Shown here: piece after piece, positions 1 to 53,289 of the stretch
Layout of the letters: each line of letters begins with the position of its first letter
Position numbering within the stretch: the first letter of the stretch is position 1
Assembly (NCBI GenBank): GCA_013335405.1
Contig: JAAXVR010000021.1
Coordinates: 1 to 53,289, forward strand
From: Chlorobiaceae bacterium
GTDB taxonomy: Bacteria > Bacteroidota > Chlorobiia > Chlorobiales > Chlorobiaceae
Direction of reading: 5' to 3'
Length of the DNA stretch: 53,289 bases
Notes under the pieces: generated by a model
Seen by the model: only the letters and a program-made list of their open reading frames with translations
Databases searched by the model: none
Told to the model about the DNA's origin: nothing
Position numbers and translations under genes: made by a program

Positions 1-20
1 TCAAAACAAAAGCGAACGTG

Positions 21-122
21 ATGCCAGAAGCAAAATCCGGAACCTGCTACCTTTACATCCTGTACTCCTCACGAGGTGACCGATACTACACCGGAATATC
101 GTCTGATCCCGAGCGCCGCCTT
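21..122 (+). pseudogene. Truncated GIY-YIG endonuclease-like fragment (UPF0213 type)
   Basis: The reading frame from the ATG at 21 (a GTG at 18 is also possible) begins like a small GIY-YIG nuclease: YLYIL, then about ten residues, YYTGIS, then DPERRL. These match the N-terminal third of the roughly 90-residue UPF0213/YhbQ proteins. After about 34 residues the similarity stops: the frame runs on into the antisense of the neighbouring amylase gene. The catalytic Glu and the C-terminal helices are absent, so this is very probably a remnant left by a deletion or rearrangement whose breakpoint lies near 117-156. Confidence is limited by the shortness of the match. Confidence 0.5.
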
Positions 123-156
123 ATATTGCTGCTGGGAGGTGCTGTTACTATCCTCT

Positions 157-1515
157 TCATGTTACTTCAAGAAATCTTGCCCAGTTTCCATCAATGCTTA
201 TCTGCATTCGGCCTTCGGTTATGGGCACGCTCCAGCCCGGGTTGAGCAGGTCTCGCAGATTTTTTCCCGCGAAACTGTCCAGACGGCATTCCATGTCAGC
301 AGTGGTGTCCGACGAGTTGATAAGTACTGCTATAGCTTGATCAGGCGTCCGCCGCAAAAAACCCAATTGTCTGTCTTTTACGGCCAGAGGTTCATATGTC
401 CCATGCTGCAGCGCCGCATTTCCGATCCGTAAGGATGCAAGGCTTGAAATCGTTGCGGCAAGTTTTTCTCCTCCTGTCAATGCCGGTAAATTTTCGATGT
501 CCAGAGCCGGCCTTAACGGCTGGTCCGATCCCTCATGTTTTTTACCCGTGATTCCGAATTCGCTTCCATAATAAATGGAGGGTACGCCGGGCATGGCAAA
601 AAGCAGACAGTAAAGAGGATGAAGGTGTCGTCCATCTTTCAGGCGGCTTGCTATCCGGTCAACATCATGGTTGTCCGCAAAATTATAGAGGTTGACGTTC
701 CTGCATATTCCTTCTGCCCCGGACAACCGGTTCATGGTCCATGCAATTTCGAAGAAATTGCCATCGTTGAAGCTCGAATACAACCCTTTGTACGCTTCAT
801 AGTTGGTTACGCTGTCAAGGCAGCCCGGGCTGGCCCAGTCACTGTAATTGCCCTGCACAACTTCACCCATCAACCAGAAATCCGGTTTTCTTTTGCGGCA
901 GTGCGCGGCCAGCGCGGATAAGAACTCCCTGTCCATGCAGTCCGCGGCATCAAGACGCAGACCATCGATGTTGTAGTTGCGTATCCATTGATCAACAGCA
1001 TGGAAGAGGTGTTCCCTGACTTCGGCATTCCCGAGGTTAAGCTTTGCCAGGTCATGATATCCTTGCCATGTTGCATAGGAAAACGGGTCGCCGCAAGCGT
1101 TCGGGTTTGAAAAATCTAGTTTTTCGAACCATCCGCAGTATGCAGATGCGTTCTTTTTTTCAAGCAGGTCCCTGAATGCATGGAACTTGCGTCCGACATG
1201 GTTGAAAACCGCATCGAAAACAATTCGCAGCCCGGCATCGTGAAATGCCTCGCAGAGTGCGGCAAGGTCCTCGTTCGTGCCGAGTCGCCGGTCAGTGAGA
1301 TGATAATCCGCGGTGTCATATCCGTGCCGTGAGGATTCGAAGACCGGACCGAGGTACACGGCCGTGAACCCTCTGTTGCGAATGCGCTCTGCAGTGCTGC
1401 ACAAGCGCCGTAAACGGCCCTGAGGCGGTGACGAAAAATCATTTTCCGGCGGTGCGCCGCAGCATCCGAGGGGGTAGATGTGGTAAAAGACCGACTTGTC
1501 GCTCCAGTTGCTCAT
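157..1515 (-). CDS. GH13 alpha-amylase family glycosidase
   Basis: A 452-residue glycoside hydrolase family 13 enzyme that should cleave alpha-1,4-glucans or maltodextrins. Conserved regions are in order: DAVFNH near residue 101, GLRLDAAD with the nucleophile near Asp189, MGEVV with the acid/base near Glu218, and ADNHD with the transition-state stabiliser near Asp284, followed by PSIYYGSEFG. No signal peptide is visible, so it probably acts in the cytoplasm, perhaps on stored glycogen fragments, in the manner of neopullulanase or cyclomaltodextrinase-like enzymes. The ATG at 1515 is chosen because a longer frame would run through the palindrome and into the upstream regulator. It lies 52 bp after the tetR stop, on the same strand. 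Exact substrate unknown. Confidence 0.88.
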   Translation of the reverse strand: MSNWSDKSVFYHIYPLGCCGAPPENDFSSPPQGRLRRLCSTAERIRNRGFTAVYLGPVFESSRHGYDTADYHLTDRRLGTNEDLAALCEAFHDAGLRIVFDAVFNHVGRKFHAFRDLLEKKNASAYCGWFEKLDFSNPNACGDPFSYATWQGYHDLAKLNLGNAEVREHLFHAVDQWIRNYNIDGLRLDAADCMDREFLSALAAHCRKRKPDFWLMGEVVQGNYSDWASPGCLDSVTNYEAYKGLYSSFNDGNFFEIAWTMNRLSGAEGICRNVNLYNFADNHDVDRIASRLKDGRHLHPLYCLLFAMPGVPSIYYGSEFGITGKKHEGSDQPLRPALDIENLPALTGGEKLAATISSLASLRIGNAALQHGTYEPLAVKDRQLGFLRRTPDQAIAVLINSSDTTADMECRLDSFAGKNLRDLLNPGWSVPITEGRMQISIDGNWARFLEVT

Positions 1516-1529
1516 GACTGATACTGTTA

Positions 1530-1549
1530 TATACTTACCGGTATGTATA
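1530..1549. promoter_or_regulatory. Palindromic operator candidate upstream of the amylase
   Basis: TATACTTACCGGTATGTATA pairs with its own reverse complement at 9 of 10 positions per half. It lies 14 bp before the amylase start, in the short gap after the TetR-family gene. Its size and A/T-rich arms with a TACCGGTA core are typical of TetR-family operators. That the neighbouring regulator binds here is inference. Confidence 0.55.
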
Positions 1550-1567
1550 CATGCGTGGCAAAAAAAA

Positions 1568-2134
1568 TCAGGACAGAATGCCATGCATGAAATGCTGGCA
1601 TGCCAGGTATGCGCTTTCCTCGGAAAGTGCTATCTGATCGTAATGCCAGGCTGTTATGTATGCGTTGATATGACCTGCGAACGTGATTGCGTAGCGCTTG
1701 CTGCGGCCTCGCATATTTCCGTGACTGTTTTCTGCGGAACGGAACATTTCTTCCATAATCGCATAATGGCGTTCCACCACCGGCATGAACTGTTTCGAAG
1801 CGCCGGATTCTCCTGGCGCGAACATCTGGGCAAGATAAAAACCGTAAAGTATTTTTTTTTCGGAAGCAAAAAAGAAATGAGCCCTGACGGCGCTTTCAAG
1901 CGTCGCGGTCAGATCTCCCCTGAATTCGCAGGCTTTTGCAAGCAGGTCCAGGAAAGGGTGAAAATCCCTGTGCACAATTTCCCGGAGCAGGCCTTCCTTG
2001 CTGCCGAAATAATGGTAAAGCGTGGGTTTCTGCACACCGCACGCATCGACGATGCGCTGAATGCCGACACCGTCGTACCCGTCACTTGCGAACAGTTCAA
2101 TCGCAGCAGTAATCATTTTATCTTTTGTGTTCAT
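1568..2134 (-). CDS. TetR/AcrR-family transcriptional regulator
   Basis: A 188-residue repressor of the TetR family. The N-terminal helix-turn-helix is clear (AIELFASDGYDGVGIQRI, then PTLYHYFGSKEGLL at about residues 13-50); the remaining ~130 residues would be the ligand-binding and dimerisation helices, with no ligand predictable. The ATG at 2134 sits 10 bp from the 12-bp palindrome at 2145-2156, as expected for autoregulation. The amylase follows on the same strand after 52 bp, with its own palindrome between, so the simplest reading is a local repressor for both genes. The ligand could be a sugar or an unrelated compound. Confidence 0.88.
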   Translation of the reverse strand: MNTKDKMITAAIELFASDGYDGVGIQRIVDACGVQKPTLYHYFGSKEGLLREIVHRDFHPFLDLLAKACEFRGDLTATLESAVRAHFFFASEKKILYGFYLAQMFAPGESGASKQFMPVVERHYAIMEEMFRSAENSHGNMRGRSKRYAITFAGHINAYITAWHYDQIALSEESAYLACQHFMHGILS

Positions 2135-2144
2135 CGTTGCAGTA

Positions 2145-2156
2145 TACCAATTGGTA
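2145..2156. promoter_or_regulatory. Perfect palindrome at the tetR promoter
   Basis: TACCAATTGGTA is a perfect 12-bp palindrome 10 bp upstream of the tetR start codon. It shares TACC/GGTA half-sites with the palindrome at 1530-1549, although the centre spacing differs (4 bp here, 0 there). A likely autoregulatory operator. Confidence 0.5.
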
Positions 2157-2591
2157 CATTAAACGCCAAAATATTTTTTGTGCCTTGACCATTCATGAAA
2201 AGCCAGGCAAATGATTTATGAACTTTTTATACCCGGAAGATGGTAAATTATCGTCAGCATTGTTAACAATGTGTTGTTATCCCTTTTCCCGGGCGCGGTA
2301 AGGAAACATCCGGAAACAGTCATGGATACATGGGTGTTCCCGCTATGGAGAGGAGGGATGTCTTTCGGTCCGGTTTATTATGACTGATGACGTGCAAATG
2401 AATGCGGCATGCGGTTTTGCTGACTGATCATCAGCAGAACTAACCTCTGCTGTTGCAGGTTTGATGGAAGGATAGCGAATGCACAGGCAGGGCGGTTATT
2501 GAAAGTCAGCGCGAACAATGATTGAAAAGCGCAAGACCAGGCAAAAAGGTGAATGATCAAAAATAAACAATTAGAAAGCAGGAGGATAGGG
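2157..2591. other. 435-bp intergenic region between divergent tetR and htpX
   Basis: No convincing gene is seen. The one clear structure is a perfect 14-bp palindrome, CATTGTTAACAATG, at 2258-2271. It lies just downstream of an A/T-rich GGTAAATTATC stretch that could be a promoter element. The rest shows no repeat or terminator of note. Confidence 0.5.
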
Positions 2592-3464
2592 ATGAAACGG
2601 GTAGTTCTTTTTCTGTTGACCAATATTGCGGTTATGGTGGTGCTGTCGATCAGCGCCCGTATTCTTGGTGTGGACCGTTTTTTGACCAGCAACGGCCTGA
2701 ACATGGGTATGCTGCTGGTATTTGCCGCCCTGATCGGCTTCGGCGGGTCTTTCATTTCTCTGATGATGTCCAAAACCATGGCGAAATGGAGCACCGGGGC
2801 TCGTGTTATCGTACAGCCAGGCAATCAGGACGAGGCATGGCTTGTAGAGACCGTGAGAAGGCTGGCAACCAAAGCCGGATTGCCGATGCCCGAAGTCGCG
2901 GTGTACGAAGGTGCTCCCAATGCCTTCGCCACCGGTCCGGGAAAGACCAGATCGCTGGTAGCCGTATCGACCGGATTACTGCAGAGCATGAACAGAAAGG
3001 AGGTGGAAGCCGTGTTGGCGCATGAAGTCGCCCACATCGAAAACGGTGACATGGTGACCCTCACGCTCATACAGGGGGTGGTCAATACGTTCGTGATCTT
3101 CCTGTCGCGAGTAGCGGCCTACGCGATTGACAGTTTTCTGAGAAGGGATGAGGAATCCAGCGGTCCCGGCATCGGCTATCTCATCAGCAGTATTGTTTTT
3201 GAAATCCTGTTCGGTGTTCTGGCCAGTGTTATTGTCATGTCCTTTTCACGCAAGCGTGAATTCCGGGCGGACGCCGGAGCGGCAGCACTGATGGGCGATC
3301 GGCGTCCGATGATCGACGCTTTGCGTGCGCTGGGCGGGCTTGAAGCCGGTCAGTTGCCGAAGGCGATGGCTGCCAGCGGGATTGCAGGCGGCGGTATGAT
3401 GGCCCTGTTCAGCAGCCACCCTCCGCTTGAATCACGGATTGCAGCGCTCGAATCCGCAGGTTGA
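2592..3464 (+). CDS. htpX: Membrane zinc metalloprotease HtpX
   Basis: A 290-residue M48-family protease of the inner membrane, which degrades misfolded or damaged membrane proteins together with FtsH. The first two hydrophobic segments (about residues 4-24 and 36-58) are followed by the zinc site HEVAH near residue 135. Two more hydrophobic segments and the downstream EFRADAGAA motif supply the third zinc ligand. Length is normal for the family. The ATG at 2592 is preceded by AGGAGG at the right spacing, which favours it over an upstream in-frame start. It appears to be a single-gene unit, with a strong hairpin downstream. Confidence 0.95.
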
Positions 3465-3514
3465 ACCGTTTGTCCGACCGGGCAATATTGCTTCACAGCA
3501 AGCGGAGCAGAGAG

Positions 3515-3548
3515 AATGGCAGAAGCTCCTTCCGGGGCTTCTGCCATT
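3515..3548 (+). terminator. Strong hairpin after htpX
   Basis: AATGGCAGAAGC at 3515-3526 pairs perfectly with GCTTCTGCCATT at 3537-3548, leaving a 10-nt loop. No T-run follows directly, so it may stabilise the 3' end of the message rather than be a classical intrinsic terminator. Confidence 0.5.
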
Positions 3549-3633
3549 GGTGTCTACTTCATCACTTTCATGCGTCACATGGATTATGTTGTATTCGTGT
3601 CAGTAAGTTTCTATTTTTGAGGAGTGAACCCCA

Positions 3634-4119
3634 GTGAGCGGTATGAGAAAAAAAATCGTTTCGGCATATATCCTGGCAACGGCAATGCTCATGGCATTGT
3701 CGCTGATGCTCGTCGGATGCAGTGCCGATAAGGCAACCCTGCCTCCGAGGCCTGCGGTTTCAGGAACGCCGCTGCTGGGTACCACCTGGAGGATTGTCGA
3801 GATAAACGGCGTGAAAACCGGGTTCCTTCCCGGGCAGAAGCTTGACCTTTCCCTCGTGCTTTCGAAAGGCGGCCAGTTAAGGGGCTCGACGGGTTGCAAC
3901 CATCTGAACGGCGCCTATGTCCGTAACGCTGACCGCCTGAGTTTCGGTTCGCTGTTCATAACGCGCATCGCATCCACTCCGCAGCTTATGGAGAGGGAAA
4001 GGGTTTTTCTCGATGCTCTTCGCAAGGTAAATGGCTATGCGATCCATGGCAGCAGGTTGAAGCTTTTCAGCAGTGGCGGACAGAAAATCATGGAACTTCT
4101 TGCTCTCGGTAAATTCTGA
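3634..4119 (+). CDS. META-domain (HslJ-like) lipoprotein
   Basis: A 161-residue protein with a lipoprotein signal (hydrophobic stretch ending LMLVGC, lipobox Cys near residue 29), so it should be anchored on the outer face of the inner membrane or in the outer membrane. The rest matches the META/HslJ fold: TTWRIVEINGV at the start, then GSTGCNHLNGAY, then a C-terminal strand ending KIMELL. E. coli HslJ is a heat-inducible envelope lipoprotein of uncertain role. The GTG at 3634 follows GAGGAG at good spacing; the ATG at 3643 is the alternative. Function beyond the fold is unknown. Confidence 0.8.
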   Translation: MSGMRKKIVSAYILATAMLMALSLMLVGCSADKATLPPRPAVSGTPLLGTTWRIVEINGVKTGFLPGQKLDLSLVLSKGGQLRGSTGCNHLNGAYVRNADRLSFGSLFITRIASTPQLMERERVFLDALRKVNGYAIHGSRLKLFSSGGQKIMELLALGKF

Positions 4120-4232
4120 CGGAACTTTGCGCCGTCATAAAATGTTCATGAATACCATTGCAAGCAGGTATCATTTTTTTATTTTGCCTGCAACAGCTCT
4201 TTCGGGAGCGATAGACGATAACGATCAAACAT

Positions 4233-4325
4233 ATGTGCACTACGAACCGGAACATCCTTGCCCAGAATAGCCTCGGGCTACTTCTACCGGGTTTCTTCGC
4301 TCGGAGTGGGGGTGCTTTTTTCTAG
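4233..4325 (+). CDS. Putative leucine leader peptide (leuL-like)
   Basis: A 30-codon frame (ATG at 4233, TAG at 4323) just upstream of leuA. Codons 14-18 read CTC GGG CTA CTT CTA, giving LGLLL; with CTT at codon 9 there are five Leu in 30 residues. The CTA/CTT codons fall exactly in the 5' arm of a hairpin, as in classical amino-acid attenuators (E. coli leuL has four adjacent Leu codons). The weak point is the Shine-Dalgarno: GGGAG at 4204 is too far upstream, so initiation would rely on a poor site. The call rests on codon clustering plus RNA structure. Confidence 0.6.
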   Translation: MCTTNRNILAQNSLGLLLPGFFARSGGAFF

Positions 4326-4394
4326 TTTGTTCTGTACGGTCAAGGAATAAAACAGTTCGGAAGCCGCCATCCCTCTCGGGTTGGAGGCTTTTTT
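4278..4394 (+). promoter_or_regulatory. Leucine transcription attenuator of leuA
   Basis: Mutually exclusive pairings can be drawn. Arm 1, CTACTTC (4278-4284, inside the Leu codons), pairs with arm 2, GGAGTGG (4303-4309), counting G-U pairs. Arm 2, GAGTGGGGGTG (4304-4314), can pair with arm 3, CGCCATCCCTC (4365-4375), at 9 of 11 positions, forming an antiterminator. Arm 3, AAGCCGCCATCC (4361-4372), pairs with arm 4 (4379-4390) to give a terminator ending in a six-T run. Ribosome stalling at Leu codons would cover arm 1, free arm 2 and allow read-through into leuA. The mechanism is inferred; the pairings are read from sequence. Confidence 0.6.
4361..4394 (+). terminator. Intrinsic terminator in the leuA leader
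   Basis: AAGCCGCCATCC (4361-4372) and GGTTGGAGGCTT (4379-4390) form a stem with 10 of 12 pairs and a 6-nt loop, followed by TTTTTT through 4394. It lies 31 bp before the leuA start codon, so it must be conditional or leuA must have an internal promoter. Confidence 0.75.
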
Positions 4395-4425
4395 CGTTTA
4401 ATGGACTAAATGAGAGGATGAAGCA

Positions 4426-6108
4426 GTGAAAAAAATGAACTTCGAAAAATACTCGGCATATCCGCCGGTTGAGATTGCCGGACGGACATGGCCGGACAAG
4501 ACCATCACGAAAGCGCCGGTATGGTGCAGCGTAGATCTCAGGGACGGCAACCAGGCGCTCCCTGTACCCATGAGCGTGGATGAAAAGGTCGCCATGTTCC
4601 AGCTTCTCGTTTCGGTCGGGTTCAAGGAAATCGAGGTCGGGTTTCCCTCGGCTTCCGCGACAGAGTTCGCTTTTGTCCGCCGTTTGATCGAAAAGAAGCT
4701 TATCCCGGCCGATGTCACTATCCAGGTGCTCACGCAGTCACGTGAACACCTGATACGCAAAACATTCGATGCGATCAGCGGCGCTGATAATGCCATTGTC
4801 CACCTGTACAACTCGACGTCAACCCTCCAGCGCGATGTCGTGTTCCGCAAGAACAGGGACGAGATCAGGGCGATTGCCATAGAAGGCACGGCGCTCGTGA
4901 GGCGCCTGAAGGAGAAAAACGGAAATCCGGGGATCCGTCTGGAATACAGTCCGGAAAGTTTTACCGGCACCGAACTGGACTATGCACTGGAGGTATGCCA
5001 TGCGGTCATGGATACCTGGGGGGCCTCCGAGGAAGATAACATCATCCTCAACCTGCCCTCGACCGTCGAAATGTCGCAGCCGAACATCTATGCGGACAGG
5101 ATCGAATGGTTCTGCCGTAACATCAAGCGGCGGGATGCCGTCCTGATCAGCGTCCACACCCATAACGACCGCGGAACTGCAGTCGCGGCAGCTGAATTTG
5201 CCGTAATGGCCGGGGCGGATCGGGTCGAAGGTGCGCTTTTCGGCAATGGAGAGCGGTGCGGGAACATGGATATCGTGGTCATGGCTCTTAACCTGTTCAG
5301 TCAGGGGGTGGATCCGAAGCTGGATTTTTCCGATCTGCCGAGGATCCGGGAAGTTTACCGCAAATGCACCCGTATGGATATCCATCCTCGCCATCCATAC
5401 GCGGGGGAGCTTGTCTATACGGCTTTTTCCGGGTCACACCAGGATGCCATCAGCAAAGGCATGAAAGCGAATTTCAATTCGAACGGCGGATTGTGGGCTG
5501 TACCCTACCTGCCGATCGATCCCCGCGACGTCGGCTGCAACTACGAAGCGATCGTACGTATCAACAGCCAGTCCGGGAAAGGAGGTATGGCGTATATCCT
5601 TGAGACGGACTACGGAATCCAGGTTCCGAAATGGATGCAGCCCGATTTCGCCGAGGCTGTCCAGGGCGTTGCGGACAGGACCGGCGTCGAGCTTTCACCT
5701 TCGCAGATCCATGATCTTTTCCACTCCGAATATGTGACGCTGAAGGAGCCGATTCTGCTGAAGAAATGCCATATCACCTGGGATGACATGGACCCGGAAC
5801 TCAATCAGGAGGAGGCTACCTCCCTCAGTTGTGTCATGCTGAAGGACGAGAAGGAGTTCAGCTTCGAGGCGAAAGGGAATGGTCCGCTCGACGCTTTCGC
5901 GAAAGGGTTCGTGAATACCAGCGGGATAGAATTCAGCGTCGAGGAGTATGCGGAACATGCGATCGGCCACAGTGCAGGAGCACCAGCCATCGCGTATATA
6001 AAGATCGGGACAGCCGACGGTCGTATCGCTTTCGGAGCCGGTATCGATTCAAATATCAGCCTCGCATCGATAAAAGCCACGGTCAGCGCACTGAACCGTC
6101 TTCCATGA
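4426..6108 (+). CDS. leuA: 2-isopropylmalate synthase (type 2 LeuA)
   Basis: A 560-residue enzyme that condenses acetyl-CoA with 2-oxoisovalerate, the first committed step of leucine synthesis. The catalytic TIM barrel is shown by SVDLRDGNQAL near residue 35 (divalent-metal Asp), by VGFPSAS, and by the metal-binding HTHNDRG near residue 240. The region after about residue 430 is the LeuA allosteric domain that binds leucine. The length and the DLRDGNQAL form are those of the longer actinobacterial/fungal-type LeuA. The GTG at 4426 follows GAGAGGA at 7-8 bp; an ATG lies three codons later. The leader with an attenuator suggests leucine control at transcription as well as feedback inhibition. 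No other leu genes are in the window. Confidence 0.95.
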   Translation: MKKMNFEKYSAYPPVEIAGRTWPDKTITKAPVWCSVDLRDGNQALPVPMSVDEKVAMFQLLVSVGFKEIEVGFPSASATEFAFVRRLIEKKLIPADVTIQVLTQSREHLIRKTFDAISGADNAIVHLYNSTSTLQRDVVFRKNRDEIRAIAIEGTALVRRLKEKNGNPGIRLEYSPESFTGTELDYALEVCHAVMDTWGASEEDNIILNLPSTVEMSQPNIYADRIEWFCRNIKRRDAVLISVHTHNDRGTAVAAAEFAVMAGADRVEGALFGNGERCGNMDIVVMALNLFSQGVDPKLDFSDLPRIREVYRKCTRMDIHPRHPYAGELVYTAFSGSHQDAISKGMKANFNSNGGLWAVPYLPIDPRDVGCNYEAIVRINSQSGKGGMAYILETDYGIQVPKWMQPDFAEAVQGVADRTGVELSPSQIHDLFHSEYVTLKEPILLKKCHITWDDMDPELNQEEATSLSCVMLKDEKEFSFEAKGNGPLDAFAKGFVNTSGIEFSVEEYAEHAIGHSAGAPAIAYIKIGTADGRIAFGAGIDSNISLASIKATVSALNRLP

Positions 6109-6112
6109 ATCA

Positions 6113-6150
6113 TCCCGGGCCGGCTCCCGCTTGGAGGAGCCGGCCCGGGA
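6113..6150 (+). terminator. GC-rich terminator hairpin after leuA
   Basis: TCCCGGGCCGGCTCC (6113-6127) pairs perfectly with GGAGCCGGCCCGGGA (6136-6150), a 15-bp stem with an 8-nt loop, starting 4 bp after the leuA stop. A T-run appears only at 6166, so termination could be helped by Rho or be mainly 3'-end protection. Confidence 0.7.
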
Positions 6151-6182
6151 GAGATGGATACTGTGCTTTTTTTGTTATGTTG

Positions 6183-6201
6183 AATGGAAATAGTTTCCAT
6201 T
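6183..6201. promoter_or_regulatory. Zur/Fur-type operator upstream of zur
   Basis: AATGGAAATAGTTTCCATT has two perfect 8-bp inverted arms around a 3-bp centre and ends 6 bp before the zur start codon. Fur-family regulators bind A/T-rich inverted repeats of this size, and the genes downstream are a zinc importer, so zinc-dependent autorepression of the operon is the likely role. Confidence 0.65.
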
Positions 6202-6207
6202 TAGGAT

Positions 6208-6630
6208 ATGCATCAGGTACATCAGCTCATCAGGAATGCCGGTCTTAAACTGACCCCGATACGCAGGGAAATCATCCTGCTTTTTGAAGAAAGTTCCAGG
6301 CCGTTCACTCCCCGTGAAGTGCAGGATATCATACGGCAGCGATTCGGAAGATGCGGTCTGCCGGGGATATACAGAAACCTCGAGGCTCTTGCGGGCTGCG
6401 GTGTCCTTTTCCGGTTGGCAGGTTTTGGCCGGGAACGTTTCTATGCACGTTGCCGAGAACCGGGTGCAGACCTCCATCATCATCATATTGTCTGCGTTTC
6501 ATGCGGTAAAGTCGGTCATGTCGATGGATGTTTCTACCATGAAGGCATGATGCTTGGTGGTTACCGATTGCTTTCGCATATCGTGCAATTCGAAGGAGTC
6601 TGTGAAAACTGTCTGACAGAAAAGCTATGA
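6208..6630 (+). CDS. zur: Fur-family zinc regulator (Zur-like)
   Basis: A 140-residue Fur-family repressor. The N-terminal winged helix (GLKLTPIRREIILLF, then GLPGIYRNLEAL) is followed by the metal-binding region with HHHH near residue 91 and two CXXC pairs (CVSC and CENC), the structural zinc site of the family. Zur is chosen over Fur because the gene is the first of an operon with znuA-znuC-znuB and overlaps znuA (ATGA). The palindrome 6 bp upstream would bring the whole operon under its control. The AGGA is very close to the ATG at 6208, so translation initiation may be weak. Confidence 0.85.
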   Translation: MHQVHQLIRNAGLKLTPIRREIILLFEESSRPFTPREVQDIIRQRFGRCGLPGIYRNLEALAGCGVLFRLAGFGRERFYARCREPGADLHHHHIVCVSCGKVGHVDGCFYHEGMMLGGYRLLSHIVQFEGVCENCLTEKL

Positions 6631-7559
6631 ACAGGAAGGGAATATCAGTCAGGAACCTCCTGGCGCTGCTGCTGTTGCCGGTTATGCTTGTTGTCGCGGG
6701 ATGCACCAGGCATCAGAAAGAGGCTCGGTTTCAGGTAGTGACATCAATCATGCCTCTCAAGTATTTTGCCGAACGTATCGGAGGCCGCCATGTATCCGTG
6801 TCTGTCATGGTTCCTCCCGGCGGCGATCCTCACAGTTATGAGCCTGCGCCGAAACAGATGGTCAAGCTCAGTAAAGCGCTGCTTTTCATCAAGGCCGGAT
6901 CAGGCATCGAGTTCGAGCTCGACTGGATGCCGCGGTTTCTTTCGCTGAATCCGGGGCTTCTGGTATGTGATGCTTCCCGGGGTGTGAAACTGATTCCTCT
7001 GCAGGATGGTGACGACCGGGCAGAAGAACATCATGATCATGAAGAAGCTTCTGAACATCACCATCACGGGGGTCTTGATCCCCATTACTGGCTCTCTGCG
7101 TCAAACGGCATGGTAATCGCTCGCAACACTGCAGTGGCCCTGGAAACCATTGATCCGGAACATAAAGCTGAATACGCAGCCAATGCCGAAAAGCTTATCA
7201 GTGAACTCGCTTCCCTTGATTCGGAGATGAAAAAGAAAATTGCGGCAGCGAAACAGAAGAAGTTTCTGGTGTTTCATCCGGCATGGGGCTATTATGCCCG
7301 TGACTACGGCCTCGAGCAGATTGCGGTCGAGGCGGAAGGCAAAACACTGACCCCTCGGCAGATGCAGCATGTCATCGATACTGCGAGGCAGAACCGGATC
7401 AGGGCCGTCTTCATATCCCCGCAGTTCAATTCGGCACAGGCTGATGCTATAGCCTCGGCGATAGGGGGGTATACGCTTGCGGTCGATCCCCTGGCAGAAG
7501 ATTACCCTGGCAATATCAGGCAGACAACTGATCTATTCCTGAAAACAGGTAATGAATAA
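6627..7559 (+). CDS. znuA: Zinc ABC transporter substrate-binding lipoprotein ZnuA
   Basis: A 310-residue cluster A-I metal-binding protein that captures zinc outside the membrane and delivers it to ZnuBC. The lipoprotein signal ends VVAGC near residue 25. The body begins VVTSIMPLKYFAERIGG, with the first His ligand in GGDPHSYEP. A His/Asp/Glu-rich loop (HHDHEEASEHHHH at about residues 134-146), typical of zinc rather than manganese binders, precedes GLDPHYW; a third ligand lies in FHPAWGYY. It overlaps zur by 4 bp and znuC by 8 bp, so the genes are translationally coupled. Confidence 0.93.
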   Translation: MNRKGISVRNLLALLLLPVMLVVAGCTRHQKEARFQVVTSIMPLKYFAERIGGRHVSVSVMVPPGGDPHSYEPAPKQMVKLSKALLFIKAGSGIEFELDWMPRFLSLNPGLLVCDASRGVKLIPLQDGDDRAEEHHDHEEASEHHHHGGLDPHYWLSASNGMVIARNTAVALETIDPEHKAEYAANAEKLISELASLDSEMKKKIAAAKQKKFLVFHPAWGYYARDYGLEQIAVEAEGKTLTPRQMQHVIDTARQNRIRAVFISPQFNSAQADAIASAIGGYTLAVDPLAEDYPGNIRQTTDLFLKTGNE

Positions 7560-8310
7560 CCTTGTAATTGCGTGTGACCGTCTGTCGGTAGACCTTGGCG
7601 GCACCAGGGTACTCGACAGTCTGAGTCTTTCGGTTTACGAAGGTGATTTTCTCGGAATCGTCGGTCCTAACGGAGGGGGAAAAACCACACTGCTCAGAAC
7701 AATTCTCGGGCTTGTGCACTGTTCGGAGGGTAACGTGAGTGTTTTCGGACAGCCTCCCGGTAGCTTTCCCGAGCTGATCGGCTATGTTCCCCAGCGGCTT
7801 TTTTTCGATCGTGATTTTCCGGTCAGTGTCCGGGAACTCGTCATGATGGGACGACTTTCCCGAAAAAAGCTCTTCCGGCCCTACAACCGTAACGACAGGG
7901 AACAAGCGGAAGAAGCCCTGCACAGGACCGGCCTTGGGCACCTTGCCGGACATCGTATAGGAAGTCTCTCGGGCGGGGAACTGCAGCGTGCTCTCATTGC
8001 CCGCGCCCTTGCCGGTGAACCCCGGCTTCTTTTACTCGATGAACCGACCGCAAGTGTCGATCCCGGGATGAAAACCACCATTTACGAACTCCTGGGGGTT
8101 CTGAGGGAGAACATGACCATCGTTTTGGTAAGCCATGATACCGGAGTGATAAGCAAGTGCGTTTCAAGAATAGCATGCCTGAACTGTTCGATCGAGATGC
8201 GCGAGCCGGGTTCCTCTCTGGGGCGGATGAGTATGGACTCCCTGTACGGTTATCCGGTTGATCTCATCCTGCATGACGACAGCATCGATTCTCCAACTCC
8301 AGAAAAATGA
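7552..8310 (+). CDS. znuC: Zinc ABC transporter ATPase ZnuC
   Basis: A 252-residue ABC ATPase that powers zinc import. Walker A is GPNGGGKTT near residue 40, the signature is LSGGELQRA near 140, Walker B is LLLLDEP near 160, and the switch His is in LVSHD. Length and the metal-transporter type of Q-loop region (YVPQRLFFDRDFPVSV) fit the ZnuC/MntB group. The start codon lies inside the end of znuA (8-bp overlap), and znuB follows after 4 bp. Zinc is assigned from the partner genes zur and znuA. Confidence 0.92.
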   Translation: MNNLVIACDRLSVDLGGTRVLDSLSLSVYEGDFLGIVGPNGGGKTTLLRTILGLVHCSEGNVSVFGQPPGSFPELIGYVPQRLFFDRDFPVSVRELVMMGRLSRKKLFRPYNRNDREQAEEALHRTGLGHLAGHRIGSLSGGELQRALIARALAGEPRLLLLDEPTASVDPGMKTTIYELLGVLRENMTIVLVSHDTGVISKCVSRIACLNCSIEMREPGSSLGRMSMDSLYGYPVDLILHDDSIDSPTPEK

Positions 8311-8314
8311 GGCC

Positions 8315-9157
8315 ATGCCACAGGAAATGCTCGAGTACGAATTCATGCGCAATGCCCTGATTGCCGCCCTGCTTTCAAGTATTGCCTGCGGCATTATCGG
8401 AAGTTTCGTCGTCGTCAAGAAAATCGGTTACATCAGCGGAGGAATAGCGCATACCGCATTCGGCGGAATCGGCCTCGGTTACTTTCTCGGTGTCAATCCG
8501 CTTCTTGGTGTACTTCCCGTCAGCATAGTATCCGCACTTGCCATCGGTCTGCTCAGCCGTAAATCGAAAGTTGCGGAAGATTCCGCTATCGGTGCCTTCT
8601 GGGCTGTAGGAATGGCGGCGGGGGTTATCCTGATCGGCCTGACTCCGGGTTACGCTCCCAATCTGTTCAGTTACCTTTTCGGCAATATCCTGACGGTTCC
8701 GTCTTCGGATCTTCTGTTGATTTTCCTGCTCGATCTCCTGATCGTGTCCGTGGTGATCCTGCTGTACAATGAATTTTTTGCCGTCTCCTTCGATGAGGAA
8801 TACGCCGAAGTGTCCGGTCTCAGAACCACGGCAATCTACCTGCTTCTGCTGTGTCTTATCGCCCTCACTGTCGTCATCATGATGCGCATTGTCGGCATTG
8901 TCATGGTGATTGCGCTTCTCGGCATTCCTGCCGCGACAGCGCGTTCTTTCAGCAGGAGCCTTCCCGGAATGATGCTGCTCTCCTCTTGTCTCAGTTCGGT
9001 TTTCAGCGTTGTCGGATTATGGCTTTCCTATGTTCTGAATTTGGCATCCGGAGCCACGATCATTATTGTCGCCGGCCTGTTTTTTCTGATTGTGCAGCTT
9101 GTCAGAGGTGTTTTTCCTGTTGTAGGTGAAAAAAGAGAGGGAAAGAAGTTTTTTTGA
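8315..9157 (+). CDS. znuB: Zinc ABC transporter permease ZnuB
   Basis: A 280-residue membrane protein of the ABC-3 metal permease family, with about eight to nine hydrophobic segments. The N-terminal EFMRNALIAALLSSIACGIIG and ISGGIAHTAFGGIGLGYFLG are the characteristic first conserved stretch; LLGIPAATARSF is near the C-terminus. The ATG at 8315 is chosen because it sits just after the znuC stop with GAGG nearby; an in-frame ATG at 8258 would overlap znuC by 53 bp, and 8327 is also possible. Last gene of the zur-znuACB operon. Confidence 0.92.
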   Translation: MPQEMLEYEFMRNALIAALLSSIACGIIGSFVVVKKIGYISGGIAHTAFGGIGLGYFLGVNPLLGVLPVSIVSALAIGLLSRKSKVAEDSAIGAFWAVGMAAGVILIGLTPGYAPNLFSYLFGNILTVPSSDLLLIFLLDLLIVSVVILLYNEFFAVSFDEEYAEVSGLRTTAIYLLLLCLIALTVVIMMRIVGIVMVIALLGIPAATARSFSRSLPGMMLLSSCLSSVFSVVGLWLSYVLNLASGATIIIVAGLFFLIVQLVRGVFPVVGEKREGKKFF

Positions 9158-9345
9158 AGGGGTGTGAATTATTTCACGCGCGTTTCAGTTCTTCAAAGGT
9201 AAGCCGTAGGGAATGCCTCGGTGTGGGGGATAGCTGTTGTGAGAACGTTCAACTGCACGCACTCTCTCGTGAAACCTTCTGAAGGCTTCAGAGAAAGAGC
9301 TGTAAGGTGAAGGTGGATGAGGTCTGTGCCGTTTCCCTGAAAACC

Positions 9346-9519
9346 TTACGAAGCTTCAGCCTGACGCTGTTCCTGTAAAATCATGATCGATGCTGCCGCT
9401 ACGCCTGGCAGCCAGCCGAGAAGGGTGAGAAGCCCGGTTAGCATGATCGTTCCGGCTTCCTTGTTCATGACTGCTGCGGGGGGGCAGACAACTGCCAGTG
9501 CCCATCTGCGAATATCCAT
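9346..9519 (-). CDS. YqaE/Pmp3-family small membrane protein
   Basis: A 57-residue frame with an ATG at 9519 and GGAG 9 bp upstream. It reads as a UPF0057/Pmp3 protein: CPPAAVMNKEAG near residue 12, then LTGLLTLLGWLPGVAAA, the family's double-hydrophobic hairpin with a conserved PG. Such proteins sit in the cytoplasmic membrane and are linked to membrane potential and salt stress in other organisms. Convergent with znuB, divergent from the gene at 9733, with about 190 bp on each side. Assignment is from pattern only. Confidence 0.78.
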   Translation of the reverse strand: MDIRRWALAVVCPPAAVMNKEAGTIMLTGLLTLLGWLPGVAAASIMILQEQRQAEAS

Positions 9520-9732
9520 ATCAAGCTCCGTGTCAAGGTTGAATTAATTCCTGAAAATTTAACACTTATCGCTGCAAGAAGCAATGCAAAAAACAGCATG
9601 GCGGCAGACCGGGGAGGAATAAAAGCGCCTCTGCTTGCAATTTGTATCGAAAATTGTAAATTAGATTCCCTTCAGAAAATCCCGAGTATCAAGACTGCTC
9701 CGGATTCTATTGAAAACATAAATTGAAGAAAC

Positions 9733-10038
9733 TTGTCTAATAAAGTTCATCCCGACGAGGTTTTGGATGATTTTGAGGTTATTGACGAACCTAACTTCAA
9801 CAACTTCAATACCTCACCTGAGCCACCCAGCCCTTACGCCGACCTCGAAAAAAAGTATCGAAAAAACCGGTTCAACAAGAACAGAAACAAAAAGCCGTCC
9901 GATCTTTTCGGTGTGAACGGCGTCACTCTTCAGCCTGAAGCGAAAGGCGCGAACGGGAACAAGCTCCAGAAAAGGAAACCCAAAAAGAAGACGTTTTCCA
10001 AGTCGTCGGGAACACCTCCCGGCAGGAGAAACCCATAG
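9733..10038 (+). CDS. Small hypothetical protein, acidic N-terminus, basic C-terminus
   Basis: A 101-residue protein starting at TTG 9733. No family is recognised. The first ~35 residues are acidic and rich in Asn/Pro (DEVLDDFEVIDEPNFNNF). The remainder is strongly basic (KKYRKNRFNKNRNKK, later KLQKRKPKKKTF) and probably disordered, so binding to RNA or DNA is conceivable but unsupported. An A/T-rich promoter-like stretch lies upstream (TTGCAA at 9635, TAAATT at 9657, 16-bp spacer). The weak start and low complexity keep confidence moderate. Confidence 0.5.
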   Translation: MSNKVHPDEVLDDFEVIDEPNFNNFNTSPEPPSPYADLEKKYRKNRFNKNRNKKPSDLFGVNGVTLQPEAKGANGNKLQKRKPKKKTFSKSSGTPPGRRNP

Positions 10039-10181
10039 CTGTTCCCGCAGCTTTTTTCCCCGCTTGCATTTTCTGCCGGAACCGTCACCGGAAGATCGCA
10101 GTCTGCCGTTTTCTTTGAACTCTTCAAAGAAGATGCGTACCTTACACCAGTGTACTTTTTTCACGATATCCTTTTATTGCC

Positions 10182-10694
10182 ATGCTGCTTATCAATCGTT
10201 TCATCCGGCTCGTCGAAGACCACGCGGAATCTCTTTCGCTCAAATGGGTTCAGGATATCCGCACAAACCCCCTGACAACAGGTTATGCGAACGTATCCCG
10301 GGAAGTGCTTCATGACATGGTCTACACTCGATTCAGGACATTGGGGCAATGGGTGGGAAAAAAAGAGGGCCGCGACAGGGATATCGCCCAGGCGTTTTTT
10401 GAAATCGGCGTGCAGCAGGCAGATACGGGTATAAAGGCCAGCGAGATGGTTTATTCAACCATGCTTGAAAGGGATCTGCTCTGGGCTTACATCCTCGATG
10501 AAGGTATCGTGACCGAAGGAATAGACCTGAACCGCGCCATCGAGTTTTCCAACCAGCTGAATTACTTCTACGAAAAAGCGATCTATTTCTCGCTTGCCGG
10601 TTATGAAGAGAGGATGGCATCGAAGGCCGAGAGCAGGGATGACGCCGCTTTCCACAAAACATTCGAAGGGTTCAAGCACTGGATCGTCAAATAA
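10182..10694 (+). CDS. RsbR N-terminal-domain-like helical protein
   Basis: A 170-residue all-helical protein without signal or membrane segment. The layout (W near residue 22, TTGYANV, then REVLHDMVYTRFRTLGQWVG and FFEIGVQQADTGIKASEMVYSTMLERDLLWAYI) resembles the RsbRD N-terminal domain used in stressosome-type RsbR proteins and some sensor kinases. No output domain is attached. If right, it may bind a partner kinase or STAS protein encoded elsewhere. No partner is seen next door. An intrinsic terminator follows 22 bp after the stop. Confidence 0.5.
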   Translation: MLLINRFIRLVEDHAESLSLKWVQDIRTNPLTTGYANVSREVLHDMVYTRFRTLGQWVGKKEGRDRDIAQAFFEIGVQQADTGIKASEMVYSTMLERDLLWAYILDEGIVTEGIDLNRAIEFSNQLNYFYEKAIYFSLAGYEERMASKAESRDDAAFHKTFEGFKHWIVK

Positions 10695-10716
10695 CACTTC
10701 ACGGTCAAAACTGATG

Positions 10717-10747
10717 CAAGGGGGCTCTCATGTCCCCTTGTTTTTTT
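10717..10747 (+). terminator. Intrinsic terminator after the RsbR-like gene
   Basis: CAAGGGG (10717-10723) pairs with CCCCTTG (10734-10740) across a 10-nt loop and is followed by TTTTTTT (10741-10747). The ATG at 10730, which would extend the next gene, lies in the loop. Confidence 0.8.
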
Positions 10748-10750
10748 ATT

Positions 10751-11578
10751 ATGGGTTTTGAAATCCAGGCACATCGCGGGGCGCGCTCTTTTTTCCCGGA
10801 AAATACCATTCAGGCTTTCTGCAAGGCGGCCTTGCTCGGAGTAAGGGTCATTGAACTCGATCTGGTGGTTTCCGGTGACCTCCAGCTCGTGGTTTCCCAC
10901 GACCCCTGGCTCCGGGGACCGCTCTGCAGCGATCCGGAGGGTATGCCGATCGCGGAAGATGACCGGTCAAGGATCATCTTCGAAATGTCATACCGTGAAA
11001 TCGCCGCTTTCGACTGCGGTCATCCCCATCCATCATTTCCTTCCCAGAAAAAGGTTCACTCATGCAAGCCCCTGCTCAGGGATGTCTTCAGTTCGGTCGA
11101 TGCCTGCATGGCTGCCTCGGGATCGTCGGGACAAATGATTTTCAACCTCGAGGTCAAGTCCTGGCCCGGAAGCGAGGGCATTTACCATCCCGCTCCCGCC
11201 GAATATGCAAGGCTTGTGATGGAAACCGTCGAAGCTGCCGGGGTTCGGGAGCGGGTCAGGATCCAGTCGTTCGATTATCGTGTCGTGAGGCAAGCATGGG
11301 AAATGAACGGGGAGATGAGTTACGGGCTTCTCATAAACGAACGCGAACACACCGTTCCTTTCCTCCGGGAGCTCGGGTTCGTGCCGGACTACCTCAACCC
11401 CCGTTACCAGCTCGTTGACAGGGATCTGGTCGGTGAACTTCACCGACGCGGGATACAGGTCGTTCCCTGGACGGTAAACCTGCCGGATGAGATGCTGAAA
11501 ATGAAGCATTCAGGTGCTGATGGCCTGATCACCGATTATCCGGAAAGGGCTCTGTGCCTTCCTGGCCTTGTCGGATAA
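10751..11578 (+). CDS. Glycerophosphodiester phosphodiesterase family protein
   Basis: A 275-residue GDPD-family TIM-barrel hydrolase that splits glycerophosphodiesters into glycerol 3-phosphate and an alcohol. Catalytic and metal motifs are present: AHRGARSFFPENT at the N-terminus, VIELDLVVSGD, then VVSHDPWL; NLEVKSW and VPWTVN are later family positions, and LITDYPERA ends the barrel. No signal peptide, so cytoplasmic. The ATG at 10751 is preferred because the in-frame ATG at 10730 is in the loop of a terminator, but that upstream ATG has AAGGGGG before it, so either is possible. Convergent with batD (8-bp gap). Confidence 0.88.
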   Translation: MGFEIQAHRGARSFFPENTIQAFCKAALLGVRVIELDLVVSGDLQLVVSHDPWLRGPLCSDPEGMPIAEDDRSRIIFEMSYREIAAFDCGHPHPSFPSQKKVHSCKPLLRDVFSSVDACMAASGSSGQMIFNLEVKSWPGSEGIYHPAPAEYARLVMETVEAAGVRERVRIQSFDYRVVRQAWEMNGEMSYGLLINEREHTVPFLRELGFVPDYLNPRYQLVDRDLVGELHRRGIQVVPWTVNLPDEMLKMKHSGADGLITDYPERALCLPGLVG

Positions 11579-11586
11579 CTGCAGAT

Positions 11587-12942
11587 TCAGCGGGGTCCTT
11601 TACTGCCGCTCACTATCCTCCGCAACCGTTCGACAGTGTCCGCTGAATCCGGAGGCAGAAGCACTTCTTTTCCCGCTGCCGATGTGAAGAGTATCCTGTC
11701 GATCATATCGAGGAGAGTGGTCAGTTCTGCAAACTGATCAAGGGAGATCTCCGTTTTTTTCTGCAGTTCAATTTTCAACTGGTTCCTGGTCAGGCCTGCC
11801 GCTCCATTGACACCGGCTTGTTCAATGAGAGAGAAAATCAGTTTCTTCACCTCCTGCGGGGAATTGCCCGTTTCAGCAGGGGCTTCAGGCTGGCTTGCCT
11901 CCTGAAGAGGTGGCTGCCGTTTTTTCACGGCAAGGAGAATCGCCGTCACCGCAAGCAGAAGACCGGCAAGAGCAGCAAAAAAGATGAATGGTATTCTGAA
12001 GGGCTTTTGTTCATCCTGCGGAGAGGTTTCCGGGGCAGGAGTTTTGTCTTCGGATTTCGGGAGAGCCCGGGCACTGTTCAGGGGCTGGTCGACGTTCAAG
12101 GTGAGGGGAGAGGATTCGACGGAGCGGAATTTTCCGGACTGAGGGTCGAACATGTGCATACGCAGAGGAGGAATCGTGAAATTTCCCGGAGTTTGAGGCC
12201 AGACGACGGTTGTCGATGTCGTGGAACCGGAAGAAACGGCCGATTCGCTCTGCAGAGAGCTCTTAGTTTCCGATGTGCCGCGCCGGAAGCTTTCAGGAAG
12301 CTGCAGGCCTGGCATTGCAAGGGTAAGCAGGCTTCCTTTTCCGGAAACTCTGGTATTCAGTGAGATTGGTTCGCCTGCATGAACCTTCTTTCTGTCAGCG
12401 AACAGTTCGAGGGAAAATGTGCCGACAGCTCCGGAATAACCGCGGGGAAGCGTCCCCGGAAGGGGCCGGGCATCAAGGGTGACCGGCGGAGCGGTTATCC
12501 CTGTGATGATATCCGGCGGTTCCGTACCGCCAACGGATGGTTTTCCCGCAGGCACCGCGCAATTCATGCTGTAGCCGATCACCGTGATTTTACCAGCCTG
12601 CAAGGGCACAAGCCTGAAGCGTTTTATGACGGCGCACCTTCGGGGTTCTCCCCTGTACGTTACGGGGATGCTTCTGATGAATCTTTCGGGTTTGGCTTCC
12701 TTTGCCCATAACCCTCGCAGGGAGGGAGTGACTTCATCCGAGATTCTGGGTGCCGTATCCCTGAAATAAAGCGTATAGGTCAGAAGAACTTCTTCTCCGA
12801 CATATGGTCGGTTGCTGGAAAGCGTGGAAGTGAGGAATGGTTGTTCCTGCCCCTGGGGCATGTTGGCCGCAGAGACTGGAGCATACAGCAGTGCCAGCAC
12901 GAGCTGGAAAAGGAGGTGGAATTGATGGAGGGCCCTCTTCAT
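11587..12942 (-). CDS. batD: BatD-family (oxygen tolerance) membrane protein
   Basis: A 451-residue protein with an N-terminal signal peptide (cleavage likely after PVSAA near residue 25) and a periplasmic, beta-rich region with BatD-like features (NRPYVGEEVLLTYTLYF, VVWPQTPGNFTIPPL). One transmembrane segment near 317-342 is followed by a cytoplasmic tail of ~100 residues. In Bacteroides and Leptospira, Bat proteins are linked to aerotolerance and envelope stress; molecular function is unknown. Here it is transcribed with proC (6-bp gap) and is about 20 kb from the MoxR-BatA-BatB genes. Confidence 0.75.
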   Translation of the reverse strand: MKRALHQFHLLFQLVLALLYAPVSAANMPQGQEQPFLTSTLSSNRPYVGEEVLLTYTLYFRDTAPRISDEVTPSLRGLWAKEAKPERFIRSIPVTYRGEPRRCAVIKRFRLVPLQAGKITVIGYSMNCAVPAGKPSVGGTEPPDIITGITAPPVTLDARPLPGTLPRGYSGAVGTFSLELFADRKKVHAGEPISLNTRVSGKGSLLTLAMPGLQLPESFRRGTSETKSSLQSESAVSSGSTTSTTVVWPQTPGNFTIPPLRMHMFDPQSGKFRSVESSPLTLNVDQPLNSARALPKSEDKTPAPETSPQDEQKPFRIPFIFFAALAGLLLAVTAILLAVKKRQPPLQEASQPEAPAETGNSPQEVKKLIFSLIEQAGVNGAAGLTRNQLKIELQKKTEISLDQFAELTTLLDMIDRILFTSAAGKEVLLPPDSADTVERLRRIVSGSKGPR

Positions 12943-12948
12943 GATGGT

Positions 12949-13749
12949 TTATTTCATGAGTTCCCTTGAACGGGCCGCTGCTGCGGCGACCGTTTCCGCG
13001 AGGATCTGCCGGATATTTTTTTCGTTGAGGATCTTCAGTCCGGCTTCCGTGGTCCCTCCCGGTGTCGTGACCTCATGTTTCAGCTCCTCCGGACTTTTTT
13101 CGGAGGTCAGTACCATTTTAGCCGCCCCGAGCATCGTCTGGGCTGAAAGCAGAATAGCTTCCCGGCTTGAAAGACCGCATGTGATACCGGCCCCGGAAAG
13201 CGAGTCGATAATGTGGAACATATAGGCAGGTCCGCTTCCCGACAACGCCGTTGCTGCATCCATCTGGAACTCTTCGAGCACCGCCACGCGGCCGATGGAA
13301 CTGAACAGCTCACCTGCAAGCGCGAGGTTTTCGGCCGTAGCGCCCGTTCCCCTGCAGATTGCGGTCATGCCTTCACCGACGAATGCGGGGGTGTTGGGCA
13401 TGGCCCTGATAACTTTTATCGATTCCCCAGTGCATTTCTGGATGAAATCCGTAGAAATTCCAGCCGCAACACTGATAAGGAGATGCTTGTCAGAGAGATA
13501 TGGCTTCAGAACCTCGAGGACCTCTTCGATCTGGTAGGGTTTAACGGCCAGTATGATCACTTCACAGGCCCGCGCGATCTCTTCGAGGGATGGACAGGGG
13601 CTGACGGGAAATTCTTCGGTGACGGCCTTCAGGGCGGCAGGTTCCCTGTCATAGCCCCAAAGGGTGATCTGTTCTTTCCTGCAGAGCCCGGAAACAAGGG
13701 CGCGCGCTATTCTTCCTGTTCCGGCAAATCCGATGTTCACGTGATTCAT
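12949..13749 (-). CDS. proC: Pyrroline-5-carboxylate reductase
   Basis: A 266-residue enzyme for the last step of proline synthesis, the NAD(P)H-dependent reduction of 1-pyrroline-5-carboxylate. The N-terminal Rossmann motif is GFAGTGRIARALVSG, followed by ILAVKPYQIEEVL and RAMPNTPAFVGEG. The C-terminal dimerisation domain has ALSGSGPAYMFHIIDSL and the signature VTTPGGTTEAGL. Length is standard. The ATG at 13749 follows 82 bp after the SemiSWEET gene on the same strand; batD follows after 6 bp, so the two are likely cotranscribed without an obvious functional link. Confidence 0.95.
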   Translation of the reverse strand: MNHVNIGFAGTGRIARALVSGLCRKEQITLWGYDREPAALKAVTEEFPVSPCPSLEEIARACEVIILAVKPYQIEEVLEVLKPYLSDKHLLISVAAGISTDFIQKCTGESIKVIRAMPNTPAFVGEGMTAICRGTGATAENLALAGELFSSIGRVAVLEEFQMDAATALSGSGPAYMFHIIDSLSGAGITCGLSSREAILLSAQTMLGAAKMVLTSEKSPEELKHEVTTPGGTTEAGLKILNEKNIRQILAETVAAAAARSRELMK

Positions 13750-13831
13750 TGCTTCGGTCCGTTTTTGAGAAGTTGCCTGTATATAACTATTTACGCTTTT
13801 TCATCAGAATATTCAATGAGTCGTCATGAGG

Positions 13832-14098
13832 CTATTTAAATCTGAATTTACTGAAAAGAATTATCAGGATAAGCAGGAGCGATATGCTGTTGGCTGCGAT
13901 CATGGGGGGATCGTTTTTTTCGATTCCGTACATCAGCCAGAGGCCGATTCCAAGGGTCATGGAGAGGGCCCAGCCGAGGCTGATGTCGCGCGTTCGTCTC
14001 GTCCTCAGTATCCGTACGACCTGGGGAAAGAATGCGAAGGTCGTTATGATGCCTGCCGCAAAGCCGATGTAGGTGGTTGTGTCCATCATCTGGTTCAT
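13832..14098 (-). CDS. SemiSWEET-type sugar transporter
   Basis: An 88-residue membrane protein with three hydrophobic segments, the triple-helix unit of bacterial SemiSWEET/PQ-loop transporters that work as dimers. The family pattern is clear: IGFAAGIITTFAFFPQVVRILRTR (with the PQ), then TRDISLGWALSMTLGIGLWLMYG, and an Asn-containing last helix (AANSISLLLILIILF). The ATG at 14098 is used, but the Met four residues later (MDTTTYIG) is equally plausible. The substrate is probably a sugar. Confidence 0.88.
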   Translation of the reverse strand: MNQMMDTTTYIGFAAGIITTFAFFPQVVRILRTRRTRDISLGWALSMTLGIGLWLMYGIEKNDPPMIAANSISLLLILIILFSKFRFK

Positions 14099-14209
14099 GA
14101 TTGCATGAACGGTAATAATAGCGATTTGAGTGCAGAAGTGTGATTTTTTCAGGATAATACGGGAATGCCGGGGCTTGCTTTTTCTTCAGGAACGAAGAAA
14201 GGGCCGCTG

Positions 14210-15880
14210 TCACATCTGGTTGACATAACGTCTTATCAGCCTGAGGATGTCGCCGGTGCTTGTGGCACCGAGCATCATGTTTCGCCAGTGACTGTCCGAT
14301 CCCATTCTGCTGATGGTGCCCAGGAGCCTGATGTGGATGTTCGGTTCTTCTGCCGGTGAAAGAATCATGAACATGATTCTTGCCGAATTGGAGGATTCGT
14401 CGTCGAAAATGCCGATTTTGCTGACGCCTATCGCGACAATCGGTGACGTTAGCTTTTCAAGCTTTGCATGGGGAATGGCGATATCTTCGCCTATGAATGT
14501 GCTTCCCTGTTTTTCCCGTTCGAGGACGGTTTCGGTTGCATATTTCTCATCGAGGGAGGTGTTTGCTTTACAGCACTCGTGAACAAGACCGGCAATTGCT
14601 TCGTCTTTTTCAACCAGGTTTTCCCAGAGCAGGATCCGGGCTTTTCTCAGGGGTTCTTTCCATTCCTTCCTCTGTTTGTTTTTCTGCAGCATGCTTTCGC
14701 GGATATCCGACAGGTATTGGGAAGGAGCTTTCGCACTCTTTTGCGTTTCTGCTTTCCGGACGTCGAGTACCGTGATACGGACCCCCCGGCTTTCATCGAT
14801 CAGCCGTTCGATAATGGTACGCTTACCCGCGATTCTTGCCCAGAACGGCAGTTGTTTTCCCGAGTTGCCGATGACGATATTTCCTACCCGGTACTCACGG
14901 GCGAACTGCAGGATTGTCCTGACGATATCATCACCTTTATAGGTAAATACCGTGGCTCCGAGTTCCTGCGCGAGGGTCAGCGTTTTCGACATGGCTCTCT
15001 GCACCCTGGCATCGATCAATACCGGGGTGTCCGAAAGCATCTGGACGTAAACCGCATACCAGTTCCTGTTCAGTCGTCCCGCAATTCTTGAAGCGTATCT
15101 CAGGATCGCTTCGCTGTTGACCGTTTTCGAGCTCAGGCAGACCATGAGTTGATCGGGTATCGAAAGCGTATCGTCAAGTTTCGGGATGCGCCTTTTCGAA
15201 TCGATCTGTGCGGCAAGTTCCCGAAAGGCAAGTTCCCGAAGCTGTTCGAGGTTTTCCTGCAGAAAAAAATTATCCAGCGCCGTTTCGATTTTTCCGGGAA
15301 CGTACACTTTTCCTTCAAGCAGGCGCTGGCGGAGATCATCGGTGGTTATGTCGACATTGACGAGCTGCTCTGCCATGGTGATGATTCTGTCCGGTACCCG
15401 TTCTCTCACCTTGACATTGGTCGCATTTTCTACGGTTTCATACAGGCTTTCGATGTGCTGCACGTTCAGTGTCGATATGACGTGTATCCCTGCCGCAAGG
15501 ATTTCCTCGACATCTTCATACCTCTTGGCGTTTTTGCTTCCCGGGACATTGGTATGGGCGAGTTCGTCCACAAGCACCACCTCGGGTTTCCTTTCGAGGA
15601 TTGCATCGAGGTCCATTTCCGTGATTTCTATACCATGGTATTCCACTGTTTTCCTGGGGATGACCTCGATGCCGTCAAGCAGCGCCAGGGTTTCTTTTCG
15701 ACCGTGGGTTTCGACAATGCCTGCTGCAATGTCGATGTTGCTCGACTTGAGGCGCCGGGCTTCCTGAAGCATCAGGTATGTTTTTCCCACTCCAGCACAG
15801 TAGCCCAGGTATATTTTAAGTTTTCCCCGCTGCGATTGCTGTATGAGCGTCAGGAAGCTTTCCGCACGGTTTGTTTCCAT
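14210..15880 (-). CDS. kdpD: KdpD sensory domain fused to a PTS EIIA domain, no kinase
   Basis: A 556-residue protein in the kdpD position of a kdp operon. The N-terminus is the KdpD cytoplasmic module: P-loop GYCAGVGKTYLML near residue 28, EVVLVDELAHTNVPGS near 105, and RYEDVEEIL. A USP-like domain follows (about 230-370: VMVCLSS-type strand, then IVIGNSGKQLPFW). The transmembrane and histidine-kinase parts of normal KdpD (~890 residues) are absent. Residues ~405-555 form a PTS EIIA type-2 domain with IAIPHAKLEKL, whose His (~471) is the expected phosphorylation site. It cannot phosphorylate a response regulator itself; it may sense K+ or PTS state and act through protein contact. ATG at 15880; TTG at 15889 is the alternative. 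Confidence 0.85.
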   Translation of the reverse strand: METNRAESFLTLIQQSQRGKLKIYLGYCAGVGKTYLMLQEARRLKSSNIDIAAGIVETHGRKETLALLDGIEVIPRKTVEYHGIEITEMDLDAILERKPEVVLVDELAHTNVPGSKNAKRYEDVEEILAAGIHVISTLNVQHIESLYETVENATNVKVRERVPDRIITMAEQLVNVDITTDDLRQRLLEGKVYVPGKIETALDNFFLQENLEQLRELAFRELAAQIDSKRRIPKLDDTLSIPDQLMVCLSSKTVNSEAILRYASRIAGRLNRNWYAVYVQMLSDTPVLIDARVQRAMSKTLTLAQELGATVFTYKGDDIVRTILQFAREYRVGNIVIGNSGKQLPFWARIAGKRTIIERLIDESRGVRITVLDVRKAETQKSAKAPSQYLSDIRESMLQKNKQRKEWKEPLRKARILLWENLVEKDEAIAGLVHECCKANTSLDEKYATETVLEREKQGSTFIGEDIAIPHAKLEKLTSPIVAIGVSKIGIFDDESSNSARIMFMILSPAEEPNIHIRLLGTISRMGSDSHWRNMMLGATSTGDILRLIRRYVNQM

Positions 15881-15915
15881 AGCCGACAAGAGCTGGAGAT
15901 TGCCAGGGGGTTCCT

Positions 15916-16506
15916 TTATCGGCAGGACTGGTCGAGAGCGATGTTCAGCCCGAGAACATTGACCAGCCTGCTTGACCCTGAAAATATAGTATTTGGCGAT
16001 GATTGCGCTTCGATGACGGCCTTGATTTTTTCAACAGGCAGATTACGGGCACGGGCAACGCGAGGTGCCTGGAACCTTGCGGCTTCAAGCGTGATATGGG
16101 GATCGAGACCGCTTCCTGAAGCGGCGATGAGATCCGCAGGAACAGGCTTGTTCGAAGTCGCCCCGAAGGTTGAGAGTGTTTCCATTGCCCGTTTGCGTAA
16201 TGCGGCAGACGCCGGAGAGAGGTTGCTTCCCCCTGCAGCTGCGGCATTGTAGTCAACAGCTGATGGGCGAGGCCAGAAATATCCTGGTTGTGAAAATTTC
16301 TGTGCGACCAGTCGGCTGCCGGCAATCGTTCCGTTGGCAGTGACAAGCGATCCTGAAGCTTCTGCCGGGAAGAACATTCTGCCTGCAAGATAAAGCATGA
16401 GCGTATAAGCACCGCTGCAGATAATCATGGTGACAGCGAGAATACGGAGCGATGCAGCCAGATGTTCAATAATCGCTGTTTTCCGGGATGTCGATATTTC
16501 ATTCAT
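15916..16506 (-). CDS. kdpC: K+-transporting ATPase subunit KdpC
   Basis: A 196-residue subunit with one N-terminal transmembrane helix (about residues 20-45) and a periplasmic domain. Family motifs SQPGYFWPRPSAVDYNAAAAGGSNL and GSGLDPHI are present. KdpC stabilises the KdpAB complex during ATP-driven K+ uptake. It lies 19 bp after kdpB and 35 bp before the kdpD-like gene on the same strand, so it belongs to the kdpFABC operon. Confidence 0.95.
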   Translation of the reverse strand: MNEISTSRKTAIIEHLAASLRILAVTMIICSGAYTLMLYLAGRMFFPAEASGSLVTANGTIAGSRLVAQKFSQPGYFWPRPSAVDYNAAAAGGSNLSPASAALRKRAMETLSTFGATSNKPVPADLIAASGSGLDPHITLEAARFQAPRVARARNLPVEKIKAVIEAQSSPNTIFSGSSRLVNVLGLNIALDQSCR

Positions 16507-16525
16507 CTTTTTATTTTATTTACAG

Positions 16526-18604
16526 TTAGAGCAAACCGGCCAGGGCGAGAAGCATATCGATCAGCTTGATGCCGGCGAAAGGCATGAGGACGCCTCCGAC
16601 GCCATAGAGAAGCAGATTTTTTCTCAGGATGACATCTGCTCCGAATGGCCGGTATTTGACTCCCCTGATCGCGATCGGGATGAGGGCCGGAATAATGAGT
16701 GCATTGAAAATGAGTGCCGAAAGAATTCCGCTCCGGGGTGTGCTCAGGTGCATGACGTTCAGAATATCGAGTCCGGGAAGGGCCAGGATGAACATGGCGG
16801 GAATAATAGCAAAATACTTGGAGATATCGTTGGCGATGGAAAATGTCGTCAGTGCTCCCCTGGTCATGAGCAGCTGTTTGCCTATTTCAATGACTTCCAC
16901 CAGTTTTGTCGGGTCGCTGTCGAGGTCGACCATGTTGCCGGCCTCTTTTGCTGCCTGGGTTCCCGAGTTCATTGCAACGCCAATATCTGCCTGCGCAAGG
17001 GCGGGCGCATCATTGGTGCCGTCACCCATCATGGCGACAAGCCGTCCTTTCTGCTGTTCCCCGCGAATATAGGCGAGCTTGTCTTCCGGTCGGGCTTCGG
17101 CGATAAAATCATCGACTCCGGCATCTTTCGCTATCGACGCTGCTGTCAGCGGGTTGTCGCCCGTGACCATGACAATACGCAACCCCATCGCACGCAACCT
17201 GGCAAAACGGTCTGAAATACCGGGTTTCAGGATATCGGCCAGCCCTACGACTCCGAGAGGATGTGTCGTTTCGGCAACGACGATAGGGGTCATTCCTGCC
17301 CTGGCGATTTCATCGACATGGTGCTGTAATTCATCGGGAACGTGGCCTCCCGCTCTGGTGATAAAATTCCTGATCGCATCCGGCGCTCCTTTTCTCAGCG
17401 AGTTGCCATCCTTGCGGTCAACCCCGCTCAGTCTCGTCTGGGCAGTGAACGGGATGACAGTATCTTCAGTTTCACGGGGCGCTGACATTGAAAGTGTCTG
17501 TTCTCCAAGCGCGACGATTGACTTGCCTTCCGGGGTGATATCACCTGCTGAAGCCTGCATGGCTATGGCGGCAAGGTGTTCCATCGTTACTCCGGCGAGG
17601 GGGCGGTAACAGGTGGCCTGCCTGTTGCCCATCGTTATGGTGCCTGTCTTGTCGAGCAGCAGGGTATCGACGTCTCCTGCAAGTTCGACCGCTTTTCCGC
17701 TCTTCGCCAGAACGTTGGCTGAAAGAGCCCGGTTCATTCCTGCAAGACCGATCGCGGAAAGCAGGGCTCCAATCGTGGTGGGGATCAGGCAGACAAGCAG
17801 TGCGACGAGTGTCGGCACAGGAATGTCGATACCGAAATATCTTCCGATAGGCCACAGCGAGCCGGTGACCAGGAGAAAAGCGAGGGTCAGACCGGAAAGA
17901 GTTACGGTCAGGGCAAGCTCATTCGGTGTTTTCTGGCGGACCGCACCTTCGACGAGGGCAATCATCCTGTCGAGAAAGGAGTTGCCCGACGATGCGGTGA
18001 TCTGAACGACAATAGTGTCGGAAAGCACTCTTGTCCCACCGACGACCCCTGCCTGGTCGCTGCCCGCCTCGCGAAGTACCGGGGCTGATTCGCCCGTAAT
18101 TGCGGATTCGTCGATCATGGCCGCTCCCCTGATCACTTCGCCGTCACCCGGAATATTTTCCCCGGCAGATACCACGACAAGGTCGTTTTCCCGAAGTTCT
18201 TCCGAGCTGACGATGATCTCCCTGCCATCCTGGATTTTCCTTGCCACAGTTTGTTTCCTGGCATTTTTCAGGCTGTCGGCCTGTGCTTTTCCTCGTGCCT
18301 CGGCGAGGGCTTCGGCAAAGTTTGAAAAGATGACGGTCAGCCAGAGAATGATGGTGACCGAGATAGTGTAGACAAGGTTGTCCTTGCCCGATAAGGCATC
18401 CGAGAAGGTGACCAGTGTCGTCAGGATTGCGCCCGCTTCGGTCACGAACATGACCGGATTTCTCGCCATTGCGCGCAAATCGAGATTCACCAACGCTTTC
18501 CATGTTGCCGTAAGCACCAGTTTCTTTTCAAAAACCGAGGCAGCTATTGCATGGCGGCGAGTTGTTTTCGCCGGAGTGCCGTTATGTGTGGCGGTATCGC
18601 TCAT
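16526..18604 (-). CDS. kdpB: K+-transporting P-type ATPase subunit KdpB
   Basis: A 692-residue P-type ATPase, the energy-coupling subunit of the high-affinity Kdp pump. The actuator motif ITGES is near residue 160, the phosphorylation motif DKTGT near 310, and the hinge GDGTNDAPAL near 520; hydrophobic segments flank the cytoplasmic domains. Length is standard. Starts with ATG at 18604, 39 bp after kdpA. Confidence 0.97.
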   Translation of the reverse strand: MSDTATHNGTPAKTTRRHAIAASVFEKKLVLTATWKALVNLDLRAMARNPVMFVTEAGAILTTLVTFSDALSGKDNLVYTISVTIILWLTVIFSNFAEALAEARGKAQADSLKNARKQTVARKIQDGREIIVSSEELRENDLVVVSAGENIPGDGEVIRGAAMIDESAITGESAPVLREAGSDQAGVVGGTRVLSDTIVVQITASSGNSFLDRMIALVEGAVRQKTPNELALTVTLSGLTLAFLLVTGSLWPIGRYFGIDIPVPTLVALLVCLIPTTIGALLSAIGLAGMNRALSANVLAKSGKAVELAGDVDTLLLDKTGTITMGNRQATCYRPLAGVTMEHLAAIAMQASAGDITPEGKSIVALGEQTLSMSAPRETEDTVIPFTAQTRLSGVDRKDGNSLRKGAPDAIRNFITRAGGHVPDELQHHVDEIARAGMTPIVVAETTHPLGVVGLADILKPGISDRFARLRAMGLRIVMVTGDNPLTAASIAKDAGVDDFIAEARPEDKLAYIRGEQQKGRLVAMMGDGTNDAPALAQADIGVAMNSGTQAAKEAGNMVDLDSDPTKLVEVIEIGKQLLMTRGALTTFSIANDISKYFAIIPAMFILALPGLDILNVMHLSTPRSGILSALIFNALIIPALIPIAIRGVKYRPFGADVILRKNLLLYGVGGVLMPFAGIKLIDMLLALAGLL

Positions 18605-18643
18605 CGTATGGATGCTGTAATGTTGATGGAAGGAATCGGGCGC

Positions 18644-20299
18644 TCAACGCATGATCGAAGCAAGGTGGTCGGCCACGGGTCCGAGGACTGCAACCGGCAG
18701 GAAGAGCAGGGCGCCGATGAAAACCACACTGCCGAGGATGATCGTACCGAACAGCAGCGTATCGGTTCTGAGCGTTCCGCTTGTTTCGGGAACGGCTTTT
18801 TTCGCCGCCAGCGATCCCGCGATGGCGAGAGGAAGGATGATGGGCACATACCTTCCGACGAGCATGACGATCCCTGTGGCGATATTCCATGGAACGGTGT
18901 TGTCGCCGAGGCCTTCAAAACCGGAGCCATTGTTTGCCGCTGCAGAAGTGAACTCGTAGAGGATTTCCGTGAACCCGTGTGCACCGGTGTTCAGCACTGT
19001 CGATGCTCCCCAGGGCGTGGCCGCGAAGAGCGCCGTGCCGCCGAGGATCAGCAGGGGATGGACAAGAAGAGCGAGAAGCGCCAGTTTCATCTCATGGGTT
19101 TCTACTTTTTTCGCGAAATATTCAGGGGTTCGTCCCACCATCATGCCGCAGATGAAGACACCCACGATGATGAAGATGAACATATTGATGAAGCCGACGC
19201 CGGCGCCGCCGAAAATCACGTTCAGCCACATGCCCGCAAGCGGAACGAGGCCGGTCAGGGGATTGAGGCTGTCATGCATGCAGTTGACCGAACCGTTGCT
19301 TGTCGCAGTGGTCACGGATGCCCAGAGTGCGCCTGTGCCGGGTCCGAAGCGAAGTTCCTTGCCCTCGAGGTTCGGCCCCGCTGCTGCCGGAAGCCCCGAG
19401 AATGCCGCTGAAGGAGCGTTTTCGAGGTTCATGGCGATGAATACCTTGATGATCAGCAGCGCCATCATAACCGTAAAAATGATAGCGGCATCTTTTTTTC
19501 GCCCGGTGATGAACCCGAACATCCAGACTGATGCCATCGGTATGATGATGATCGCCATGCATTCTGCACTGTTGGTGAATGCAGACGGGTTTTCGAAAGG
19601 ATGAGTTGAATTTGGCCCGAAATATCCACCGCCGTTGGTCCCGAGCTGTTTGATCGCGATCATCGCGGCAACCGGTCCGCGCGCGATAGTCTGCGTGGCC
19701 CCCTCAAGCGTTTTTGCGACGGCGGCGCCTTCGAAGGTCATGGGAACCCCTCCGGCAATCAGGAGGAGCGAGAGGATCAGGGCAAGGGGGAGCAGTATGA
19801 GGAGTGTTGAGGTGGAAAAGTCCCGGTAGAAATTGCCGAGCATGGCTTTGCCTCCGAGGCCTCTGGAAAGGGCTGCAAGACAGGCGATTCCTGTCGCTGC
19901 GGATACGAACTGCAGCCACATGAGTCCGAAAAGCTGCGAGAAATAGCTCATGAATACCTCGCCGGAATAATGCTGGAGGTTCGTGTTCGTAACGAACGAG
20001 GAAGCAGTGTTGAATATAAGGCTTGCCTCCAGTGCTGTTTTGCCGTCGGGGTTGAGAGGCAGTACCTGCTGGAATGCGAGAATGATCGTAACGGTTGCGA
20101 ACATCAGTATGTTTACGATAAGCATGCTCCAGGCATACTCTTTCCAGTCCTGGGGTTTCCGGGTGATCTCCCCCACGATGATGCCGGAAATATTTCCCTG
20201 ACCGTTGCCGGTATCGAGAACAAAGGCCATGTATTTGCCGAGCGGCCATGAAAGCAGGGCCGGAACGGCAAGGAGAAGTAATCCGGATAACAGTTCCAT
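18644..20299 (-). CDS. kdpA: K+-transporting ATPase subunit KdpA
   Basis: A 551-residue, highly hydrophobic subunit that binds and conducts K+. Family features: an N-terminal helix, FVTNTNLQHYSGE, LGTNGGGYFGPNSTHPFENP, VGRTPEYFAKKVE and SAAANNGSGFEGLG, the selectivity-filter-like loops of the SKT superfamily. ATG at 20299, 12 bp after kdpF. Confidence 0.97.
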   Translation of the reverse strand: MELLSGLLLLAVPALLSWPLGKYMAFVLDTGNGQGNISGIIVGEITRKPQDWKEYAWSMLIVNILMFATVTIILAFQQVLPLNPDGKTALEASLIFNTASSFVTNTNLQHYSGEVFMSYFSQLFGLMWLQFVSAATGIACLAALSRGLGGKAMLGNFYRDFSTSTLLILLPLALILSLLLIAGGVPMTFEGAAVAKTLEGATQTIARGPVAAMIAIKQLGTNGGGYFGPNSTHPFENPSAFTNSAECMAIIIIPMASVWMFGFITGRKKDAAIIFTVMMALLIIKVFIAMNLENAPSAAFSGLPAAAGPNLEGKELRFGPGTGALWASVTTATSNGSVNCMHDSLNPLTGLVPLAGMWLNVIFGGAGVGFINMFIFIIVGVFICGMMVGRTPEYFAKKVETHEMKLALLALLVHPLLILGGTALFAATPWGASTVLNTGAHGFTEILYEFTSAAANNGSGFEGLGDNTVPWNIATGIVMLVGRYVPIILPLAIAGSLAAKKAVPETSGTLRTDTLLFGTIILGSVVFIGALLFLPVAVLGPVADHLASIMR

Positions 20300-20311
20300 T
20301 GGTTGAGAGTG

Positions 20312-20392
20312 TTAGAATTTTTCAGGGTTCAGTATCGCAACGAGCAGGTAACCCACGCATGCGACAAGTGTGACAAGGACAATGATATTCAT
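20312..20392 (-). CDS. kdpF: KdpF small membrane subunit
   Basis: A 26-residue, single-helix peptide (VTLVACVGYLLVAILNPEKF at the C-terminal end) located 12 bp before kdpA. The LNPEKF-type ending and position are diagnostic for KdpF, which stabilises the KdpABC complex in E. coli. The ATG at 20392 is preceded by a GAGGGAT Shine-Dalgarno sequence; a longer frame upstream has no support. Confidence 0.88.
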   Translation of the reverse strand: MNIIVLVTLVACVGYLLVAILNPEKF

Positions 20393-20786
20393 GACGGTAT
20401 CCCTCTCTGGTTGATCTGTCGGTGAAAATTGCCATGCCGGCGTCGGGCAGAAACAATCATTTCGCAGAACAGGTCGTGGTATCCAATACGCATGGTGCTC
20501 TCCCTGTATCGCCGATCCGGAAACCGGAACACTCTTTCTTATTTTTGCCGTATTCCGATCATGCGTTGTTCTTTTTGCATTTGAATTCTTCAATCAAAAA
20601 ATATGCCAGAAGAGAAAACAGCTGTTCTCCGGCTTTTTCGGTCTTAATTGGATGCCGCATGCTTTGCGAAATGCAATGATTGTTCGTGTCTGGATTGTAA
20701 AATGCAACAAATACTGGGGGCTGATGGACTATTGAAGAGAAAAATTCAGAGCAGGGTTACCGGCTGCAGCGGGTGATTTGTCTTCA
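20393..20786. other. 394-bp region upstream of kdpF
   Basis: Presumed kdp promoter region; no gene seen. One structure stands out: an imperfect hairpin between GCC at 20605 and GGC at 20633 around AACAGCTGTT, which on the minus strand is followed by ATATTTTTT. It could end the small gene at 20787-21014 or act in the kdp leader. A relaxed -24/-12 element (GG, ten bases, GC) can be found but is not convincing. Confidence 0.4.
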
Positions 20787-21014
20787 TTACCATAGCAGCA
20801 TGATTTCGGCACCCGGAAAAACTTCCCTGATCTTCATGATCAACGTATCTTCATCAAACGGACCGAACCCGTCCGGATTGAGCGGGAAATTCCCGCAGGC
20901 GCTGTCAGAACTTCGGGAAAATATTCCGTCACTGTTTTTCCGGAGTAACACGATGAACCATTGATTGTTTCCGGTTTCAGTGATCCACTCGAGAATCACC
21001 CTTTCCTGTGGCAT
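20787..21014 (-). CDS. Small hypothetical protein
   Basis: A 75-residue frame with a good Shine-Dalgarno (GAGGGA before the ATG at 21014). No family recognised. It is soluble, with one Cys, begins with a short strand-like stretch (RVILEWITE, then WFIVLLR) and ends in a hydrophobic LPGAEIMLLW-like strand (FPGAEIMLLW). It lies between the sensor kinase and the kdp operon on the same strand. A real gene is plausible, but codon evidence is slight. Confidence 0.45.
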   Translation of the reverse strand: MPQERVILEWITETGNNQWFIVLLRKNSDGIFSRSSDSACGNFPLNPDGFGPFDEDTLIMKIREVFPGAEIMLLW

Positions 21015-21239
21015 ATTCCCTCACTGCAGTTGATTGGTTCTCAACAGAATTCCCCACAGGGTGTCAAGCAAAATGCATGCCAGATAACAGCAGTCGGAAA
21101 AACGGGTATGCAGGGAGGTTTACAGAGAGATTAGTCTTGAGAAATGCAAGGAAGGGATGAGAAGAAATTGCATGATTCAGGACGGAGGGGCGGTGAAATC
21201 AGGCAGCCTGTTTTCAGAGTGGCAATTTTTAACGTGTAT

Positions 21240-23069
21240 TCATGCTTTTTCGGCACCCGCCGGGAGGGTGAAGCTGATCGCAGATCCTTTTCCGGGGGAG
21301 CTTGTTGCCCGTATCGAACCACCATGAGCCTCGACCATCCGCTTGACGATGGCAAGCCCCAAACCGACCCCGGCTCTCTGCTGCTTCCCGGGAACCTGAT
21401 AGAACAGATCGAAAATATGCTGAAGATGCTCCTGGGCAATACCCTGTCCAGAGTCTTCGACCGAAAACCTGACATTCGAATGTTCCTTTTGCGCCCTCAC
21501 CGTGATGGTGCCCCCGGGAAAGGTGAAGCGGACAGCATTGGACAGAAGGTTGGCGAACACGTGCTGCATGCTTGCCATGTCGGCATGCACAACGGGAAGC
21601 TCATTTCCGATATCGGTAATGAGCGAGATGCCTTTGTCCCTCGCTTCCAGAAGAAATGGCTCGATTCCCTTGCTGACGATAGTTCCGGGCTGCTGAGGCT
21701 GCAGGTCCAGTCCTGCCTTGCCGGCTTCTATGCGGTTCAGGTCCAGTAGTTCGTCAAGTATTTCCGTCAACCGCTCACTGTCTTCCCTGGCTGAAAGAAG
21801 CAGTTCGCCCTGTTTTTCGTTCACGGAGCCTATTTTTTCTTCAAGCAGCAGGTGAATGGACATTCTCAGGGAGGTGAGCGGGGTGCGGAGCTGATGGGAA
21901 ACGGTCGACACGACACTGCGTTTCATCTCTTTCTGTTCGTGTGCCTGGGTAACATCCCTGAAGAGCAATACCGTGCCGTTGAGCTTGTCCGTTTCAAGGA
22001 GCGGGGGAACCGGTGAGGCGACAGGCTGATAAAAATATTCATGGCTGCCGATGAATTTCTGGATAAATCGCTGTTCATCCGTCTCGACAGTCCGCATTTC
22101 CTTTATCGAGCGACTGACGATATCGAAAAACAATGATGTGCCGACATCCCGGACCCGATGACCGGGCTGCAGCCCGAAAAGCTCCCGGGCGCTTTGCGTG
22201 GCGACTGTCACGATGCCTTCGGGATTGATAATGGCGATAGGTGTCGGCAGCAGGTTCATGACTTCCTGTGTTGCCATGTGCGTTCTCTGCAGGTTTTCCT
22301 CATCATTCTTTTTCATTTTCCTCAATGACAGAGCCATTTCATTGAATGCGCCTGACAGTATTCCTATTTCGTCATTCGAACTTTTTTCGATGACCACGTC
22401 GAGATTGCCGCTCCTGATTTCGTTCGCCGAAGCGATGAGTTTGCGTATGGGTTTGAGTATCCACCGGCGCGACTGATAGCTGAAAAGAATCGAGATGACG
22501 GCACTTGCGAGGATTGTTCCAAGGATACTGTTGTGCGCTGAAGAGGCCATGCTTCTTGCCGTATTGCCGGCTTCGATCATACTCGCCTGGTTCATTGCGA
22601 GGACCTGTCCCGCAAGGCTTTTTATTTCGGTGAACAGAGGCAGGAGGCTTTTGAAATATTGCTCTTTCCGGGTGTGGAGGGGTCTCGACCTGTCGGCGAC
22701 TTCATGAAGGATTTCTGCATAGCGTTCAAACAGCCGGGCAATATTTTTCGCTTTTTCGCCTTCTCCCGGAAGAGTGATATTCCCGAGCTCAATTGCGAGT
22801 GCTATCCTGAATTGCACCTCATGCTGTCTGATCTTTTCGAGGTCCTGTTCCTGTCTGCCGGCTAAAGATGAGAGAAGGGCGGTATCGATTTTATCGATGG
22901 TCTCCATCATTTTCTGGCTGGCGACGACGCTGCGGTAATTTTCCCTGAGGATCACATCGACGGCGCTGCCGAGGCGGTCGATCCGGGTAACGGTCAGAAA
23001 GCCCATCACTGCGACAATCAGCAGTATGCCGCCGTATCCCAGCAGGATTTTCTGCCGTATTCCGATCAT
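21240..23069 (-). CDS. KinB-like membrane sensor histidine kinase
   Basis: A 609-residue kinase. Transmembrane helices at about 9-28 and 182-198 bracket a helical periplasmic sensor; then HAMP (~199-255), PAS (~265-370, PTPIAIINPEG), HisKA with STVSHQLRTPL (phosphoacceptor His ~392), and HATPase with NLLSNAVRF, VEDSGQGI and GVGLGLAIV. Domain order and motif wording resemble KinB, partner of the NtrC-family regulator AlgB. It follows the regulator gene by 66 bp on the same strand, so they form a pair, and kdp lies ~850 bp downstream. The stimulus is unknown; K+ limitation is a possibility only from position. Confidence 0.85.
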   Translation of the reverse strand: MIGIRQKILLGYGGILLIVAVMGFLTVTRIDRLGSAVDVILRENYRSVVASQKMMETIDKIDTALLSSLAGRQEQDLEKIRQHEVQFRIALAIELGNITLPGEGEKAKNIARLFERYAEILHEVADRSRPLHTRKEQYFKSLLPLFTEIKSLAGQVLAMNQASMIEAGNTARSMASSAHNSILGTILASAVISILFSYQSRRWILKPIRKLIASANEIRSGNLDVVIEKSSNDEIGILSGAFNEMALSLRKMKKNDEENLQRTHMATQEVMNLLPTPIAIINPEGIVTVATQSARELFGLQPGHRVRDVGTSLFFDIVSRSIKEMRTVETDEQRFIQKFIGSHEYFYQPVASPVPPLLETDKLNGTVLLFRDVTQAHEQKEMKRSVVSTVSHQLRTPLTSLRMSIHLLLEEKIGSVNEKQGELLLSAREDSERLTEILDELLDLNRIEAGKAGLDLQPQQPGTIVSKGIEPFLLEARDKGISLITDIGNELPVVHADMASMQHVFANLLSNAVRFTFPGGTITVRAQKEHSNVRFSVEDSGQGIAQEHLQHIFDLFYQVPGKQQRAGVGLGLAIVKRMVEAHGGSIRATSSPGKGSAISFTLPAGAEKA

Positions 23070-23135
23070 TTTTCAAACTCCGGAAATGGTTGTTGTTGAT
23101 GTCCCGGTCCACCGGTTTTACAGAAAAGCCACTGG

Positions 23136-24476
23136 TCATTCAATCCTGTATTGTTTCCGTTTACGCCAGAGCGTCGCCTGGTCGATTCCCAGGATCCCGG
23201 CGGCTTCCTGCAGGGATTTTGTCTGTTCCAGTACCCTGCGGATGTGCAGTTCCTCGATTGTGTCAAGAGGTACCGGGTCACCAAGGCCCGGCGATGTTTT
23301 GCCGCCCGTCATCGTATCCGGAAGCAGTTCCCTGCCGACGAGGTCACGGTCGCAAAGGATGACAGCCCGCTCGATGACGTTTCGAAGCTCTCTGATATTA
23401 CCGGGCCAGGCATATTCGCGGAACATGCGAAGCACATCCCCGGTGAAGCCATGGATTGTCTTGTGATACCTGGCATTGAAAAAAGCGAGTGTACTTTCGG
23501 CGATGATGCCGATATCGTTTTTTCGTTCTCCGAGCGACGGCAGATTGACCTGAACGACATTGAGGCGATAGTAGAGGTCTTCGCGGAAGCTTCCCGATGC
23601 GACGGATTTATCAAGGTCAATGTTCGTCGCCGTGATAATCCGCACATCGGCATGTCGGGTCTGGTGGTCACCGACGCGCTCGTACTCCCGATCCTGGATG
23701 AACCGGAGCAGTTTTGGCTGGATTGACAGCGGCAGATCGCCGATCTCGTCAAGGAAGAGTGTTCCGCCGTCGTACGTCGCGATCCTTCCGGGGTTGTCCC
23801 TGAGAGCACCGGTAAATGCTCCTTTCACATGCCCGAAAAGCTCGCTTTCCAGCAGTTCGCTGCTGAGCGAAGGGCAGGAAATTGTTCCGAACGGTTTCTG
23901 CGATCTTCTGCTCCACTGATGGATGGAGCGTGCAAGGAGGCTTTTGCCGGTTCCGCTCGGTCCTCGGAGCAGCACGACCGCCTCTGATGGTGCGACGTGT
24001 CTTGCAAGCTCAATAGCTTGCTGCATTGCATGATCATTTGAAATAAATGTCGCTTCCGGGTTGAGCTGGTCGATGGTGTCCTGCAGGGATGCAATTCGCC
24101 TTTCCATGGCACATAAAGCACCGAGGCGCTCCGTTACCAGTTCGAGCTGGCCGGGTGTGAAGGGTTTCGCGATATAGTCCGCGGCACCGCGCTTCATTGC
24201 CTCGACTGCCGTGTCGATAGAAGCGTAGGCAGTCATGACAACCACCTTCATGGCCGGTGCGAGTGATGAAAAAGAGTTGAGCAGATCGAGTCCGCTTTGG
24301 GTGCCGAGTCTCAGATCGACAAATGCGAGATCAAACCTCGATCGGGCGGTTTCGTCGAGCGCATGACGGAAATTGTCGGCAGTAACGACATTGTGGCTGC
24401 GTGACTGGAGGAAAAGGGCAAGGGTTTTCCTGATGTTCGCCTCGTCATCGACAACGAGGATATTGAGCTGTTGCAT
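23136..24476 (-). CDS. NtrC-family sigma-54 response regulator (AlgB-like)
   Basis: A 446-residue activator. The receiver domain has VVDDE and the phosphoacceptor Asp54 in AFVDLRLG. The AAA+ domain (~140-365) has Walker A GPSGTGKS, GAFTGA (the sigma-54 contact loop, intact), LFLDEIGDLPL and an arginine-finger region. The C-terminal Fis-type HTH ends EAAGILGIDQATLWRKRKQY, close in wording to AlgB. It should activate sigma-54 promoters when phosphorylated by the adjacent kinase. No KdpE is present in the window, so it might serve kdp; that is inference. Confidence 0.9.
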   Translation of the reverse strand: MQQLNILVVDDEANIRKTLALFLQSRSHNVVTADNFRHALDETARSRFDLAFVDLRLGTQSGLDLLNSFSSLAPAMKVVVMTAYASIDTAVEAMKRGAADYIAKPFTPGQLELVTERLGALCAMERRIASLQDTIDQLNPEATFISNDHAMQQAIELARHVAPSEAVVLLRGPSGTGKSLLARSIHQWSRRSQKPFGTISCPSLSSELLESELFGHVKGAFTGALRDNPGRIATYDGGTLFLDEIGDLPLSIQPKLLRFIQDREYERVGDHQTRHADVRIITATNIDLDKSVASGSFREDLYYRLNVVQVNLPSLGERKNDIGIIAESTLAFFNARYHKTIHGFTGDVLRMFREYAWPGNIRELRNVIERAVILCDRDLVGRELLPDTMTGGKTSPGLGDPVPLDTIEELHIRRVLEQTKSLQEAAGILGIDQATLWRKRKQYRIE

Positions 24477-24591
24477 ATTTCAGGATGACAGGTGAAAAAC
24501 AACCATCATATCTGCAAATATATGAACGCGCCATCGAAACTTTTGAAATGAGAAGGGAACTTCCATGTTTACGTCAGGTGAACCTGAAAAG

Positions 24592-24614
24592 AAAAAAGCG
24601 GGAGATCGTCCCGC
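24592..24614 (-). terminator. Intrinsic terminator after the c-555 gene
   Basis: Read on the minus strand, GCGGGA, a 5-nt loop and TCCCGC are followed by TTTTTTC. It lies 27 bp beyond the cytochrome stop. Confidence 0.8.
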
Positions 24615-24640
24615 CTTTTCCGCAATTGCTCGCAAAAAGC

Positions 24641-24970
24641 TTATTTGCCCTTGTCCACCATGTACTGGACCGCATTGCCGACCTGGGTGGCGGTGAGCTT
24701 CGGATTTCCGCCCTTTGCAGGCATCATTCCTTTAGGTCCGTTGTAGCCGCTGATCGAGCGGGCGACAAGGACGTTGACGCCCTTGGCGATGCGCGGTGCC
24801 CATGCGGCTTTGTCGCCGAGTTTCGGGGCGCTCATCATGCCGGTGTTGTGGCAGGTGCCGCAGTTGGCGTCATAAACGGCTTTGCCTGCCGTTCCGTTGT
24901 ACGCCATGGCGTTGCCGGAAATGGAGCAGATGAAGAGTGCGCAGAGTGCGCCGGAAAGAAAACGAGACAT
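24641..24970 (-). CDS. Cytochrome c-555 (periplasmic class I cytochrome)
   Basis: A 109-residue precursor with a signal peptide (cleavage likely after GNAMA near residue 23) and a mature domain of ~86 residues. It has one heme site, CGTCH, and the distal Met within GPKGMMPAKGG. The wording (GKAVYDANCGTCH, GDKAAWAPRIAKG, KGMMPAKGGNPKLT, VGNAV-YMV) agrees closely with the Chlorobium c-555 sequence as I remember it. That protein carries electrons from sulfur-compound oxidation toward the photosynthetic reaction centre. The ATG at 24970 is preceded by AGGAG; an in-frame start further up would disrupt the signal peptide. A paralogue lies immediately upstream. Confidence 0.9.
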   Translation of the reverse strand: MSRFLSGALCALFICSISGNAMAYNGTAGKAVYDANCGTCHNTGMMSAPKLGDKAAWAPRIAKGVNVLVARSISGYNGPKGMMPAKGGNPKLTATQVGNAVQYMVDKGK

Positions 24971-25074
24971 TGATGGTTCTCCTGTGTGTTGGTTTATGAA
25001 AATCCGGTTGCTCGCATCGGGAAGCATTGATTTTAACATTTTCCGTTTCTCAATGCAAATCTCAGCGGGATAGT

Positions 25075-25101
25075 AAAGGGAGCGTTTGCGGTGCTCCCTT
25101 T
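25075..25101. terminator. Hairpin between the two cytochrome genes
   Basis: AAAGGGAGC (25075-25083) pairs with GCTCCCTTT (25093-25101) over a 9-nt loop. It lies just after the stop of the lipoprotein cytochrome (minus strand). The T-run is better on the plus strand, so it may be bidirectional. Confidence 0.6.
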
Positions 25102-25126
25102 TTGATTAAACGACGGGACTTGTCGT

Positions 25127-25552
25127 TTATTTAACCAGGTATGCCGTAGCATTGATGACCTCTTCGTCAGTCAGCTGGGCATTGCCGCCTTTCGGGGGCA
25201 TCATGCCTGCTTTGCCGGTAAAGCCTTTGATGGCGTTGCTGTTCACTGCGTCGATACCTTTTGCAAGTCGTTCGGTCCATGCAGCCTTGTCGCCCGGTTT
25301 CGGGGCTCCCATCATGCCGGAATCATGGCAGCCTGCACAGCTTCCATCATAAACAGTTTTACCTGCGGCGAGCTTGGGATCTGCCGGGGTTTCCGCGGCG
25401 GGAGCAGCAGGTGCGGCTGCAGCCGGAGCGGCGCCTTCCGTTTTCTGATCCGGGAACTTCAGGCTGGCTGGCGGTTTTTCAAGGCCGCAGGCCCCGAGGA
25501 AAAGAACGCTTACCGTCAGTAAGGGGAGTACCGATTTTTTGGTCATTGTCAT
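25127..25552 (-). CDS. Lipid-anchored class I cytochrome c
   Basis: A 141-residue paralogue of the neighbouring c-555. It begins with a lipoprotein signal ending FLGAC (Cys ~22), so it should be membrane-anchored in the periplasm. An Ala/Pro-rich flexible linker (about residues 38-58) leads to the heme domain: CAGCH near 75, GDKAAWTERLAKG and KAGMMPPKGGN with the distal Met. An anchored cytochrome could pass electrons to the soluble c-555 or act at a membrane complex; this is inferred from architecture. Start could also be the Met two codons later. Upstream of and on the same strand as the c-555 gene, separated by a hairpin. Confidence 0.85.
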   Translation of the reverse strand: MTMTKKSVLPLLTVSVLFLGACGLEKPPASLKFPDQKTEGAAPAAAAPAAPAAETPADPKLAAGKTVYDGSCAGCHDSGMMGAPKPGDKAAWTERLAKGIDAVNSNAIKGFTGKAGMMPPKGGNAQLTDEEVINATAYLVK

Positions 25553-25623
25553 GCTATGGGTTTTAGGTTGGTATGGTCAATAGGTTGAAAATTTTCCAAT
25601 TTACAGTTTAAAAATTATTCAGC

Positions 25624-27060
25624 TCAAGGCAAAATGCTTTTTTCAGGGGGTATGCTCCCGAGCTGTTGCTGAAGGTCTTTTCGGGAAAGGCCGTAAAGGT
25701 GGGTATAGAAAAGGTTGAAGAGCAGCACGGCGGCTTTTGCACCCGGAGCGGCAAATCCTCTCGCAATGGAGTTTTTGACGGAGAAGATCTTTCCTGTCAG
25801 CTCGGAATAGCTGCCGATGAACTCGTCGAGAGGGATGTTTTTCGGTCTGTAGAGCATTTCCTGGCCGAAGGTGTAGCGGTAAGCGGTGATATCGAGTGGA
25901 TCGAAGAGCAGCCGGCCCTCTTCCCTGAGGCGGTCGAAGACCCGTGTTCCGGGTATGGGGCGGAGGATATTGATGCCAGGGACGTCGAGTTTCGTTTCGC
26001 CGATGAAATCGAGAATTGCCGCAGGGGTATCGAGCGTGTCGCCGTCAAGACCGTAAATGAAACTTCCGTAAAGGCTGATGCCCGCACTCCTGATGTTTTT
26101 AACAGCACCGGCCAGTTCGCTGACCCTGTTCTGATTTTTACGGTGTGCGATACGGCTTTTCGGCTCGATACTTTCAATGCCGACCAGCAATGCGCAGCAG
26201 CCGGAACGGGCAAACGTTTCCAGCAGTTCATGCTGCTGCCCGAGGGTCGTGGTTGCCTGTCCGAACCATCGGATGCCGAGGGGTATGAGACGGCTGAAGA
26301 GTTCGTGGGCGTATTCAGGATCGGCATTGATGGAATCATCGACGAAAAAGAATATTCTTCTGTCGTCTTTGCGGAATCTTGCCACTTCATCAGCAACATC
26401 TTCAACGGCTCTTTTGCGGAGCGTGTGGCCGTTCATGACGTGCACGTTGCAGAAATCGCAGTTGTGCGGGCATCCTCTGCCGGTCTGGATGATGTTGGTC
26501 GTGAAATAACGGTTCGCGACAAGGCTTTTTTTGCTGACGGGCCGGTGAAGGGAGAGATCGGGGAATGACACCGAACGGTAGTGCTGTCTGAGAGAGCCTG
26601 CCTTCAGGTCTTCGAGCACCTCTTTCCACAAGTCTTCGGCTTCGCCCTGGACGAGCACGTCGGCATATGGCCTGCAGTCATCCGGAAAGAGCGTGACATG
26701 GGGACCTCCGAGGGCGACCCTGAAACCCGAGGAGCGGAGCCTTTCTGCAAGTTCGAACGCTTTGCGCGCCATGCCGGTCTGGACGCTGATGCCGACAAGG
26801 TCCCAGTTGCGACTGAAAGGAAACGGTTCGAAACGCATGTCGCAGATGCTCTGCTCGATTCCTTCGACTTCGATGGAGCTGAGAATCATGAGCGAAAGGG
26901 GAGGAATAGCGAACTGGCTCTGCTTGATGATCGAGCGGAGCGAACTGTTGAACCAGGAAAAGAAGGGGTTGGGTTCATGTTCGGCATAGATCGATCGGGC
27001 CCCGTCTACGCCGCTTTCCGATGGAAGAAAAACAAGAAGGACTTTTCTCTGTTGCTGCAT
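25624..27060 (-). CDS. B12-binding-domain radical SAM protein
   Basis: A 478-residue protein. The N-terminal ~170 residues look like a cobalamin-binding domain (VGISVQTGMARKAFELAERLR, VALGGPHVTLFPDD). The radical SAM cluster site is GCPHNCDFCNV near residue 205, followed by RIFFFVDDSIN and GLDGDT. A hydrophobic stretch occurs in the C-terminal part (AAVLLFNLFYTHLYG). Relatives include BchE-, BchQ/R- and HpnJ-type enzymes, so pigment or lipid modification is conceivable in this organism, but the substrate cannot be read from sequence. It begins 4 bp after the BatC-like gene, implying cotranscription. Confidence 0.8.
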   Translation of the reverse strand: MQQQRKVLLVFLPSESGVDGARSIYAEHEPNPFFSWFNSSLRSIIKQSQFAIPPLSLMILSSIEVEGIEQSICDMRFEPFPFSRNWDLVGISVQTGMARKAFELAERLRSSGFRVALGGPHVTLFPDDCRPYADVLVQGEAEDLWKEVLEDLKAGSLRQHYRSVSFPDLSLHRPVSKKSLVANRYFTTNIIQTGRGCPHNCDFCNVHVMNGHTLRKRAVEDVADEVARFRKDDRRIFFFVDDSINADPEYAHELFSRLIPLGIRWFGQATTTLGQQHELLETFARSGCCALLVGIESIEPKSRIAHRKNQNRVSELAGAVKNIRSAGISLYGSFIYGLDGDTLDTPAAILDFIGETKLDVPGINILRPIPGTRVFDRLREEGRLLFDPLDITAYRYTFGQEMLYRPKNIPLDEFIGSYSELTGKIFSVKNSIARGFAAPGAKAAVLLFNLFYTHLYGLSRKDLQQQLGSIPPEKSILP

Positions 27061-27064
27061 GACT

Positions 27065-27718
27065 CTACCAGTCCTTGTCGTTTTTTCTCCCGGCTTCGGT
27101 TTTTTTCTGTCCCGGAATCTGCCGCATCAGTGACGATTCATCTTCCATGGCTTTCTGGAGGAGACGGTCTGCCACGTCACCGTTGGGGCCGGCCTGACCC
27201 CGGGAGCCGCTTCCAGCTCCGGGGCCGGATGATCCGGCGGGCGGAGGCTGTTCGAGTTCCTCGATATATCGACGGACAATTTCGTAATTGATCTTGGCAT
27301 CTCCGTCTCCAGGGTCCTGGAGAAGCACGGTTCTGAAGAGGTGCAGGGAGCTCTTGAAGAGCTGCAGTTTCCGGTTTTTATCCCCGGAGGCGAAGGCGGT
27401 CATCGCAAGGGTGTTGCCCTGGTTGAACATTGATTTCAGCTTCAGGTCCCGCTGTTCCGGCCATCGGGTGAAAAGTGACGAGGCCTGGGGGTATTTTCCC
27501 TGCATGTACCAGGTACATGCGAGGTTGAACGCTGCAGCCCTTGAATCCACGGGCTGCGGATTGAGCCTGAGGAGCTCGAGGAATTTCGCTTCGGCGACAG
27601 GATAGGAATGTCTTTCGAACGAAGCGCATCCCTCCCGCATCAAGCGGTAATCGCGGAAAATCTCCGGTATGGATGCTGCTGAAAGGAGAAGCAGCAGGAA
27701 GACGGGAACTCGTAGCAT
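27065..27718 (-). CDS. BatC-like TPR protein
   Basis: A 217-residue protein with an N-terminal hydrophobic helix (VPVFLLLLLSAASI), probably a signal anchor, then TPR repeats: AAAFNLACTWYMQGKYPQASSLF and SMFNQGNTLAMTAFASGD. It continues with SLHLFRTVLLQDPGDGDAKINYEIV, wording typical of BatC/BatE proteins. The C-terminus is Gly/Pro-rich (GSSGPGAGSGSRG) then charged. The ATG at 27718 is used; a GTG at 27745 has no Shine-Dalgarno. The batA/batB genes are at 35-37 kb, on the other strand. The Bat link is from TPR style and gene set, not certain. Confidence 0.65.
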   Translation of the reverse strand: MLRVPVFLLLLLSAASIPEIFRDYRLMREGCASFERHSYPVAEAKFLELLRLNPQPVDSRAAAFNLACTWYMQGKYPQASSLFTRWPEQRDLKLKSMFNQGNTLAMTAFASGDKNRKLQLFKSSLHLFRTVLLQDPGDGDAKINYEIVRRYIEELEQPPPAGSSGPGAGSGSRGQAGPNGDVADRLLQKAMEDESSLMRQIPGQKKTEAGRKNDKDW

Positions 27719-27804
27719 GCCTTGGTGCTTTTTACCAAGATACACAGAGAGGAGAAAAACGGAAACGTTAAAACATCCATGGGGTTCCTTCAGCGGAGCA
27801 GGTC

Positions 27805-27834
27805 AAAAAAAAGCCCCGCTTTCGACGGCGGGGC
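27805..27834 (-). terminator. Intrinsic terminator after the aminotransferase gene
   Basis: On the minus strand GCCCCGC, an 8-nt loop and GCGGGGC are followed by eight Ts. It lies 31 bp past the stop at 27866 and separates that operon from the BatC-like/radical SAM pair. Confidence 0.88.
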
Positions 27835-27865
27835 CTGGTAAGGGATACCGTGCCTGATCAGCAGG

Positions 27866-29005
27866 TCATTTTCCGAGGAAGGCTTTCTGGACTGCGCTGA
27901 CGCCTGCACCGACCTCGAAATCGAACTTGATATCCTTCAGGGCGCGTTCGATTCCTCCAATCACGGTGAGCATGTCGAGTTCGTCGTAAAACCCGAGGTG
28001 GGAAATGCGGAAAATCTTGCCTTTATAGTCATCCTGTCCGGCAGCGACGGTGATGCCGTTCTTGTTTTTCAGCGATTTGTTGAAAGCCGACCAGTCGACG
28101 CCTTCCGGCAGCCAGACGGGAGTCACGGCAAATGAAGGCGAGCTGCTGAAGAGCTTCATGCCGAGTGCGCTGCATCCTTCACGGCAGGCGGCGGCGAGGC
28201 GTTCATGGCGTTTCCAGATATTTTCGATCCCTTCGGCCTTGACCATCTGCAGGGCTTCGTCGAGTCCGATGACGAGGGTGACGGCAGGGGTGAATGGAGT
28301 GTCTTCGGCAGCGTGCGCTTTCAGGGCTTTTTTCAGGCTCAGGTAGTATTGGGTCATGCCGCTGCGGCCGTTGATGATATCCTGCGCCCTTTCGGAAACC
28401 GCAATGAGCGCAAGCCCCGGCGGCATCATCAGACCTTTCTGGGAGCCGGTGATGCAGATATCCGCGCCCCAGTCGTCGAAATGGAATTCGTGGGCGCCGA
28501 CTGCTGTGATGCCGTCGACAAGGATGAGCGCGTCTGATTTTTCACGGATAAGCGCACAGAGTGCCTTGACATCGGTTGCCGTGCCGGTGGATGTTTCCGA
28601 GTGTGTGATGCATACGCCTCTTGCGTCAGGGTGCTCCCTGAGGAGTTCGGTCATGCGTTCCGGCTGGATTGCTGTTCCCCACTGCACTTTTTCTTCGACG
28701 CAGTTGCCGGTGAAAATACGGACAAGCTGGCCCCAGCGTTCGCCGAATTTACCGGCATTGACGGTGATGACTTTTTCTCCCTGCTGGAACAGGCTCGATA
28801 CCGCCGCTTCCATGCCTCCAGTTCCCGAACAGGTGAGAACCAGGACGGGCTGGGTTGTTCTGAAGAGGTATTTGAGATCTTCATGGACCCTGGTGAGGAT
28901 CTCCATGAATTCCGGGTTTCTGTGGTGGATGATCGGCGCCGCCATGCGAAGCATGACATTTTCAGGTACAGGGGTTGGCCCTGGTGTGAACAATCTTTTT
29001 TTCAT
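27866..29005 (-). CDS. Class V aminotransferase (serine-pyruvate/alanine-glyoxylate type)
   Basis: A 379-residue PLP enzyme. It opens KRLFTPGPTPVPENV, has LTCSGTGGMEAAV for phosphate binding, SETSTGT, VDGITAVGAHEF, and the PLP-binding Lys in GSQKGLMMPPGL. These are hallmarks of the serine-pyruvate/alanine-glyoxylate aminotransferase branch, which interconverts Ser/Ala and glyoxylate or hydroxypyruvate. In autotrophs it may feed serine or glycine synthesis; that role is inferred. Last gene of a tsaD-yajC-carA-aminotransferase run, 50 bp after carA, with a strong terminator. Confidence 0.88.
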   Translation of the reverse strand: MKKRLFTPGPTPVPENVMLRMAAPIIHHRNPEFMEILTRVHEDLKYLFRTTQPVLVLTCSGTGGMEAAVSSLFQQGEKVITVNAGKFGERWGQLVRIFTGNCVEEKVQWGTAIQPERMTELLREHPDARGVCITHSETSTGTATDVKALCALIREKSDALILVDGITAVGAHEFHFDDWGADICITGSQKGLMMPPGLALIAVSERAQDIINGRSGMTQYYLSLKKALKAHAAEDTPFTPAVTLVIGLDEALQMVKAEGIENIWKRHERLAAACREGCSALGMKLFSSSPSFAVTPVWLPEGVDWSAFNKSLKNKNGITVAAGQDDYKGKIFRISHLGFYDELDMLTVIGGIERALKDIKFDFEVGAGVSAVQKAFLGK

Positions 29006-29055
29006 CTCTTCAGAATATGGTTTGGTTAAAGAGAGTTAAAGAGATTCAATTGCCG

Positions 29056-30165
29056 TCAGTTCTTCGCCTCTTCCATGAACGCCGTGAACCGGTCGAAAAG
29101 GTAGTGCGAGTCGTGGGGGCCGGGTGCCGCTTCGGGGTGGTACTGCACGGAAAAACAGGGAAGTTCCCTGTGCCGGATCCCTTCGACGGTATTGTCGTAA
29201 AGGTTGAGATGGGTCATTTCGATATGAGGGGGTATCGAATCGATCTTCACGGCGAAGCCGTGGTTCTGGGACGTGATCTCTATTCTGCCGCTCTCGAGGT
29301 TCTTGACGGGATGGTTGCCTCCGTGATGGCCGAATTTCAGCTTGAAGGTTTCCGCTCCGAAAGCGAGCGAGAGGAGCTGATGGCCGAGGCAGATACCGAA
29401 TATCGGCAGAGGCCTCGTCGTGCGGTTGTACTCCGCAAGTTTCCTGATCGTATCGATCGCATACCCCACGGCGGCAGGATCGCCGGGACCGTTTGAGAGG
29501 AAGACACCGTCGGGGTTCAGTGCGATGATCTCCTCTGCGGTCGTGTCGGCTTTCAGTACCGTCACCCGGCACCCGGCATTCTGCAGCAACCGGAGAATGT
29601 TTGTCTTGATGCCGTAGTCGAGCGCGGCGACATGGAATCTCGCCCCGGCTTTATCGAGTGAGTAATTTTTCGGTGTGGTGACGGTTTTCACGAGGTCCCG
29701 GCCGGTCATTTCGGCGATGCCGAGCACCTTGCTCCTGAGTTCTTCATCGCTTTCGCCGTCTACCGAAAGGATCCCTCTCATCGCTCCCTGCTGGCGGATT
29801 TCCCGAACGAGTTTGCGGGTATCTATTCCCTGGAGGCCCATGACACCCGACTCTTTCAGGAGGGCGTCAAGGCTGCCCTTGGCTTCGTAGTTGCTGTAAA
29901 TATTGGAAAGTTCGCTGACGATGAAGGCCGAAACCCAGATTTTCGAAGATTCATTGTCTTCGCTGTTGATCCCGTAGTTGCCGATGAGCGGATAGGTCAT
30001 CACGACCATCTGGCCGGTATATGATGGATCGGTGAGGATTTCCTGGTACCCGGTGTGGGAGGTGTTGAACACCACTTCGCCGGAGGCCTGCCCGACGCGG
30101 CCGAATGCCGTGCCGTTGTAAACCGACCCGTTTTCAAGTACCAGTTTCGCTGGTGTATGCTGCAT
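29056..30165 (-). CDS. carA: Carbamoyl-phosphate synthase small subunit
   Basis: A 369-residue glutaminase subunit that supplies ammonia to CarB for arginine and pyrimidine synthesis. The N-terminal domain has [14 protein letters not shown]; the class I amidotransferase domain has the nucleophile Cys in [10 protein letters not shown] and the His/Glu of [13 protein letters not shown]. Length is standard. It starts 8 bp after yajC. carB is not in the window. Confidence 0.96.
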
Positions 30166-30173
30166 GTTGTCTC

Positions 30174-30527
30174 TTATTCCTTGGTCGCGAGTTTATCGCC
30201 TGTTTCCTGTTTTTCGATAGTGGCTATGGCTGTCCGGTCGAACTTGATCTTGACGTTTTCACTGACCTGGACGAGAACGGTTTTCTTTTCAGTGTCTATC
30301 CCCGCTACGGATCCGTGCAAGCCGCCGATGGTCACGACCTTGTCGCCTCTTTTCAGACTGTCGAGAGTCTTTTCCCGATCCTTCTGTTTTTTCTGCTGCG
30401 GTCTGATCATGAAGAAGTAGAAGACCACGAAGATAAGAACGAGTGGGACTATCTGCAGGTAAGGGTTCGGTGCGGTTCCTCCTGCGGGAGGAGCGAAGAG
30501 AATTACGGAAAGGAGCGTCTGGAGCAT
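30174..30527 (-). CDS. yajC: Preprotein translocase accessory subunit YajC
   Basis: A 117-residue protein with one transmembrane helix ([25 protein letters not shown]), the YajC signature, then [15 protein letters not shown] and a short cytoplasmic domain. YajC associates with SecDF. secD/secF do not follow; the next gene is carA, 8 bp away. tsaD is 77 bp upstream on the same strand. Confidence 0.93.
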
Positions 30528-30604
30528 GGTCGCGCGATAAGAGTAATGGTTTGAAAAAATGTATGAGCTTATTTTTCGAAGAATAATGTAATGTATTTAT
30601 CGAA

Positions 30605-31669
30605 CTATTTCAATTTCGCCTTCTTTGCCGCCTCTGCCTCGAAACTCGCATAGGGAGCGGTATCGTAACGGCGTTCGGGCTTCATGCCCCTCGACAGTCT
30701 GAGGTCGGCGAGGGTCGCTATCATGGCGGCATTGTCGGTGGAAAACCGGGTACCGGGAATATGCAGAGAGAGGCCCTTTTCGCCGCAGGCAGTTTTCATT
30801 GTCTCTCTCAGTGCGGAATTGGCGCTGACCCCTCCGGCGACCGATACCGAGCGGATGCCACGGCTAACTGCAGCTTCAATGGTTTTTTCCACCAGCACCC
30901 CCACAATCGCCCGCTGGACGGATGCGGCGATATCCGGAAGGTGGCTTTCGATGAAAGAGGCGGAGTGTTTCTGCAGGTACGTGAGCACGGATGTTTTCAG
31001 GCCGGAAAAGCTGAAATCGGCATTGCCCCGGTAATTTCTGCTGGTCCGGGAATGCGAGGTCAGCGCCCTCGGGAATTCATGGAAGAAAGGGTCGCCCGAC
31101 ATGGCGAGCCGGTCGATTTCCGGGCCTGCGGGATAGTCGAGGCCCAGCATTTTTCCGGTTTTGTCGAAAGCCTCTCCTGCGGCATCGTCGAGCGTTCTGC
31201 CGATAATTTCGTAGGAGAGATCGGGCTCGACGACGGCGAGCAGGGTATGACCTCCCGAGACGGTCAGTGAAACGAACCGTTCTTCCGGCGGACCGGCGGT
31301 ATCTCCTTCGTCTATGAACGGGGAGAAAATATGGGCTTCGATATGGTTGACCGCAATGAACGGTATGTCGAGCGCGTAAGCGAGTCCCTGGGCGAAACAG
31401 AGCCCGACCATCACGGCCCCGATAAGGCCGGGGCCTGCGGTCGCGGCTATGATATCGAGTTCTTTTTTTGTTATATTGGCTTCAGTTACGGCGGCCTCGG
31501 TTATTGCGACGATCAGCCGCTCGTGTTCTCTTGACGCCAGTTCGGGCACAACGCCGCCGAACCCCGTGTGACAGCGCTGGGAGCTGACCACATTGGAAAG
31601 CACTCTGCCGTCCATGGTGACGGCTGCCGAGGTTTCGTCGCAACTGGTCTCTATCGCGAGAATATTCAT
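30605..31669 (-). CDS. tsaD: tRNA threonylcarbamoyladenosine synthase subunit TsaD
   Basis: A 354-residue ASKHA-fold enzyme that transfers the threonylcarbamoyl group to A37 of ANN-decoding tRNAs with TsaB/TsaE. Motifs: [13 protein letters not shown] at the start, the metal-binding HIEAH near residue 111, VSGGHTLL, and [13 protein letters not shown]. Length is standard (E. coli 337). First gene of the minus-strand run; a plus-strand gene starts 23 bp away, so a divergent promoter must lie in a very short gap. Confidence 0.96.
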
Positions 31670-31692
31670 GGGATCATTTTTTCAGGAAAGCT

Positions 31693-31914
31693 ATGGGCAA
31701 AGCTAACAATCAGGGTAATAATACCAAACCCCGGACGAGGATAAGTATGTTCCATGTCCTTCTCGTGCTCATCGGGGCCGATCTTATCCTGCTTCTCGCC
31801 CCGGAGTACGGTATTCTGAACAGCATTCTCTACATCCCGGACATCTATACATGGCCTTCGCTTGCCGGCGGCATCGCGCTGCTGGTGACGGGTTTCAGGA
31901 AGCTGTACAAATAG
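31693..31914 (+). CDS. Small two-helix membrane protein, hypothetical
   Basis: A 73-residue protein with a basic N-terminus (KANNQGNNTKPRTR) and two hydrophobic segments (FHVLLVLIGADLILLLA and WPSLAGGIALLVTGF). CAGGAAAG precedes the ATG at 31693. No family recognised. Divergent from tsaD; the MoxR gene starts 112 bp downstream. Confidence 0.6.
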   Translation: MGKANNQGNNTKPRTRISMFHVLLVLIGADLILLLAPEYGILNSILYIPDIYTWPSLAGGIALLVTGFRKLYK

Positions 31915-32026
31915 TTGCCGGTCTGAAGCGCCTTACCGCAGATAATGGCGCCCCAGCCTGCAATGCCGGCGGCATCGCGCGCAAGGGGGAGTTCACGATT
32001 TTATCAAGCACAAGGGAGGAGACGGT

Positions 32027-33025
32027 ATGCAGCACGCAGCGGAACTTGAAGAGCTGGGAGTGAAGATAAGGGAAGCGTCCCGGTTCATCGAAAAGTCACA
32101 GGAACAGCTTTCGCGCAAAATCATCGGTCAGCGGGAGGTGATCCAGAGGATTTTCATCGCCCTTCTCGTCAATGGCCACATTCTGCTCGAAGGGGTTCCC
32201 GGTCTTGCCAAGACCCTCATCATAAGAACGTTCGCCACGGCGATGAACCTGAAGTTCCAGCGTATCCAGTTCACGCCGGACATGCTTCCCGCCGATCTCA
32301 TCGGCACGATGATCTACAATCCCAAGGACATGGAGTTCTATCCACGGAAAGGGCCGGTTTTCGCAAATATCATCCTTGCCGACGAAATCAACCGTTCTCC
32401 CGCGAAAGTCCAGTCCGCACTGCTCGAGGCAATGCAGGAGCACCAGGTTACCATCGGCAGCCAGACCTTCGTGCTGCAGGAGCCGTTCCTTGTCCTGGCG
32501 ACGCAGAACCCCATCGAGCACGAAGGCACCTATATCCTTCCTGAAGCCCAGGTGGATCGTTTCATGATGAAGGTGCTGGTCGATTACCCTTCATACGAGG
32601 AGGAGCTCGAAATCATGCTGCAGTCGGCAACGACAGCGGTCGATAAACCGGTGACTCCGGTCGTTCAGCCCGACGACATTTTCCGGGCGAGGGCGCTGAT
32701 CGATCGGATCTATGTCGATCAGAGAGTGCAGCGCTATATTGTCGATCTTGTATTCGCCAGCCGAAAGCCGGCCCAGTACGGCATCGCCGCCCTTGAATCG
32801 ATGATAGAGTTCGGGGCTTCGCCCAGGGCCTCGATTTTCATGCTTCTTGCCTCGAAAGCGCATGCGTTCCTTCAGGAAAGGGCCTACATCACTCCGGAGG
32901 ATGTAAAGGCGGTAGCGTACGATACCCTCAGGCACCGCATCAGGCCGGGCTATGAGGCCGAGGCCGACAATGTACAGTCCGAAGACATCATCAGGCAGAT
33001 ACTGCAGCATGTTCCGGTTCCCTGA
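32027..33025 (+). CDS. MoxR-family AAA+ ATPase
   Basis: A 332-residue AAA+ ATPase of the MoxR group. Walker A is GVPGLAKT near residue 57, Walker B is ILADEINRSP near 119, followed by EAMQEHQVTIG and the sensor-1 ATQNP. MoxR proteins usually act with VWA-domain partners in complex assembly or stress response; VWA proteins follow directly. GGGAGGA lies before the ATG at 32027. First gene of a five-gene moxR-DUF58-DUF4381-batA-batB set. Confidence 0.93.
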   Translation: MQHAAELEELGVKIREASRFIEKSQEQLSRKIIGQREVIQRIFIALLVNGHILLEGVPGLAKTLIIRTFATAMNLKFQRIQFTPDMLPADLIGTMIYNPKDMEFYPRKGPVFANIILADEINRSPAKVQSALLEAMQEHQVTIGSQTFVLQEPFLVLATQNPIEHEGTYILPEAQVDRFMMKVLVDYPSYEEELEIMLQSATTAVDKPVTPVVQPDDIFRARALIDRIYVDQRVQRYIVDLVFASRKPAQYGIAALESMIEFGASPRASIFMLLASKAHAFLQERAYITPEDVKAVAYDTLRHRIRPGYEAEADNVQSEDIIRQILQHVPVP

Positions 33026-33108
33026 AAGCCTGTCCGGCTGATGCCGGGAAGGTGCCGGGGCAAAGGCGGGTGGCAGTGCATATCGGAAAGAGAACAGGGA
33101 GTGAGCGT

Positions 33109-34002
33109 ATGGCGGAAAGGAACGAAGAGTACCTGAAGGAAGTCCAGAAAATCATCAGAAGGGTCGAAATCCGATCGAAACGGATGGCCAGCGAACTGTT
33201 CAGCGGTGAATATCACTCGTCGTTCAAAGGCAAGGGCATTGAATTCAGCAATGTCCGCGAATACCAGTACGGCGACGATGTACGCTCAATCGACTGGAAC
33301 ACATCGGCGCGCAAACACGATCTTTACGTTAAGCTGTTCACCGAGGAACGCGAACGAACTCTGCTTCTCGTGGTCGACGGATCGGCTTCGATGCTTTTCG
33401 GAAGCCGGGTCCGCCTGAAAAAGGAACTTGCGCTCGAACTCTGCGCGGTGCTTGCTTTCAGTGCCATCCAGAACAACGACAAGGTGGGGCTCCTTGTTTT
33501 CACCGACAGGGTCGAAACCTATATCGCACCCCGAAAGGGGAGGCAGCACGTGCTCGTCATCCTCGAAGAGCTTTTCAGGATCAACCCCCAGAGCAGGAAA
33601 ACCGATATCGACGCGGCACTCGGCTTTATCCGCTATACCCTGCGACGGCATGCCATCGTTTTTCTCATGACCGATCTTGTCGACACCGATTACGAAAAGG
33701 GAATGAGGCAGCTCAATACCCGCCATGACTTCGTGCTCGTTCATATCAGCGATCCCCTCGACAAGGCCCTTCCCCGAAGCGCCCTGCTCGATCTCGAAGA
33801 GCCGGAAACCGGACGGCGCCTTATGGTCGATGCCGCAAGCAGGCAGAGAATCGAACGATACCGCCAGGATCAGGCCCGGCAACTCGACGAGCTCAGGCAT
33901 AAACTGCGCAGGATGCGTATCGATACCATTTTTCTCGATACAGACCGCTCGTTCATCGGCGATCTCAACTCTTTTTTCCGGTACCGTGAACGCAAGGTCT
34001 GA
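33109..34002 (+). CDS. DUF58 protein (VWA-like)
   Basis: A 297-residue soluble DUF58 protein. The family signature is the N-terminal GEYHSSFKGKGIEFSNVREYQYGDDVRSIDWNTSARKHDLYVK region (only the order of motifs matters: FKGKG, YGDDVRSIDWN, ARK), then a VWA-type fold with the MIDAS-like DGSASM near residue 92. Universally paired with MoxR. The ATG at 33109 follows AGGGAG. Overlaps the next gene by 17 bp. Confidence 0.9.
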   Translation: MAERNEEYLKEVQKIIRRVEIRSKRMASELFSGEYHSSFKGKGIEFSNVREYQYGDDVRSIDWNTSARKHDLYVKLFTEERERTLLLVVDGSASMLFGSRVRLKKELALELCAVLAFSAIQNNDKVGLLVFTDRVETYIAPRKGRQHVLVILEELFRINPQSRKTDIDAALGFIRYTLRRHAIVFLMTDLVDTDYEKGMRQLNTRHDFVLVHISDPLDKALPRSALLDLEEPETGRRLMVDAASRQRIERYRQDQARQLDELRHKLRRMRIDTIFLDTDRSFIGDLNSFFRYRERKV

Positions 34003-34942
34003 CAAAGGACCAGCGAGGGCAGGAAGGCCGGTTCTTTTCCTGCTGTTTATTCTGGCAGTGCTGCTTTCTGCCGGCGCGGCCCGGGGCGGAAGCCTGCCGA
34101 AGGTTACGGTCGCTCTCGCGCCGGACACGGTCCTGGTCGGCGACCGCATTACCTGCTCGATCAGGGTTGACCACCGGGAGGGTGAAACCCCCTCGATAGA
34201 GGGAATCGATTCTCTTTCCCTGAAGCCCACGGTACTCCTCGTCCGCAGGCAGGCCTCAACAGCCGCCGGAGCGGGAAACCGCAGGGTATCTTTCGAATTC
34301 GACCTTGCCGTCTTCTCCAGAGAGAGGCAATCCCTGCCGCCATTCACCGTGGTATTTCGCAACAGTGCCGGAACGGTTGTGAAAAGGATTCCGATGCGTG
34401 CATCGAACACGGTTTTCGTAAAGGCACTCACGGACTCTTCCATGCGCGAGCTCAGACCGATCAAACCGCCGCTCAGGCCTGAATTGCCGTTGTCTGTCCT
34501 TCTCCCCTTTTTCTTGACGATTTTCGGCATAACGATTGCTGTTCTCCTGCTGCTGTTTTTCCTGAAACGCTCGGTGCGCAGGAGCGCTGAAAAAATAGAC
34601 CCGGGGCAGGTTGCGCTGCGCAAGCTCCGTAAACTTTCTTCGAGGCTGTCGGGAGGCATGCCGCCCCGCGACTGTCATGAAGAGCTCAGCAATATCCTTC
34701 GATCTTTCCTCGAGAACCGATACCGAATCAGGGCTCTCGAAGCCGTTACCCAGGAAATCGAGCTCGACCTGGAAAAGAACGCCGTTCCCGGCATTGACAA
34801 TATCATGAACCTCCTGAGGCAGGCCGACCTGGTCAAATTCGCCGACAGCCGCCCTGAACTGGAAGAGTCCCGGCAGTCGCTGCAGAAGGCCGAAGAGCTC
34901 GTCCGGGCTGCGCGGACGGAAAAAACGGAACCTGATAAATAA
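33986..34942 (+). CDS. DUF4381/BatD-like membrane protein
   Basis: A 318-residue protein. A hydrophobic N-terminus (PVLFLLFILAVLLSAGAARG) acts as signal or anchor. A beta-rich outer domain (~30-160, VTVALAPDTVLVGDRITCSIRV, similar in tone to BatD) and a second transmembrane helix (~173-197) are followed by a cytoplasmic helical tail (RKLRKLSSRL, later EELSNILRSFLENRYRI). The only reasonable start is GTG 33986, inside the DUF58 gene, without a clear Shine-Dalgarno, implying coupled translation. Lies between DUF58 and batA. Confidence 0.7.
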   Translation: MNARSDKGPARAGRPVLFLLFILAVLLSAGAARGGSLPKVTVALAPDTVLVGDRITCSIRVDHREGETPSIEGIDSLSLKPTVLLVRRQASTAAGAGNRRVSFEFDLAVFSRERQSLPPFTVVFRNSAGTVVKRIPMRASNTVFVKALTDSSMRELRPIKPPLRPELPLSVLLPFFLTIFGITIAVLLLLFFLKRSVRRSAEKIDPGQVALRKLRKLSSRLSGGMPPRDCHEELSNILRSFLENRYRIRALEAVTQEIELDLEKNAVPGIDNIMNLLRQADLVKFADSRPELEESRQSLQKAEELVRAARTEKTEPDK

Positions 34943-34945
34943 AAT

Positions 34946-35956
34946 ATGCAGGAGTTGTTTCCTCTCATACCCCGGATCGAATTCGGGGAACCGTCATGGT
35001 TCCTTCTGCTGCCGCTGATGGGCGCGGCTTTTCTCTACCTGCGCTGGAGAGAGAAACGCGGAAGGTATCCTGTCATGCAGTTTCCCGGACTGGAGAAGCT
35101 CCGCGATGCGGGATTCGGCGCGAGCAGGGTCGTGAAAACCCTTCCCCGCTGGCTGAGGTGGGGTTCGCTTGTTCTTTTTGTTGTGGCGCTTTCCGGGCCT
35201 CGCATCATGGTCCGCCAGACGGAAGCGGAGGCGAAAGGGATCGATGTGATCCTTGCCTTCGATGTTTCGGAATCGATGCTTCAGAAGGATTTTGCCGGTG
35301 AAAGCCGCCTCGACGCGGCAAAAAAGGTCGCCCGGAGTTTTGTCATGCGACGGACGAACGACAGGATAGGGCTCGTGGTTTTCAGAGGAAAGGGGTATAC
35401 ACAGTGTCCGCTGACGCTCGATCATGACGTTCTTGCCATGCTTGTAGACCGTCTTTCCCCGGACCTGATACAGGACGACGGTACGGCAATCGGTACCGCA
35501 ATTCTCATTTCTCTCAACAGGCTCAAGGCATCGGAATCACGGCACAAGGTCATCATCCTCCTGACCGACGGCGAGAACAATGCAGGCGAGATATGGCCTT
35601 CGACAGCGGCCGGGCTTGCCGTGCGTGACGGCATCAGGATCTATGCCGTCAATACCGCCCTCGCGATTGCAGGGGAGCACGCCGGACCGACCGGTCAGGG
35701 AGAAAGTCATAAAGCCCTCGATGACGAGACGCTCAGAGCGATAGCGAGAATGACCGGGGGAGGGTATTACCGGGTTGAAGACCCTTCTGCGATGCAGAAA
35801 ACCGTTGAGGCTATTGACAAGCTTGAAAAAAAACGACTTTCAGGGCATATCGAGGAACATCGTTCCGGCCTTTTCTTCCAGATTGTATTTCTTTCCCTCG
35901 TGCTGCTGCTGCTCGACGTTCTGCTGTCGAACACCCGCTTGTTGAGGATACCGTGA
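34946..35956 (+). CDS. batA: BatA-type VWA-domain membrane protein
   Basis: A 336-residue protein with N-terminal hydrophobic segments (FLLLPLMGAAFLYLRW, then WLRWGSLVLFVVALSGP), a VWA domain with an intact MIDAS (AFDVSESM near residue 109, later a TDGEN loop), and a C-terminal helix (FQIVFLSLVLLLLDVLLS). This is the BatA topology: anchored VWA facing the periplasm. It starts 3 bp after the preceding gene. Function in aerotolerance/envelope stress is known only phenotypically in other phyla. Confidence 0.85.
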   Translation: MQELFPLIPRIEFGEPSWFLLLPLMGAAFLYLRWREKRGRYPVMQFPGLEKLRDAGFGASRVVKTLPRWLRWGSLVLFVVALSGPRIMVRQTEAEAKGIDVILAFDVSESMLQKDFAGESRLDAAKKVARSFVMRRTNDRIGLVVFRGKGYTQCPLTLDHDVLAMLVDRLSPDLIQDDGTAIGTAILISLNRLKASESRHKVIILLTDGENNAGEIWPSTAAGLAVRDGIRIYAVNTALAIAGEHAGPTGQGESHKALDDETLRAIARMTGGGYYRVEDPSAMQKTVEAIDKLEKKRLSGHIEEHRSGLFFQIVFLSLVLLLLDVLLSNTRLLRIP

Positions 35957-35978
35957 GTATTGAATAAGGAGAGAGTCC

Positions 35979-37001
35979 ATGTGCTTCGTTTGGCCTGAAA
36001 ATATCGGTTACCTGTTGCTTCTCATCCCCCTTGCGGTGCTGTTGAACCACGGCCTCGTGAGGTTTCTTCATGCAAGGGAGGAAGTCGTGAGCCCACTCCT
36101 CGCGTCCAACATGATGCCTCCCGTATCATTCAGACTTCTCGTGGCCAAGAAGATCATGCTCTTTTCAGCGATAGCTCTCGCACTGTTCGCCATGACCGGG
36201 CCCAGGCTCTGCAACGGAGGAAAACCTGTACTGCGCAAAGGGGTGGACATCGTTTTCATGCTCGATGTTTCTCGAAGCATGGCTGCTCGTGACGTTCCAC
36301 CTGATCGTCTCGGCCAGGCGAAAGAGGAGATCATGCAGATAAGCCGTGCGGTAAAGGGTGGTCGCAGAGCCCTCCTCCTTTTCGCCGGGGAACCGTTCGT
36401 CCAGTGTCCGCTCACGACGGACGGGGATGCCTTCGATGCCCTGACAGGCATGGCTTCACCCGATCTCATCGAGGACCAGGGCACCGATTACCGTCCGGCG
36501 CTCGATCTGGCGGGCCGCATTCTCGAGCCCGATTCCGACAGGAGGTTTTCCACGGGGACGAAAGGTGAGAAAATCATCGTGCTCGTAAGCGACGGAGAGG
36601 ACCATCCAGGGGATTTCAAGCCTTCTGCCGTGAAGCTGAAAAAAGCCGGTGTACATTTCTTTGTCATTGGCGTGGGCATGGAACGTCCGTCTGTCATCCC
36701 CCTCGGCCCTGAAGGTACTGGCATCAAGCGTGATGCCGGAGGCAGGGTGGTGACCACCAGCTACCGTCAGGAGACCCTTCGCGCGCTGACCGCTGAAACG
36801 GACGGTGCGTATTTTCGCAGTACTTCCGATCATTCGGTTCACGGTGAAGTATCCTCTGCGGTCAACCGGATCGCTGCGACTTCGCGCTGGGTCATACAGC
36901 CATCGGAAAGCATGCCGCTCGAACACTGGTTTCTTGCCGGGGCATTTGCGCTTCTTTTCGCGGAAACCGTCATATGCAGGGGCAAGGCAATGAAACGCTG
37001 A
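35979..37001 (+). CDS. batB: BatB-type VWA-domain membrane protein
   Basis: A 340-residue VWA protein paralogous to the preceding one: N-terminal helices (IGYLLLLIPLAVLLNHG, MLFSAIALALFAMTGP), MIDAS in MLDVSRSM near residue 92, SDGEDHPGD later, and a C-terminal helix (FLAGAFALLFAETVIC). AAGGAGAGAG precedes the ATG at 35979. Last gene of the moxR-bat run; batC- and batD-like genes are elsewhere in the window. Confidence 0.85.
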   Translation: MCFVWPENIGYLLLLIPLAVLLNHGLVRFLHAREEVVSPLLASNMMPPVSFRLLVAKKIMLFSAIALALFAMTGPRLCNGGKPVLRKGVDIVFMLDVSRSMAARDVPPDRLGQAKEEIMQISRAVKGGRRALLLFAGEPFVQCPLTTDGDAFDALTGMASPDLIEDQGTDYRPALDLAGRILEPDSDRRFSTGTKGEKIIVLVSDGEDHPGDFKPSAVKLKKAGVHFFVIGVGMERPSVIPLGPEGTGIKRDAGGRVVTTSYRQETLRALTAETDGAYFRSTSDHSVHGEVSSAVNRIAATSRWVIQPSESMPLEHWFLAGAFALLFAETVICRGKAMKR

Positions 37002-37123
37002 CTCTGGAGAGCTTTTTGCCGGTCTCCGCTCATTAAGTGCAATATTTCTTGGCGGAAAATTGTTAAATTAGTCGTTCAGTACAGTGCAGGCAGTGTTTTT
37101 TCAGTCGAAAACCATACGTGATT

Positions 37124-37501
37124 ATGGAGCCAGAAAACAACGGTCAGAAAATACTCGATCCTATCGAGAGGGCGAAACTGGGCTTGAAAGTCCTGAACAT
37201 GTCAAGGGAAGAGGCCGAAGAAACAATCGACGCCTATATCGGCCAGGGCAATTACGACCAGGCCAGCGTCGACTATTTCAAGGGGCAGATAGCGATACAG
37301 AACCAGATCAAGGAAAAGGGTGCCGAACTGCTTGTCAGCGGCGCACAGATTCTCAGGCTTGTCGCGATGGCCATTGCCAGGAACCTCTCGAAAACGCCGG
37401 TACCTCCGATCATGGAGAGGCCCGTTTCTGAAAAGCCCGTACCTCAGCCTCCCGCTCCAGCCGGAGTTCCTGCTCCGCAAGCGCAGGATACGGAAGAATA
37501 A
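37124..37501 (+). CDS. Small soluble hypothetical protein
   Basis: A 125-residue protein with a helical core (AKLGLKVLNMSREEAEETIDAY, VDYFKGQIAIQNQIKEKGAELLVSG) and a Pro-rich tail. No family is confidently recognised; a UBA-like or coiled-coil binding role is conceivable. The ATG at 37124 is preferred to GTG 37118. Its upstream region carries GGAAAATTGTTAAATTAG, a motif shared with the gene at 9733. A terminator follows. Confidence 0.6.
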   Translation: MEPENNGQKILDPIERAKLGLKVLNMSREEAEETIDAYIGQGNYDQASVDYFKGQIAIQNQIKEKGAELLVSGAQILRLVAMAIARNLSKTPVPPIMERPVSEKPVPQPPAPAGVPAPQAQDTEE

Positions 37502-37563
37502 ATCCGCTCCGGCGGCTTCAATCCCTATTTCGGGACGATGCCGCCCGCATTGAAATCTCAAGG

Positions 37564-37616
37564 AACGCGGCTGTACCGGAAGCTGAATCCCGGACAACCG
37601 CGTTTTCCCCTTTTTT
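37564..37616 (+). terminator. Intrinsic terminator
   Basis: AACGCGG (37564-37570) pairs with CCGCGTT (37598-37604), extended inside by CCGG/CCGG, followed by TTCCCC and six Ts. It lies 63 bp after the preceding stop. Confidence 0.65.
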
Positions 37617-37788
37617 ACCCTTACCGGGCTTTTCAGACACCATTTGACTGCCGGTGATGCGGACTTGTCTCCGGCGTTAACTTTTTGGGCGTTTACATTG
37701 TTATAATTATGCGGTTTACCCCTGCGCAGGAATTTGTCGGATGCCGGGGGGACTGATTGAAACGGACAATTATAAATGTACAGGAACC

Positions 37789-39105
37789 ATGCAGTTTGAC
37801 CCGAACAGATTTACCATAAAGGCCCAGGAATCACTCCAGGCGGCAGCAACTCTCGCTGGCAGTCGCCAGCACCAGCAGGTCGAGCCCGAGCACCTGCTTT
37901 TCGCCATGCTCGATGACAGGAGCAGCATCGCGGTGCAGATAGCCCAGAAAATAGAAGCCCCGCTTGATACGCTTCATGCCGCGCTTGACAGGCAGATCGA
38001 GAGGATCCCGAAAGTAACGGGTGCATCGGCGACGGGACAGTACCTTTCACAGAACCTGGGGAAGGTTTTCGACCAGGCTCTGAAGGAAGCTGAAACACTC
38101 AAGGACGAATATATCAGCTCGGAGCATCTGCTCATCGCCATGAGCGAAGCCGGGACGACGCTTTCCCGTATGTTGCGCGACGCCGGTATCGACCGGAATT
38201 CCATTCTCAAGGTGCTTTCCACCATCCGCGGTTCCCAGCGTGTTACGAGCCAGAGTGCCGAGGAAACCTACAACTCCCTGAAAAAATATTCCCGCAACCT
38301 GAACGACCAGGCGCGGCAGGGCAAGCTCGATCCGGTGATCGGCCGGGACGAGGAGATCCGCAGGGTGCTGCAGATCCTCAGCCGGAGGACCAAGAACAAC
38401 CCGGTGCTCATCGGCGACCCCGGAGTGGGAAAGACCGCGATAGTCGAGGGGATAGCCCAGCGAATCGTTGCCGGTGACGTTCCGGAAAATCTCAAGAGCA
38501 AGCAGGTCGCGGCGCTCGATATCGCACAGCTCGTCGCGGGCACGAAATTCCGCGGTGAATTCGAGGAGCGCCTGAAGGCTGTCGTCAAGGAGGTGCAGTC
38601 TTCAGACGGGGAAGTCATTCTTTTCATCGACGAAATCCACCTGCTCGTAGGGGCCGGTTCCGCCGAGGGCTCGATGGATGCTGCCAACATTCTCAAACCG
38701 GCCCTGGCGAGGGGCGAATTGCGGTGTATCGGTGCCACCACGCTCGACGAATACCGCAAACATATCGAGAAGGATGCCGCGCTGGAACGCAGGTTTCAGA
38801 CCGTGCTGGTCGATCAGCCGAGTGTCGAGGATACGGTATCGATTCTCAGGGGGCTGAAGGAGAAATACGAGATACACCACGGTGTTCGTATCAAGGATGC
38901 TGCGCTTGTCGCTGCAGCCGAGCTTTCGAACCGTTACATTGCCGACCGCTTCCTTCCGGACAAGGCGATCGACCTGATCGACGAGGCCTCGTCGCGTCTG
39001 AGGCTGGAAATCGACAGCAGCCCGGAGGAGCTCGACCGCCTCAACCGTGAAATCCGTCGGCTCGAAATAGAGCGCGAAGCGCTCAAGCGCGAACTCGAGG
39101 CATGA
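37789..39105 (+). CDS. Half-length ClpB: N domain and first AAA+ domain only
   Basis: A 438-residue protein that reads as the first half of ClpB. The Clp N domain (residues 1-150, [11 protein letters not shown] and [10 protein letters not shown] repeats) is followed by NBD1 with Walker [14 protein letters not shown] near 205, Walker [10 protein letters not shown] near 278, and the Arg finger in ALERRFQ. It ends with [18 protein letters not shown] and the first turns of the middle coiled coil ([21 protein letters not shown]), then TGA. NBD2 (normally ~400 more residues) is missing, and nothing like it occurs in any frame downstream. AGGA precedes the ATG at 37789. It cannot form a normal two-tiered disaggregase; it might act as a single-ring ATPase or modulate full-length ClpB. 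Confidence 0.85.
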
Positions 39106-39240
39106 AGCGTGCAAAATTTTTCATGGGTTCACCGAAGGGGGCGTTTCTGAGATTTGTCGGCTGAAAATCGTACATTTCAGGTTGTATCGTATTGTATGTC
39201 AAGTATGGTTTGATTTTATTAACCCAAAAAAAAGACCGCC

Positions 39241-39774
39241 ATGATGAGGATGATGAAGATCGTTGTGCTGGGCCTGATGTTTGCCGGGCTCGTTGTTGCG
39301 AAAGCGGAAGCGGGATGGGACCCCGCCGATATCCGCAAGGCTGAAAATGCCATTGCGTTTTTCAAGAAACATAATGCTCTTGACCGGTTTTTCGAGAACG
39401 CATACGGCTACGTGGTGTTTCCCGATGTCTACAAGGGAGGTCTCTTGCTTTTAGGAGGAGGTCATGGTGAAGGATATGTCTACGAACAGGGCACGCTTGT
39501 CGGCCACTCGAATATCACGCAGCTCAATTTCGGGCCACAGCTCGGTGGTCAATCGTTCTCGGAAATCATTTTTTTCAAGGACCAGCAGTCCCTCAACGAT
39601 TTCAAGAAGGGAAACTATGAGCTCAGCGCCCAGGCGACCGCCATTGTCGTGAAATCGAGCATGGCAACCAACACTGATTATTCCAACGGGGTAGCGGTTT
39701 TCATCAAACCGAAGGCAGGACTCATGGCTGAGCTGACCGTGGGAGGCCAGAAATTTTCCTACAGGGCTTACTGA
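39241..39774 (+). CDS. SYLF (Ysc84-type) lipid-binding domain protein
   Basis: A 177-residue exported protein: a short signal peptide (VLGLMFAGLVVAKAEA, cleavage near residue 24) and a SYLF domain with YGYVVFPDVYKGGLLLLGGGHGEGYVYE, FGPQLGGQSFSEIIFF and a C-terminal GGQKFSYRAY strand. The bacterial family (lipid-binding SYLF, DUF500) is thought to bind phosphoinositides or other lipids. The start could be any of several Met residues clustered at the N-terminus. Monocistronic by appearance. Confidence 0.82.
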   Translation: MMRMMKIVVLGLMFAGLVVAKAEAGWDPADIRKAENAIAFFKKHNALDRFFENAYGYVVFPDVYKGGLLLLGGGHGEGYVYEQGTLVGHSNITQLNFGPQLGGQSFSEIIFFKDQQSLNDFKKGNYELSAQATAIVVKSSMATNTDYSNGVAVFIKPKAGLMAELTVGGQKFSYRAY

Positions 39775-39841
39775 TCGAATATAATTCAAGCAGGCGGCAG
39801 CAAGCCGGTACGGCTATTTAAATTATTGTCAAATCCGATTG

Positions 39842-41269
39842 ATGAAGTATGAATTAGTGGTGGGCCTCGAGGTCCATTGTCAGCTCAGCACCGAAAGCAA
39901 GGCTTTCTGCGGTTGTTCCGCACAGTTCGGCAAACCTGCCAACAACAATGTATGCCCGGTCTGCCTCGCGCTGCCGGGGGCGTTGCCTGTACTGAACGGG
40001 AGGGTCGTCGAGGACGCCGTCAAACTCGGTCTCGCACTGGGGTGCACCATTGCGCCCCATTCGGTGCTGGCGAGGAAAAACTATTTTTATCCCGATCTGC
40101 CGAAAGGATACCAGATTTCCCAGTATGAGGAACCTATCTGCAGCGACGGCTTCATTCATATCGATGCAGGCGAGGGAACGAGAGAGATCCGTCTTATCAG
40201 GATCCATATCGAGGAGGATGCCGGAAAGTCGATCCACGATATCGGCGACGATACCTATATCGATCTGAACCGCAGTGGTGTTCCGCTGCTTGAAATCGTG
40301 AGCTATCCCGATCTCCGCTCGCCGAAGGAAGCTTCGGCATACCTGCAGAAGCTCAGACAGATCGTGCAGTACCTCGGTATTTCGGACGGCAACATGGAGG
40401 AAGGCAGCCTGCGATGCGACGCGAACGTATCGATACGTCCCTGCGGTTCCACCCAGTACGGCACCCGGACAGAGATCAAGAACATGAACTCGTTCAAGAA
40501 CGTCGAGAAAGCCATCGAGTACGAGGCTCTTCGTCACGAAGAGATCATTGAAAACGGGGGCGTTATCGTCCAGGAAACCCGTCTCTGGGATGCAGACAAG
40601 GGTGAGACCCGTTCCATGAGGGGCAAGGAGCATGCGCACGATTATCGCTATTTCCCGGATCCGGACCTGATTCCCGTGCTTGTCGGACAGGACATGCTCG
40701 ACCGGATGCGCGCGGAGCTTCCCGAGTTTCCGGAGGTTCGGGCCGACCGCTTCGTTTCCCAGTACGGCATTCCCGTTTACGATGCCGGGGTGCTTACCGT
40801 CGAGAGGGCTATGGCCGATTATTTCGAAAAGACAGTCGATGTTTCCGGTGATGCCAAATCTTCTTCGAACTGGGTGATGGGCGAGGTGCTGCGCACTCTC
40901 AAGGAGAAGTATCTCGATATTGATGAATTTGCAATTTCACCCGAAAGGCTGGGAGGGCTTATCGCCCTGATCGGCAAGGGAGCCATAAGCAACACCATCG
41001 CAAAGCAGGTTTTCGAGCTGATGCAGTCCAGTACGCTTTCCGCCGCTGAGATTGTCGAGCAGGAAGGTCTGGCCCAGGTTTCTGACTCCGGTGCGATCGA
41101 GGCTGTGGCTCGTGAAATTCTCGATGCGAATCCGAACCAGCTTGCTGATTACCGCGCGGGAAAAACCAAGCTGCTCGGTTTTTTTGTCGGGCAGTGCATG
41201 TCGAGGATGAAAGGAAAGGCCAATCCGCAGATGGTCAACGACCTGCTGCTGAAGGTGCTGGAGGGATAA
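39842..41269 (+). CDS. gatB: Aspartyl/glutamyl-tRNA amidotransferase subunit B
   Basis: A 475-residue subunit of GatCAB, which converts Glu-tRNA(Gln) and Asp-tRNA(Asn) to the amide forms. N-terminal [30 protein letters not shown] with zinc-site Cys residues, the conserved [10 protein letters not shown], and the C-terminal YqeY-like tail domain ([17 protein letters not shown]) are all present. ATG at 39842 (a TTG precedes it). The gene converges on xseB (8-bp gap). Confidence 0.97.
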
Positions 41270-41277
41270 GATTTTTG

Positions 41278-41535
41278 TCAGGGCTCGCTTTGGAAAAGGT
41301 CCCTGGTGCGGGCTGTTTCAGGCCAGCTGCCGGCAAGTTCGGGATTGATGACCTCGATTTTTTTTCTTGCTTCGAGCAGTCTTTTTTTACATTGTTCGGC
41401 AATCGAGAGGCCTTCTTCATAAAGAGAGATCGAGCTTTCAAGTCCAGTATCGGGGTTTTCGATTTTCTTCGTGATTTCCTCGAGCCGGACGATGAGTTCT
41501 TCTATGGTGGGTTTTGACGAATGGGATGAAGCCAT
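41278..41535 (-). CDS. xseB: Exodeoxyribonuclease VII small subunit
   Basis: An 85-residue protein with the XseB pattern: TIEELIVRLEEITKKIENPDTGLESSISLYEEGLSIAEQCKKRL, a pair of helices that wraps the large subunit's coiled coil (given here as the family's characteristic helical signature). The ATG at 41535 gives the usual length; a TTG at 41565 would add ten residues. Opposite strand to its neighbours; xseA is not seen. Confidence 0.88.
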   Translation of the reverse strand: MASSHSSKPTIEELIVRLEEITKKIENPDTGLESSISLYEEGLSIAEQCKKRLLEARKKIEVINPELAGSWPETARTRDLFQSEP

Positions 41536-41607
41536 GGGACAGGGAAGTTTGAGTGTTGATGCCAAGATAGATAAAGCAACGGATTATTTCAAAAGGAAGG
41601 CATAGTA

Positions 41608-42621
41608 GTGAAGTTTGTAGACAGCGCGTCCATAGTGGTCCAGGCCGGCGACGGCGGAAACGGTTGCGTGAACTTCCGCAGGGAGAAGTACGTGCCCAAG
41701 GGAGGGCCGGAAGGCGGCGACGGCGGCAGGGGAGGGCATGTATGGCTCCGCACCAACAGTCACCTGACAACACTTCTCGATTTCAAGTATAAGAAGAAGT
41801 ATCTGGCAGACCGCGGAGTCAACGGCCAGGGCGCCCGCAAAACCGGGCGCGACGGGGCGGATATTTTCATCGACGTTCCCTGCGGAACGCTTGTGAAGAA
41901 TGCGGAAACCGGGGAGGTCATTGCCGATCTTACCGGCGAAGACGAGGAGATTCTTATCGCGAAAGGCGGCAGGGGAGGGCGCGGCAACCAGCATTTCGCA
42001 ACCCCGGTGCGTCAGGCTCCACGGTTCGCCGAACCGGGCCAGAAAGGTGAGGCCCTTCAGCTCGATATGGAGCTCAAACTGATGGCTGATGTCGGCCTTG
42101 TGGGTTTTCCGAATGCCGGAAAATCGACCCTGATTTCCTCGGTGAGTGCGGCAAAACCGAAAATAGCCGATTATCCGTTCACGACGCTGGTGCCGAACCT
42201 CGGCATCGTCAGGTACGAAGAGTACAAGTCGTTCGTGATGGCGGATATACCCGGTATCATTGAAGGAGCTTCGGAAGGCAGGGGGCTCGGCCTGCAGTTC
42301 CTCCGCCATATAGAAAGGACGAAAATTCTTGCGTTGCTGATTGCTTCCGATTCACCGGATATCAAGGCCGAATACAGGACAATCCTTGCGGAGCTCGGCA
42401 AATTCCATCCTGATCTGCTCCGGAAACCGAGAATTGCGGTTATCACCAAGATGGATATCGCTCCGGCGGATTTCAGGGTTCCATCCCTGGAAAAAGGCGT
42501 CAAGGCTGTTCCTGTTTCGAGCGTGACCGGCAAAGGGCTCAAAGAGCTCAAGGACAAGCTCTGGAAGGAGGTCTCCTCGATCGTTCGTTCCGCAGTAACA
42601 CAAGAAGAGTTTCAGGGGTGA
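41608..42621 (+). CDS. obg: Obg-family GTPase (ObgE/CgtA)
   Basis: A 337-residue ribosome-associated GTPase. The Gly-rich Obg fold ([27 protein letters not shown]) occupies residues 1-158; the GTPase domain has G1 GFPNAGKST near 166, switch I with YPFTTL, G3 DIPGIIEGA and G4 TKMD. Starts at GTG 41608 after AAGGAAGG. No C-terminal OCT domain. Overlaps the next gene's upstream region by its TGA. Confidence 0.97.
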
Positions 42622-42623
42622 CA

Positions 42624-43091
42624 ATGCAGGAACGTGAATTTTCGGTGAGGAATGCACGCCTTGCCGATGCGTCGGCAATTTCGGCCATCACCGCCGAATA
42701 TGCCCGCCAGGGGATCATGCTTGAACGATCGTCCGAAAATATTGTTGAAAATATTCGTAATTTTTTTGTTGCGGAGCACTCCGGGGAGGTTATCGGCTGC
42801 TGTGCGATAGCCTTTTATACCGGCAAGCTTGCGGAAATACGTTCCCTCGCGGTTTTCAACCGTTTCAAGATGAAGGGCATCGGCAGGATCCTGGTTGAAA
42901 AAGCCGAAGCGGTTTTGCGGGAGGAGGGTGTCACCGAGGTTTTTGTTCTGACCCTCAACCCGGTTTTTTTCAGGCGGGTCGGCTACAGCGAGATCAGGAA
43001 GGAGTATTTTCCGCAGAAAATATGGAGGGATTGCACCCATTGTCCGAAGCTCATGGCCTGCGATGAAATCGCGATGGTGAAAAAACTTTGA
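42624..43091 (+). CDS. ArgA-type GNAT N-acetyltransferase
   Basis: A 155-residue GNAT acetyltransferase. After the acetyl-CoA site (FKMKGIGRILVEKAEAV) it carries the C-terminal signature of short N-acetylglutamate synthases: VGYSEIRKEYFPQKIW, then CTHCPKLMACDEIAM with three Cys. Such stand-alone ArgA proteins start arginine synthesis. The ATG at 42624 follows AGGGG; the gene begins 2 bp after obg. Substrate is from family resemblance. Confidence 0.78.
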   Translation: MQEREFSVRNARLADASAISAITAEYARQGIMLERSSENIVENIRNFFVAEHSGEVIGCCAIAFYTGKLAEIRSLAVFNRFKMKGIGRILVEKAEAVLREEGVTEVFVLTLNPVFFRRVGYSEIRKEYFPQKIWRDCTHCPKLMACDEIAMVKKL

Positions 43092-43141
43092 TACGCCGCT
43101 CCTGGATGGGGCAACAATTTACTAACAAGGAACCAGAGATC

Positions 43142-43408
43142 GTGATTATTCAGGAAGTTGTCATCAGAAACAAAGCCGGGCTCCACACCAGGCCAGCAGC
43201 AGCGGTCGTCAAACTGGCTTCCCGTTTCAAATCCGATTTTTTCATCGAGATGCAGGGCGTCGAGATCAACGCCAAATCCATCATCGGTGTCATGAGCCTC
43301 GCCGCTCCCAAAGGAACGCGTCTGACGCTCAAGCTTCAGGGCGAAGATGCCCCGGAAGCGGCCCGGCAGCTTGTAGAGTTTTTTGAACAGGGTTTTGGAG
43401 AGCAGTAG
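43142..43408 (+). CDS. ptsH: Phosphocarrier protein HPr
   Basis: An 88-residue HPr. The active His lies in NKAGLHTRPAA (His ~15) and the regulatory serine site in INAKSIIGVMSLAAPKG (Ser ~46), both intact. GTG 43142, after AAGGA, gives the normal length; an earlier TTG at 43088 would overlap the previous gene. No enzyme I or sugar permease is in the window, but an EIIA domain is fused to KdpD at 14210-15880. The serine site suggests HPr kinase control, as is common outside sugar-transporting bacteria. Confidence 0.92.
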   Translation: MIIQEVVIRNKAGLHTRPAAAVVKLASRFKSDFFIEMQGVEINAKSIIGVMSLAAPKGTRLTLKLQGEDAPEAARQLVEFFEQGFGEQ

Positions 43409-43432
43409 GCTCGCAACCCCTCCCTATCCCTT

Positions 43433-44575
43433 TTGAAACCCCTGAGGATCGCATTCCTGAGCCCGTTCCACCCTTTGAAGGGAGGAATAGCGAAGTTCAG
43501 CGATCTACTTCTTGCCGCGTTTTCCCGGAGGAGTTACGACCTGCTCCCGATTCCCTTCAAAGCCCTTTACCCCGGTTTCCTTCAGCGTTTCGCATCGTTT
43601 TCCTCCAGGTCAGCAACTGCTGCCGGACCAGAAAACGGTATCGTGCTCTACAACCCCTTCTCCTGGTTCAGGAGCGTGCGGCTCATCAGATCCATGCAGC
43701 CCGATATCCTGCTCATGGCATACTGGACAGGCTTCCTCGCCCCGCTCTATTTCATGGTGCACCGTTTTACAGGGGCAAAGTGCGTCCTGCTTGTTCACAA
43801 TTTTTCTTCCCATGAATCCTGGTTTTTCGAGCCGTTCATGCAGAAGCTGATCGCTCGCTTTCCTGTCGCGTTCATAACCCTTTCCCGTACCGTGGCAGGG
43901 GAAGTGGCAGCGGCTGTTCCAAAGAAGCCTGTTCTCCGGCTTTTCCATCCCGTCTACGAACCATCAGGAGATGCATTTTCCCGTGCTGATGCCCGCAGGG
44001 AGCTCGGTATCGGATCCGGGGTGCCGGTTCTCCTTTTTTTCGGATACGTCCGAAGGTACAAAGGGCTCGATATCCTCCTCGAGGCGATACCGGCGATCCT
44101 CGAGCGTGACCCTTCACTCATGTTGATCGTGGCAGGGGAGTTTTTCGAGAACCCCGCTTTGTACAGGGCGATGACCGTCCGGCTGGGAATAACGGCAAAC
44201 GTCATAATTCATGAAGGTTATGTTCCCGGGGAAAAAACAGGGCTTTATTTTGCTGCGGCGGATGCACTTGTCCTGCCATACCGATGCGCCACGCAGTCCG
44301 GTGTTGTGCAGCTTGCATGCGGTTACGGGTTGCCTGTGATAGCGACGCCGGCGGGAGCGCTGCCCGACATGGTTCTCCATGGACGCACCGGCTGGATAGC
44401 CGATGAATGTTCACCGGCGGGAGTTGCCCGCGCTGCCGGCGAATTCCTTGCCGGACGCGCAAACCTCGGGGCAATGCGACGCGAAATCGAAGTGTTCGCA
44501 AGAAGCTTTTCGTGGGACGCCTTTGCCCGCGACGCCGGAGAATTTCTTGAAAACCAGTCACAGTGCGCCGAGTGA
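43433..44575 (+). CDS. GT4-family glycosyltransferase
   Basis: A 380-residue GT-B glycosyltransferase. It begins LRIAFLSPFHPLKGGIAKFSD (acceptor-side Gly-rich loop). The donor domain has FFGYVRRYKGLDILLEAI and ADALVLPYRCATQSGVVQLACGYGLPVIAT, the usual nucleotide-sugar site. TTG 43433 is used because it gives the standard N-terminus; Shine-Dalgarno is not evident. First of six coupled genes for an envelope polysaccharide; sugar unknown. Confidence 0.85.
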   Translation: MKPLRIAFLSPFHPLKGGIAKFSDLLLAAFSRRSYDLLPIPFKALYPGFLQRFASFSSRSATAAGPENGIVLYNPFSWFRSVRLIRSMQPDILLMAYWTGFLAPLYFMVHRFTGAKCVLLVHNFSSHESWFFEPFMQKLIARFPVAFITLSRTVAGEVAAAVPKKPVLRLFHPVYEPSGDAFSRADARRELGIGSGVPVLLFFGYVRRYKGLDILLEAIPAILERDPSLMLIVAGEFFENPALYRAMTVRLGITANVIIHEGYVPGEKTGLYFAAADALVLPYRCATQSGVVQLACGYGLPVIATPAGALPDMVLHGRTGWIADECSPAGVARAAGEFLAGRANLGAMRREIEVFARSFSWDAFARDAGEFLENQSQCAE

Positions 44576-45426
44576 AGACGCCGAAAACCTGCATCGTAGT
44601 CCTGAACTGGAATGGCGCACGGGATACCGTCGCATGCCTGGGGTCCATTTTCCGGGCCAACGACCTCTCGACGGTTGTTCTGGTCGTCGACAACGGTTCC
44701 TCTGACGGATCGCCCGACATGATACTCGAAGCTTTTCCCGGTACAGAGATGCTTCGGTTGCCCAGTAATCTGGGATATGCCGCAGGAAACAACGCGGGAT
44801 TCCGGAGAGCGGAGGAAATGCAGGCAGGCTATGTGGTTTTCCTGAACAATGATACCCTGGTCGAGGGGAATTTCTCTCTGCCGCTTGTCGACCTCCTGGA
44901 GAACAACACCGATGCCGGTATCGCCGTCCCGAAAATCTGTTACCTCGGCAATCCGCGCAAGATCTGGTATGCCGGCGGGCAGGTCAGGCTTTTGACCGGA
45001 CTCGTCAGGCATGTGGGGATCAGGCGGGAAGACGGACCGGAATACAGCCGTCCCGGAACGACCGATTACGCGACCGGCTGCTGCATTGCCATGCGGTGCG
45101 GTGATTTCAGGAGAGCAGGGGGGTTTGACGAGGGATTCGGAATGTATGCGGAGGATGTGGACCTTTCCCTGCGCGTGAGAGCCATGGGCCTGAACATCCG
45201 GTATGTTCCCTCCTCGAAGGTACTGCACCGGGTATCGGCATCGCTCGGAGGAAAACGCCTGAAAAAGCTCCGCAGGCAAAGCGCGGGACTTTTCCGGCTT
45301 TTTCTGAAACACCGGGCATGGAGCGCCTTCATGCTTTATCCTCTGCTCCTGCCGTTCAGGCTTGCGGTCTCGGCGTTTTTCCATGTGGATGCAAAGGAAC
45401 GGGTTTCCGGGAGGGAGAGCATATGA
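44572..45426 (+). CDS. GT2-family glycosyltransferase
   Basis: A 284-residue GT-A enzyme of the rhamnosyltransferase-like GT2 group: CIVVLNWNGARDTVACL at the start, VVDNGSSDGS, FLNNDTLVE (metal/nucleotide site) and GFDEGFGMYAEDVDLSLRVRAMG. GTG 44572 overlaps the previous stop as GTGA; GTG 44563 is possible. A C-terminal hydrophobic stretch (FMLYPLLLPFRLAVSAFF) may attach it to the membrane. Confidence 0.87.
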   Translation: MKTPKTCIVVLNWNGARDTVACLGSIFRANDLSTVVLVVDNGSSDGSPDMILEAFPGTEMLRLPSNLGYAAGNNAGFRRAEEMQAGYVVFLNNDTLVEGNFSLPLVDLLENNTDAGIAVPKICYLGNPRKIWYAGGQVRLLTGLVRHVGIRREDGPEYSRPGTTDYATGCCIAMRCGDFRRAGGFDEGFGMYAEDVDLSLRVRAMGLNIRYVPSSKVLHRVSASLGGKRLKKLRRQSAGLFRLFLKHRAWSAFMLYPLLLPFRLAVSAFFHVDAKERVSGRESI

Positions 45427-45986
45427 GCGATAGTTCAAGGAACGTTATAGACCAGCTCTACCTCAATGAGGTGGCGCACCAGATCCGCTGGAAAAAAACA
45501 CTCGAATTCATCGCGGGTTCATCGGGTGCCGTTAACGGAATGGAGCGCGGGCTCGATCTCGGTGGCAGGACGCCACTGACCGACATGCTGGAGAAGCATT
45601 TCCTCTGCCCGTTCGACAATACCTGCGTCGACCTCGATACCGGTATCCTTGAAGACCGCTATGGCGTCGTTACGGCTTTCGAGGTTGTCGAACACCTTTT
45701 CAACCCCCTCCATGCGCTTCTGCAGGTGAGGAACGTTTTTTGCGGGAAGGATCCGAGGCTGTTTCTTTCCATACCTCTGAGAAAACCGGAACTCCTCGGG
45801 AGCCCCGGGCATTTTCACGAGATGACACGCCGGGAAGCTCTCCTTCTTTTCGGTCGCGCCGGTTTCTCTGTTGTCAGAAGTTCTGAGTTCAGGATCCGCC
45901 ATCCATTGTTTTATCTTACGGGAGTCAAGCCGATGATGCGGGCATTCTATGAAAAGGTCCTGATATATGAGCTCAAGCGAACATGA
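45423..45986 (+). CDS. SAM-dependent methyltransferase-like protein
   Basis: A 187-residue protein with a class I methyltransferase layout: a motif I-like GLDLGGRTPLT near residue 43, DLDTGI, then VVTAFEVVEHLFNPLHAL and GHFHEMTRREALLLFGRAGF, wording typical of Methyltransf_11/23 enzymes. Motif I departs from the GxGxG consensus. ATG 45423 overlaps the GT2 stop (ATGA). It sits inside a polysaccharide cluster, so a sugar or lipid-carrier methylation is likely. Confidence 0.7.
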   Translation: MSDSSRNVIDQLYLNEVAHQIRWKKTLEFIAGSSGAVNGMERGLDLGGRTPLTDMLEKHFLCPFDNTCVDLDTGILEDRYGVVTAFEVVEHLFNPLHALLQVRNVFCGKDPRLFLSIPLRKPELLGSPGHFHEMTRREALLLFGRAGFSVVRSSEFRIRHPLFYLTGVKPMMRAFYEKVLIYELKRT

Positions 45987-47130
45987 TCGTCACCACAGCA
46001 GGGTCTACAGGCTCGTCTGGTTTTCCGAAGTGCAGTGGGATTTCCTTTCGACCCGCAAGCAGCGCCTTCTTGCGCGTTTCCCGGAAAACTGGAAGATTCT
46101 GTTCATCGAACCCTGGACGCTCGGCCGCAGTCACCACTGGCTGCCGCAAAGAAGAGGCCGGGTCCGGGTCGTCACCGTACCTTTCCTGAAAACCGTTCCC
46201 TTCCGGTTCGGCCGTCTGTTCGACATACCGGTCATACGCTTCGCGGCATCCCTTCCCGGATTGCTGATCATGCTTTTCTGGCTTGCGGTGCTCGGGTTTT
46301 CATCCAGGCAGCGGATTATCGGTCTTTCAAATGTCTTCTGGGGAAAGGCAGCAGCCCTGCTTCCCGCCCGCATGCGTTTTTACGATGCCAACGACGACCA
46401 CCTCGCATTTCCAGGCTCTCCGGCGTGGCTGCCGGGCTATCTTGCCTCCTGGCTTTCAAGGGCCGACCTTGTTTTCAGCGTGAGCCCTGAACTTACCGCC
46501 ACGCTTCCGCTCTCTCCTGGTACCCGTACCGTCGAGCTCGGCAATGGAGTCGAATTCAGCCATTTTGCCAGACCCCTGCCGGATGTTCCTCCGGGACTTT
46601 CGGATATCGAAGCCCCGGTGCTCGGTTATGCCGGAGCAATGGACTGGATCGACACAGAGCTGGTTTCGGCAGTTGCCCGGGCGTATCCGCACTACAGCAT
46701 TGTCCTGCTTGGGCCGGCTTACGAACGCGGATGGTGGACCAGGCAGGCCGCGCTGAATACCCTGCCGAATGTGCATTATCTGGGCAAAATAGAGTACCGT
46801 GAGCTTCCGGCCTGGGTTCAGCACTTCGATCTTGCCCTGATACCGATGCTTGCAAACCGGCTGAAGGGGGTTTCGCATCCGAACAAACTGTACGAATACT
46901 GTGCGGCAGGGGTTCCGGTCCTGTCCACGAACTACTGCAGCGCAGTGGGGCGGGCGGCGGATGTCGTCCTTGTAGCCGGGTCACGGGAAGAGTTCGTGAG
47001 GATGGTCCCCGAAGCCCTTCGTGACCGGCGAAAGAAAGAGCGTCAGGCATTTGCCGGGATGCACAGCTGGGACGCACTTGCCGGGATGATGCTTCAGGAG
47101 CTCCTTGAAGCGTACAGGAGGGGGTGTTGA
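45967..47130 (+). CDS. Glycosyltransferase (GT-B, group 1-like)
   Basis: A 387-residue protein with an atypical N-terminus (YRLVWFSEVQWDFLSTRKQRLL) similar to TuaH-type sugar transferases, a hydrophobic segment near 100-115 (LPGLLIMLFWLAVLGF), VELGNGVEFSHF, LGYAGAMDWIDTELV and HPNKLYEYCAAGVPVLST, the GT-B donor site. Start ATG 45967 lies inside the methyltransferase gene (20-bp overlap). Ends TTGA-coupled to the flippase. Confidence 0.82.
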   Translation: MSSSEHDRHHSRVYRLVWFSEVQWDFLSTRKQRLLARFPENWKILFIEPWTLGRSHHWLPQRRGRVRVVTVPFLKTVPFRFGRLFDIPVIRFAASLPGLLIMLFWLAVLGFSSRQRIIGLSNVFWGKAAALLPARMRFYDANDDHLAFPGSPAWLPGYLASWLSRADLVFSVSPELTATLPLSPGTRTVELGNGVEFSHFARPLPDVPPGLSDIEAPVLGYAGAMDWIDTELVSAVARAYPHYSIVLLGPAYERGWWTRQAALNTLPNVHYLGKIEYRELPAWVQHFDLALIPMLANRLKGVSHPNKLYEYCAAGVPVLSTNYCSAVGRAADVVLVAGSREEFVRMVPEALRDRRKKERQAFAGMHSWDALAGMMLQELLEAYRRGC

Positions 47131-48620
47131 GCAGGAATTCACTCATCGCCGGTCAGGCAGGTTTTTCCTTCGGGGGTTTCCTTTTCGGACAGACGGCACG
47201 GTATGCATTCAATCTTCTGGTTGCACGGATGCTTGGCGCGGAATTTCTCGGTACCTACGCGCTTGCCGTCGCCATCATCCAGATTGCAGAAGTGTTCGCC
47301 GTGGCAGGTCTCGATTCAGCACTTCTGCGCTTCATCAACGTTCAGGGTACGGAGCCTCTGCGCCGGAGGGAAGTTATCGGCTCGGCACTGAAAACATCCC
47401 TGCTCTTTTCGCTCGTCGTCCTGCTGCTGCTCATGCTGTTTTCGGGTGCGATCGCTGCGCTGCTCAACGGCTCGAGTCTTCTTCAGCTCGCGCTGTGCTG
47501 TTATGCCGCGGCCCTGCCGTTCAATGCGGCGGTATCGCTCTCCGGTCATGCCATACAGGGGTTCAGGAATCTGCAGCCGAAAATCACGGCAATGCATGTC
47601 ATGAGCCCGCTCCTGCTTCTGCTCCTGACCCTGCTTTTCCGTTTTGCATTCGGTCCCGTAGCTGCCCTCTGTTTCCCTTTCGCCCTCTCTGCCGCAGGGA
47701 CCTTTCTCTGGCTGCGACCGCGTCTTTCCGGAATCACGGGCACTGTTGCGAGGGATATCCTTTCCTCCCGCATCGATCGGGCCATGCTTTCGTACGCGCT
47801 TCCGTTCATGGGGGTTTCGCTTCTCGGCATGACTGCCCACTGGCTGGATATCGTGATGCTCGGTATGTTCACCGATACCGCAACGGTCGGCATGTATCAC
47901 CCGGCAGCAAGGACTGCGGGCATTATCCGGTCGGTCTTTATCGCTTTTTCGGGAATTGCCGCGCCAATGATCGCGGAACTGCATGCCGGCAGGGAGACCC
48001 GCGAAATAGAGCGGATTTACAGGATGGTGACCCGCTGGATCGTTTCCCTTGTCATTCCGGGTACCATCGTTTTCATGATGATGCCCGTCACCGTGCTCGG
48101 CATTTTCGGTCCCCGTTTCGTTCCGGCAGGGGAGGCCCTTCTGCTGCTTTCAGCATCATCCTTCCTGCAGGCGATATTCGGGCTTGCAGCCACGGTGCTT
48201 GCCATGAGCGGCCATGCGCGCCTGAGTCTTCTGAACGCCTTCTCGGCGCTCGTGCTTCAGATCGTGCTGAACCTCCTTCTGATCCCGGTAATGGGGGTAA
48301 ACGGGGCCGCTCTTTCCAACCTTGTGGTTTTCCTGCTGCTTTCCCTTGTCCGGGTCGCGGAGGTCAGGGTTCTGCTCCATATCCATCCTTTCGGAAAGGC
48401 GCTCTGGAAACCGTTGGCTGCAGGGGTCTGCAGCGCGGCGATTCTTCTTGCGGCGCTCCCTTTCCTGGATGGGCTTCCCCTTCTGTGGGCGCTTGTTTCC
48501 GGGGTATTCATGACGCTGGCAATCTATCTCTCCCTGATGCTGCTTCTCAAGTTGGAAGAGGAGGAAAAGGAGATTATTTTTAAAGCCTTACCGTTTCTCA
48601 ACAAGCAATCGGGGCGATAA
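47127..48620 (+). CDS. Polysaccharide flippase (Wzx/MATE-like)
   Basis: A 497-residue membrane protein with about 12-14 hydrophobic segments. N-terminal FSFGGFLFGQTARYAFNLLVARMLG and GTYALAVAIIQIAEVFAVAGLD are typical of Wzx/oligosaccharide flippases. TTG 47127 (TTGA overlap, AGGAGG upstream) is preferred; GTG 47124 is possible. It should move lipid-linked oligosaccharide made by the adjacent glycosyltransferases across the membrane. Confidence 0.88.
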   Translation: MSRNSLIAGQAGFSFGGFLFGQTARYAFNLLVARMLGAEFLGTYALAVAIIQIAEVFAVAGLDSALLRFINVQGTEPLRRREVIGSALKTSLLFSLVVLLLLMLFSGAIAALLNGSSLLQLALCCYAAALPFNAAVSLSGHAIQGFRNLQPKITAMHVMSPLLLLLLTLLFRFAFGPVAALCFPFALSAAGTFLWLRPRLSGITGTVARDILSSRIDRAMLSYALPFMGVSLLGMTAHWLDIVMLGMFTDTATVGMYHPAARTAGIIRSVFIAFSGIAAPMIAELHAGRETREIERIYRMVTRWIVSLVIPGTIVFMMMPVTVLGIFGPRFVPAGEALLLLSASSFLQAIFGLAATVLAMSGHARLSLLNAFSALVLQIVLNLLLIPVMGVNGAALSNLVVFLLLSLVRVAEVRVLLHIHPFGKALWKPLAAGVCSAAILLAALPFLDGLPLLWALVSGVFMTLAIYLSLMLLLKLEEEEKEIIFKALPFLNKQSGR

Positions 48621-48624
48621 TACG

Positions 48625-51006
48625 ATGGAAAAATCCAACAGGCAGCATCTCATCGCGTTTCTTTGCTATGCCGTTCTTGCCCTGCTGCTCTATTTCCCGA
48701 TCGTATTCCAGGGGCAGATTCCTGCATCACCCGATTCGCTCGTTCCCCGTGCCTCGACGATGGCGCTCGACAAGCTCAGGGCATCTTCGGGTGCCTATCC
48801 GCTCTGGCAGCCCTGGGTGTTTTCCGGCATGCCTGCCGTTGAAGCGTTCAGCTACCTGAGCGGCCTCTATTATCCGAATGCTGTATTCAGTCTTTTCCAC
48901 ACCGGCGGGACTCTGCTCGAGCTTCTGCACCTTGTTTTCGGCGCCCTGGGCCTCTTTTTTCTCCTTCGCTCTCTGCGCATCGAGTTTCTCGCAGCTCTCT
49001 TCGGCGGCGCGGTCTTCATGCTCAACCCCTTTCTGACGGTCATGCTGGTGCATGGCCACGGCAGCCAGCTCATGACGGCGGCATACATGCCCTGGATGAT
49101 CTGGGCGACCGGCAGGGTATTCGAGAGAGGGAAGCTCATCGATGCTGGAATGCTCGTCGTCATCGCCGGTTTCCAGCTTCAGCGGGCACACGTGCAGATC
49201 GCCTGGTACACCTGGATGCTTGCCGCGCTTTACGCCGCCGTGCTGCTCGTCAGCAGCAAAGAAGCTGTCGCGGCGAAGATCCGCCGTTCCGGCCTCTGTA
49301 TCATCGCCCTCGCCCTTGGCGCGGCGATGTCGGCATCGATCTACCTTCCCGCGTCGCAGTATGCGGCCTCTTCGGTCAGGGGAGCTGCAAATGGCGGCAG
49401 TGCTTCATCGTGGGAGTACGCCACGCAGTGGTCGATGCACCCCCTCGAACTGTTCACCTTCCTGCTCCCGGGAAGTTACGGGTTCGGCGGCGTGACTTAC
49501 TGGGGCTTCATGCCCTTCACCGATTTTCCCAACTATGCGGGCATCATCGTGCTGCCCCTTGCCGCCGCAGGGCTCTACCTCGGCCGCAAGGAACCCTTCA
49601 TCCGGTTCCTCGCCGCAGCGCTGCTTCTTTCCCTTCTGCTCTCCTTCGGCAGGTTCTTCACGCCGGTTTTCAACCTCTTTTATTACGCGGCTCCGCTCTT
49701 CAGCCGCTTCAGGGTGCCGTCGATGGTCCTTGTCATAGTGTACCTTGCGCTTGCCCTGCTTGCCGCCCGGGGATTGCACGAACTGCTCAGGGCTGACGGA
49801 GCAAAGCTCAGGAAACCTTTGGGAATTGCAGCCATCGCGCTCTCCTCGTTCATGCTGCTTTTCCTTGTATTGTCCGGTCCGCTCGAGGGCTTTTTCCGCT
49901 CGGTATTCCCGCCTCCTTCCGTCGAGAGTTTCGATGCGGCTTTCCTCATCAACAGGGTTCGATGGGAAAACCTTCAGGGAAGCTTCTGGACCGTGTCGCT
50001 GCTTGCCCTCACTGCCGTTGCCGCACTCTGGTTCGCCGCACGCAAGGCGTTTCCTTTGGGCACAGCATGTCTCATCCTTGCGTTTCTCGGCACGGCCGAT
50101 CTCCTCTGGTGCGACGCGCAGATCGCCTATCCGTCCGCAGGCTCGCTCCGCACACCGGTACTTGCTCCGAAGGCACAGATTGACCGGGCGTTCCAGCCGG
50201 ACGACATCACCTCGTTCCTCTCTTCTCAGCCGGGGCCTTTCAGGATTTATCCCGGCGGTCCCCTTTTTTCCGAAAACAAGTTCGCGCTCTTCGGCATCGA
50301 GTCTGTCGGTGGCTACCATCCGGCAAAACTGAAAATTTACGAGGAGTTCCTGCAGCGCACCGAAAACATCACTTCGATTCCCGCCTTGAAGATGCTCAAC
50401 GTGGGTTATATCCTGTCACTTTCGCCGATAGAGCATCCGGAGATCGAACTGGTCAAGCAGGGCAGGCTGAGGCTCGCCGCCGGGGAAACCGACGTGCTGG
50501 TTTACCGGCTCAAGGGAAGCTCTGCGAGGGCCTGGTTCGCCTCCACGGTCACCAGCGTCGAGGGAAGGGACGAACTTTTCAGCCGGGTCCTCGGCGCGAA
50601 GGATGTCACCGATTCGGTCTATGTCGATGTGCCCTGGCGCGAGAGCCGGACGTTCGCCAGGGGATCGATCCTCTCGATGCAGAAGAGCGCCGAACGCATG
50701 GCGCTGAAGGTCAGCACCCCGGCCAGGGCGTTCCTCGTGGTGAGCGAGGTCTACTATCCCAAGCGCTGGAAAACGCAGCTTGACGGCAAGGATGTGCCGG
50801 TCGTCGAAGTCAACGGCCTCATTCGCGGCGTCACGATTCCCCCCGGAGAACACGAACTCGTCTTCTCCTACGACCGCACCCTCTTCGACCGCGGCCGCAT
50901 GATTTCGCTTACGGCGTTCGGTGCTGCGGTGTTGTTACTCTTCGCGGGGTTTTTTAGGAGGTTTATGGGAAAGAAAGGAAAAGAGGAGAAGAAAGGCTCG
51001 GTATGA
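48625..51006 (+). CDS. YfhO-like multi-spanning membrane protein
   Basis: A 793-residue protein: roughly a dozen hydrophobic segments in residues 1-500, starting with FLCYAVLALLLYFPIVFQG and the acidic loop PDSLVPR, followed by a soluble C-terminal part (~510-760) and a last helix (LTAFGAAVLLLFAGFFRRF). PLWQPWVFSGMPAVEAF and YYPKRW are YfhO-type. YfhO proteins are GT-C-like; in Gram-positives they glycosylate lipoteichoic acid. Here it is the last gene of the polysaccharide cluster (4 bp after the flippase), so a lipid-linked sugar transferase role is likely. Confidence 0.82.
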   Translation: MEKSNRQHLIAFLCYAVLALLLYFPIVFQGQIPASPDSLVPRASTMALDKLRASSGAYPLWQPWVFSGMPAVEAFSYLSGLYYPNAVFSLFHTGGTLLELLHLVFGALGLFFLLRSLRIEFLAALFGGAVFMLNPFLTVMLVHGHGSQLMTAAYMPWMIWATGRVFERGKLIDAGMLVVIAGFQLQRAHVQIAWYTWMLAALYAAVLLVSSKEAVAAKIRRSGLCIIALALGAAMSASIYLPASQYAASSVRGAANGGSASSWEYATQWSMHPLELFTFLLPGSYGFGGVTYWGFMPFTDFPNYAGIIVLPLAAAGLYLGRKEPFIRFLAAALLLSLLLSFGRFFTPVFNLFYYAAPLFSRFRVPSMVLVIVYLALALLAARGLHELLRADGAKLRKPLGIAAIALSSFMLLFLVLSGPLEGFFRSVFPPPSVESFDAAFLINRVRWENLQGSFWTVSLLALTAVAALWFAARKAFPLGTACLILAFLGTADLLWCDAQIAYPSAGSLRTPVLAPKAQIDRAFQPDDITSFLSSQPGPFRIYPGGPLFSENKFALFGIESVGGYHPAKLKIYEEFLQRTENITSIPALKMLNVGYILSLSPIEHPEIELVKQGRLRLAAGETDVLVYRLKGSSARAWFASTVTSVEGRDELFSRVLGAKDVTDSVYVDVPWRESRTFARGSILSMQKSAERMALKVSTPARAFLVVSEVYYPKRWKTQLDGKDVPVVEVNGLIRGVTIPPGEHELVFSYDRTLFDRGRMISLTAFGAAVLLLFAGFFRRFMGKKGKEEKKGSV

Positions 51007-51026
51007 AGAAGCCTGAGCACAAAAAA

Positions 51027-51050
51027 GGGGACGCTCACAACTACATAAAC
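51027..51050 (+). repeat. Left terminal inverted repeat
   Basis: 24 bp beginning GGGGACGCTCACAAC. It matches the reverse complement of 52101-52124 at 22 of 24 positions, with the first 15 identical. Confidence 0.9.
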
Positions 51051-51128
51051 ATTTATTAAAGGATTTATTATTTTTCAATAATCAGAGAAGAGCTTCCGAT
51101 AAGCAATGTCCATTAAACACGAATAACG

Positions 51129-52106
51129 ATGCCGAGAGGAGCGAGACTTGATGCGCCAGGAACACTGCATCACGTGATGGTGAGGGGAATCGAAGGCAAC
51201 AATATCGTTGCCGACGATGAAGACCGGAGATATTTTGTTTCGCGCATGGGTATGGTTGCAGCGGCAACCGGCACGAGCATCTATGCGTGGGCGCTGATGA
51301 CCAACCACGCGCATATCCTTCTGAAAAGCGGTTCTTCCGGCTTGTCGATTTTCATGCGCAGGCTGTTGACCGGTTATGCCTCCAGGTATAACCGCAGGTA
51401 TAAACGCCACGGCCATCTATTCCAGAACCGATATAAATCGATTGTCTGCGAAGAGGAACCCTACTTTCTCCGGCTGGTCAGCTACATTCACCTGAACCCA
51501 TTGCGGGCCGGTCTTGCGGAATCGATCGACGAGCTTGAAAGCTATCTCTGGAGCGGTCACGCTGTGGTGATGAACAAGGTCAGGCACGATTGGCAGGATC
51601 GGGGCTACGTGCTTGGGTATTTCGGTGGACGGGAATCGTCGGCAAGGAAAGCGTATGCTGACTTCGTTGCTACCGAGAGCGGACTTGGGCGTCAGCCGGA
51701 ACTGACAGGAGGAGGTTTGATCCGTTCTGTCGGGGGCTGGTCGGAAGTGAAGTCGCTGAGAAAACGGGCAGAGAAGCAGTTCAGCGATGAGCGTATCCTT
51801 GGTAGCGGGGAGTTTGTTCGCGCGATGCTTGATGAAACGGAGGATTTGGTGAAAGAAAGGTTGCCGGCGCAATCGATAGAAGCTGCCGCGAATGAGAGGC
51901 TTCAGGAAGCATGTGGCAAGGCAGGTATCGTTATTCAGTCATTGCAGGGCGGCAGCCGGATGAAAGCTTGTTCGGAGTTGCGGAAACGGCTTGCCATTGA
52001 ATATGTTCGGGAGCTTGGAATGACCTATGCCGGAGCGGCTCGACTGCTGGGGATATCTGCGGCTGCAGTTAACAATATCGTGAAACGGTGGGAAATAAAA
52101 GTTTAA
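51129..52106 (+). CDS. REP-associated tyrosine transposase (RAYT, Y1_Tnp family)
   Basis: A 325-residue HUH-type transposase. TLHHVMVRGIE at residues 12-22 and the HUH pair in TNHAHILL (near 62) are intact, followed by RHGHLFQNRYKS and SYIHLNPLRAGL. The C-terminal ~110 residues are helical and end in an HTH-like block (YVRELGMTYAGAARLLGISAAAVNNIVKRWE), reminiscent of DnaA/TrpR-type DNA-binding extensions of this subgroup. Its TAA stop lies inside the right inverted repeat. RAYTs are thought to mobilise REP-like palindromes; autonomous movement is unproven. Confidence 0.9.
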   Translation: MPRGARLDAPGTLHHVMVRGIEGNNIVADDEDRRYFVSRMGMVAAATGTSIYAWALMTNHAHILLKSGSSGLSIFMRRLLTGYASRYNRRYKRHGHLFQNRYKSIVCEEEPYFLRLVSYIHLNPLRAGLAESIDELESYLWSGHAVVMNKVRHDWQDRGYVLGYFGGRESSARKAYADFVATESGLGRQPELTGGGLIRSVGGWSEVKSLRKRAEKQFSDERILGSGEFVRAMLDETEDLVKERLPAQSIEAAANERLQEACGKAGIVIQSLQGGSRMKACSELRKRLAIEYVRELGMTYAGAARLLGISAAAVNNIVKRWEIKV

Positions 52107-52124
52107 GTGGTTGTGAGCGTCCCC
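52101..52124 (-). repeat. Right terminal inverted repeat
   Basis: The mirror of 51027-51050, ending GTTGTGAGCGTCCCC; two mismatches in 24 bp. It overlaps the last codons of the transposase. Confidence 0.9.
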
Positions 52125-52145
52125 TAAGCCTACACTAAGCCTATA
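52124..52145. repeat. 11-bp tandem repeat beside the right end
   Basis: CTAAGCCTACA is followed at once by CTAAGCCTATA (10 of 11 identical), directly outside the element. Short, so chance is possible. Confidence 0.45.
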
Positions 52146-52331
52146 TTGTTTATAATCAATTGACTGATCTGAGATTATGATTTTGAAGTTGTCTTATACA
52201 GAAAGAAGCTTTCTGCTTCTCCTGAATTAGGCAGATCAGCCTAAACATTGTTGGGCGGCCCCAAAGACAATGGAACAGAGGTTAATTTATTAATTCGTTT
52301 AAGAGTTCAAGCTAAAATTTTTAGAGGATAA

Positions 52332-53288
52332 ATGAGAATGGTTAAACTTGGGCAACAAGGTCTAAAGGTTCCTGCCGTTGGACTGGGCTGCATGGGCATG
52401 TCGGATTTTTATGGTCACTCCGATGATACTGAAAGCCTAAAACTACTCGATGAAGCCTTAGAAATCGGCTGCAATTTTTGGGATACGGCTGACATGTACG
52501 GTCCGTTTACCAACGAAGCATTACTTGGTAAAGCGCTGGTAAATCGCCGTGAAAAAGTCATTTTGGCCACAAAGTTTGGCATTAAACGCGGACAAGATGG
52601 CGCCTGGCTTGGTATTAGCGGTTCACCAGAATACGTTAAAGCTTGCTGCGACGCTTCGCTGAAGCGTCTGAACACCGATTATATCGACCTTTACTACCAG
52701 CATCGCCTCGACCCGGAAGTCCCCATTGAAGAAACAATCGGTGCGATGGCCGAACTGGTCCGCGCAGGTAAAATTCGCTACATCGGCCTATCAGAAGCCA
52801 GTGCCAAAGACCTGGAAAAAGCACACCATACCCACCCAGTTTCGGCGCTACAAACTGAGTTTTCACTCTGGTCGCGAGACGTTGAAGAAAGTATTTTGCC
52901 CAAAGCGCGTGAACTTGGAATTGGCTTTGTCGCCTACAGCCCGCTTGGCCGCGGATTTTTAACGGGCACTATCAAACAGCGCGCTGATCTTGAACCGGGT
53001 GACTGGCGATTAAGCACCCCGCGTTTTAGTGAAGAAGCTATGGCACACAACCAAAAACTGGTCGAAAAAGTCACAGAAATCGCGACTGAAAAAGACATCA
53101 CTCCTTCACAAGTGGCCTTGGCATGGGTGCTTGCCAAAGGTGATGATATCGCTACGATACCGGGAACACGCCGCTCAAAATATTTAAATTTAAATTGGGC
53201 AACTCAGGCAATTATTTTGAGTAAAAATGAGCAAGCAGAGTTAGACGCTTTTTCTCGGGATTTTAAGATCGTGGGTGAGCGCTATTGA
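52332..53288 (+). CDS. Aldo/keto reductase
   Basis: A 318-residue NADPH-dependent oxidoreductase with the AKR barrel: VGLGCMGMSDFYG, NFWDTADMYGP (catalytic Tyr; Asp nearby), VILATKFG (Lys) and DLYYQHRLD (His), so the tetrad is complete. The cofactor end has IPGTRRSKYL. ATG 52332 follows AGAGGATAA. Codon use is clearly more A/T-rich than in the rest of the window, and the gene sits beside a transposon, so recent acquisition is likely. Ends 1 bp before the window edge. Physiological substrate unknown; members reduce aldehydes and ketones. Confidence 0.92.
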   Translation: MRMVKLGQQGLKVPAVGLGCMGMSDFYGHSDDTESLKLLDEALEIGCNFWDTADMYGPFTNEALLGKALVNRREKVILATKFGIKRGQDGAWLGISGSPEYVKACCDASLKRLNTDYIDLYYQHRLDPEVPIEETIGAMAELVRAGKIRYIGLSEASAKDLEKAHHTHPVSALQTEFSLWSRDVEESILPKARELGIGFVAYSPLGRGFLTGTIKQRADLEPGDWRLSTPRFSEEAMAHNQKLVEKVTEIATEKDITPSQVALAWVLAKGDDIATIPGTRRSKYLNLNWATQAIILSKNEQAELDAFSRDFKIVGERY

Positions 53289-53289
53289 A

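Follow-up and report, generated by a model that had tools for sequence, protein, structure and literature searches.

A leucine-rich leader and three alternative RNA helices precede leuA

The leuA gene of a Chlorobiaceae bacterium is preceded by a short, leucine-rich open reading frame and by RNA arms that can form three alternative helices, the last of which is an intrinsic terminator. We consider this element very probably a classical, ribosome-mediated transcription attenuator that senses charged tRNA-Leu, and the comparative evidence is decisive among its supports. The window analyzed here (the whole stretch of 53,289 nucleotides, to which all positions refer unless stated otherwise) belongs to a genome of 2.47 Mb in 62 contigs, and its nearest named relatives are Chlorobiaceae. 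A sequence-only reading had proposed a classical leucine attenuator at this place; the proposal is supported by the conservation of the leader frame and its Leu codons, by the helices, by codon bias and by a model of ribosome stalling.

The regulated gene in our proposal, leuA, matches the NCBIfam models PRK03739 (847 bits, cut-off 455) and TIGR00970 (723 bits, cut-off 697.4). Another leuA (TIGR00973) is found elsewhere in the same genome, beside ilvD, ilvB, ilvC, and cimA (TIGR00977), and the leuA of the window is thus a second, stand-alone isopropylmalate synthase. The upstream gene ends at 4119, and 31 bases separate the terminator from the leuA start. The features of the locus are as follows.

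4158 to 4186, forward strand: promoter-like block TTGCAAG-n-TATTTTG, from which transcription is predicted to begin near 4193; the block pattern is shared with relatives
4233 to 4325, forward strand: leader peptide ORF, MCTTNRNILAQNSLGLLLPGFFARSGGAFF and stop, without Shine-Dalgarno; frame and Leu codons conserved in relatives
4257 to 4286, forward strand: Leu codons 9 (CTT, 4257), 14 (CTC, 4272), 16 (CTA, 4278), 17 (CTT, 4281), and 18 (CTA, 4284), from the sequence
4235 to 4261, forward strand: arm 1, partner of 4306-4337 when the ribosome is absent (fold; alignment)
4303 to 4337, forward strand: arm 2, common to helices 1:2 and 2:3, includes the leader stop codon (fold; alignment)
4344 to 4376, forward strand: arm 3, common to antiterminator 2:3 and terminator 3:4 (fold; alignment)
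4378 to 4392, forward strand: arm 4 of the intrinsic terminator (fold; alignment)
4389 to 4394, forward strand: six-T run of the terminator, from the sequence
4412 to 4418, forward strand: Shine-Dalgarno-like stretch GAGAGGA of leuA, from the sequence; a match of at least 4 at 78 of 78 leuA loci
4426 to 6108, forward strand: leuA, 2-isopropylmalate synthase, GTG start, 560 amino acids (NCBIfam)

The region 4225-4400 folds with -58.3 kcal/mol (z -2.5; 5 of 200 dinucleotide shuffles fold as well). Folding places helix 1:2 at 4235-4261 with 4306-4337, helix 2:3 at 4303-4333 with 4344-4376, and the terminator hairpin at 4359-4373/4378-4392 with its T run at 4389-4394, and each of the three helices forms in the state in which it is expected. 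The arms and the terminator with six T residues had been drawn correctly in the sequence-only reading, as had the 30-codon leader, which runs from ATG to TAG. The same reading had laid the LGLLL cluster (codons 14-18, 4272-4286) over arm 1, and this has to be revised: the cluster starts 11 bases downstream of the arm 1 end, in the loop of 1:2, and codon 9 (4257-4259) is the sole Leu codon of the window inside arm 1. A ribosome stalled at the cluster must therefore block 1:2 by its position or sterically and not by covering the arm. The first Leu run of most relatives (approximately codons 9-11) does overlap arm 1. A second T-rich run lies within the leader ORF at 4315-4322 and could give a second, weak terminator-like site; a TTCT-like insert makes it longer in L002, L003, and L055 compared with the other aligned loci.

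From the leader, the arms, their conservation and covariation, the codon bias, and the fold states, all of them properties of the sequence itself, we infer leader translation, ribosome stalling, termination, and leucine as the signal. RNA polymerase would start near 4193 and a ribosome would start the leader at 4233. With leucyl-tRNA scarce, the ribosome would stall at Leu codons 9, 14, and 16-18, two of which are the rare CTA, leaving arm 2 free to pair with arm 3, so that the terminator would be blocked and leuA transcribed. With leucine plentiful, the ribosome would reach the stop codon (4323-4325) inside arm 2 and cover this arm, 3:4 would form, and transcription would terminate ahead of leuA. 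Were translation absent, 1:2 would form and free arm 3 for the terminator.

The element is conserved before leuA in two genera of Chlorobiaceae

We searched 101 genomes for leuA of the window type and took 59 loci (L002-L060), at 58 of which the upstream region is readable (L025 stops at a contig end). An ORF of 22 to 32 codons, rich in Leu and placed ahead of a terminator directly before leuA, is present at 54 of the 58 readable same-genus loci. The remaining four keep leuA and lack the leader: a tRNA-Asn gene replaces the leader and the terminator is retained in L028 and L052, L050 has the terminator alone, and L039 has neither. The leader is dispensable at these four loci. At L045 and L048 a tRNA-Asn(GTT) gene lies upstream of an intact leader and the usual promoter block is absent. 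The tRNA-Asn(GTT) arrangements at L028, L052, L045, and L048 look like stages in which the promoter was replaced and the leader lost.

A covariance model (R1) built from the 54 leaders was used to search 394 genomes of the phylum. Strong matches are confined to the family of the window: they come from the window's genus and from 21 genomes belonging to a second, sister genus; in the latter the element occurs in all 21 sampled genomes, always before leuA, and none of the second genus appears among the R1-negative genomes listed in order of kinship. The search added 25 further loci (21 from the second genus and 4 from the window's own), all directly before leuA, and the leader is readable in 24 of these, the remaining one being cut by a contig end. 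The frame and its Leu codons are thus retained at 54 of 58 same-genus and 24 of 25 further loci, which answers the concern raised with the initial proposal that relatives might not conserve them. The element is present in G157, which we take to be Chlorobaculum tepidum TLS; the L176 leader reads MNTVSNMLLLALSLTGLTCLRGSAL and stop, and is presumably that of Chlorobaculum tepidum TLS. L180 is a Chlorobaculum parvum contig. In the same order outside the family, none of 12 genomes gave an R1 match. Matches beyond Chlorobiaceae (E 4e-6 and weaker) look like plain terminators, and the three that were examined (L189-L191) lack leuA. A second match in the window's own genome (L187) and that at L188 also lack leuA.

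Two variations were seen among the same-genus loci. In 6 of 54 leaders (L010, L012, L014, L016, L023, and L029) the reading frame closes sooner, its stop ending at -114 to -117 where about -100 is usual, and this stop, early by approximately 15 bases, is still near the start of arm 2. The T run of the terminator is interrupted in L008, L009, L017, and L020 (TTTATCC or TTTATTC, with TTTATCC in L008 and L009), and termination may be weaker there.

The leader frame shows signs of coding and is enriched in the rare Leu codon CTA

Judged within the window, the Leu run is no more than suggestive and not convincing by itself. Five codons of the leader specify Leu, CTA being used twice; the chance of at least 5 Leu in 29 codons is 0.22 at the Leu frequency of the window, and among the 899 window ORFs that span 20-40 codons from start to stop, 8 contain at least 4 Leu in 5 codons. 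It is the conservation in relatives that lifts the run beyond chance. Leu accounts for 28.2% of the codons in 78 leaders (start and stop excluded) compared with 11.2% in 32 genes of the window, a share biased slightly upward since the leader finder demanded at least 3 Leu, though this demand is close to the background share (it further required 20-34 codons, or 15-40 codons for the later loci, and a fixed stop range). With start and stop counted, Leu makes up 26.5% in frame versus 9.2 and 5.7% out of frame, and 76 of the 78 leaders contain at least 3 Leu within 4 codons. The rare codon CTA contributes 15.5% of the 574 leader Leu codons, compared with 0.8% in the 32 window genes. Synonymous and nonsynonymous changes stand at 805:1649 in the leader frame versus 432:2025 and 368:2017 in the other two, synonymous changes being about twice as frequent in frame.

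A weak Shine-Dalgarno had been named as a caveat to the attenuator proposal. The weakness is real: 62 of 78 leaders have at most 3 consecutive matches to the anti-Shine-Dalgarno complement, compared with at least 4 matches in 78 of 78 leuA genes. As it is conserved across the leaders, the weak signal is a trait of the family. Upstream, a regular expression for the promoter-like block TTGC-n-T(A/T)T(A/T)TT, 64-92 bases before the leader ATG, matched 39 of 54 same-genus loci, and close variants were found by eye in most of the others. The block resembles the promoter type of Bacteroidetes. It is the only conserved promoter-like block that we saw, and its predicted position upstream of the leader speaks against a promoter downstream of 4394, which had been raised as a possible objection.

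These data bear on a different reading of the leader, as a leucine-rich arrest peptide or as an RNA bound by a protein or small molecule, with the supply of Leu-tRNA not being read. The C-terminal residues of the leader (RGGAF and variants, before the stop) are also conserved, and for actinobacterial leuA, changes to the Leu codons are reported to lack the effect that was expected (PMC1262725). Conservation at the 3' end of the ORF is however explained by arm 2, which must pair with both arms 1 and 3. The peptide drifts between the two genera while the Leu runs persist, CTA is enriched across the 78 leaders, and no Rfam riboswitch or T-box match was obtained in the Chlorobiaceae loci searched. 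We regard an arrest peptide or ligand-binding RNA as unlikely.

Antiterminator and terminator are conserved and covary

We aligned 54 same-genus rows (A1), with L025, L028, L039, L050, and L052 set aside by eye beforehand. Terminator helix 3:4 (13 pairs) is paired in 91.5% of alignment cells, a value reached by none of 500 shuffles, and helices 2:3 (18 pairs) and 1:2 (14 pairs) are paired in 85.5 and 85.9% of cells, each reached in 1 of 500 shuffles. When the arms were slid, paired cells amounted to 32-67% for 3:4, 45-60% for 2:3, and 48-54% for 1:2, controls that lean toward structure because L027 served to define the arms, which were then counted in all 54 rows. The covariance alignment of leuA leaders suggested with the original proposal thus yields covariation scores beyond shuffles for 3:4 and 2:3 (0 of 500 in both cases); that of 1:2 is weak, being reached by 69 of 500 shuffles. 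Neither pairs with both partners changed nor further pair types are more numerous in A1 than in shuffles for 1:2, 2:3, or 3:4. RNAalifold, blind to the named arms, recovers 3:4 and the outer part of 1:2. In members of the second genus examined by eye, GTCAAC/GTTGAC replaces CGAAC/GTTCG in the outer 1:2 helix, with pairing restored.

Could the hairpin at 4359-4394 merely terminate the upstream gene, the leader ORF being incidental? The upstream gene ends at 4119, the hairpin in itself is a plain terminator, and the same kind of hairpin follows the tRNA-Asn gene, without a leader, in L028 and L052. Yet the hairpin stays with leuA while the upstream sequence varies between genomes, its conservation extends to the leader, arm 1, and arm 2, and a conserved promoter-like block separates the leader from the upstream gene; we hold this explanation to be very improbable. 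Least probable of all is a leader whose translation affects mainly the translation or stability of the leuA mRNA and not termination: leaders can work through reinitiation, according to the section of PMC4833913 that concerns them, and the distance from leader stop to leuA start is approximately 100 bases, but a terminator hairpin with invariant pairs is kept between leader and gene in 54 of 54 aligned same-genus loci, and the leuA Shine-Dalgarno-like stretch (4412-4418) lies beyond the mapped helices (the folded region ended at 4397 or 4400).

A stall model reproduces the proposed switch between antiterminator and terminator

For the preferred reading, attenuation by a ribosome on the leader, we modeled the switch by placing the leading edge of the ribosome 15 bases past the first A-site base, ignoring kinetics and pairing across the ribosome. 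In this folding model arm 3 is sequestered by upstream RNA to 0.75 with the ribosome at Leu codons and to 0.22 at the stop codon, and in 78 of 78 leaders the antiterminator is favored more at Leu codons than at the stop codon. Without a ribosome, sequestration is intermediate (0.57), and the Leu positions lie above this state in only 56 of 78 leaders. Shuffling the upstream part gives 0.57 at Leu versus 0.42 at stop, so that the contrast drops from 0.53 to 0.14; overall, the real contrast is attained by 101 of 936 shuffles, and for the window by 0 of 12.

When the ribosome sits on the window leader at codon 14, 16, 17, or 18, the full-length fold contains the antiterminator and no terminator. 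With the ribosome at the stop codon or absent, the terminator forms, accompanied by 1:2 in the latter case. At codon 9 the full-length equilibrium fold has the terminator, although the truncated transcript forms 2:3, and stalling at this position would thus act only kinetically. In the model, this counts against codon 9 as a control codon at equilibrium.

A second leader precedes ilvD in the same genome

In the same genome, ilvD is preceded by an Ile/Val/Leu-rich leader, MSASDSYSF...IIPVVLSQVSILVL and stop (L192, G000:C5:36000-55000, at about 17000-17170 on the minus strand). Most of 30 same-genus loci have a comparable ORF before ilvD whose end is rich in Ile, Val, and Leu; these residues make up 44% of the final 26 codons when all 30 loci are counted, including those, such as L200, where the wrong ORF was picked. 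The leader is followed by a conserved antiterminator-like pair, GCCGxTCCCAAG/CTTCGGGAACGGC, paired in 91% of cells at 29 loci (L200 was left out of this alignment because of its wrongly picked ORF), and by a terminator-like CTTCGGG...CCCG downstream. Covariation of the pair does not go beyond shuffles in the 29 loci because the helix hardly varies, and we therefore present the ilvD leader as a lead. By its sequence it is a probable second branched-chain amino acid attenuator. A script found no Trp leader before trpE (L223) and no His leader before hisG (L226) of this genome; its one match before hisG lies, on inspection by eye, within the frame of the upstream gene.

Leu-rich short ORFs occur before related leuA genes in other phyla

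We surveyed 79 loci, eight from Chlorobiaceae and the remainder from outgroups; the outgroup relatives of this leuA are 52-59% identical. Leu-rich short ORFs precede leuA in L090, L093, L097, L107, L114, L116, L119, and L122 (by script) and in L091 (by eye), several with strong terminators, in MAGs labeled Deferribacteres, Opitutales, Spirochaeta, Nitriliruptoraceae, and others. The Firmicutes relatives surveyed have no such leader, except for a weak TTG-start ORF in L139 (4 Leu in 6 codons). A LeuA tree of 49 rows, covering part of the surveyed loci, unites Chlorobiaceae in a single group (100/100); on this tree the leader label requires 6 changes versus 14.7 with shuffled labels (the Leu-rich ORF of L109, where no T run was seen, was omitted from the label). 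It is conceivable, and we offer this tentatively, that type-2 leuA (PRK03739/TIGR00970) and its leucine leader are a mobile unit, passed from phylum to phylum together with its regulation.

Comparison with known leader systems

Rfam searches over 3900-4700 (E up to 5) returned neither Leu_leader (RF00512) nor T-box (RF00230), and the hits over the window leader (Mico1 and mir-3613) are chance matches only. Leu_leader and T-box likewise gave no gathering-score match in L027, L053, L171, or L058. As a positive control, the T-box model matched before leuA of L094, a relative of this leuA from a Clostridium MAG. The T-box before Firmicutes leuA is alike in its control by tRNA charging; it differs in sensing tRNA directly, without a leader peptide, and no T-box is found at the Chlorobiaceae loci searched.

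RF00512 represents the leu operon attenuator (leuL) of Escherichia coli and Salmonella. In E. coli, leuL has a short leader with a Leu run including the rare CUA, three alternative helices, and an intrinsic terminator. The chlorobial element shares with leuL the Leu-run leader with CUA, the three alternative helices, the terminator, and a leucine biosynthesis gene downstream. It differs in controlling one stand-alone leuA, in a leader without Shine-Dalgarno, and in having no Rfam match, the sequences being compared via Rfam only.

The actinobacterial LEU element, as far as the relevant part of Seliverstov et al. (2005, PMC1262725) describes it, likewise has a leader peptide ahead of leuA in which Leu codons form a run. 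It is a conserved pseudoknot or alternative structure without other attenuator parts, and mutations of its Leu codons did not fit attenuation; the chlorobial element, set apart here by description, conserves terminator and antiterminator instead. In Firmicutes, leader-peptide attenuators are described for hisS/hisZ of bacilli (Naville and Gautheret 2010, PMC2965389, in the sections on leader peptides), and a leucine-rich attenuator peptide for Staphylococcus aureus (PMC5794164, in the part that mentions it). These resemble the present element as ribosome-sensed leaders with terminators outside Proteobacteria, and differ, again by description, in gene and lineage. According to the same sections of PMC2965389, leader peptides were previously known only from Proteobacteria and Actinobacteria, and Chlorobia figure there only for a hisS T-box. 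The expectation that a leucine attenuator in this phylum would extend the range of such systems thus needs qualifying: attenuators beyond Proteobacteria and Actinobacteria are already described in Firmicutes, and for Chlorobiota we found no report of leader-peptide attenuation, for leucine or any other amino acid, in the searchable literature, though Lopatovskaya et al. (2010) may contain an earlier prediction. The mechanism is a known one and the lineage seems newly added, as far as this literature goes.

Implications

Chlorobiaceae gain a predicted leucine-responsive switch, in a lineage for which the searchable literature holds no amino acid attenuation. If type-2 leuA and its leader do travel as a mobile unit, ribosome-mediated leucine attenuation would be far wider than reported. 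Together with the probable ilvD leader, our findings suggest that branched-chain amino acid synthesis in these phototrophs is controlled by coupled transcription and translation. An attenuator before leuA would imply coupling of transcription to translation in this lineage, as well as efficient initiation by ribosomes at leaders that lack a Shine-Dalgarno.

What the first reader, a model, noticed from the sequence alone, without database searches (positions are those of the whole stretch)
14210..15880. KdpD whose kinase half is replaced by a PTS EIIA domain
The protein in the kdpD slot keeps the P-loop sensory domain and the USP domain but ends in an EIIA type-2 domain with an intact PH motif (His ~471). 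In E. coli, free EIIA(Ntr) binds KdpD and controls kdp; here the partner seems fused in cis and the kinase is gone. This could be a K+ sensor regulated by phosphorylation from a minimal PTS.
Basis: partly seen in the sequence, partly recalled or inferred. Interest (0 to 1): 0.72.

Follow-up and report, generated by a model that had tools for sequence, protein, structure and literature searches.

The report
Potassium regulator with fused PTS domain
In green sulfur bacteria the potassium-pump regulator KdpD has lost its histidine-kinase half (a separate kinase gene sits upstream) and carries instead a sugar/nitrogen-type phosphotransferase receiver domain, which suggests that the cell's PEP phosphorylation state directly controls potassium uptake; this is predicted from sequence and structure and has not been shown in the laboratory.

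Summary
The ORF at 14210-15880 (ATG start) encodes KdpD P-loop domain + USP + EIIA type-2 domain, by Pfam, by an AlphaFold model (pLDDT 87.8) and by PDB fold matches (KdpD NTD Z 30.8; PtsN Z 19.9; KdpD-USP Z 17.3). It is not an assembly error. All 37 KdpD genes in 61 Chlorobiaceae genomes have frames of fusion length, the 26 examined carry EIIA, and fusions also occur in Syntrophaceae, Phycisphaerales and two other lineages. The PH histidine (His471) is invariant in all 28 fusions checked. EI, HPr, HprK and a free PtsN are encoded.
The interpretation needs correcting. (1) The histidine kinase is present in trans: a HAMP-PAS-HK and an NtrC-type regulator lie just upstream. (2) The P-loop domain is itself a serine-kinase domain (Nat Commun 2024, target KdpB), with catalytic residues intact. 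(3) The same fusion also sits in KimA (K+ symporter) operons without any kdpFABC, beside the HK, so KdpB cannot be its only target.
Best explanation: a short, kinase-split KdpD whose input has become PTS phosphorylation of the fused EIIA. No diadenylate cyclase was found in 61 family genomes. New variant of the known short KdpD; phosphotransfer is untested.

The parts
14210..15880 (-). kdpD-EIIA fusion gene (556 aa from ATG 15880; the ORF extends to TTG 15889)
15203..15832 (-). KdpD N-terminal P-loop domain (Pfam PF02702), the atypical serine kinase domain of PMC11018627
   Evidence: E 1.3e-90; 2r8r Z 30.8; catalytic residues
15779..15805 (-). Walker A, GYCAGVGKT (G-X5-GKT as in E. coli KdpD)
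15563..15568 (-). Walker B D-E pair (equivalent to E. coli KdpD D109/E110)
14762..15160 (-). USP-like domain (residues 244-376)
   Evidence: Pfam weak; 7ji4 KdpD-USP Z 17.3
14231..14650 (-). PTS EIIA type-2 domain (PtsN-like)
   Evidence: (E 6.8e-22), (1a6j Z 19.9)
14468..14470 (-). codon of the PH-motif histidine (His471 from the ATG; PtsN His73), predicted phosphorylation site
   Evidence: invariant in 25 of 25 fusions aligned; also present in L090, L091, L092
15916..16506 (-). kdpC
16526..18604 (-). kdpB; E172/S173 align with E. coli E161/S162, the Ser target of KdpD
18644..20299 (-). kdpA
20312..20391 (-). kdpF (approximate start)
   Evidence: TIGR02115 weak match E 7e-5, below cut-off; sequence
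21240..23069 (-). histidine kinase in trans (HAMP-PAS-HisKA-HATPase_c), adjacent to kdp or to the fusion gene in the relatives
23136..24476 (-). NtrC-type sigma-54 response regulator with GAFTGA loop
21067..21082 (-). sigma-54-like promoter site TGGCATGCATTTTGCT (1 mismatch; the only site this good in the window)
   Evidence: similar site in L088
43088..43408 (+). HPr with NKAGLHTRPAA active-site motif, a possible phosphoryl donor

Best explanation
The protein is a kinase-split KdpD of the short (KdpD+USP) type that gained a PtsN-like EIIA domain as its input module. SHOWN here by sequence and structure: three intact domains; conserved serine-kinase residues; invariant PH histidine; a regulatory PTS encoded in the genome; and a histidine kinase/NtrC pair encoded in trans. 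INFERRED: EI and HPr phosphorylate His471 when PEP is plentiful relative to pyruvate, and the phosphorylation state of the EIIA domain sets the activity of the rest of the protein. In kdp operons the output is most likely the N-terminal atypical serine kinase, which would switch off KdpFABC by phosphorylating KdpB Ser173. In all contexts it would probably also act on the neighbouring histidine kinase, which replaces the transmitter that PtsN contacts in E. coli KdpD. In Chlorobiaceae, where no diadenylate cyclase was found, PTS phosphorylation would take the place of c-di-AMP as the signal for a short KdpD. The sign (whether phospho- or dephospho-EIIA inhibits K+ uptake) is not predicted.
For: Domains and folds. 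Catalytic residues of the serine kinase: GKT, DE and R190 are invariant in 24 Chlorobiaceae fusions, L063 and 8 short KdpDs; KdpB keeps E172/S173; function of these residues from PMC11018627. PH His and R/E/T/H active-site positions of EIIA conserved. PTS: EI in 59 of 61 family genomes; own EI with the GGKTSH motif, two HPr, HprK, free PtsN. HK in trans beside the fusion or its operon, with sigma-54-like sites just before the HK gene in 12 of 15 other Chlorobiaceae kdp loci at <=2 mismatches, against 1.4% of random 290-bp windows. DAC in 0 of 61 family genomes, control ringing in 11 of 14. Fission product in G165: a free EIIA (L066) nested inside the fused KimA-type EIIA clade and keeping the PH motif, so the EIIA part appears useful alone.
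Against: No phosphotransfer, serine-kinase or binding data exist for any fusion. Fusions also occur in hosts that do have a diadenylate cyclase (G164; hosts of L090 and L092), so 'EIIA replaces c-di-AMP' is not general. Four nearly complete genomes (G044, G090, G161, G173) have the fusion but no kdpA, so KdpB cannot be the general target. The adenine-contact W39 is Y in the window and L in five KimA-type copies. The model gives no confident domain-domain contact (pTM 0.52, low-confidence linkers at 238-243 and 383-388).
Confidence: 0.55

Rival explanations
1. The fusion is mainly an accessory subunit of the adjacent histidine kinase: EIIA, as PtsN does with the KdpD transmitter in E. coli, binds the HK core and tunes transcription through the NtrC-type regulator. 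The P-loop domain is kept for nucleotide sensing, not for KdpB phosphorylation.
For: The HK is the partner common to kdp-type and KimA-type loci. Four genomes have fusion and HK but no kdpA. KimA-type copies of one clade have W39L, which may weaken adenine binding. E. coli PtsN acts through the transmitter domain (Moerk-Moerkenstein 2017, title as cited in PMC13104625).
Against: Catalytic D109/E110 equivalents are invariant, more than pure nucleotide sensing should need; KdpB E172/S173 are conserved in the window. Short KdpDs elsewhere act on KdpB without an HK partner (PMC11018627). The window HK has HAMP-PAS, not the GAF domain that PtsN binds in S. fredii.
Confidence: 0.3
2. The fused EIIA is a constitutive docking or scaffold domain; its phosphorylation has no regulatory effect.
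For: EIIA evolves faster than the KdpD part (window vs L088: 70% vs 88% identity); no functional data.
Against: The PH histidine is invariant in 28 of 28 fusions, including hosts in other phyla; EI is nearly universal in the family. A pure scaffold would not be expected to keep the phosphoryl site.
Confidence: 0.12
3. Assembly or annotation artefact joining two genes.
For: None found.
Against: 26 sequence-checked Chlorobiaceae loci, and fusion-length frames for all 37 KdpD genes in 61 genomes.
Confidence: 0.01

Closest known systems
Short KdpD/USP atypical serine kinase (e.g. Deinococcus geothermalis KdpD, PMC11018627; NCBIfam NF038185 'KdpD-like non-kinase potassium sensor')
   Same: KdpD P-loop domain + USP, no DHp/CA; encoded at the end of kdpFABC; serine-kinase residues conserved; HK on a separate chain
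   Different: Extra C-terminal EIIA domain of about 150 aa; no diadenylate cyclase found in Chlorobiaceae; also occurs with KimA and without KdpFABC; scores 343 bits, below the NF038185 cut-off of 550
E. coli KdpD with free EIIA(Ntr)/PtsN control
   Same: Same two players (KdpD NTD-USP and an EIIA type-2 of PtsN type)
   Different: EIIA is in cis, while TM, GAF, DHp and CA are absent from the chain; in the literature PtsN contacts the transmitter or GAF parts, which are missing here
ptsN2 encoded in alphaproteobacterial kdp operons (PMC13104625, PMC9239096)
   Same: A dedicated EIIA genetically tied to kdp
   Different: Separate gene there, fused to the KdpD NTD-USP here
Na+/H+ exchanger-EIIA_2 fusions (L070, L071 in this study)
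   Same: EIIA type-2 fused in cis to a cation-transport protein in other genomes of the broader phylum
   Different: Fused to the transporter itself, not to a regulator

Membership tests
KdpD sensor histidine kinase (canonical) | N-terminal KdpD domain | tested here: met
   PF02702 E 1.3e-90
KdpD sensor histidine kinase (canonical) | TM/GAF and DHp-CA histidine kinase core in the same chain | tested here: not met
   No HisKA/HATPase_c in the chain; residues 408-559 are EIIA
Short KdpD/USP (NF038185 KdpD_non_kinase) | KdpD + USP architecture without kinase core | tested here: met
   Profile covered 6-369 of 373; USP fold by 7ji4 Z 17.3
Short KdpD/USP (NF038185 KdpD_non_kinase) | Score above the curated cut-off | tested here: not met
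   343 bits against a cut-off of 550
Atypical serine kinase of KdpD (PMC11018627) | Walker A G-X5-GKT, Walker B DE, adenine pair W39/R190 | tested here: met
   GKT, DE and R conserved in all; W39 is Y in the window, an aromatic substitution also seen in short KdpDs
Atypical serine kinase of KdpD (PMC11018627) | Phosphorylates KdpB Ser162 | not testable with these tools
   Target residues E172/S173 conserved; activity not assayed
c-di-AMP-binding KdpD USP (motif (A/G/C)XSXSX2N(Y/F), PMC8214093) | Complete motif | tested here: not met
   Window reads C-L-S-S-K-T-V-N-S: second Ser is K, final Y/F is S. The motif was derived from Firmicutes, so binding is not excluded
PTS EIIA type-2 / PtsN | EIIA_2 fold and Pfam cut-off | tested here: met
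   78 bits against 27; 1a6j Z 19.9, rmsd 2.4 over 148 residues
PTS EIIA type-2 / PtsN | PH-motif phosphorylatable histidine | tested here: met
   Aligned with PtsN His73, invariant
PTS EIIA type-2 / PtsN | PtsN equivalog score (TIGR01419) | tested here: not met
   51.7 bits against 138.7: a PtsN-like domain, not a PtsN orthologue
PTS EIIA type-2 / PtsN | Accepts phosphate from HPr | not testable with these tools
   EI, HPr and HprK encoded

The most novel reading that the evidence does not exclude
In green sulfur bacteria a PEP-driven phosphorelay (EI-HPr-EIIA) gates, within one polypeptide, a serine kinase that shuts the KdpFABC potassium pump, and in KimA operons a KdpB-independent K+ output. 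A phosphohistidine signal would thereby replace c-di-AMP as the link between cell energy state and potassium uptake.
Probability: 0.35. Interest if true: 0.75.

Novelty: new variant of a known kind. Interest (0 to 1): 0.58.

Why it matters
It puts a PTS receiver domain on the same chain as the serine kinase that post-translationally switches off the Kdp pump. This gives a concrete candidate input for short KdpDs in organisms where no diadenylate cyclase is found, and a single-protein system in which to test how PTS(Ntr) controls potassium. The same module in KimA operons without kdp shows that short-KdpD proteins can have functions beyond KdpB.

Tried and rejected
Assembly error or chance match: rejected. 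'Fusion goes with loss of diadenylate cyclase' as a general rule: rejected, because G164 and the hosts of L090 and L092 have both fusion and cyclase, and some Bacteroidota with unfused short KdpD lack it. KdpB as the only target: rejected by fusion-bearing genomes without kdpA. Simple vertical inheritance from the Bacteroidota/Ignavibacteria short KdpD: not supported; Chlorobiaceae fusions group with Desulfurivibrio, Syntrophaceae and Phycisphaerales sequences (SH-aLRT 99), pointing to lateral transfer. Number of fusion origins left open: the KdpD tree needs 4 changes at fewest (2 forced by starred branches); in the EIIA tree the fused domains group but on long branches. A sigma-54 site upstream of kimA was sought and not found. 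A KimA homologue in the window's own genome: none found (without positive control). Literature search for a KdpD-EIIA fusion returned none, in an open-access library only. A scripted check failed on a pattern and was rerun.

Full report
WHAT IS THERE. The ORF on the minus strand at 14210-15889 has its first possible start at TTG 15889 and its likely ATG at 15880 (556 aa). Pfam finds KdpD at residues 20-229 (E 1.3e-90), PTS_EIIA_2 at 414-553 (E 6.8e-22) and a sub-threshold Usp match at 256-345 (E 0.0084). An AlphaFold2 model built from 34 relatives has mean pLDDT 87.8. Its three domains match KdpD NTD 2r8r (Z 30.8), KdpD USP 7ji4 (Z 17.3) and PtsN 1a6j (Z 19.9). pTM is 0.52 with low-confidence linkers at 238-243 and 383-388, so the model says nothing firm about how the domains pack.

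NEIGHBOURHOOD. The operon on the minus strand reads: NtrC-type regulator (23136-24476), HAMP-PAS histidine kinase (21240-23069), a conserved 75-aa ORF (20787-21014), kdpF, kdpA, kdpB, kdpC, kdpD-EIIA, SemiSWEET (13832-14098). The histidine kinase is therefore encoded in trans. One sigma-54-like site with a single mismatch lies at 21067-21082, between the kinase gene and kdpF; no other site in the window is that good, although the count of loose matches is not above chance. In 12 of 15 other Chlorobiaceae kdp loci a site with <=2 mismatches lies just before the kinase gene, in most about 39 nt before its start (1.4% of random 290-bp windows have one). A sigma-54/NtrC control of kdp by the separate kinase is thus likely, but inferred.

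DISTRIBUTION. In 61 genomes of the family, 32 carry KdpD in 37 copies, and every open frame is 542-656 aa, i.e. of fusion length. EIIA was verified by sequence in 24 Chlorobiaceae copies and in the named MAGs L088 and L089. These form one clade (SH-aLRT 99) that sits with Desulfurivibrio (unfused, same operon order), Syntrophaceae, Phycisphaerales and an unnamed MAG (fused), not with the short KdpDs of Bacteroidota/Ignavibacteria. A divergent fusion occurs in G164, another family of the same broader phylum. Lateral transfer is the simplest reading; whether EIIA was gained once or several times is open.

TWO OPERON TYPES. Besides the kdp type, eight loci have regulator - KimA homologue - kinase - kdpD-EIIA without kdpABC (the regulator or KimA gene is off-contig or unseen in some of these). 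The transporter matches KimA 6s3k at E 4e-65. G044, G090, G161 and G173 have the fusion but no kdpA in the genome. The histidine kinase is thus the common partner, and KdpB cannot be the only target. Five of these copies form a separate long-branch clade in which the adenine-contact residue W39 is Leu. Regulators of KimA-type loci mostly have an altered GAFTGA loop (GSFPGA, GSFAGA, GSFSGA; one GSFTGA). In G165 a KimA-kinase-regulator cluster lacks the fusion, and a free 221-aa EIIA nested in the KimA-type fused clade exists elsewhere: an apparent fission that kept the PH motif.

CATALYTIC RESIDUES. PMC11018627 shows that the KdpD N-terminal domain is an atypical serine kinase that phosphorylates KdpB Ser162 and inhibits the pump, that short KdpD/USP forms keep this domain, and that D. 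geothermalis KdpD is stimulated by c-di-AMP. Here Walker A (GKT), Walker B (DE) and the R190 equivalent are invariant among fusions; W39 is Y in the window. KdpB E172/S173 align with E161/S162. The statement that 'the kinase is gone' therefore holds only for the histidine kinase core in this chain.

PTS AND c-di-AMP. The genome encodes EI (602 aa, GGKTSH), two HPr (one in the window at 43088-43408), HprK and a free PtsN. EI is found in 59 of 61 family genomes. PTS permease components were not searched. No DAC domain (PF02457) was found in any of 61 family genomes while the control rang in 11 of 14 genomes; the genomes examined from neighbouring families of the order have it. The window USP does not fit the Firmicutes c-di-AMP motif. 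However, other fusion hosts (G164, hosts of L090 and L092) do have a cyclase, so a strict exchange of c-di-AMP for PTS is not supported outside Chlorobiaceae.

MECHANISM. Most likely (0.55): PTS phosphorylation of His471 sets the activity of a split KdpD, with the serine kinase on KdpB as output in kdp operons and the neighbouring histidine kinase as a further target. Rival (0.30): only the histidine kinase is the target. Rival (0.12): EIIA is a constitutive scaffold. Which phospho-state inhibits uptake is not predicted: in the literature it is dephospho-PtsN that acts in E. coli and rhizobia, and phospho-PtsN in P. putida (PMC13104625).

NOVELTY. Short KdpD without a kinase core is known and named (NF038185; PMC11018627). 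PtsN control of KdpD in trans is known (PMC13104625, PMC9239096). A KdpD-EIIA fusion was not found in the papers searched, with the caveat that only open-access papers are held. I rate it a new variant of a known kind.

Noticed in passing
window 20787-21014 (-): Unannotated conserved 75-aa protein with no Pfam or NCBIfam match. In relatives (L047, L048, L051, L052, L054, L055) it lies directly downstream of kdpD-EIIA; in the window and L088 it lies between the kinase gene and kdpF. A candidate small Kdp-associated protein.
   Followed up: partly
L041, L043, L044, L053, L056-L059: KimA-type K+ symporter operons that carry the KdpD-EIIA fusion and the HK but no kdpFABC; the NtrC-type regulator mostly has an altered GAFTGA loop.
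   Followed up: partly
L066 8487-9152 and L054 2035-7425 (genome G165): Free 221-aa EIIA nested in the fused KimA-type EIIA clade, while the KimA-HK-regulator cluster of the same genome lacks the fusion: an apparent gene fission.
   Followed up: partly
L070 5419-7095, L071 6928-8916: Na+/H+ exchangers with a C-terminal EIIA type-2 domain in other genomes of the broader phylum.
   Followed up: no
window 13832-14098 (-): SemiSWEET sugar transporter gene directly downstream of kdpD-EIIA, shared only with the nearest relative L088 among the loci examined.
   Followed up: partly
61 Chlorobiaceae genomes: No diadenylate cyclase (PF02457) in any, although the genomes examined from other families of the order have one: the family may lack c-di-AMP signalling.
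   Followed up: partly
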